Made by a program: the position numbers and the translations under genes
Assembly (NCBI GenBank): GCA_031273105.1
Contig: JAISSN010000064.1
Coordinates: forward strand, 1 to 37,345
Direction of reading: 5' to 3'
Length of the DNA stretch: 37,345 bases
DNA from: Holophagales bacterium
GTDB lineage: Bacteria > Acidobacteriota > Holophagae > Holophagales > Holophagaceae
Part shown: positions 1 to 37,345 of the stretch, piece after piece
How positions within the stretch are numbered: position 1 is the first letter of the stretch
Layout: each line of letters starts with the position of its first letter
The notes under the pieces: generated by a model
What the model was told of the DNA's origin: nothing
Seen by the model: the letters and a program-made list of their open reading frames with translations, nothing else
Database searches by the model: none

Positions 1-11
1 GAGACTGTTGA

Positions 12-416
12 CTAAAATATAGAAAACATAGTTTTCTGAAGGCAGGAAAAAAGATCAGTGGTAGTGAGGGCCTGCCAGATACGCAAGCTCAGGTCAACCA
101 TGTATTCCGCTTGTGAAACCACTTTCGTACGTCTTGTAAACCTTGCCAAATGATGGCGGGTGTTGCTGTTGTCATGTTCAATGTCAATAGTATGCGCTTT
201 GCCCACGATGTGGCGTTCTGGCGGTAAGACCTCAGCAAATGCCCCCCAGTTATCGGTGTAAAAAAGACAGTTTTTCAAATGCTTTACTTTGTCATAGAGC
301 CTTCCGAATGTTGCAGAATCACGACCGCCGAGCACCCAGGCCACGGTTCTCCTTGTACTACGGTCAAGGGCTTTGATAACCCAAAGTTTGTTTTTTTTGA
401 ACCGACAAAATGCCAC
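12..416 (-). CDS. IS1 transposase, InsB-like downstream frame (likely expressed by frameshifting)
   Basis: FKKNKLWVIKALDRSTRRTVAWVLGGRDSATFGRLYDKV...FYTDNWGAFAEVLP...HIVGKAHTIDIEHDNSNTRHHLARFTRRTKVVSQ is the IS1 DDE-type domain. Confidence 0.92.
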   Translation of the reverse strand: MAFCRFKKNKLWVIKALDRSTRRTVAWVLGGRDSATFGRLYDKVKHLKNCLFYTDNWGAFAEVLPPERHIVGKAHTIDIEHDNSNTRHHLARFTRRTKVVSQAEYMVDLSLRIWQALTTTDLFSCLQKTMFSIF

Positions 417-727
417 ATCTCGTCAAACTCCATTTGCATAATTTCACCTGATACTTTCGGCTCTGGCAGACTCTCGCCAAATGAGCGTATCCAACGGTAA
501 ACAAGCGTGTGGTCTATTCCTAAAATGCGCCCCAACATACGAAACGAACCTTTGCCTAAGCCATAAAACATGACGCAGAGCGCCTTTTTCATGGCTATTG
601 TATTGTTTGTTCTGTTGTCGCCTTCCCGAAAGTTGCACCTGCAATCCTTGCAGCAATAACGCTGTTTCCCTGCAACCACACCGCTCTTGACTACTCGCCC
701 TGAACCACACTTTTTGCACATCGGCAC
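284..727 (-). CDS. IS1 transposase, InsA-like upstream frame (zinc-finger CKKCGSGRVVKSG...RYCCKDC)
   Basis: CxxC...CxxC N-terminal zinc finger typical of IS1 InsA; overlaps the second frame. Confidence 0.9.
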   Translation of the reverse strand: MPMCKKCGSGRVVKSGVVAGKQRYCCKDCRCNFREGDNRTNNTIAMKKALCVMFYGLGKGSFRMLGRILGIDHTLVYRWIRSFGESLPEPKVSGEIMQMEFDEMWHFVGSKKTNFGLSKPLTVVQGEPWPGCSAVVILQHSEGSMTK

Positions 728-790
728 GACAATCTCCTCTTAATACCATACTGAAAATTATCATGTATATATAAATTAGTCAACACTCTC

Positions 791-991
791 TATCCAATTT
801 CCCCTACCTGATGCCGGGTCCCCCCTTCCGCGCCATTCAAACCCCTTTCCTGGCGATTTTGTCGGGTCATTGCCCGGATATTTTACGTTGGGAATAGGGA
901 TACTGCCCTTCGTCCCTGAGAATAAGCCTGAATATCCCGTACCCATGTCAAGCCGCCCCTTTGTTGTGACTGACATGGAACTCGCTGTCAA
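791..991 (-). pseudogene. Polymorphic-toxin-like C-terminal tail fragment, cut by IS1
   Basis: GTKGSIPIPNVKYPGNDPTKSPGKGFEWRGRGDPASGRGNW matches the PGNDPTK.P..GFEWRG..... linker/start of type-37-like toxin domains; the coding sequence stops at the IS1 boundary. Confidence 0.5.
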
Positions 992-1601
992 AGCTAATGA
1001 TATTCACGCTGCCTTTCAGAGCATCAACATCAATCTCTTTCGGGATTCTTCCATAAACCACAATCGTATCGGGCCTGAGACGCCTGAGCATTTCATCAAA
1101 GCCGCGCAGGAAATAGCCCCTGTCAGCATTTGACTTGATACAGCCATGAGAGCCAACAGCAACAGTGCCGCCGCAAGACACGCCATCAAAGGCAAATTCA
1201 TATGTGCGCTCGTCCGCCCAACGGATGTTCGGGACAATTCTTATCCCATTGCTCTGTAGCCAATACCCGATAGCCCTGTTTCTATAGACGCTTTCTATCT
1301 GTAATGCCAGAGGCATGTCACGATATAGGCTGAAGTCCGGCGTGATGACGCCAGCTACCTTCCTGAAACAATCCAGATTACGCTTGTAGTTGTGCCAAAG
1401 CCCATCAAATTTGTAGTCGTGGATATAGAAGTGCAGCCAGTTTGAACCACCTGCCCTATTGCGTTTATCAAACGAAACAAGGTTTTGCGGGATATGTTCG
1501 GACTTTTCCAGCACGGAGAACTCATAACGTCCGTCATATCTGGCGCCCCGTACCATTTCTGCATCGAATACGTCAATGCACGATTTTTTTACTGAGGCCA
1601 T
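948..1601 (-). CDS. DUF4417-family protein
   Basis: 217 aa; LHFYIHDYKFDGLWHN...VAGVITPDFSLYRDMPLALQIESVYRNRAIGYWLQSNGIRIVPNIRW resembles DUF4417 proteins of mobile elements. Confidence 0.8.
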   Translation of the reverse strand: MASVKKSCIDVFDAEMVRGARYDGRYEFSVLEKSEHIPQNLVSFDKRNRAGGSNWLHFYIHDYKFDGLWHNYKRNLDCFRKVAGVITPDFSLYRDMPLALQIESVYRNRAIGYWLQSNGIRIVPNIRWADERTYEFAFDGVSCGGTVAVGSHGCIKSNADRGYFLRGFDEMLRRLRPDTIVVYGRIPKEIDVDALKGSVNIISFDSEFHVSHNKGAA

Positions 1602-1764
1602 TTCAGGCTCCTTTCAAAAAAATTGATTTTTCGAGAGGGACGCGCTAAAATAGCTATGCACTTTTGGGCTATTTATTTAGCTCGTCCGTATTTAGTGGGC
1701 TGGCAGCTATTCGTAGTAGCTGTCAGCTTTTTTGTTTGTTCGCGGTTTCTGATCTTCTCTTGTT

Positions 1765-2286
1765 CTACCTCCCCACCTTGCTAAGTTGCACCCTTGCGGC
1801 ATCCCGGGATACGCCGCATTTCTTTATAACGTCATCTATGCCCATGCCTCTGACAAGATGCGCCGGAACAAGTAATTCCCCTGCGAAACAATCAGCTTGC
1901 CATTCAGGGTCTTCGTAAGTCTGCATGGGCCTTTTGGAAAAGTCGCGCTGGAGTTGAAGCCCATGCGCCCGAACCAAAAGATAATGTCCAATCTCGTGAG
2001 CGATTGTCATTCTGTCGCGCCCTTTACCGTTACACGCGCCATCATAGACACTTTCCTTAATCACAATGACCTGGTTCAGCACGTCAGTGTAAGCATGGTT
2101 ATCTTTTGGCAACTCCCTGTCTTCAACAATCCGATATGAAAACCTGGGAAAGTACGTATGCAGAAGATCCAAAATCAGTACCACAGGGAAGTGCAACGCT
2201 CTTTCAAGCCCAAATGCTTCCCTTAGCTGCATGGTCAAATGTCTTATGTCTTTACGTGAACAGGGCTTCTGCGTGTATTGAGGCAT
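1765..2286 (-). CDS. ImmA/IrrE family metallopeptidase
   Basis: HEIGHYLL zinc-binding motif plus EWQADCFAGELLVPAHLV. Confidence 0.9.
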   Translation of the reverse strand: MPQYTQKPCSRKDIRHLTMQLREAFGLERALHFPVVLILDLLHTYFPRFSYRIVEDRELPKDNHAYTDVLNQVIVIKESVYDGACNGKGRDRMTIAHEIGHYLLVRAHGLQLQRDFSKRPMQTYEDPEWQADCFAGELLVPAHLVRGMGIDDVIKKCGVSRDAARVQLSKVGR

Positions 2287-2654
2287 TACTTATCTCTCCT
2301 TTGAAGACTATCAATCATCCGCCTAATCTTGATGGCAATGTCATCGTCCAATTCCTTGAAACTCCGCGCAAACACTAAAGCGACATCCCTTTGACGCGGA
2401 GTTGCGCTACTTAAATCAAGGTTCACTTTCTTGGCCTGTTGCTCTTTGGCCTTCTCCAGATGCTGAACAGTTTTGTCGTCCAGCTTATACAGTTCTGCCA
2501 GTCTGTTGATTAAGTCAGCAGGGATATTGCGTTTGCCTACCTCAATGGCTGACAGATAGGCCGAGGAAAAGCCAAGTTTGTTTGCCATGTCCTTCAAGAC
2601 TTCTCCGAAGTCCAATCGCAATTTCCTGAGTTCTCTTCCAAATGCTGGTAGCAT
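2286..2654 (-). CDS. XRE-family helix-turn-helix regulator
   Basis: LRKLRLDFGEVLKDMANKLGFSSAYLSAIEVGKRNIPADLINRLAELYKL; directly abuts the ImmA/IrrE gene. Confidence 0.9.
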   Translation of the reverse strand: MLPAFGRELRKLRLDFGEVLKDMANKLGFSSAYLSAIEVGKRNIPADLINRLAELYKLDDKTVQHLEKAKEQQAKKVNLDLSSATPRQRDVALVFARSFKELDDDIAIKIRRMIDSLQRRDK

Positions 2655-2768
2655 AGGGGTCTCCTTCGTATGAAAATTATCATCACATACTTTGGATTGC
2701 TTGTCAACAAAAAAAGTTTATTTTTCCATCCAACTTTTTTTTCAACTGACAATGCTGAATGGATAGAA

Positions 2769-2815
2769 AAATGCCTGGCTTGCAAAATTTCCAGAGGTTT
2801 TGCAATTACCTCTTA
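2769..2815. repeat. Palindromic repeat family A, half element
   Basis: atgcctggcttgcaaaatttccagaggttttgcaattacctctt matches the right half of the copies near 13241 and 16222. Confidence 0.7.
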
Positions 2816-3090
2816 TGATAAAATCTGACAGATTAGGCTTCAAAACAATAATTCATATTATTGCGGGACTACGAAAACCAAAACTGCTATATGTCGGACA
2901 TCAGGTCTTGGAGGACTTTGGTTCTCACCGTTTTTTCATCCGCCACCCGGCAAATTTTACCGCATTGCCCTAAAAAATAGTTCAGGACAAAACGCGCAAT
3001 ATATAGAATTGGCGTGAACTTTCGCGCTTTTGGAATAAACCGGAAATTGGCATACAACGTGCTTAATTTTTTAAGACAAAATAGGCGCAG

Positions 3091-3148
3091 CCTGGCGGCG
3101 AATCAGCGAGAATCTGTTCAGATTCTGAAATAACTTCAAGCCGCCAGG
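3091..3148 (+). other. Nested hairpin in leader of ORF 3176
   Basis: CCTGGCGGC (3091-3099) pairs with GCCGCCAGG (3140-3148); inner AGAATCTG (3109-3116) pairs with CAGATTCT (3119-3126). Confidence 0.6.
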
Positions 3149-3175
3149 TCGTTTTAATCCAATGGTGGAGAAATT

Positions 3176-3643
3176 ATGGACAAGATATCTCTGGACAGTT
3201 TTGGTTATACCCGCTTCAACCCGCGAGATTTTTCCCGGTTGAAGGACGCTCTGAACGCTGCAGAAGAAGAATCCATAAACGCTTCAGAAGACGAGGACGC
3301 GGTCATTATCTCAGCCGACGCGAAGCTCAAGCCCAATCTCGACTTTAAGAACATGACCAGCAGAGAACTGATCATTACAGCCATGTATTTGGAATCCACG
3401 GGAGTAATCAGCGCGGAAGAAGCTGGTGTCCTTAGGAGCCAGGCATTGGCCTGCGGGAATGCTCCAAAGGGCGGGCCTGCGTCTTCATATTATGATCTTG
3501 ATTCTCCGGTCAGGTTTAACTTTGTTAAGCAAATCACGGGGGCGATCAAACTGACGCGTAACCATATCCCGGAAGCTGATAGCCCAAGAGAGGCCGGGCC
3601 GTTGGAATCAGCTCTTGAAAAAATCCTGGCCATGAGCGCCTGA
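3176..3643 (+). CDS. Hypothetical protein, 155 aa
   Basis: ATG preceded by ggtggag; no recognised domain. Confidence 0.65.
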   Translation: MDKISLDSFGYTRFNPRDFSRLKDALNAAEEESINASEDEDAVIISADAKLKPNLDFKNMTSRELIITAMYLESTGVISAEEAGVLRSQALACGNAPKGGPASSYYDLDSPVRFNFVKQITGAIKLTRNHIPEADSPREAGPLESALEKILAMSA

Positions 3644-3832
3644 CTATAGCATTTCCGGTTCACAACCGCGTTTCGCAACCAGGGAGGTCAGCGATGCCGT
3701 ATTCGCGGTTTTGAACTGGAAAGTAGCGCAGTGCGCCTGGACTTACTTTTTTTTATTTGAAGATGAGAATTGCGCCGCGTTTGAGCCTATCAATGTAACC
3801 TGAGCTATTTCGGGGGGAAAGTAGCGCTATAA
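3644..3832. repeat. MITE-like repeat family B/C
   Basis: Starts CTATAGCATTTCCGGTTC, internal TTTTGAACTGGAAAGTAGCGC, ends GGGGAAAGTAGCGCTATA; ends are inverted (TATAGC..TTTCC). Confidence 0.7.
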
Positions 3833-5214
3833 AGAACAATCCACCGCCCTTTTTTGCGCGCGCCGTCACGACGAAGGAGTCCGGCGGCCTGGTATTCTTT
3901 TAATTCGCGTGAAATCGTGCTGTGGGATTTGCCCAATAGTTTGGCCAGCTCGGCAATCGTAACGGCCGGATTGCCCTTGATCACGTCAAAGACCGTTTTT
4001 GTTTTTTTACTCATCTTGCCGGTTGTCTTGTCATTTATACTGTCACTTGTCTTGTCACTTATCCTGTCACTTATCCTGTCATTTATCTTGTCATTTATAC
4101 TGTCACTTATCTTGTCATTTATCCTATCAGTTGACAAGATAAATGTTGTATCAAACGGGAACGTCACAACGGTAAAAGTTGGCGTGATCTCAAAAATTGA
4201 TTGGTCATATGTATTGAGAATTCGGCTCATTCCCGACCCGATTTGCTCAACGAGTTCCATATCGCGGAACACGCGCATGAGTTCGCGACTGCGCGGCATT
4301 GATCGGCATTTGAAAAAGTCTGATTCCGTAAGCCCCTCTACAAGCCCGCCACAGGATGTTACAACGATTTTGTCGGTGAAAACTTCTATGAGAGGTACGC
4401 CCTTTGTATAATCGTTGTGGACGATGGCGTTAATCACGGCTTCCCGCAGGGCGATCGTATTCACGCGCTCCTTTTCAAGCCTTTTCTTTGAGGTTATCTT
4501 GGCAAACGTCCTGTTTTCCGAATCCAAACGATCAAGAAGACGTTGCGTCGCGGTAATCAGGCAGCGGTTGCCATACTCGCGTGTTTCTAACAGGTCAACC
4601 TTATCTGTTCCAGCGTACACAGCTACTTTGATTGAAACTCCGTTTTCATCCGCAAGCAAATACGCGACGTAATTAAATTCGCCGCTGCTTTGCCGCAGAT
4701 CGAGGCTCTCAATGAATTGCTCTGTCGGCTCAAGGTTCTTTTCCTCATAGTAAATACATAGTTGTTTGAACGTCAGGTTTTTGCGCGGGGAAACCATTGA
4801 CTGGAGCGTCAGTTGCTGACGCTTGGAAAGTAGCTCCTCTATCATTTGTTCGCTCATCGGCTGCGCTGAAGCGCCGACGCGTATAAAACAACCCTGCTCC
4901 GACATTCCAAGTTTGCGGATGTAGTAAGGACGCTGTTGACCGCAGGACACGATGACGCGAACAATATTCACGCCGTCAATCTGGTCTTTAACAATGTCGA
5001 ACAGTCCGAGCGTCTGCGGCCTTATGTTATTGCGGATTCGGTCAACGATTTTGAGTTGCGTCGCGTCTGTGTCCGGGACGCCAACAGCATTACCGCTATC
5101 GTCCATGCCTATTAGTATCTCGCCGCCGCCCGGATAATTCAGGAACGACACCGCAGCCCGCTCAAAGCGTCCGCCCAGTTCCCGCTTGAATTCCGTTCTT
5201 GTGTCTTCCCGCAT
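3805..5214 (-). CDS. ATP-binding protein: N-terminal AlbA_2 (schlafen-like), HATPase_c_4-like middle, tandem ND[KR]I linker, C-terminal winged helix
   Basis: EFKRELGG...AVSFLNYPGGGEILIGMDDSGNAVGV; LREAVINAIVHNDY; GSGMSRIL; C-terminal VTIAELAKLLGKSHSTISRELKEYQAAGLLRRDG. Confidence 0.88.
   Translation of the reverse strand: MREDTRTEFKRELGGRFERAAVSFLNYPGGGEILIGMDDSGNAVGVPDTDATQLKIVDRIRNNIRPQTLGLFDIVKDQIDGVNIVRVIVSCGQQRPYYIRKLGMSEQGCFIRVGASAQPMSEQMIEELLSKRQQLTLQSMVSPRKNLTFKQLCIYYEEKNLEPTEQFIESLDLRQSSGEFNYVAYLLADENGVSIKVAVYAGTDKVDLLETREYGNRCLITATQRLLDRLDSENRTFAKITSKKRLEKERVNTIALREAVINAIVHNDYTKGVPLIEVFTDKIVVTSCGGLVEGLTESDFFKCRSMPRSRELMRVFRDMELVEQIGSGMSRILNTYDQSIFEITPTFTVVTFPFDTTFILSTDRINDKISDSINDKINDRISDRISDKTSDSINDKTTGKMSKKTKTVFDVIKGNPAVTIAELAKLLGKSHSTISRELKEYQAAGLLRRDGARKKGRWIVLYSATFPPK
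4024..4143 (-). repeat. 12-bp tandem repeat array inside AlbA_2 gene (about 9 units)
   Basis: Degenerate tgtcatttatct units encoding DRI/NDKI/SDSI/NDKI/NDRI/SDRI/SDKT/SDSI/NDKT. Confidence 0.92.
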
Positions 5215-5244
5215 TCGTTTGCCTCTGCTCCCACAGCCCTTGAG

Positions 5245-5367
5245 CTTATCTTGTCATTTATCCTATCATTTGTCTTGTCACTTATCTTGTCATTTATCTT
5301 ATCATTTATTTTATCATTTATCCTGTCATTTATCATGTCATTTATCCTGTCATTTGACAAGATAAAT
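5245..5367 (-). repeat. Second 12-bp tandem repeat array upstream of AlbA_2 gene (about 9 units)
   Basis: Same tgtcatttatct unit and same terminal tgacaagataaat; encodes FILSNDRINDMINDRINDKINDKINDKISDKTNDRINDKI in ORF 5139-5432. Confidence 0.92.
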
Positions 5368-5451
5368 CTCTCCAAAAAAACTTCTTGAAACGCCCCTTCA
5401 CGCCATGATAGCTTTATAGGGAATCTCACCAACCCCTTGGGAGAAGCGAGA

Positions 5452-5595
5452 ATGAAAAGAGCAACCAGAGCCAGCGCGACAAGGGCACAGCGCCTGTCAG
5501 TCCGCGCTCTTTTCGTTTATATAAATGAATTATATATAATTGGGGGGGGGGGGGAAACTCTTGCAATATCAGCACTTACGAATCACTTAGTCTAA
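5452..5595 (+). CDS. Possible small ORF containing a G13 tract
   Basis: Reads MKRATRASATRAQRLSVRALFVYINELYIIGGGGETLAISALTNHLV*; upstream gggagaag could act as an RBS; no homology recognised. Confidence 0.25.
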   Translation: MKRATRASATRAQRLSVRALFVYINELYIIGGGGETLAISALTNHLV

Positions 5596-5615
5596 AACAT
5601 CAATGTATTATTTAT

Positions 5616-5648
5616 GACCACCGGTTAAACCCCGGTGGTCTTTTTTTG
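5616..5648 (+). terminator. Rho-independent terminator
   Basis: GACCACCGG-ttaaac-CCCGGTGGTC followed by TTTTTTT. Confidence 0.85.
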
Positions 5649-5704
5649 TCATGGGCGCATTTTGTTTGCCGCAAGGAGGTTTGCCCATGAAAAGGATTAC
5701 CCGC

Positions 5705-5815
5705 GAGCTAATTGCAAAACCTCCCGGAAACATCGCACGCCTGTGCGCGATTCCTGAAAAATGCGGATCTGACGCCCACCTTTCCGGCAAAGCCGGAGGT
5801 TTTGCAATTAGCTCC
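5705..5815. repeat. Palindromic repeat family A, full length (~111 bp)
   Basis: GAGCTAATTGCAAAACCTCCxGG ... CCGGAGGTTTTGCAATTAGCTC terminal inverted repeats. Confidence 0.85.
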
Positions 5816-5898
5816 CGCAATAGACCCGGAAAGTCAAAAAACACAACCGGCTTCACCTGCAAGCCAAACAAAAAGCAGCAATTCTCTTTGGAGGCCAC

Positions 5899-6172
5899 AT
5901 GCGGCTTTTCAAAACCATAGCCTTATGCCTTACAGCCCTTTTTTGCGCGGCGGTTTATGCCCAGGATAAAAGGCGCGTAGCCGTTCTTGAGCCGGAGGGG
6001 AACGAGGCCGTGACAATGATGAACAAGGCCAACGTCAGGGGGGCGCTGACAGAAATCATTGTAAATACAGGAGCATATACGGCGGTCTCCAGAAGCCACA
6101 CAGACCGCATACTAAAAGAGCACGGCTTTCAGAGAGGCGAGCTGTCCGACTCGTCAAGGGCCAAAGAATTAG
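5899..6172 (+). pseudogene. N-terminal fragment of a secreted protein (signal peptide + CsgG/LpoB-like start)
   Basis: MRLFKTIALCLTALFCAAVYAQDKRRVAVLEPEGNEAVTMMNKANVRGALTEIIVNTGAYTAVSRSHTDRILKEHGFQRGELSDSSRAKELG, then sequence becomes Big_2-like in another frame. Confidence 0.6.
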
Positions 6173-6196
6173 GCAACTGTAACAACAAGCGGCCTC

Positions 6197-8890
6197 GTGA
6201 CCGCGTATGCCGCGGGCACGGCGCGGATTACGGCGACGACACAGGATGGCGGCCGCACGGCACACTGCGACGTAACAGTGAGCGCCACAAATGTAGCCGT
6301 GACAGGCGTGACGCTGAACAAAAGCGCGACGACGATGGCCGTGGGCGGCTCTGAATTATTGACGGCTATAATTCAGCCCTCAAACGCCACGAACCAAAAT
6401 GTATCCTGGTCGAGCAGCAACAACGCCGCGGCCTCGGTGTCAAACAGCGGTCTGGTGACGGCCAACGCCGCGGGCACGGCGCGAATTACGGCGACTACAC
6501 AGGACGGCGGCCGCACGGCTTATTGCGACGTAACGGTGAGCGCGGCGAATGTGCCAGTCACGGGCGTTAGCCTGAGCCAGACGACCATGTCGCTGACAGC
6601 GGGCAACACGGGGCAATTAACGGCCCAGGTTCAGCCCTCAAACGCGACAAATAAAAATGTATCCTGGTCGAGCAACAACAACGCCGCCGCCTCGGTATCA
6701 AACAGCGGTCTGGTGACTGCCCACGCCGCAGGCACGGCTCGGATTACAGTAACCACACAGGACGGCGGCCGCACGGCTTTCTGCGACGTGACAGTGAGCG
6801 CGGCGAATGTGCCGGTTACTGGCGTGAGCCTGAACAAAAGCGCGACGACGCTGACGCTGGGCAGCACGGAGCAACTGACGCACTCCATTCAGCCAGCTAA
6901 CGCCACCAACAAGGCTGTCACATGGGAAACCAGCAACAGCGCGGTTGCAACAGTGAGCAGCGGCCTTATAACGGCTATAGCCCCGGGCAGCGCCACGATA
7001 ACCGTCAGAACAGTTGACGGCAACCATACGGCGACCTGCGCCGTGATGGTGTACCCCATCTCCGTAACAGGCGTGAGCCTGAACAAAAACGCTATGACAC
7101 TGGGTGTGGGCGCTACAGAGCAGCTTGTACACACAATTCAGCCGAGCAACGCCACAAACCAAGGCGTAACCTGGGAAACCAGCAACAGCGGGGTTGCAAC
7201 AGTGAGCAGCGGCCTTGTAACGGCCATAGCCTCGGGCAGCGCGACTATCACCGTGAGAACAAACGACGGCAACCATACAGCGACCTGCGCCGTGACGGTG
7301 ATAACGCCGGTGACGGGCGTAAGCCTGAACAAAACAGAGACGACGCTGACTATAGGCGGCGCGGAGCAACTGACGCACACAATTCAGCCAGCCAACGCCA
7401 CAAATCAGGCCGTCGCATGGGAAACCAGCAACAGCGCCATAGCGACGGTGAACAACGGCCTTGTAACGGCCATAGCCACGGGCAACGCCGCCATCACCGT
7501 CAGAACCAACGATGGCGGCCATACGGCCACGTGCTTTGTGACGGTGAACCCAACGCCCGTGACCGGAATAACGCTGAACAAAAATACCATGACGCTGATA
7601 GAGAGCGGCGGTTCAGAGCAGCTAACGCACACCATTTTGCCGGCCAACGCCACAAACCAGAACGTCACGTGGGCGAGCAGCAACACAAACATTGCCATAG
7701 TGAGCAACGGCCTTGTAGTAGCCATAGCAAAGGGCCAGGCCAGAATCACTGCCAGAACGGCCGATGGCGGCCATACGGCGACCTGTAACGTGACTGTGGC
7801 GAATGTCTATGTGGCGGGCTCTTACTTATGGAAAGACTACGTTGCTCAAGAGCTGTCAAGTACAAGTTATTCTTCTTATGCTAATTCAGTTTTTGTGTCG
7901 GGCGGCAACGTATATGTGGCTGGATACGTCGCGGTGACCTACTCCGCCACGCTTTGGGTGAATGGCGTTCCCCAATATCTGACCGATGGGACTACGACTG
8001 CTGGGGAAGCTAATTCCGTCTTTGTATCAGGCAGCGACGTATATGTGGCCGGTTACGTAACGGCAGGATCGTACCCTCGCGCCACGCTTTGGGTGAACGG
8101 CGTTGCCCAATATCTGAGCGATGGAACCGCGAATGCTCAGGCTCAATCAGTCTTTGTGTCTGGCAGCGACGTATATGTGGCCGGTTACGTAACGGCAGGG
8201 TCGTACACCCGCGCCACGCTTTGGGTGAATGGCTCTCCCCAATACCTGACCGATGGAACCGCGAATGCTCGGGCAAATTCCGTCTTTGTGTCTGGCAGCG
8301 ATGTGTATGTGGCTGGATACTCAGGTTCGAGTGCCACGCTTTGGGTGAATCGTATTCCCCAATATTTAAACATTGAAATGAGTAGTACGAATGCTAATTC
8401 AGTCTTTGTGTCGGGCAATGACGTATATGTGGCCGGATACAGGATCTCCCAAGGAGGAATGTACTACAACGCCACGCTCTGGGTGAATGGCGTTAACCAA
8501 TATCTGGGTACTGCTTATGCATATTCCGTTTTTGTGTCAGGCAGCGACGTATATGTGGCTGTAGTGTTCGGGCTTTCGGTGAATGGCGTTGTCCGAGATT
8601 TAAGTGGAGGATACACTTATTCCGTTTTCCTTGATAACGGTGGCGCCGTGAGCAGTATATGGCTGGAGCCAGCCCTCACACTTGAGACAGGCCAGACCAA
8701 AACCCTCGCGCCGGCAATTCTGCCCATCAACGCCCTGAATAAGAGCGTAGTGTGGTCCAGCGACAAGCCCGGGCTTGTCAGCGTCAACAGCGCGGGCCAG
8801 ATAACCGCCCTCGCCCCCGGCGCGGCGACAATCACAGCCACAACATCAGACGGCGGCTACACCGCAACCTGCGTCGTGACTGTAATGTAG
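6197..8890 (+). CDS. Big_2 (bacterial Ig-like) repeat protein with central propeller-like repeats; no proper start of its own
   Basis: Repeated VTGVSLNKxxxTLxxGxxEQLTxxIxPxNATNxxVxWxTSNxxxATVSxGLVTAIAxGxAxITVRTxDGxHTATCxVTV, then ~7 YVAGY..ATLWVNG..QYL...ANSVFVSGSDV repeats, then one more Big_2. Confidence 0.9.
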   Translation: MTAYAAGTARITATTQDGGRTAHCDVTVSATNVAVTGVTLNKSATTMAVGGSELLTAIIQPSNATNQNVSWSSSNNAAASVSNSGLVTANAAGTARITATTQDGGRTAYCDVTVSAANVPVTGVSLSQTTMSLTAGNTGQLTAQVQPSNATNKNVSWSSNNNAAASVSNSGLVTAHAAGTARITVTTQDGGRTAFCDVTVSAANVPVTGVSLNKSATTLTLGSTEQLTHSIQPANATNKAVTWETSNSAVATVSSGLITAIAPGSATITVRTVDGNHTATCAVMVYPISVTGVSLNKNAMTLGVGATEQLVHTIQPSNATNQGVTWETSNSGVATVSSGLVTAIASGSATITVRTNDGNHTATCAVTVITPVTGVSLNKTETTLTIGGAEQLTHTIQPANATNQAVAWETSNSAIATVNNGLVTAIATGNAAITVRTNDGGHTATCFVTVNPTPVTGITLNKNTMTLIESGGSEQLTHTILPANATNQNVTWASSNTNIAIVSNGLVVAIAKGQARITARTADGGHTATCNVTVANVYVAGSYLWKDYVAQELSSTSYSSYANSVFVSGGNVYVAGYVAVTYSATLWVNGVPQYLTDGTTTAGEANSVFVSGSDVYVAGYVTAGSYPRATLWVNGVAQYLSDGTANAQAQSVFVSGSDVYVAGYVTAGSYTRATLWVNGSPQYLTDGTANARANSVFVSGSDVYVAGYSGSSATLWVNRIPQYLNIEMSSTNANSVFVSGNDVYVAGYRISQGGMYYNATLWVNGVNQYLGTAYAYSVFVSGSDVYVAVVFGLSVNGVVRDLSGGYTYSVFLDNGGAVSSIWLEPALTLETGQTKTLAPAILPINALNKSVVWSSDKPGLVSVNSAGQITALAPGAATITATTSDGGYTATCVVTVM

Positions 8891-9005
8891 TCCCTTTTGT
8901 CATGTATGTTTTTTGATTTTTGAACAATGTGGAGTAAATCCTCAACCCTCTTAAACCTGGCGGATGCACAGAGCGTCCGCGTCTATGACCACTTTGGAGC
9001 AAACA

Positions 9006-9767
9006 ATGACCCAAACATTTTTTCCGCAATATCCTGAGCTTTCTGCTCTCTCGGAGGCCCTGTTGAATATCCATCCGCCCGAGATTCTTGATTACCCTGG
9101 GCGCTTTTTGTACAGCGGCGTCAGCACTTTACGACAGGAGGGGAAGTATTATCTTCTGGGCCATAATCCTGGCGTCAACCTCAAGGATTACGAAAACCCC
9201 GCCGGCGACACACCGCCAAACCTTGGCGGCAAACCGAAGAAAAAATACCACTCTTTACGAAAGGACATAATCAAAACAACTGAGAGGCGCGATGATTACA
9301 GCGCCTATATTGACGAAGACGATTGGAACCCGCCGTCTAAGATGCAACCCGGGGTGCGGGCATTAGGCAAAGCTATAGATATTGATCCTCGCAAAATGTG
9401 CGCGTCAAATCTATTTTTTGAACGCAGTACAGAAAAGAAATATATAAAGTGGCGCGATCCCAAAATTTATTGGCCCGTACATGAGGAAGTGCTTAAATTA
9501 GTCAATCCTGATTGTATTTTTTTTATGGGCGCAAAGGGCCTTGAATCCCTTATAGGGCTATTGAACTCCAGCTCGAAAGGGTCATCGGATTTTGTTTTGA
9601 AGGAGTCTAAGGAAAGTGGCCATGATAATTGGATGTGCCATTTTGCGGAAGGACACTACATGGAAAAAACGCTGAAGGTAATCAACTTCCCTGATTTAAG
9701 CAGGTATAGTTTGTCAAGTAACCCTGCGGTTCAGAAATGGATAGTGGAAAAATTAAGGGGGAAGTGA
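9006..9767 (+). CDS. Hypothetical protein, possibly uracil-DNA-glycosylase-superfamily-like
   Basis: KYYLLGHNPGVN near the N-terminus and VINFPDLSRYSL near the C-terminus loosely resemble UDG motifs; ggag before ATG 9006. Confidence 0.45.
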   Translation: MTQTFFPQYPELSALSEALLNIHPPEILDYPGRFLYSGVSTLRQEGKYYLLGHNPGVNLKDYENPAGDTPPNLGGKPKKKYHSLRKDIIKTTERRDDYSAYIDEDDWNPPSKMQPGVRALGKAIDIDPRKMCASNLFFERSTEKKYIKWRDPKIYWPVHEEVLKLVNPDCIFFMGAKGLESLIGLLNSSSKGSSDFVLKESKESGHDNWMCHFAEGHYMEKTLKVINFPDLSRYSLSSNPAVQKWIVEKLRGK

Positions 9768-9849
9768 GATATGTTTCATAGAAGCGAAGACCATCTGTGG
9801 AATAGAAAATTGAGAAAGCACATTGAGCTAAAAGCAAATGTCCCTTGAT

Positions 9850-9960
9850 CTGATTGCAAAACCTCCCCCGGGAATATTGCGTGAGCGTGTGACGATTACT
9901 GAAAAACGCGCGTCTTGCGCCTGCGTTCCCGGCAAAGTCGAAGGTTTTGCAATTAGCTCC
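9850..9960. repeat. Palindromic repeat family A, full length
   Basis: TGATTGCAAAACCTCC ... AAGGTTTTGCAATTAGCTCC. Confidence 0.85.
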
Positions 9961-9995
9961 ATCGTAAAACCACCGCCATGTCATAAGGAGAAAAA

Positions 9996-11240
9996 ATGAG
10001 CCATAGACAACTACTGGGCCTGATTGGATCAACCGTTCTGTTCCTGGGGTGTTTTTGTCCAATAATTAGCGCGCCTATTGTTGGAAGCATGAATTATTTT
10101 CAAAATGGAAAAGGGGACGGCGCAATAGTTTTAATGTTGGCCGTAATGTCATTGGCTTTGACTCTATTGGGACGATATAAGATACTATGGTTTACCGCAT
10201 TAGCGAGCGCGGCGCTTCTTCTGCATACCTTTATAAATTTTCAGCGCGGTATGTCTGTACTGGCTAAAGAAAGTCAATCAGAACCGTTTGCAGGGCTTGC
10301 AGAAGGCATGGCGCAAACCATTCAACTGCAATGGGGTTTTGCTTTGCTCGTGATAGGCGTTGTTATTCTAATAGTTTGCGCCGCAAAAAACACTAACGAA
10401 AACGACGAAAAAAGCAAGTCGTTGTTCCCTTGTTCCGGGTGCGGAAAGAAAATCCATATCACTGCCCCGGCCTGTCCCCATTGCGGCGCGCCGAATAGCC
10501 AACAAAGCGTTGAATCTTCAAGTATTAATCCCAAAAAACACAATTATACTGTATTTTTGAAAGTTCTTGTAATACTTGCTACTATTGGTATTGTGAGTAA
10601 TATTGCTATTAGAATATACCCCAAAATACAAATAGCATTAAAAAGAAAAGAAACGCAAAACATGATAGAACGCGAAAACAATATAGCTGCTATCGTCGCT
10701 GGAAGGCCCATAAGTGATCTTGAAACAGTTATCAATGACTTTAGAGTTTCTCAAATATCGGCTGAAAAAATAGCTGAAAAATATAAAGAATCATTGGTAT
10801 TTGTTATTAGCACTACTTTTATCAACATTGAAGCAAACTATGACTATAATAATGAACAATTAGAAATCACTTTTAATAGGGGAACTAGTTTCGATCGCTT
10901 ATATGCGGAACAAAAGCTGCTACAGTCAGACGGAAATTATAAAATGTTACTTTGTAATTTACGATTTAAAAAACCTTATAAATTGGGTAAAAGTCTTTTC
11001 AGAGGTCCTCTTTCAGAAGAATGGAAAGACGAATTAGCATACTTAGGTATAGGAGTGTTGGCAATTGTAAAAATGGAACCAGTTCCAAATAAATATCAGC
11101 CTTCTGGATACATAACCAATGACTACTATACTGGCTCTTCTGATTCTTATACTAATCACGAATTGAACGTAAAACCAGAAGCCATTTATGTTTATGACGA
11201 AGAAAATGGAACAATAATAGATAAGATTTTTTTCCCATGA
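9996..11240 (+). CDS. Membrane protein with zinc-ribbon (CSGCGKKIHITAPACPHCGAP)
   Basis: Several N-terminal TM segments, CxxC...CxxC ribbon, a further TM helix, then a soluble C-terminal region. Confidence 0.75.
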   Translation: MSHRQLLGLIGSTVLFLGCFCPIISAPIVGSMNYFQNGKGDGAIVLMLAVMSLALTLLGRYKILWFTALASAALLLHTFINFQRGMSVLAKESQSEPFAGLAEGMAQTIQLQWGFALLVIGVVILIVCAAKNTNENDEKSKSLFPCSGCGKKIHITAPACPHCGAPNSQQSVESSSINPKKHNYTVFLKVLVILATIGIVSNIAIRIYPKIQIALKRKETQNMIERENNIAAIVAGRPISDLETVINDFRVSQISAEKIAEKYKESLVFVISTTFINIEANYDYNNEQLEITFNRGTSFDRLYAEQKLLQSDGNYKMLLCNLRFKKPYKLGKSLFRGPLSEEWKDELAYLGIGVLAIVKMEPVPNKYQPSGYITNDYYTGSSDSYTNHELNVKPEAIYVYDEENGTIIDKIFFP

Positions 11241-11259
11241 GCAAGCCTTTGGAGGTTTT

Positions 11260-11937
11260 ATGACAAGCAACATTTTACTCCGTTCCTACAAAATGACATG
11301 TGACACAGGCTTTGCCCCCAACCCATACTGTGGAGTCCTTTCTTTAGCTACGTGCAAATCTGGCATAAGGAGGGTGGCTAAACAGGGAGAATGGGTAGCC
11401 GGATTTACTTCTAAAACGCTTTGTGGTGATGGTAAAGGTCAGGAAAGGCTGATTTACCTCATGTTGGTTTCAGAAAAAATCAAGTTTGAGGAGTACTATG
11501 AACAATACCCACAAAAAAGACCAGAGAATTGTCCTTGTGGCGACAATATATACAAACCGCGCAACGGCGGCTATGAGCAAATACTCAATAAATATCATGG
11601 CATCTGCGAGTTTGAAGATGACACAAGCGCTCCGTTTGTTTTGTTAGCCAAAGAATTTTATTATTTCGGGAAGGACGCTGTAAATGTTCCTAAAAAATAT
11701 AGACCAAGTATCAAGCATACTTCCGCGCCACGCGGATGTATAACCAAAGATAAACAACAGGCTCAGGTTTTTATTGACTGGGTAAAAAATGAGGCCGCAT
11801 GGAGACAGGGGCGCATTGGAAAACCTCATATTGACCCCAAATCTGAATCCTGTTCAAAATCTTGCTCAAAATCTTGTTCAAAATCCTGTTCAAAATCCTG
11901 TTCAAAAAAAAGGGTAAATGCTGGTGAGAATAAATGA
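11260..11937 (+). CDS. Nmad2-like (nucleotide modification associated domain 2) protein with C-terminal (SCSK)n tail
   Basis: YKMTCDTGFAPNPYCGVLSLATCKSGIRRVAKQGEWVAGFTSK is the characteristic Nmad2 start; ggaggtttt-ATG. Confidence 0.75.
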   Translation: MTSNILLRSYKMTCDTGFAPNPYCGVLSLATCKSGIRRVAKQGEWVAGFTSKTLCGDGKGQERLIYLMLVSEKIKFEEYYEQYPQKRPENCPCGDNIYKPRNGGYEQILNKYHGICEFEDDTSAPFVLLAKEFYYFGKDAVNVPKKYRPSIKHTSAPRGCITKDKQQAQVFIDWVKNEAAWRQGRIGKPHIDPKSESCSKSCSKSCSKSCSKSCSKKRVNAGENK

Positions 11938-12044
11938 CGAAATTCATTATTACAGGTCATTCCGCGTTACGCCTGCCGGACTACGATCAACCCATCGCCC
12001 TGCTTGCGCTCTCTCTTTCCAGTTACCCAAACCGCCAATATTAA
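11934..12044 (+). CDS. 36-aa ORF overlapping the Nmad2 stop (ATGA)
   Basis: MTKFIITGHSALRLPDYDQPIALLALSLSSYPNRQY*; ATG overlaps TGA of the previous gene; the next gene's RBS follows its stop. Confidence 0.4.
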   Translation: MTKFIITGHSALRLPDYDQPIALLALSLSSYPNRQY

Positions 12045-12054
12045 GGAGGCAGAC

Positions 12055-12378
12055 ATGACTTCAAAAATTGAAAACAGGCTTGCTAAATGCAAGGAAGCCG
12101 ATAATGTATATGTAGGGATTCGCCGCCCCAATCCCAAACGGCCGTTCGCTGGCAATAAGTCCTACGAACGATACGACATACTCCTGAATGAAGTTGCCTT
12201 ACGTGATAATGTAACTGTACGCGATGTTGTATGGGCCACATACGAAAAACTCGGAGAAAAAGAAGCTTTAAAAGTTTTTGACGATATAACAACAAAATGG
12301 GACAGGAGTGAAAGATGGAACTTTTACCGCCTTGAAAAAACCCAACCGCAAAAACAATCTATCGGGAGTCCAAAATGA
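12055..12378 (+). CDS. Hypothetical protein, 107 aa
   Basis: aaggagg 6 nt before ATG 12055; ends in ATGA overlap with the next gene. Confidence 0.65.
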   Translation: MTSKIENRLAKCKEADNVYVGIRRPNPKRPFAGNKSYERYDILLNEVALRDNVTVRDVVWATYEKLGEKEALKVFDDITTKWDRSERWNFYRLEKTQPQKQSIGSPK

Positions 12379-13130
12379 ATACAAATACCAGGCAAGTCAA
12401 AGTTGATTCAGCCCAAAGTATGGAATTGATGATCTCTTCCTATATCGCTCAGGGGTTTGCGATAGCGTATAGAGGCGAAAAAATAACTACTTTGCGAAAA
12501 CCCAAAAAATTCAGGGCGGGGTTGGCTGTGTTGCTTTTCATACTTTATGTCATTCCGTTCATTATTTATATTATTGTTTATGCGTCTAAGCCAGACGCGG
12601 AAGCGGTTGAAATAATTGTCTCGCCGGAAGAAACGCCTAAGATTTCATATTCTCCCGCTCCGCAAACGATGGCTCCAAACGCTCTGGAATCGCCCAAGAA
12701 TAAATTAAGCGCAGTGCATTGGGTGCATATTGTGTGTGCTTCGCTGGTGTTTTTTCTACTTGTACAACTTGTAATTCGATTAGCTGGTTCTGATTACAAT
12801 ACTAGGAGCTACAGCGCGGCTAGCGGAAATGAGCGAACATCGTCTATAACAAATCAAAAAACTCCTGCTCAAAAAATGATTGCCGCAAGGGAAGGTTTTG
12901 CCGCAAAGATATTTTATGACGCTAAAAGTGAAGGATTAAATTATAAAATATATACTGAAGGTCTAATTTCAGACACTTTAGTTTTTGAACACCCGTTATA
13001 TGCTAACAGGAATACGGTGCGAGACCTTCAACTTTCGGCCAGCAAAGACGTATTGCGCAATCTTGGCTTTAAAAATGTAAAAGTGACCGATGGTAAAGCG
13101 GTATATTTATATGCGGTATCAGATTTATGA
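12375..13130 (+). CDS. Hypothetical membrane protein, 251 aa
   Basis: Two hydrophobic segments; ATGA overlap with the preceding ORF. Confidence 0.65.
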   Translation: MNTNTRQVKVDSAQSMELMISSYIAQGFAIAYRGEKITTLRKPKKFRAGLAVLLFILYVIPFIIYIIVYASKPDAEAVEIIVSPEETPKISYSPAPQTMAPNALESPKNKLSAVHWVHIVCASLVFFLLVQLVIRLAGSDYNTRSYSAASGNERTSSITNQKTPAQKMIAAREGFAAKIFYDAKSEGLNYKIYTEGLISDTLVFEHPLYANRNTVRDLQLSASKDVLRNLGFKNVKVTDGKAVYLYAVSDL

Positions 13131-13284
13131 TATTTTCGGTTCAAAACCACATTCAGCAGTAGGGATGCTTGAGATGCCATAACTGCGGTTTTGAACCGAA
13201 AAGCAGCGCTGGCGCCAGACCTCATTTTTCAGCGACTGGCACGCTGGCTTGCGATGTTTTCAGAGGTTTTGCAATTACCTCTTC
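13129..13284. repeat. Composite repeat: family B left part joined to family A right half
   Basis: tattttcggttcaaaaccacattcagcagtagggatgcttgagatgcc...gcggttttgaaccgaaaagcagcgctggcgccagacc then catttttcag...ctggcttgcgatgttttcagaggttttgcaattacctc. Confidence 0.75.
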
Positions 13285-13398
13285 CAATAATAATCATCAC
13301 CCTGACTTAAAGCGATTCAATCGCCCTAAAGACTTCTCAGCACCGCCCTGACGGGCGAAGCGCAGGCGCCTTCCAGCTTTCACATTGACGCAAGCCCA

Positions 13399-14637
13399 TT
13401 ACCCCTCATCCGCCACCCTCACCTCAACCATGATTATTCGCTGTCCTTCCATCTTCAGGACGCGAAGGACCAGATTTTGAACGCGGACTGTTTCTAACGG
13501 ATTCGGGATTCTGCCAAGTTTACACATCACCAGGCCTGCCACCGTGTCAAAGCCTTCATGTTCCAGATCAATGTCCAGGGCGGTCGCCAAGTCGTCAACG
13601 TGGGTTTCTCCTGGCATACGATAGACGCCTGGGGAATACTCATGCAGCGTGGGCGACGATTCATGCTCATCCTGAATTTCGCCTACCACTTCTTCCAGCA
13701 GATCCTCAACAGTGACCAGACCTGCGACCGCGCCATATTCATCAACCACGATTGCCATTTGCGTCCTGGCGCGTTGAAGCTCTCTCAGCAATTCCAGCGT
13801 GGATTTGCTTTCGGGAACAAAAATGGGCGTCTTTACCAAACCGCGCCAGTTGGCGTTGCTCTCGCCTTTGAGCTGAATTAAATCCTTGAGCAGCAAAATG
13901 CCCTGTATGTTATCCGTGATGTTCTGGTACACGGGCATCCTGGAGTTTCGCCTGATCTTGAAAATTTCCCACACTTCTTCAAGGGTTGCTGTGGATGGGA
14001 TTGCCTGTATGCGGTTTCTGGGCGTCATTACTTCCCTGACGACGGTATCGCCAAGGTTGACCACGTTGCGGATCAGCTCGCTGTCTTCTTCTTCCAGGAT
14101 GCCTTCCGCTTCACCCTCTTCAAGAAAGGCGTCCATCGCGTCTTCTGTTGGCTGCGCGTCTTCTTCCCGCCCTCGCTCATGATCTAGTTGAGACTTCTCG
14201 CGGGGGGCGACCAGCAGCGCAAGTATGGGCGACAAGAGCCGATGGAGAGGGGCGTACAAGGGGAACAGACGCTCAATCCATTGCGCGGGATTCGCAAGAA
14301 CAATAAGCGCCGGCAGAGCAAGATCCATGATCCAGACATACAGAAACAATGCGGCCCAAATCCACGCCGAGCCGTTGAATGCGTCTGTGAAGAGCCACAT
14401 AAGAATCAGGAGCAGCACCAGCAATGTCTGATTACATAACAGCAGGGTTAGCGTCAGTCGCTGGTGGAGTTCCAGTGCCTCGCCTTCCAAGGCTTCCTCC
14501 AGCAGCCGTCTTCTGTACAACACGGGGAGCGCGTACAGTGCACTCAGTAGAGTCGCCGCGGTGAGACGGCAAACGACAACAATAGTTATCAGCAAAAATT
14601 GCATTGAGAACAACAGGGGGATCAAGACCTCGTTCAA
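13399..14637 (-). CDS. HlyC/CorC family protein with CBS pair and CorC_HlyC C-terminal domain
   Basis: VREVMTPRNRIQAIPSTATLEEVWEIFKIRRNSRMPVYQ...IVVDEYGAVAGLVTVEDLLEEVVGEIQDEHE. Confidence 0.95.
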   Translation of the reverse strand: MNEVLIPLLFSMQFLLITIVVVCRLTAATLLSALYALPVLYRRRLLEEALEGEALELHQRLTLTLLLCNQTLLVLLLILMWLFTDAFNGSAWIWAALFLYVWIMDLALPALIVLANPAQWIERLFPLYAPLHRLLSPILALLVAPREKSQLDHERGREEDAQPTEDAMDAFLEEGEAEGILEEEDSELIRNVVNLGDTVVREVMTPRNRIQAIPSTATLEEVWEIFKIRRNSRMPVYQNITDNIQGILLLKDLIQLKGESNANWRGLVKTPIFVPESKSTLELLRELQRARTQMAIVVDEYGAVAGLVTVEDLLEEVVGEIQDEHESSPTLHEYSPGVYRMPGETHVDDLATALDIDLEHEGFDTVAGLVMCKLGRIPNPLETVRVQNLVLRVLKMEGQRIIMVEVRVADEG

Positions 14638-14772
14638 AGTATTAAGTTTATACCATATAGCATCTTGCGGCGCCGTATCCGCAGTTTCCCGTTTCGCTCA
14701 CCCGCTGGCGCGCGGTACTGAATACGCATTTTTGTTTCACACTTCAAGCGCGTTGACTATAGAATCAAATGT

Positions 14773-16158
14773 TTGCCGTCGAATACGAAAGACTATCCCG
14801 TGGATTCCAAAATCAGCCTCAGCACATTTGATTCAATGCCAGTGAGCAAGGCGGTATTTAAAAACGTGATCCCGGCAATAGTATCAATGCTGATGGTGCT
14901 CGTGTACAACCTGGCGGACACGTTTTTCATCGGGCTGACGCGGGACGATTTGCAGGTTGCGGCCGTATCCCTCGCCACGCACGTTTTTATGATATTTATG
15001 ACGTTCGGCACGCTTTTCGGTATCGGCGGCACGTCTGTTATCTCCCGCGCCTTTGGCGCGGGACAGGACGATTATGTAAAAAAGGTTTCGTCCTTTTGCT
15101 TGTGGTCGAGCGTCGTCATAGGCATCGCCATTCCCTTGCTTGCCGCCATTTTTATGGACGACCTGCTGCCTGTGCTTGGCGCCAGCGCAGACACCTGGAC
15201 GCCAACGAAAAACTACCTGAGCATCATTTTGCTGTCTGGTCCGTTTATGCTGGTTGCAGGTTGCTTTTCAAGCATCCTCCGCTCTGAGGGGCAGGCCACA
15301 AAGGCTATGACTGGAATGCTGATTGGAAATATAACCAACGTGGTTCTTGACCCTATCATGATTCTCGGCCTGGGCTGGGGCGTCGTCGGCGCGGCTATAG
15401 CGACTGTTATCGGCAGCATCGTCGGCGCGGCATATTACATTGTCTATTTCCTGCGCATAAACTCTAAATTAAGCATCAACCTCCGGGACTTTTCTATTGG
15501 CGATAGGGTTGCGCTGAATGTTTTTGCCATTGGGTTTCCAGCCTCCCTTGGCCCCATGTTTATGAGCCTGTCACAGATGACCATGAACAGGCTCATGGCT
15601 GGATTTGATGATTTGGCTATCGCCGCCGCAGGCGTCGCCGCTAAGTCAATAATGATCATCTACATGGTGTCCATTGGCTTTTCCCAGGGGATAATGCCCC
15701 TTCTCGGCTATTGCGTAGGCGCGAAAAACTGGCCGCGCTACACGGCAATTTTAAGGTTCTCCGTCATGTCTTCAACCGTGATTTGCATAGCCATGACAGG
15801 CCTGTGTTATCTCTCTAACGAAATGATAATCGGCGCGTTCCTGACGGAAGACGTTTCATTTGATTACGGCGTGCGCTTTGCGAAAATACTGCTGTCAACG
15901 GCCTTTATGTCGGGCGCTTTTTTCTCTATGGTAAGCGCGATTCAAGCAATGGGAGCGTCTGTTCCCGCGCTCATCCTTAACGTATGCCGCCAGGGCGTCA
16001 TCTATATTCCCGCGCTGTTTGCGCTGCGCGCTATTGCGGGAGAGTACGGTTTAATATGGGCCCAGCCTGTATCCGATATCCTGTCGCTGATTCTCGCTGT
16101 TGTTCTCCATGCTTTTGCGTTTAGAAACTGGAAAAATACTAACGTTAAAGCGAGCTAA
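14773..16158 (+). CDS. MATE family efflux transporter
   Basis: IPAIVSMLMVLVYNLADTFFIGLT...GTSVISRAFGAG; 12-TM MATE layout; start codon uncertain. Confidence 0.95.
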   Translation: MPSNTKDYPVDSKISLSTFDSMPVSKAVFKNVIPAIVSMLMVLVYNLADTFFIGLTRDDLQVAAVSLATHVFMIFMTFGTLFGIGGTSVISRAFGAGQDDYVKKVSSFCLWSSVVIGIAIPLLAAIFMDDLLPVLGASADTWTPTKNYLSIILLSGPFMLVAGCFSSILRSEGQATKAMTGMLIGNITNVVLDPIMILGLGWGVVGAAIATVIGSIVGAAYYIVYFLRINSKLSINLRDFSIGDRVALNVFAIGFPASLGPMFMSLSQMTMNRLMAGFDDLAIAAAGVAAKSIMIIYMVSIGFSQGIMPLLGYCVGAKNWPRYTAILRFSVMSSTVICIAMTGLCYLSNEMIIGAFLTEDVSFDYGVRFAKILLSTAFMSGAFFSMVSAIQAMGASVPALILNVCRQGVIYIPALFALRAIAGEYGLIWAQPVSDILSLILAVVLHAFAFRNWKNTNVKAS

Positions 16159-16262
16159 TTGCAAAACCTCCAGCTTTGCTGGAAACGCGGACGCCAGACC
16201 CGCATTTTTCAGAAATTGCGCACTGGCTTGCGATGTTTCCAGGAAGTTTTGCAATTACCTCG
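16152..16262. repeat. Palindromic repeat family A, full length, overlapping the MATE stop codon
   Basis: GAGCTAATTGCAAAACCTCC ... GGAAGTTTTGCAATTACCTC. Confidence 0.85.
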
Positions 16263-16315
16263 TTAAAGCAAATTACATTAAACTCATTATCAGAGAATGT
16301 CTTTTGGAGGACGCC

Positions 16316-16888
16316 ATGGCGATGACTGTTGACTCAATCATTGAAGACGCCAAAAAGAAGATGAAGCAGAGCATTGAGACGCTCAGGAAAGAATTGGCCA
16401 CGGTCAGGACGGGCAGGGCAAACCCGACTATTTTAGACACAGTGCAGGTGGAGTACTATGGCTCCACCATGCCTCTCAACCAATTAGCGGGCGTCAGCGT
16501 ACCGGAACCATCCTGCCTGCTGATCCAGCCCTTTGACAAAGGCGCCGTCAAGGCAATAGAAACAGCCATCTTAAAGAGCGACCTGGGCCTTAACCCCGCC
16601 AACGACGGATTGGTCATTCGCCTTCCCATACCTTCGCTCACAGAAGAAAGGCGCAAGGATCTCACCAAGGTGGTTCACCGCATGGGCGAAGACATCAAAA
16701 CGGCCATCCGCAACGTCCGCCGCGACCAAAACGAAAACATCAAAAAGCTGGAAAAGGATAAAAAAGCAGGCCTGTCTGAAGACGCCGCCAAAAAGGCCCT
16801 GGATCAAATTCAAAAGGCAACGGACGGTTATATAAAAGAAGTAGAGGACACGGTTAAACACAAAGAAACAGAGATAATGAAGGTGTGA
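16316..16888 (+). CDS. frr: Ribosome recycling factor
   Basis: KKKMKQSIETLRKELATVRTGRANPTILDTVQVEYYGSTMPLNQLAGVSVPE...LTEERRKDLTKVVHRMGEDIKTAIRNVRRDQNENIKKLEKD; ggagg upstream of ATG 16316. Confidence 0.98.
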   Translation: MAMTVDSIIEDAKKKMKQSIETLRKELATVRTGRANPTILDTVQVEYYGSTMPLNQLAGVSVPEPSCLLIQPFDKGAVKAIETAILKSDLGLNPANDGLVIRLPIPSLTEERRKDLTKVVHRMGEDIKTAIRNVRRDQNENIKKLEKDKKAGLSEDAAKKALDQIQKATDGYIKEVEDTVKHKETEIMKV

Positions 16889-16974
16889 TTGCGCGATGTC
16901 GGAAGACACAAGCAGCCCATCCTGCCATACTTGTAATCAGTGATGAAAACTGAATCGTCCAGGGTTGCGCTACG

Positions 16975-17255
16975 ATGCCATTGAATATAGTTTGCGGCGA
17001 CATTACAAAAATGCAGGTTGACGCCATTGTCAACGCCGCTAACACTGAACTCCAGATGGGGGGGGCGTTTGCGGCGCAATTTTTCAAGCGGCGGGAACGG
17101 AAAAGCTACAGGCAGCCTGCGATAAACTCGCCCCTATACAAACTGGCAAAGCGGTTATCACCGAAGGCTTTGCCCTTCCAGCAAAGCGCGCCATACACAC
17201 GGCCGGGCCTGTTTACCGCGATGGCAAGCAGTTGGCGGCGGGGGATGATACAGTT
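16975..17255 (+). pseudogene. Macro domain fragment, frameshifted at a G tract
   Basis: [30 protein letters not shown]; with one added G it continues [62 protein letters not shown], then ends. Confidence 0.88.
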
Positions 17256-18368
17256 ATGACGCTACAAACTAACGAGAGAAACAATACTGCGTCCGCTCCG
17301 TGGACAATGCAGGAGTTTTTCGCGGGTAGCGGGCTTGTCGCTTATGGCCTTGACGGATTATTTCGCCCCATTTGGTCAAATGACATTTGTGACAAAAAAG
17401 CCGCCGTTTACAGGGCGAACTTTTCAGGTGAGCATTTTGTTCTTGACGATATAAAAAACATCAGCGGCGCTTCCCTGCCGCATGCGCATTTGTCGTGGGC
17501 CAGCTTCCCATGCCAAGATTTATCGCTGGCGGGTTCTTTGAGAGGAATTGACGCGGAGCGAAGCGGGCTTGTTTGGGAGTGGCTTAGGGTTCTTGGCGAA
17601 ATGCCTGAGCGCCCACCCATTTTGTTGATTGAAAATGTAGCGGGGTTGCTGACGGCCGACAAGGGGAAACACTATACCAAGCTGCATCACGCTTTATTGG
17701 ATTTTGGGTATAAGAGCGGCTCTATATTGATTGACGCGGCTCGCTTTGTTCCGCAGTCGAGGCCGCGAGTGTTTATTATCGCCGTTAAGCAGGAAATTCC
17801 AGTGCCGCCGGAACTGCAAGATTTCAGACCAAATTGGTTGCACAGTAAAGCGGTCATTGATTTAGGAGAATCTTTACCAAACTGGATATGGTGGTACGCG
17901 CAAGCGCCCTTGAAACGAAATATCATGTTAGCGGACGTTATAGATTTTAGTTTGCCTTATGACAAAGACCATGTCTTGAAACTCATACCGTCCCGTCACA
18001 AGGAAATCATTGACAGTTTTAAAAATATCGTAGCCGCCGGCTACCGCAGAACACGAAACAGAAAGCAGTGTTTGGAATTGCGTTTTGACGGTGTGGCCGG
18101 ATGCCTTCGGACGCCGGAAGGAGGGAGCAGCAAGCAATTTTTGATTGCGAAACGTAATGGAGAACTCCACGCAAGAGTGATGTCGCCGCGAGAAGCGGCA
18201 AGACTAATGGGCGTCCCGGATAGTTTTGTGCTTCCCGAAAATGCCAACGACGCGTATAAGGCGATGGGAGACGCAGTGGCTGTACCTGTAGCCTCATTTG
18301 TTGGGCGTGAGTTTTTAGTAAAATTAGCAGAGGCGGTTTACGGTGAGCAACGCGGTAAAGCGTCTTAA
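17256..18368 (+). CDS. DNA (cytosine-5) methyltransferase
   Basis: [12 protein letters not shown] (motif I), [11 protein letters not shown] (PCQ), ENVAGLL (ENV), [12 protein letters not shown] track extends to TTG 17232 but ATG 17256 is the more likely start. Confidence 0.95.
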
Positions 18369-18443
18369 AAGCTTTCAGACAGAGCATAACGCCGTAACTA
18401 AAGGCCCACTTGCACTATTGAGTTTGAGGCTAAGTGATTTCCA

Positions 18444-18995
18444 ATGACGGATATGTTTGACGCCAAAAAACGCAGCGAAATTATGGCAAAAGTGCGCAGC
18501 TCCGGCACAACGCCAGAAATCCGCGTCCGTAAACTGCTTCACAGCATGGGCTACCGTTTCCGTTTGCATAGACGCGACTTGCCGGGAAACCCTGACATCG
18601 TTTTACCCAAATACAAGACGGTAATTTTCGTACACGGTTGCTTTTGGCATGGCTGCCCCACTTGTCGGCGCGCAAGAATCAGACCTGTTGCCAATGCGGA
18701 TTACTGGAACGCGAAACTTGATCGCACAATGGCGCGGGACAGGGACAATATCACGGCGCTGAAGCGGGCGGGTTGGCAAATATTGGTCATATGGGAATGT
18801 GAGACGAAAAAGAAAAACCTAAATCTGCTGCTTAAGAAACTACACTCTATATCAAGTTTCGCTTGTGACGCCTGCCTTGCGCCGTCCATAGAACACATGA
18901 AAGAGCCATGCGGTCAGGATTTGCAAGTAAATTCTGACTTAAAGCGTTCGCTTTTTTCAAAGTTTAACCATTCAAAGCCATTTTTTTGCGCGTGA
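18444..18995 (+). CDS. vsr: Very short patch repair endonuclease
   Basis: MAKVRSSGTTPEIRVRKLLHSMGYRFRLHRRDLPGNPDIVLPKYKTVIFVHGCFWHGC...WQILVIWECE. Confidence 0.95.
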   Translation: MTDMFDAKKRSEIMAKVRSSGTTPEIRVRKLLHSMGYRFRLHRRDLPGNPDIVLPKYKTVIFVHGCFWHGCPTCRRARIRPVANADYWNAKLDRTMARDRDNITALKRAGWQILVIWECETKKKNLNLLLKKLHSISSFACDACLAPSIEHMKEPCGQDLQVNSDLKRSLFSKFNHSKPFFCA

Positions 18996-19007
18996 GCGCC
19001 CACCCCG

Positions 19008-19796
19008 ATGCCCGACCCCCTGATTTTTTTATTTCTTTTATTGGCGGCCTGTCTCGCGGGGTTTATAGACGGCGCTGTCGGCGGAGGCGGCCTTATATCA
19101 ATACCGGCGCTGTTTCTGGGCCTCTCCAGCCACCCAACGACAACGATACTTGGCACCAATAAAGTGGTTGCCTGCACAGGGACTACCTTTGCGGCGGCCC
19201 AGTTTGTCCGCAGCCGGGTTGTTCCATTCAGGGAAATGGTTTTCCCGATGCTGGCCGCGGGCATAGGCGCGGCCCTTGGGGCTAAAACGGCTTACTTCTT
19301 TGAAGGGCGCTTTGAAGCCCACCTGCGCCCCGTGATGCTGGCGATGATGATTGCCATGTTGCTCTTTACCTTGCTCAAACCCGACCTCGGCGCTATTCAT
19401 GCTCCAAAGCACAGCAAAAAAAAACAGGCGCTGCTGGCAACGCTTCTTTCCTTAGCCATCGGTTTTTATGACGGCTTTTTTGGCCCTGGAACCGGAACGC
19501 TGTTGATTTTTTTCTTTGTGGCCCTCCTCGGCTTTGATTTTCTGAGGGCCTCGGCCCTCTCCAAAACGGTCAACTGGGCGTCCAACATGGCGAGCCTTGC
19601 CCTTTTTGTCTTTAAAGGCAGTTGGCTGCCTTTAGTGGCCGTAAGCATGGCCGCAGCAAATGGAATTGGCGGCTACCTTGGCGCAAAAACGGCCCTGGCA
19701 AAAGGCAGCAGGTGGGTTCGCGCCCTGTTCACGATAGTAGTAGCGGGGCTGATACTTAGACTGGCCTGGCAGATGTTTGCCGATATTCAAATATGA
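19008..19796 (+). CDS. TSUP/TauE-SafE family permease
   Basis: LAGFIDGAVGGGGLISIPALFLGLSSHPTTTILGTNKV...IGFYDGFFGPGTGTLL. Confidence 0.95.
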   Translation: MPDPLIFLFLLLAACLAGFIDGAVGGGGLISIPALFLGLSSHPTTTILGTNKVVACTGTTFAAAQFVRSRVVPFREMVFPMLAAGIGAALGAKTAYFFEGRFEAHLRPVMLAMMIAMLLFTLLKPDLGAIHAPKHSKKKQALLATLLSLAIGFYDGFFGPGTGTLLIFFFVALLGFDFLRASALSKTVNWASNMASLALFVFKGSWLPLVAVSMAAANGIGGYLGAKTALAKGSRWVRALFTIVVAGLILRLAWQMFADIQI

Positions 19797-19838
19797 CATA
19801 ATATTAGAGAGTATTCACACAAAGATAGATTAGTGGCA

Positions 19839-19930
19839 CACGGAGAACCGTGGCCTGGGTGCTCGGCAATCGTGATTCTGCAACATTCAGTAGGCTTTAC
19901 GACAAAGTGAAGCATCTCAAAGACTGAATT
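19839..19930 (+). mobile_element. IS1 transposase remnant
   Basis: cacggagaaccgtggcctgggtgctcggcaatcgtgattctgcaacattcagtaggctttacgacaaagtgaagcat matches the reverse complement of about 277-350 of the left-edge IS1. Confidence 0.9.
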
Positions 19931-20137
19931 CCAAATTGAAATCATTAACAGATTTTGTTAATAATCCAAAAAGAAATAAGGCGATGGGGCGCTGTCGGAA
20001 AAAATCCGACGAGAAGTTGCCATGCCGGTAATTGCTGGTGTTTCGAATAATATTGGCAAAAAAAATCTACTGAAAAAGCAAGATTTTTGTAATTTGAACT
20101 ATTAACAAATTTGGTTAAAATTCCTTACATTATTGTC

Positions 20138-20161
20138 AAAAAAAAAAAAAAAAAAAAAAAA
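20138..20161 (+). repeat. A24 homopolymer
   Basis: 24 consecutive A. Confidence 0.9.
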
Positions 20162-20321
20162 TAAAGCGCAGCCGAAGTTAATTTGATATAATATGGTCTT
20201 GTGGCCACAGAGGCAAGACCCTGGCTATGCCTGGGGGCTCACAAAGTTTGACATCCGGCCGGTCATTCCCGGGAAGCCGAAATGCCTGACCAGCTTACCA
20301 ACAAGGCTAAAAGCAACGCAC

Positions 20322-21398
20322 ATGGAAAACAGCAACTCCAAACTGATCATGCTGGTGGACGACAGCGGCGCCAACCTGCTGACAGGGAAAGCCGCGCTTT
20401 CAGGCAGCTACAAGGTGCTGACGGCTGGCTCAGCCGCGACAATGCTGGAAATGCTGGAGTGGAATAAGCCCGATCTAATCCTCCTGGATGTTGACATGCC
20501 TGAAATGAACGGTTTTCAGGCTATCAAAATCCTAAAAGAACGTGGTGACGCAAAGGAAATCCCCGTTATATTCCTGACGGCCATGAATGACAGCAACCAT
20601 GAACTTGAGGGTCTGGAATTAGGCGCCGTGGATTACATCGCCAAGCCCTTTTCACCCCCTCTGCTGCGTAAACGGGTTGAGTTGCACCTGCTTTTGAAAG
20701 ACAACGAGAAAGAACTGCAAAGTTACAACGACAATTTACAGAGCATGGTCGAAGAAAAGACAAAAACCATTCTAAAGCTTCAAAATAAACTTCTCGCGAG
20801 CATGGCGGAAATGGTTGAAGGCCGGGACGGCGTGACGGGCGATCACATAGTAAATACGATGCGATACATGCGTATTCTGCTTTCCGCCTATCAAGAAGCT
20901 GGTATCTGCGGGGGGGCGGAAGAAGTTTCAGAATGGGATATAGATTTGCTCTGCCGAAGCTGCCAGTTACATGACGTCGGCAAGATTGCCATCAGCGACG
21001 CCATCCTGAAGAAACCCGGGAAGCTGACGGACGAAGAATTTGCTACAATGCAGCAGCATACAGTCTTCGGGGTAGATTTCATCGAAAAACTGGAAGACGG
21101 CGAGGAGTCTAGCGCCTTTTTGCGCTATGCCAAGACCTTCGCCGGATATCATCACGAAAAATGGAACGGCGCAGGGTACCCTCACGGCCTCTCCGGCGAG
21201 GCCATACCGTTGCTGGGTCGCCTGATGGCCATAGCCGACGTGTACGACGCCCTGACTTCAGACCGCCCGTATAAAAAAGCGTTCAGCCACGAAGAAGCAG
21301 TCCGCATTATTGTGGAAGGCAGGGGAACGCACTTTGACCCTGCCCTGGTTGACATTTTTGAAAAAAAGTCAGAGATGTTCCGGCAGACAGAAAAATGA
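20322..21398 (+). CDS. Response regulator with HD-GYP domain (likely c-di-GMP phosphodiesterase)
   Basis: REC: IMLVDDSGANL...LILLDVDMPEMNGFQ...DYIAKPF; HD-GYP: HDVGKIAI...HHEKWNGAGYPHGLSGEAIPLLGRLMAIADVYDALTSDRPYK. Confidence 0.95.
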   Translation: MENSNSKLIMLVDDSGANLLTGKAALSGSYKVLTAGSAATMLEMLEWNKPDLILLDVDMPEMNGFQAIKILKERGDAKEIPVIFLTAMNDSNHELEGLELGAVDYIAKPFSPPLLRKRVELHLLLKDNEKELQSYNDNLQSMVEEKTKTILKLQNKLLASMAEMVEGRDGVTGDHIVNTMRYMRILLSAYQEAGICGGAEEVSEWDIDLLCRSCQLHDVGKIAISDAILKKPGKLTDEEFATMQQHTVFGVDFIEKLEDGEESSAFLRYAKTFAGYHHEKWNGAGYPHGLSGEAIPLLGRLMAIADVYDALTSDRPYKKAFSHEEAVRIIVEGRGTHFDPALVDIFEKKSEMFRQTEK

Positions 21399-21498
21399 TT
21401 CATCTTTCTTTCAGCAAAAAATCAACGATTATTCGGCGCCACATCAAAAAAGCGGCCCAGCGTCTTAATTCTTTCGAGACTTTGGAAAGGGTCGTCTG

Positions 21499-23628
21499 AT
21501 GATAAAGGCAATAAAGCAGTTCATTAAAGAAAACAAAGCTGTTTTTGAAGCGTACGGAGAGGAATCAACTACTGATACGTTCAGAGGCGAGCTTAACTTT
21601 GAAGCAGGTAAGATTTTTTTCGTTTTTTTAATAACCTCAGTGGTAATGCTGCCATATATTCCCAATGATTTGAAGCTGCACCAATACCCCTGGCTGGTTA
21701 TTCCCCTTAGAATAGGGTTCAGTGTTTTAAGCGTCGCCATGATTTTACTAAAATATACAAAACGTTTCAGGGGCTGCCCGCTAAATTTATTGATGGTGAT
21801 GGTGGCTTACCTCTATACTGCCATGGGGATATATAGCGCGTCGGCAGGCCAGCACGCTTCAATATATCTGGGCGCGTTTTCCTTTATTTTAACGATTCCT
21901 GTATTCGCGCCTTTCCCGCTGAAATTTAAAATTACCGGCTCCTTACTTTCAATCGCTACTTTTTTTATAGTGAGTTTATTTATAGGATTGGACTATTCAA
22001 GTCCGAATATTATGTACGGTATAAACGGAATTATTACGTCGCTTACCCTTTGCCTTGTGTTTTCCTTTGCTCAGGATCGCATGAGATACAAGACATGGAA
22101 GCAGAATCAACAATTAAAAGAGGCGATAACCCAAAGCGAAGAAGATTTTCGGACAATTTTGGAACTATCCATGAAAGCGGAAGTCGCCTCCATGGCGAAA
22201 AACACCTTTCTCGCCCGCATGAGCCACGAGATACGCACGCCCATGAACGCCGTTTTGGGCATGAGTGAACTGGCGCTGCGGGATTACGGCTCGCCGAAAT
22301 GTCTCGAATATATACAGGGCATCAAGAGCGCGGGTCAGTCTCTGTTGACCATCATCAACGACATTCTCGACTTCTCCAAAATTGAATCCGGTAAGATGGA
22401 AATCAATGCCTCTGCGTATGAATCAAGCTCTCTGCTCAACGACGTGCTGACGATGATCCGTATCAGAATGGCGGAAAAGCCCATTGAGCTTATTGTAGAG
22501 GCGGACCCAGACATTCCCTGCGTAATGACGGGCGACTTCGTTCGTATTAAACAGGTGCTGCTCAATCTCCTGAGCAACGCCGTGAAATACACCGTTGAAG
22601 GAAGCATAAAATTTTCCTTTTCCGGCCAGGCCATCGGCAGCGGAGCCATACTCCTTACATTTGTCGTCGCCGACAGCGGCATAGGCATAAAGAGTGAGGA
22701 TATGCCTAAGCTGTTCGGCGAATTCGCGCGCGTTGACCAAAAGCGCAACACTTCAATCGAGGGTACCGGCCTGGGGCTGTCCATAGCCCGCAGCCTGTGC
22801 AGGGCCATGGGCGGCGACATTACCGTGACCAGCGAGTATGGCGTCGGCTCAACCTTTACAGCCACGCTGATACAGTCTGTGAGCGAATGGAAACCCGCGG
22901 AAGATATAGCCGTCGTTACGGCGGCTAGCCCCGGTGCGAAACGGGCGTCCTTTATCGCGCCTGAGGCCGAAATATTGGTTGTTGACGATTTCTCCAGCAA
23001 CCTGATGGTGGCCGAGGGCTTACTCGCTCCGTACAAAATGCGCGTTTTTACCTGCATGAACGGCAGGGAAGCCATAGAGCTGGTTAAGGCGCGTCATTTT
23101 GATCTTGTGCTGATGGATCACATGATGCCCGAAATGGACGGCATGGAGGCCACAGCCGCCATCCGCGCCCTGGGCGGACGCTTTGCGGAATTGCCCATAG
23201 CGGCTCTGACCGCCAATGTGGTCTCTGGTATGAAGGAGAAATTTCTGGCGGGCGGCTTCAATGATTTTCTCGCCAAGCCCATTGACACAGAGGATTTGGA
23301 CACCGCGCTGAAAAATTGGATTCCGGCGGCAAAACGGCGGGGTACAGACGGCGAAATAGCTGCGGTTGCCAAACCACAACCAAGCCAGCCTAGCCGGGAG
23401 CGCGCCCCGGAGGAGGCGCCGCCGCGCGACGGGCTAACAGAATTGAAAGAAATTTTGGAGGCAAAGGATATGGACAGGATAGACGCCGCCCTGGCTGAGT
23501 TGCAAAACCACAACCTCTCCCCCAAAACCCGCGCGGCTGTGACCGACATAGCCATACACGTTCTCTTCGGAAACTTCCAAAAGGCGGCGGAGTGTCTTAA
23601 TTCCTTGATTGATCCTGGCAAACGGTGA
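21499..23628 (+). CDS. Hybrid sensor histidine kinase (TM region, HisKA, HATPase_c, REC, C-terminal helical domain)
   Basis: FLARMSHEIRTPMNAVLGMSELAL; GTGLGLSIARSLCRAMGGDITV; EILVVDDFSSNL...LVLMDHMMPEMDGMEA. Confidence 0.95.
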   Translation: MIKAIKQFIKENKAVFEAYGEESTTDTFRGELNFEAGKIFFVFLITSVVMLPYIPNDLKLHQYPWLVIPLRIGFSVLSVAMILLKYTKRFRGCPLNLLMVMVAYLYTAMGIYSASAGQHASIYLGAFSFILTIPVFAPFPLKFKITGSLLSIATFFIVSLFIGLDYSSPNIMYGINGIITSLTLCLVFSFAQDRMRYKTWKQNQQLKEAITQSEEDFRTILELSMKAEVASMAKNTFLARMSHEIRTPMNAVLGMSELALRDYGSPKCLEYIQGIKSAGQSLLTIINDILDFSKIESGKMEINASAYESSSLLNDVLTMIRIRMAEKPIELIVEADPDIPCVMTGDFVRIKQVLLNLLSNAVKYTVEGSIKFSFSGQAIGSGAILLTFVVADSGIGIKSEDMPKLFGEFARVDQKRNTSIEGTGLGLSIARSLCRAMGGDITVTSEYGVGSTFTATLIQSVSEWKPAEDIAVVTAASPGAKRASFIAPEAEILVVDDFSSNLMVAEGLLAPYKMRVFTCMNGREAIELVKARHFDLVLMDHMMPEMDGMEATAAIRALGGRFAELPIAALTANVVSGMKEKFLAGGFNDFLAKPIDTEDLDTALKNWIPAAKRRGTDGEIAAVAKPQPSQPSRERAPEEAPPRDGLTELKEILEAKDMDRIDAALAELQNHNLSPKTRAAVTDIAIHVLFGNFQKAAECLNSLIDPGKR

Positions 23629-23708
23629 AAACGTCAAACGCTTAAAGCAATGTTTAAATATTACAAGGCAGCAACAACGTCGGAGAAAGAAGCAACAGGG
23701 AGTAACCC

Positions 23709-24371
23709 ATGGAAGTCGTTTCAAACTCGCTGAAAAAAATCAAAATCAAATTTTCGCTATTCTTTGTCTTATTTGTGGCGGCGCTGTTTTTGTTTGCGGT
23801 AGCGGCCTCAAGGCAGCAGCTTCGGCAGGCTACTTCCATCACCGTGTCAATAGCGGGTATGCCTGTGCTGCAAAAAATCGCCGCTTTTATTGACGGCGAT
23901 AAGTACGAGCGTCTGGCCCAAACCCTGGACGAAACCGATCCGTTTTACATTGAGACTCAGGAAAAAATCCGGGCAACAAGGTCAAACACCCATTGTTTGT
24001 ACCTATACACTATGGCGCCATACACACAAGATGTGCATCATTTTATATTCGACAGCGAACCTCCTGGCAGCGAAAACTTTTCGCCCCTTGGCGCGGAGGA
24101 AGACATCAGCGATTACATTATTGATTACCGGCGAACATACGAGAATAAAACCCCCCAATTCACCCCCTTGATGTTTCAATCAAAATGGGGACGTTTAATT
24201 TCAGCTTATATGCCCATATTGAACTCAAATGGCGACGCAGTGGGAATCATCGGCATTGATTTTGAGGGCCAGAATATTTATGACGCAATCTTTATAAACG
24301 CCCTGCGGCAAATAAGTTTTTCCCTTGTGTTCATCATAATCGGGATGTTTATTTATTTTTATCTTTTATAA
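23709..24371 (+). pseudogene. Sensor/membrane N-terminal part of histidine kinase, separated by an in-frame stop
   Basis: TM segment, extracytoplasmic sensor region, TM segment; TAA at 24369-24371 in the same frame as ORF 24405-25790. Confidence 0.8.
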
Positions 24372-24404
24372 TACCTGACAGGGCAGAATGAGGAACTTCT
24401 GAAG

Positions 24405-25790
24405 ATGAGCTGGCAGGTCCAGGCCGCTTCCCTCGCGAACAGCGATTTTCTCGCCCGCATGAGCCACGAGATACGCACGCCCATGAACGCCGTTTTGGGC
24501 ATGAGCGAATTGGCGCTGCGGGATTACGGCTCGCCAAAATGTCTCGAATATATACAGGGCATCAAAAGCGCCGGTCAGTCTCTGCTGAACATCATCAACG
24601 ATATTCTCGACTTTTCCAAAATTGAATCCGGCCGCCTGGAATTAGTGTCCTCGCCATACGAAACGAGTTCCCTGCTAAATGACGCGCTGACCATGATCCG
24701 TATCCGAATGGCTGAAAAACCCATTGAGCTTATTGTAGAGGCGGACCCAGACATTCCCTGCGTAATGACGGGCGACTTCGGTCGTATCAAACAGGTGCTG
24801 CTCAATCTCCTGAGCAACGCCGTGAAATACACCGTTGAAGGAAGCATAAAATTTTCCTTTTCCGGCCAGGCCATCGGCAGCGACGCCATACTCCTTACAT
24901 TTGTCGTCGCCGACAGCGGCATAGGCATAAAGAGTGAGGATATGCCTAAACTGTTCGGCGAATTCGCGCGCGTTGACCAAACGCGCAACACTTCAATCGA
25001 GGGTACCGGCCTGGGGCTGTCCATAGCCCGCAATCTGTGCAGGGCCATGGATGGCGACATTACCGTAAAGAGCGAATATGGTAAAGGCTCAACCTTTACG
25101 GCCACGCTCATTCAGTCTGTGAGCGACTGGAAACCCGCGGGGGATATGACCGTCGCCGAGGCGCTGACTACTGTAACGCAACAGGCGTCATTCACAGCGC
25201 CGGAAATTGAAGGAGTGGATATTGCCGCGGGAATGGCCATGGTAGGATGGCAACCGGGCCGTTACCGGAAGCTTTTGCACATTTTCCGCAAAGACGCGGA
25301 GGCTGGGTTCGCCCTGCTCGAAGCAGTCCCCGACGATTCCAGCCTGCCTTCATTCACCACTTTTGTACACGCTTTGAAGAGCGGTCTGGCCAATATAGGC
25401 GCAAAGACGCTGTCCCAGTGGGCAGCCACGCTGGAGAGCGCGGGGCGCGGCGGGGATATGGTCGCAATCCTGGACGGACTGACCCCTTTCAGGGAAAAAC
25501 TGGCCGCGCTGATGGAACGGATAGACGAGATAACGGTTGCTGTCCAATCCGGTCAGGCAAGCGATGAAAACGCCTCGGAGGAGCAGCTGCGCGAAGCCGC
25601 GACAGAATTTAAGGATGCTCTGGAGGCAAGGGATATGGACGGGGTGGAGGCTGCTCTGGCCAGGCTGCAAGCCCTCTCGCTTGCGCCGAAATTCCAGGAG
25701 GCCGTGGCCGACATAGCAAAACACGTTCTGTTCGGGGACTTCAAAAGAGCGGCCCAGACGCTAAGTTCTTTGTTTGAGTCCGGCGGCTGA
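24405..25790 (+). CDS. Histidine kinase catalytic part with Hpt domain
   Basis: HisKA/HATPase as in the upstream paralogue; FTTFVHALKSGLANIGAKTLSQWAATLE is Hpt-like. Confidence 0.9.
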   Translation: MSWQVQAASLANSDFLARMSHEIRTPMNAVLGMSELALRDYGSPKCLEYIQGIKSAGQSLLNIINDILDFSKIESGRLELVSSPYETSSLLNDALTMIRIRMAEKPIELIVEADPDIPCVMTGDFGRIKQVLLNLLSNAVKYTVEGSIKFSFSGQAIGSDAILLTFVVADSGIGIKSEDMPKLFGEFARVDQTRNTSIEGTGLGLSIARNLCRAMDGDITVKSEYGKGSTFTATLIQSVSDWKPAGDMTVAEALTTVTQQASFTAPEIEGVDIAAGMAMVGWQPGRYRKLLHIFRKDAEAGFALLEAVPDDSSLPSFTTFVHALKSGLANIGAKTLSQWAATLESAGRGGDMVAILDGLTPFREKLAALMERIDEITVAVQSGQASDENASEEQLREAATEFKDALEARDMDGVEAALARLQALSLAPKFQEAVADIAKHVLFGDFKRAAQTLSSLFESGG

Positions 25791-25815
25791 TGGAATGACG
25801 GAAGCGCTATACACA

Positions 25816-25854
25816 GTGGAAAAAGTGTTCCGCTCTACAAGTCCAATGACTATA
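25816..25854. repeat. Short repeat family D
   Basis: gtggaaaaagtgttccgctctacaagtccaatgactata versus 30919-30957 atggaaaaaatgttccgctacacaagtcgcacgactata. Confidence 0.65.
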
Positions 25855-25901
25855 TCATTGAATCTGAGGCAACAAAAACAACCACTTAACAGAAAGCGAG
25901 G

Positions 25902-27095
25902 ATGCAGATGAACGCGCGATTTCTTGAGTACCTAGCCGGAGAAACCCAATCACTGAAAGACCAGGGGCTTTACAAACTGGAGCGCGCCATCACCACGCCC
26001 CAGCAGCCCCGGATGACGGCAAACGGCAAAAAAGTGGTGTGTCTTTGCGCCAATAACTATTTGGGGCTTGCCAACCACCCGGAGCTGATACAGGCGGCTA
26101 AGAGCGTCATGGACACACACGGCTTTGGCATGGCCAGCGTGAGGTTCATCTGCGGCAAGCAGGATATCCACGAAGAGCTGGAGCGCAAGCTGGCGGCCTT
26201 TTTGGGCATGGAAGACTCCCAGTTGTACTCCAGTTGCTTCGACGCCAACGGGGCGATTTTTGAGCCGCTCATGGCAGAAGAAGACGCCATCATTTCAGAC
26301 GAACTCAACCACGCGTCTATCATTGACGGCGTGCGCCTCAGCAAGGCCAGGCGGTTTCGCTACAAAAACAGCGACATGGCCGACCTTGACGCCAAGCTGA
26401 AAGAGGCGTCAGGCAATTCGCGGTTCGTCCTGGTAGTCACCGACGGCGTTTTCAGCATGGACGGCTATATCGCCAAACTACCCGAAATCTGCGACCTCGC
26501 CGAAAAATATGGCGCGATGGTCATGGTTGACGACAGCCACGCCGTCGGCTTCATGGGCAGGAACGGACGCGGCGCCCATGAACACTGCGGCGTCATGGGC
26601 CGCGTTGACCTGCTGACGGGTACTTTTGGAAAGGCAATGGGCGGTGCAAGCGGCGGCTATATTGCGGGCAAAAAGACAGTCATAGACTGGCTGCGGCAAA
26701 AGGCCAGGCCATATTTATTCAGTAACTCGGTTGCGCCGTCCATCGTGGCCGCAACTCTGAAGACGCTTGAGATCCTTGAGAAGAGCGGCGATCTCATCGC
26801 GCGGGTACATGAAAATGGCCGCTACTTCCGCTCTAAAATGGAAGAACTGGGCTTCAAGCTACAGCCGGGCGAGCATCCCATCGTTCCCGTGATGTTGTAC
26901 GACGCCCCGCTGGCCCAACAATTCGCCGCAAAGCTGCTGGACGAAGGAGTCTATGTGGTCGGCTTCTTCTTCCCCGTGGTGCCAAAGGGCCAGGCCCGCA
27001 TCCGCACCCAAATGTCGGCGGCCCACACAAAAGACGACCTGGACTTCGCCGTGAACGCCTTCGCCAAGGTTGGCAGAGAACTGAAGGTTATCTGA
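25902..27095 (+). CDS. kbl: Glycine C-acetyltransferase (2-amino-3-ketobutyrate CoA ligase)
   Basis: [18 protein letters not shown]...[20 protein letters not shown]...[47 protein letters not shown]. Confidence 0.96.
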
Positions 27096-27106
27096 CGAGA
27101 CATTGA

Positions 27107-28153
27107 ATGAGGCGATTTGATTACTCGTTTTTGGAGCGCGGCCTGCTTCCGGCGGGTATGGTCAATGTTGTCGGCGCTATCAGTGAACTGCGCGAGCGCG
27201 GGAATGAACGCAAGAATAAATTTGGCGGGGTTTTTGAGAGACTGGAAAGTATCGCCAAGGTTCAGTCGGTAAAAGGTTCCAACGAAATTGAGGGCATTGT
27301 CACCAGTGAGCAACGCATCAATGAGATAGTGAATCAAAACAGCGCTCCGCTAAATCACGACGAAGCTGAGATTGCCGGATACCGCGACGCCCTGAGCCTG
27401 ATTCATGAGGAACAGCGCGTTTTAGATGTTCAGGAGCAGGGCATACTTCGTCTTCATGCAGTCATGCTGTCCTATTCGCCCGCTGTCGGCGGACGATACA
27501 AGGAAAACGACAACATGATCATGGAAGTGGATTCAACCGGCCTCAGGCGCGTCCGCTTTACGCCCGTTAAGGCCAGCGAAACCAGGGAGGCCATGGAACA
27601 GTTGATTTTAGCATATTTGGACGCCAGACAAAATTACGCTATTAATCAGCTTTTGTTGATTCCGTGTTTTATTTTGGACTTTCTCTGTATCCATCCATTT
27701 ACAGACGGGAACGGCAGGATGTCGCGGCTGCTGTCCTTGTTGCTGCTGTACAAGAATGGCTTTGACGCAGGGCGCTACATCTCCTTTGAGGAACAAATCA
27801 ACTGCGCAAAAGCGAGTTATTACCAAGCTCTCAAAGACAGCTCAGCCGGATGGCACATGGGCAAAAACGACTATTTTCCCTTTGTTGAAAACTTTATAAC
27901 AACCCTGCTCTTCTGCTACAAAGAACTGGATAAAAGGTTTGCCGTAGTGAACAGCAAAAAGATCACAAAGCGCAAGCGCATAGAATATACCGTGCTGAAC
28001 AGCTTGCTGCCCATTTCAAAGCGGGAGGTTTGCTATATTCTGCCGGACGTCAGCCCCACCACTATAGAGGCCGTACTTGCTGAAATGCTTAAAAACGGGT
28101 TGATTAAAAAAATTGGGACAGCCAGAAATACGAAGTATAGTCAACGAACTTGA
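27107..28153 (+). CDS. Fic family protein with N-terminal inhibitory-type motif and C-terminal winged helix
   Basis: HPFTDGNGRMSRLL (Fic core); SNEIEGI (inhibitory-helix-like); start 12 nt after kbl stop. Confidence 0.95.
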   Translation: MRRFDYSFLERGLLPAGMVNVVGAISELRERGNERKNKFGGVFERLESIAKVQSVKGSNEIEGIVTSEQRINEIVNQNSAPLNHDEAEIAGYRDALSLIHEEQRVLDVQEQGILRLHAVMLSYSPAVGGRYKENDNMIMEVDSTGLRRVRFTPVKASETREAMEQLILAYLDARQNYAINQLLLIPCFILDFLCIHPFTDGNGRMSRLLSLLLLYKNGFDAGRYISFEEQINCAKASYYQALKDSSAGWHMGKNDYFPFVENFITTLLFCYKELDKRFAVVNSKKITKRKRIEYTVLNSLLPISKREVCYILPDVSPTTIEAVLAEMLKNGLIKKIGTARNTKYSQRT

Positions 28154-28188
28154 AAAACAACTATACTGTCTAAACGCGGAGTTCCACC

Positions 28189-29232
28189 ATGACCAAAACC
28201 ATGCGCGCCCTTGTTAAAGCCGAACGCGCCCCCGGCCTTACAATGCAGGATGTGGCAGTTCCGGAAACCGGGCCAAACGACGTTCTGATTCGCATTCACA
28301 AATCCGCGATATGCGGCACTGACATGCACATCTGGAACTGGGACGCCTGGTCTCAAAAGACGATCCCCGTACCCATGCACGTTGGTCACGAGTACGTCGG
28401 CGTAATAGAGAGCGTCGGCAGTGCCGTGAAGGCATACAAGGGCGGCGAGCGCGTTACGGGCGAAGGCCACATAGTCTGCGGCCACTGCCGCAACTGCCGC
28501 GCCGGCAAGCGCCACCTCTGCCCAAATACGATAGGCGTGGGCGTGAACCGCCCCGGGTCTTTTGCCGAGTACTTATGCCTTCCCGTTGAAAACGTATTTC
28601 CCGTGCCGGATAGCATACCAGGTGAAATTGTTTCCATATTCGACCCCTTCGGCAACGCCGCCCATACCGCCCTCTCCTTTGATTTAACTGGCGAAGACGT
28701 GCTGATCACTGGCGCGGGGCCTATAGGAATAATGGCCGCGGCAATAGCAAAGCACGTCGGCGCCAGATACGTAGTCATTACAGACGTAAACGACTACAGG
28801 CTGGATTTGGCCAGAAAGATGGGCGCTACAAAGGCGGTCAACGTTGCAAAAGAAGACCTCAGGCAGACCATGAGCGAACTGGGAATGACCGAGGGCTTCG
28901 ACGTCGGCCTGGAAATGTCCGGCAACGCCCAGGCTTTCAGGTCAATGCTGGAGTCCATGTCCAACGGCGGGCGCATCGCGCTGCTTGGAATAATGGACGA
29001 CGGCGTTGGCATTGACTGGGGCAAGGTAATATTCAAGGGCCTGTTTTTAAAAGGCATCTATGGCCGCGAGATGTATGAAACATGGTACAAAATGACGGCA
29101 CTGCTCCAATCCGGCCTGGACATAAGCCCGATAATCACACACCGGTTTACCATCGAAGACTTCAAAAAAGGCTTCGAGGCCATGGGAAGCGGCATGAGCG
29201 GCAAAGTCGTCCTTGATTGGGGTGTTGCCTAA
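28189..29232 (+). CDS. tdh: L-threonine 3-dehydrogenase
   Basis: [41 protein letters not shown] zinc site; [20 protein letters not shown]. Confidence 0.97.
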
Positions 29233-29528
29233 ACGAACCTTCTGACATCGAAATCCTGCTCCATCCGCATAACGCCTATTATCCAAAGCTCGTCTCCAAC
29301 CAACCTATAAATCACGCGAAATGGGCGGACACTGATCAGTTCTCTGTAATCAGTTCTAAGCTCTGGTATGCGCCTGGCTATTTCAGGGTACTCGGCGGCG
29401 CGCTCAATGGCTTCCATCAGTTTAGAAAACAACGTCCGCGCCGCTTGCGCGTCTTCAAAGGCTATATAAGAAAGGATGGCGTCAAGGTCTTGCTCTGCAG
29501 GTTGGGACCAGCGGATATCCAGGGGCAT
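29229..29528 (-). CDS. RelE/ParE-type toxin
   Basis: [83 protein letters not shown]. Confidence 0.93.
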
Positions 29529-29794
29529 TATTGCGCCCAGCGTCTGGACATCCTGGCTTTGACTTCGCCATGAGGGTTGCTGCGGCCTTCCAGAAACGCA
29601 TATTCGCCCCTGGAAATGACTTCCAGTAGCTCAAGCCTTTGCAACATTCCCCTGTACGTGCCGACATCCAGTAAAACAGCGGCCTCTTTGCCGCGTTCCG
29701 TTATAAGAATAGGCGCCCGGTCATGCTGAAGCTGGCCGATGATTTCTGTAGCATGGCGCTTGATTTCTGTGACTGGTTTCAGCGTGGGCGGCAT
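29528..29794 (-). CDS. Phd/YefM-type antitoxin
   Basis: VTEIKRHATEIIGQLQHDRAPILITERGKEAAVLLDVGTYRGMLQRLELL; directly upstream of and overlapping the toxin gene. Confidence 0.92.
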   Translation of the reverse strand: MPPTLKPVTEIKRHATEIIGQLQHDRAPILITERGKEAAVLLDVGTYRGMLQRLELLEVISRGEYAFLEGRSNPHGEVKARMSRRWAQ

Positions 29795-29870
29795 GTTGTC
29801 TCCAAAGTGACACTTTAGTATTACTTTGCGCGTTTGTCAAACAATTCCATTTATACATAGAATGTGCCAT

Positions 29871-29933
29871 TTTATTTGAAGATGAGAATTGCGCCGCGTT
29901 TGAGCCTATCAATGTAACTTGAGCTATTTCAAA
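29871..29933. repeat. Repeat family C, second copy
   Basis: ttttatttgaagatgagaattgcgccgcgtttgagcctatcaatgtaac[t/c]tgagctatttc is near-identical to 3751-3813. Confidence 0.85.
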
Positions 29934-29964
29934 AAGAAAGCGATGTCGTGCTTTTAAAACAACT

Positions 29965-30002
29965 TTCTGCTTCAAGATTGCGGAACGCAATTTTGAAGTA
30001 GA
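29965..30002. terminator. Long hairpin between convergent/adjacent genes
   Basis: TTCTGCTTCAAGATTGCG-gaa-CGCAATTTTGAAGTAGAA. Confidence 0.55.
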
Positions 30003-30020
30003 AATGGAATAAGTTGACTT

Positions 30021-30641
30021 TTATCTGTTCGGCTGCGGGTTTGGGATTGGGGGCAAATATTTTTCCTGGATTATTATCCCGTTGACAACCAATATGTCCG
30101 CGTCCGCGTCTTCACCGCCCGGCCTCAGGTCTTTGCCCAGGCACGCCAGATGGTAAGAGTCGAACCTCGTATTGTTTCTTATTGAGGTTCGTCCCCGCCT
30201 GTCGGCGACATGCTCCGTCGGAAAGTTCACGTACGGGCGATAAAAGAGCGGGTGTTTCCATGGCGTCAGGGGAAGCTGGTCAAGCCCGTAATCAGGGACT
30301 AATTTATGGAGGGAGTCAGGGTATTCGCCGTGTCTGTCCCTGTATCGCTTCAGGGCGTCGCAGGTGGCCTGGATGAGGCGCCGGACTTGTCTTTTCTCGG
30401 CTTCCTTAGCGCGAAGTAATATCGCCTCAAGCATAAAAATATCCTGCCGGGCGGAAATGCCTTCGGGCTTTTCAGGAAAGCGGCGGACGATTTCTTCCAT
30501 CAGCGCCCTGGCCTCCAGTGTTTTTCCATCCTCAATGAGAGCCAGCGCGTCTTCGTACAGCCTTTCAGGCAGCCTGGGGTCAGACAGAGAACAGCCAACG
30601 ACAGCCAAACTCAGCAAGAGCAAAATCAGAAGAATGGGCAT
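30021..30641 (-). CDS. Predicted lipoprotein, 206 aa
   Basis: LLLLSLAVVGCS lipobox; LIQATCDALKRYRDRHGEYPDSLHKLVPDYG resembles pilin/GspG-like C-terminal regions. Confidence 0.75.
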   Translation of the reverse strand: MPILLILLLLSLAVVGCSLSDPRLPERLYEDALALIEDGKTLEARALMEEIVRRFPEKPEGISARQDIFMLEAILLRAKEAEKRQVRRLIQATCDALKRYRDRHGEYPDSLHKLVPDYGLDQLPLTPWKHPLFYRPYVNFPTEHVADRRGRTSIRNNTRFDSYHLACLGKDLRPGGEDADADILVVNGIIIQEKYLPPIPNPQPNR

Positions 30642-30918
30642 GGTAAAAAGCCAGCGTCAAAACTAAACCGTATCATAACAACTACCGTTTTAATTTTTTA
30701 CAAGCATCCCTGTATCGCCGCCTCAATCTGATCCAATCAACCTGAACCGGATCATATTCCTGAAAAACAATCTGGCCATTGGCTATCACAATTTCTCTAA
30801 GCACTTCAGTATTCCACAGATATGCCAACATCCATGTTAACGCTTGCGACGCCGCATCCGCAGCCAGCGCATCCGCGCATATGACTTGTGGAGCGGAACT
30901 CATTTGCGTTGACCAAAT

Positions 30919-30978
30919 CATGGAAAAAATGTTCCGCTACACAAGTCGCACGACTATAATCAACGAAGCTGAAAAATA
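30919..30978. repeat. Short repeat family D
   Basis: Pairs with 25816; its 3' part ctataatcaacgaagctgaaaaatagg also matches 28136 tatagtcaacgaacttgaaaaacaa. Confidence 0.6.
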
Positions 30979-31020
30979 GGCTATGTCCTGTTTTTCGGGT
31001 TCATTAATCATTCACACCCA

Positions 31021-31644
31021 ATGCGCCTCATCGCACAAGTCTGCCCCCAATTCGACCCCAGCGCCAGGTGGCGCGACGGCGGCAGCAGGACTGTAGCCAA
31101 AAGCCCGATTTTCAGTCTGGTAGAAATACAGCGCCAGTCCCCCCACAGCGGCAAAAACGGGACTTACTATCGCCTCTCCTGCCCTGAGTGGGTACACGCC
31201 ATCCCCTTTACGGCCGTTGACGCTGGGTTTGAGTTGCTCGCCGTTGAGCAGCATCGTCACGGCATTGAGAAAGCGTCGCTGGAAGTTCCAGGCGGCGCCT
31301 GCGACCCGGGGGAAGACCCTCTGGACGCCGCCAAAAGAGAGCTTTTGGAAGAAACGGGATTCTCTTCTGACAACTGGACGCACCTTGGCTTTTGCACGCC
31401 GAACCCAGCCATACAAGATAATCGCTGCCACTTTTTTCTGGCTCTCGGTTGCGCTCAAACCCGCGAATTGAACCTTGACCCAACGGAAGAGCTTCGCGTG
31501 TGGGCCATGCCCTGGGCGGAATGGAAGTCAAAACTTGAAACGGGCGAAATACATCACGGCCTGATACTCGCGGCCTTTGAGAGGCTGCGTTTGAGCAGCG
31601 CGTGGGCCTCGCTGCAGCAACAGATCAATAACATGTCAAACTAG
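31021..31644 (+). CDS. NUDIX hydrolase (ADP-ribose pyrophosphatase-like)
   Basis: Nudix box GGACDPGEDPLDAAKRELLEETGFSS; start codon uncertain. Confidence 0.92.
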   Translation: MRLIAQVCPQFDPSARWRDGGSRTVAKSPIFSLVEIQRQSPHSGKNGTYYRLSCPEWVHAIPFTAVDAGFELLAVEQHRHGIEKASLEVPGGACDPGEDPLDAAKRELLEETGFSSDNWTHLGFCTPNPAIQDNRCHFFLALGCAQTRELNLDPTEELRVWAMPWAEWKSKLETGEIHHGLILAAFERLRLSSAWASLQQQINNMSN

Positions 31645-31648
31645 GGAC

Positions 31649-32641
31649 ATGAGCAGACTAGATCTCTCAAGGTTTTTTTCTCCCATAGCTTCAAAACTTG
31701 AGGCCGTCGAGGAGGAATTGCAAACCGTCGTTCAGTGCGAAATCCCCGTGGTGCGCCGTTTGGCGGAGCATGTTTCCAAAGGCGGCGGCAAGAGGTTGCG
31801 CCCTGCCCTGGTCTTGCTGGCTTCAAGGCTCTGCGGCTGTAATTCCAATGAAGACATACGCTACGGCGCTATTTTTGAACTGATACACACTGCCACGCTG
31901 ATACACGACGACGTTATTGACCACGCCTCCACAAGGCGCGGACGCCCCAGCCTGAACTCCGCCTGGGGAAACACCCAGTCTGTTCTCTTCGGCGATTTTC
32001 TGTACCTGCGCGCCGTGCGGAGCGCCTTAACCGGCCGCAACTGGCGGATGATGGAAATTTTGGTTGACATAGCGGCCCGAATGATTGAAGGCGAGCTTAT
32101 ACAAAACGAGTGCCTGCATTGCCTGGACACATCAAAAAAAACCTACTTTGACATTCTTGAGCGAAAGACGGCCTTTCTGTTTGCCGGCTGCGCGGAGTGC
32201 GGCGCCGTGTTAGGCGAAAAAAGTCAAAGCGTCTGTCAGGGCCTTTATAAATACGGTCTGGAGCTTGGCAGGGCCTTTCAGTTGGTTGACGACCTTCTGG
32301 ACTACACGTCAACCAGCAGCCAGTTGGGCAAGCCCGTATTTTCGGATTTACACGAAGGCAAGCTGACGCTGCCCATGCTCTTATTGATGGAAAGGGCGCC
32401 CGGCGAAGCAACGGCCATAGTCAAGCGCGTCTGGGCGGACGATTCATCAGGCATATCGCCTGAGGACGCCCAATTAGTGCGCGAACTGCTAAAACGGTGC
32501 GGTGTATTGGATGAAATTCACCAATTGGCAAGGCAGGCCACCGGCGCCGCTATGGAATCGCTGCCTGTTGTTGACGGAGACCCTGAAATAGTCAAACTAT
32601 TGCTGAAAATTCCTGAGACGCTGCTGGAGAGAACTTATTAA
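31649..32641 (+). CDS. Polyprenyl diphosphate synthase
   Basis: GGGKRLRPALVLLAS; LIHDDVIDHASTRRGRPSLNS; FQLVDDLLDYTS. Confidence 0.95.
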   Translation: MSRLDLSRFFSPIASKLEAVEEELQTVVQCEIPVVRRLAEHVSKGGGKRLRPALVLLASRLCGCNSNEDIRYGAIFELIHTATLIHDDVIDHASTRRGRPSLNSAWGNTQSVLFGDFLYLRAVRSALTGRNWRMMEILVDIAARMIEGELIQNECLHCLDTSKKTYFDILERKTAFLFAGCAECGAVLGEKSQSVCQGLYKYGLELGRAFQLVDDLLDYTSTSSQLGKPVFSDLHEGKLTLPMLLLMERAPGEATAIVKRVWADDSSGISPEDAQLVRELLKRCGVLDEIHQLARQATGAAMESLPVVDGDPEIVKLLLKIPETLLERTY

Positions 32642-32715
32642 GGCGACGCGCAGATGCAATGTTCGAGAAAAAACGCGCAACTTATGGCCGCCGCCAGGCC
32701 AAACGCGTTCTGTCG

Positions 32716-32750
32716 CCCTGAAAAACAGGGCCTTTTCTGTTTTTTCAGGG
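32716..32750 (+). terminator. Hairpin downstream of polyprenyl synthase
   Basis: CCCTGAAAAACAG-ggcctttt-CTGTTTTTTCAGGG. Confidence 0.6.
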
Positions 32751-32770
32751 TGATAGAGTAAAAAACTGTC

Positions 32771-33643
32771 ATGCCCGCGCTAACGCCAGCCCACTTAGAC
32801 CACCGCCGCCTGTGGCGCGCTTTTGATTATTGTTACCCCGTAATCAGCCGCCGCAGCAGGGGCCTGAGTCTCGGCCTGAACTTAAACCTGAACAAAGTCT
32901 GTAACTTTAATTGCGTCTATTGCGAAGCCGACCGCATAAGCCCTCCTAAACGAAAAGATATAGACTTAGACCAACTGGAAGCTGAAATGAAGTTTTTGTT
33001 GGATTTGGCGATTTCAGGCGAGTTATTTAACCTGCATCCGTTCAGCGCCGTTAAACCCGAACAGCAAACCTTGAACGACCTTGCATTCAGCGGCGACGGC
33101 GAGCCTACTACCGCAAAGGAATTTCCAGAATCAGTTGGCAGGCTCGCAAAACTATTAAAATATTTTAATCTGACGAATGTCAAGCTGGTTCTCATTACTA
33201 ACGCAACCAGGCTGCAAGATATAAATGTCATCGAGGGCATTGACGCGCTAATGGCGAATAATGGGCAAATATGGGCAAAACTAGACGCAGGTACAGAAAA
33301 CCTTTACCGCGCTGTCAATCGCTCCGATATTCTATTGGAACAAATCATTAAAAACCTTGAATTTGCAGGTAAAAGATGGCCGATAACAATACAAACGCTG
33401 TTTTTAGAATGGGAAGGCGCCGCGCCGTCCGAACAAGAAATCAATTCATACATCGACAGACTTAAACACTTATTAAACAGCGGCGTCCGGTTGCAGGGCA
33501 TACAGCTATACACAGTCGCCAGACCAACGCCGGAAATTGGCGCAAGGCCGCTGCCGTCCGCTATTTTGGATAAGATAGCGAATTGCGTTGCCAAAGAGTT
33601 GTCACGTATTTCTGTGGATGTTTTCTATGGCTCTGAAGCGTAA
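32771..33643 (+). CDS. Radical SAM protein
   Basis: NKVCNFNCVYCEAD (CxxxCxxC) and LAFSGDGEPTTAKEF. Confidence 0.9.
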   Translation: MPALTPAHLDHRRLWRAFDYCYPVISRRSRGLSLGLNLNLNKVCNFNCVYCEADRISPPKRKDIDLDQLEAEMKFLLDLAISGELFNLHPFSAVKPEQQTLNDLAFSGDGEPTTAKEFPESVGRLAKLLKYFNLTNVKLVLITNATRLQDINVIEGIDALMANNGQIWAKLDAGTENLYRAVNRSDILLEQIIKNLEFAGKRWPITIQTLFLEWEGAAPSEQEINSYIDRLKHLLNSGVRLQGIQLYTVARPTPEIGARPLPSAILDKIANCVAKELSRISVDVFYGSEA

Positions 33644-34787
33644 TTTACGCAATTTTTTTATTTGGATTATAAGCATTTGGCTTGTATCCGTGTTTTCCAA
33701 TTTAAATTTTCATGAAAAACCGGCTGACGACATTCCTACACCCCCACCGCCCGCGTACATTGACGTAACGATTGTGGCCGTTGGGGATCTGATCAGCCAC
33801 CAGGACGTTCAGAGCGCCGCCAGATACGCCGAAAACGGATGGGCTTCCCTCTGGGAAGAAATCACGCCCCTTTTCAAAAGCGCCGACCTCGCCATGGCCA
33901 ACCTGGAAACGCCTATAGCTCCTAACACTGGCAAGCCGGGAATCCCGTTTTGTTTTAACGCATCAAACGATTTGGCCCAGGCCCTGAAAGAGACGGGCGT
34001 GGGCCTCGTATTCACGGCCAACAACCACGCCTATGACCAGAACGTAAAAGGCGTGGCCGAAACCCTTGAACACCTTGACGCCAGCGGCGTCAAGTACACA
34101 GGCAGCGGTTTAAATCGCGGCGCGGCTGAAAGCCCCATAATTATTGAATTGCGGGGCGGGGTCAAGGTCGCCGTACTCGCCAGGACGGATATTTTTAACA
34201 ACAACCTCAACCAGCGGGATGACCGCCCCTGGGTGGCGGCTTTAGACATATACAGCGACGAGCGAGCTGTTAAAGAAATACGCCAACAGGCTGACGCCGT
34301 AATTATCGGCGTCCACTGGGGCAACGAGTACCACATTCGCCCCAGCCAGCGCCAGAGGGAAATTGCGGCGCGGCTCATAGCAGCCGGCGCGGACGCAATC
34401 GTGGGGCATCATCCGCACGTGCTTCAGCCCTTTGAATGGGTTGAGTCCGGCGGACGCAAAGGCGCAGTTGCCTTTTCGCTGGGCAATTTTTTAAGCAACC
34501 AGGACAGGATGTACAAACCCGCGAGCGACGCGCCGGAGGGAGGCGACAGCCGGGACGGCGGCGCAATGATAATCACGCTGCGCAAAGACCAGGAAGGCGT
34601 CAAATTGCTGGACGCGCGCGTGGAACCCCTTTGGACGGACAATAATTGGGCGGCCCATAACAGCGGCAATGACGCAAAGAGGGTCGTCCGCGTCCTGAAA
34701 ACCACGCCCGGTCAGCGCGGCGCTGAAATGGAAGACCTGCTGGCGCTAAGGAGAAAACACGCGCTGGAGAGGCTTTATGGCGATTGA
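33627..34787 (+). CDS. CapA family (poly-gamma-glutamate synthesis-like) protein
   Basis: VAVGDLISH...ADLAMANLETPI...FTANNHAYDQNVKGVAETLEHLDASGVKYTGSG...HWGNEY...IVGHHPHVLQPFE; ATG 33627 overlaps the upstream gene. Confidence 0.92.
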   Translation: MALKRNLRNFFIWIISIWLVSVFSNLNFHEKPADDIPTPPPPAYIDVTIVAVGDLISHQDVQSAARYAENGWASLWEEITPLFKSADLAMANLETPIAPNTGKPGIPFCFNASNDLAQALKETGVGLVFTANNHAYDQNVKGVAETLEHLDASGVKYTGSGLNRGAAESPIIIELRGGVKVAVLARTDIFNNNLNQRDDRPWVAALDIYSDERAVKEIRQQADAVIIGVHWGNEYHIRPSQRQREIAARLIAAGADAIVGHHPHVLQPFEWVESGGRKGAVAFSLGNFLSNQDRMYKPASDAPEGGDSRDGGAMIITLRKDQEGVKLLDARVEPLWTDNNWAAHNSGNDAKRVVRVLKTTPGQRGAEMEDLLALRRKHALERLYGD

Positions 34788-34950
34788 CTATAGCGTTTCC
34801 GGTTCAAACCCGCGTTCAGCAGTCAGGAATGCTTGTGATGCAATAATTGCGGCTTTGAACCGGAAAGTAGCGCTGGCGCTAAACTTCATCTTTTTCCACT
34901 AGACATAATTGAATTACGTAATAACGCTAATATTTAGGGGAAGCGCTATA
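34788..34950. repeat. MITE-like repeat family B
   Basis: CTATAGCGTTTCCGGTTCAAACCCGC ... GCGGCTTTGAACCGGAAAGTAGCGC ... GGGGAAGCGCTATA; terminal inverted ends TATAGCG(C)TTCC. Confidence 0.7.
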
Positions 34951-35349
34951 AATTGCCGCCGCTTGCACTTCCCGCTGTGTTGTGGGAGCGAACAGGAGAT
35001 CATGCGGAAGCCTTGCCAAAGACAACAATGAATCCATCCAAGCAAAGCATCTTCAGTAATGCCAAAAGTCTGATAGAATCATTGACAATGCTAAGAATGG
35101 AGGAACAAAATGACCCAGCTAGTGCTAGAAATCGACAGCCTTCAAGAATTCCTGAAAAAAACATCGCCACGCCCACCGTCAAAGTCATAATACACCGCGA
35201 TTCTGAGCGGATAGCCGCCCGGATTGAGGCGACCGGAGGCAAAGACGATTGGGATATTGTTGGCGGCTCAAGTGTACCAAAAATCCAACAGATGAAAACG
35301 AGAAGACCAAAATACTGATCTGCGCAAAATCCAACTTGTGTCGAACCAC

Positions 35350-35853
35350 TCAATGCAATACGCGCTGTATGTCTTTAAGCAAAAGAAACATCCGTGATGG
35401 GGTGATTGGGCCAGGTTGAAAGCCAAAGCGCAGATACCACTGTTCGGCAGTCTCATCTTTTGCATCTACTATAACGGCGCGTATTCCGGCGATGTCCGCC
35501 GCCTGCAAGGTACGCAGAAGCGCATCTTTTAGCAAAGCTGTTCCAACGTCTTGCCTCTGAAAACCTCTATCCACAGCCAATCTTGCCAGCAGCATTACGG
35601 GTACAGGATACCTCGCCAGCCCTTTTGTAATGCGCTCTGGCGCGTCTGTGTGTTCAACATCGGCGACGCTCAGGCTGTAATATCCGGCAATTACAGAACC
35701 TGCGCATAGGACATAGGTTTGGGAACTGTTTGCCTTCTGGTTATTCAACGCATGACGCCGCAAGTAACGATTCAAGTCCTGTTGACCGCATTCAAATGCC
35801 TCAACAGGATCACTTGCCACCAGTTTACGAATTGGCGAAAACTTGCTGCTCAA
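35350..35853 (-). CDS. GNAT-family acetyltransferase, TacT/AtaT-like toxin
   Basis: FECGQQDLNRYLRRHALNNQKANSSQTYVLC...IAGYYSLSVADVEH...VPVMLLARLAVDRGFQRQDVGTALLKDAL...WYLRFGFQP. Confidence 0.92.
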   Translation of the reverse strand: MSSKFSPIRKLVASDPVEAFECGQQDLNRYLRRHALNNQKANSSQTYVLCAGSVIAGYYSLSVADVEHTDAPERITKGLARYPVPVMLLARLAVDRGFQRQDVGTALLKDALLRTLQAADIAGIRAVIVDAKDETAEQWYLRFGFQPGPITPSRMFLLLKDIQRVLH

Positions 35854-36116
35854 TCAAGTATCCCTGGTTCTGTCAGAAGTTTCCGCAGTTGCGGGATATC
35901 CTGTGCCGGTCTGTCCAGAGCAGCTTGAAAGGCTTTCCATTGTTCGCTGTTCAAGACAATCCGACGCTGTTCAGTCATCATTTCGTCATCTGATTCTTTT
36001 ATGGCTTTGGCCTTAACTTTGGCTTTGTTAGGAGAGGCTTCAAAACTGAATGAAAATTCATCTGGAGAAATGGATAGAGCGTGCGATGTTTTTTCTTCTT
36101 CCATGTTGTCCTCCAT
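35850..36116 (-). CDS. DUF1778-like antitoxin with atypical N-terminus
   Basis: C-terminal RRIVLNSEQWKAFQAALDRPAQDIPQLRKLLTEP matches the DUF1778 toxin-binding tail; overlaps the toxin start. Confidence 0.8.
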   Translation of the reverse strand: MEDNMEEEKTSHALSISPDEFSFSFEASPNKAKVKAKAIKESDDEMMTEQRRIVLNSEQWKAFQAALDRPAQDIPQLRKLLTEPGILD

Positions 36117-36312
36117 TAGAAAGTGTAGCAGAACTACTCTTCTTCATGGGTCATCTATAACAAAATAGGCGCTGATATTGTAAAAGTGAGTTAGTGCTGG
36201 ACCCAAGCCACTGGTTAGGCCATTATCAATGTAGCTCGTCAAAGCCTGCCTGAATTCCTGATAACTGTTGTTTTCATCACGTTCTTGGTACGTCCTGCGC
36301 AATCATCGCCCG

Positions 36313-36855
36313 ATGGCTTCCTTGCGCTTTATCAATGCGCCTGTATTTGCGATTTCAGGTATGCCGGGGGCCAATACTCTCAATTCGTCAAGCTATTTTC
36401 TTGATTCTTCCAGCGACCCTCTTTCAATAGAGAGAAACAGACTTGAAAGGGTTTCCTCTATCTTCAATGGACGCGGGGCAGTATCCATAATTACCTCAAG
36501 AAACTGATCGGAAGTCATTCCATAGCTCGCCTCTGGCTGTCTGGCGGCGTTGTCCTGGAGAATGATGATTTCATCAGGGAGCAGTTCGCTCAAAACCTGC
36601 GGCGAGTGTGTTGTCACGATAAACTGCATCGCCGGAAACGCTTTTTTCAGCGCATTGGGCAATCGTCTTTGCCATTGCGGATGCAAGTCAAGTGTAGGTC
36701 AAGTTCATCTATGAGTACAATTCCCGGGGTCTGCTTCAAGACTTCTTTGCCCAACTGCGGATTTAGGATAACAGCGCGCCGGGCGATATCCGCTACAAGC
36801 GCCACTATCACGCGCTCACCATCACTCAGGTTGTCAAAGAGCTGGCTCCCAGCTT
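36313..36855 (-). pseudogene. AAA_21-type ATPase fragment (ABC-like signature, Walker B and H-loop)
   Basis: [55 protein letters not shown] / [42 protein letters not shown] across a frameshift; in-frame TAG at 36393-36395. Confidence 0.88.
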
Positions 36856-37186
36856 AAAGGCAGGGGACATACTTGTGCTGGATAATCTAAATGTCCACAA
36901 GTCAGAATTGTTGCTCGAAGTAGTATGGGCAAGAGAAGCAGAGGTCAAGTTTTTGCCAGCCTAGCTGCGGATACGGCATCGCAAGCATTCCTATAGCCCG
37001 GATTTGAATCCAATAGAAAAGATGTGGAGCAAGGTGAAACAAGCCTTACGAAGCATGAAAGCCAGAACGAATGAGGAGTTGTTTACAGCGATAGGGAAAG
37101 CGCTGAGTATGGTTACAGCAGAAGACGCTCAAGGCTGGTTTAAATCATGTGGATATATACCACCCGACTTCAACACTTTGGTTTAG
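36845..37186 (+). mobile_element. IS630-family (DDE_3) transposase C-terminal remnant with an insertion and stop
   Basis: [41 protein letters not shown] ... YSPDLNPIEKMWSKVKQALRSMKARTNEELFTAIGKALSMVTAEDAQGWFKSCGYIP. Confidence 0.92.
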
Positions 37187-37345
37187 TGTATAGCATGTAA
37201 GTCTTGTGTTTTAAGTAATTTAGTTCATTTTGGTTAAATATTTGTAATGGCATGTTTTTGTTTGCATTATGTATTGACTTTTGTTTTGAGTTGATTCATA
37301 GTAGTGGCATGTTTGTTAAAGTCACTAAGTCCGGACCCCGCCGCT

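Follow-up and report, generated by a model that had tools for sequence, protein, structure and literature searches.

The window that we analysed is the whole stretch of 37,345 nucleotides. It contains frr, the gene for ribosome recycling factor (16316-16888; Pfam RRF, 1.9e-67), and a tauE-like sulfite exporter gene (19008-19796; Pfam TauE, 3.6e-40; 82% identical in the sister genome G001), which are the left and right neighbours of a block of 2119 bp (16889-19007; no strand assigned). Both genes, and all features described below for the block, are on the + strand. The block carries two pieces of a macro gene separated by a run of Gs, a C5 cytosine DNA methyltransferase (MTase) gene, remnants of a restriction gene of the DUF4928 type, and a gene for a Vsr mismatch endonuclease that runs into an interspersed repeat. 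The last 298 bp of tauE were also found duplicated on another contig of the same assembly (window 19509-19806 versus G000:C182:3779-4076, L150; 96.6% identical).

Other irregularities were noted elsewhere in the window. Over a stretch of 732 bp, two neighbouring histidine kinase genes are 91% identical (22185-22915 and 24425-25155), the mark of a recent duplication or conversion. Between 5899 and 8890, an ORF that begins as that of a secreted protein (at 5899) gives way near 6180 to a long ORF that lies in a different frame and encodes Ig-like repeats; this may be a further gene that was broken or recombined. Upstream of the ORF at 5899 lie 13 consecutive Gs (5542-5554). Interspersed repeats of about 100 bp, mostly intergenic, were present at 3643-3822, 5704-5814, 9847-9960, 13132-13283, 16152-16262, and 34785-34893.

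From its start at 16975, the macro gene first runs in an N-terminal frame (16975-17058), which contains the GDIT loop and NAAN and comprises 28 codons up to an ATG at 17056-17058; this part was recognised by the macro domain profile (1.4e-11) and by alignment to the intact L069 macro gene. A second frame (17067-17231) matched the same profile (2.5e-27) and ends with GPVYRDGKQ, where homology stops. The alignment of the window DNA with the L069 gene reaches ...GGCAAGCAG (17231) and goes no further; after the G tract the two are 86% identical in amino acids. L069 is a Syntrophorhabdaceae metagenome-assembled genome named Nt197P3, Nt197 referring to the termite Neocapritermes taracua (PMC7024585). 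The truncation is seen directly: the profile is covered over positions 1-86 of 172 only, split over two frames, a count that includes the part before the tract, which also belongs to the macro gene. The initial annotation had put the macro domain at about half length. The stub shares the N-terminal GDIT, NAAN, and GGGVCGAI motifs with MacroD-type macro domains (O-acetyl-ADP-ribose deacetylases; PF01661), its nearest solved relatives being 2x47 and 4iqy, but it differs from them by the absence of the C-terminal half and by its broken frame, and no complete fold of this type is encoded in a single frame. The missing half carries, in intact macro relatives, the SSGIYGYP loop. This loop has a phosphate-binding role in macro domains. 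We looked for the C-terminal half in the window and in the assembled genome and did not find it, nor did the genome contain any other macro match.

The break in frame coincides with a run of eight Gs (17058-17065), the first of which is the last base of the ATG, in agreement with the ATG followed by seven Gs to which the frameshift had initially been ascribed. Macro relatives have at this point an ATG, 9 nt forming three Gly codons, and GTTTGC, while the window has an ATG, 8 nt, and GTTTGC; exactly one base is therefore missing. The frame that follows the tract is open from 17049 to the stop of the MTase at 18368, so that one added G would indeed join the macro and MTase sequences in a single ORF, as had been proposed, except that this ORF would start at 16975 rather than at the internal ATG. 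In its present state, the first frame forms an ORF of 94 codons (16975-17259), the TGA of which overlaps the ATG of the MTase (ATGA, 17256-17259).

Comparison of the window with the L069 macro gene gave 10, 9, and 32 differences at codon positions 1, 2, and 3, respectively. This third-position bias holds both before and after the G tract, and the dN/dS ratio was about 0.14-0.21. These substitutions show that selection acted on the macro gene until recent times, and its lesions are therefore recent.

We considered that the true sequence might have nine Gs, eight being a sequencing or assembly error. There would then be a single ORF, in which the stub would still be truncated and would probably be a passenger. 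A single-base difference in a homopolymer is a typical assembly error and the species is represented by one assembly; however, a run of 8 bases is short for a short-read error, and even with a ninth G half of the macro gene would be lacking. We consider this explanation unlikely.

The MTase gene (17256-18368) encodes 370 amino acids from the ATG at 17256. It matched Pfam DNA_methylase (PF00145; 1.2e-48) and TIGR00675 (over the cut-off), and its translation contains the conserved motifs of C5 MTases, read as PCQ, ENV, and QSRPR. Its closest relative, encoded by a viral contig (L079), is 54% identical, while the best relative in the sampled phylum reached 45%, and no MTase of this kind was found in 76 other genomes of the family. 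Relatives start 6-16 residues before motif I and ATG 17256 gives 20; this is most likely the codon from which the MTase is translated. The ATGA overlap could perhaps allow coupled translation from the frameshifted upstream ORF.

Is the run-on from the macro frame into the MTase meaningful? The probability of an open, in-frame spacer by chance was about 0.22 for the 24 nt to ATG 17256, the likely MTase start, and about 0.09 for the 75 nt to MQEFF, and the continuity is thus not striking. A natural family of macro-MTase fusions was rejected, because none of the 68 loci of MTase relatives had a macro match or a nearby macro gene, meaning that the architecture is not conserved. Two individual candidates were also discarded: L076, which matched the macro sequence and the MTase start, has the translation of an ordinary macro protein, and L027, an ORF of about 400 amino acids with a macro domain, is by its sequence not a methyltransferase.

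It had also been suggested that slippage in the tract controls an N-terminal extension of the MTase. If so, the G8 run would be a phase-variation or recoding switch, adding half a macro domain to the MTase in some cells. The homopolymer coincides exactly with the frame change, no stop interrupts the downstream frame before the end of the MTase, and the macro codons on either side of the tract were under selection, all of which would fit such a switch. Yet the extension would be half a macro fold devoid of the phosphate-binding loop, it occurs in no MTase relative, and an in-frame run-on has a 9-22% probability of arising by chance. Furthermore, the longest G run at this site was 5 among the 25 macro genes that were read and 3 in all those with MGGGVC. 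As G runs of more than 5 were absent at this site from all the macro relatives that we checked, the tract is not conserved. The suggestion thus received no positive support, and we regard a switch as very improbable. The same low credence applies to a related scheme with two modes of translation, in which eight Gs would lead to termination and reinitiation through the ATGA at 17256-17259 and nine Gs to a fusion of the half-macro domain with the MTase; if it were true, DNA methylation would be phase-variable. Most likely, the macro frame runs into the MTase by a coincidence of reading frame, and the locus serves as a warning that a frame continuing across a homopolymer does not necessarily imply regulated fusion.

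The relatives of the MTase also clarified the nature of the genes downstream. On the viral contig L079, a DUF4928 gene and then a Vsr gene come after the MTase gene, and the same order was read on a Serratia plasmid (L170); four other plasmids (L168, L169, L171, and L172) have the MTase followed by DUF4928. DUF4928 bears the name REase_II in PADLOC, where it counts as a Type II restriction enzyme. In the window, a frame opening at GTG 18343 overlaps the end of the MTase gene, its position and overlap being those of DUF4928 in intact modules, and encodes about 25 codons (18343-18417) that matched a profile of DUF4928 N-termini. This remnant is short, and its E value of 0.013 applies to a search space consisting of the window and shuffled sequences, in which it outscored 2000 shuffles and about 1100 window segments; a Pfam search of the remnant gave no match. 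What is probably the C-terminal end of this gene (18417-18437) reads IEFEAK-stop just before Vsr, where relatives end in DPSLKIEFRQ-stop. The simplest reading is that the restriction gene lost about 0.8 kb by internal deletion. No DUF4928 match was found elsewhere in the genome itself, in a search run without a positive control, and a search of viral contigs returned solely the contig from which the query came. Compared with the modules of L079 and L170, the window thus has the same strand and gene order, with DUF4928 overlapping the MTase end and Vsr downstream, but it differs by the internal deletion of the DUF4928 gene and by the macro stub upstream. No intact restriction endonuclease gene, as expected of a Type II restriction-modification (R-M) system, lies beside the MTase. 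The initial proposal that an MTase/Vsr module had inserted into a macro gene comes close to the evidence in placing a broken macro gene next to the module, but the latter is not a plain MTase and Vsr pair: it is a Type II R-M island from which DUF4928 has been deleted.

The native part of Vsr (18444-18848) matched Pfam Vsr (5.3e-32) and, over its residues 1-120, TIGR00632. The ORF itself encodes 183 residues and ends at 18995, the TIGR00632 match stopping at residue 120. Most of this C-terminal extension is supplied by a palindromic interspersed repeat (18849-18975) of about 120 bp, from which the last 45 or so residues mostly derive. The four genomes of the genus that were searched all have this repeat; in the present genome, one well-kept copy gave 52 matches, full or partial. 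Another copy lies in frame within moaA on contig C82 (G000:C82:7404-7530, L033), about 40-45 residues being added to each of the moaA and vsr proteins, and a further one was located at G000:C117:25077-25201 (L034). The decayed copy at the end of Vsr, when examined as a hairpin, folded no better than shuffled sequences. Rickettsia-type palindromic elements sit inserted in protein genes. The present repeat, from another organism, may be likened to them in type, since it is palindromic, interspersed, and present in frame within coding genes (the end of vsr and moaA).

We also determined how frr and tauE are arranged in related genomes. In the sister genome G001 they are separated by 15 bp, and the distance was at most 280 bp in 14 of the 20 family genomes in which frr was read out (G001 included); it was 778 bp in one, and in the remaining five no tauE was seen after frr on the fetched stretch. 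The empty site among sisters is that of the one usable genome, G001, which is 69% complete; G002 and G003 had neither an frr nor a tauE match and are therefore uninformative. The block as such is directly seen to be absent from these relatives. Because frr and tauE adjoin in G001 and in most of the family, the whole 2.1-kb block (16889-19007) would most simply be extra DNA in this lineage, and the macro stub itself would be part of it. The expectation that an intact macro gene follows frr in related genomes was not borne out, since none was seen in any relative that we looked at, and the search for the missing macro half, mentioned above, had no better outcome. No tRNA that could have served as insertion site was present in the window. 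The heptamer TTGCGCG directly 3' of the frr stop (16889-16895) is repeated near the right edge (18986-18992). This possible direct repeat gives no more than a hint of a target duplication: by chance, the exact first 7-mer would recur with a probability of about 0.3%, and some shared 7-mer would occur with one of about 3%.

Taken together, these observations are best explained by a dead macro stub lying beside an R-M island that lacks its restriction gene, with a coincidental run-on, the whole resulting from ordinary genome decay; we would put the probability of this reading at roughly 0.86. The 2.1-kb block between frr and tauE contains a MacroD-type macro gene reduced to its 5' half, and a Type II R-M island. 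The 3' half of the macro gene would have been replaced at 17231 by the DNA that brought the island, one G would have dropped from the macro Gly tract, and an internal deletion of about 0.8 kb would have removed the DUF4928 gene, leaving a solitary MTase with Vsr. The MTase, probably translated from ATG 17256 and perhaps aided by ATGA coupling, would methylate a single cytosine motif, with Vsr as the likely repair enzyme for the T:G mismatches produced by its deamination. We infer the order of these events, since no genome was found with an intermediate state, either an intact macro gene at the site or an island with intact DUF4928. Within this explanation, the macro gene may already have been truncated when the block arrived, rather than having been disrupted at the site by the R-M DNA. 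The absence of both macro gene and MTase from the site in G001 and the family, and the presence of TTGCGCG near both outer edges of the block, would agree with this, but the repeat is only 7 bp long, and the third-position bias, with a macro gene functional until recently, is compatible with either order. We view an earlier truncation as a serious possibility, somewhat short of even odds.

Whatever the order, the ORFs of the MTase and of Vsr are both intact and no restriction enzyme gene adjoins them. They would remain as a solitary pair with predicted activity. Pairs of a C5 MTase and Vsr that lack a restriction enzyme are already known. Solitary MTases may descend from degenerate R-M systems, and vsr-like genes have been proposed to stabilise them (PMC12907096). 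In Caulobacter, loss of the MTase ScmA while the Vsr-like protein VsrA stays lowers fitness (PMC12907096). The window resembles this system in having an MTase and a Vsr without a restriction enzyme. It differs in that the Caulobacter genes are not adjacent, whereas those of the window are, with a remnant of the restriction gene between them. The pattern agrees with the idea that solitary cytosine MTases are retained with the help of Vsr (PMC12907096), and the window clearly illustrates the way in which a solitary methyltransferase may originate, with the restriction gene deleted, its ends still visible, and MTase and Vsr intact.
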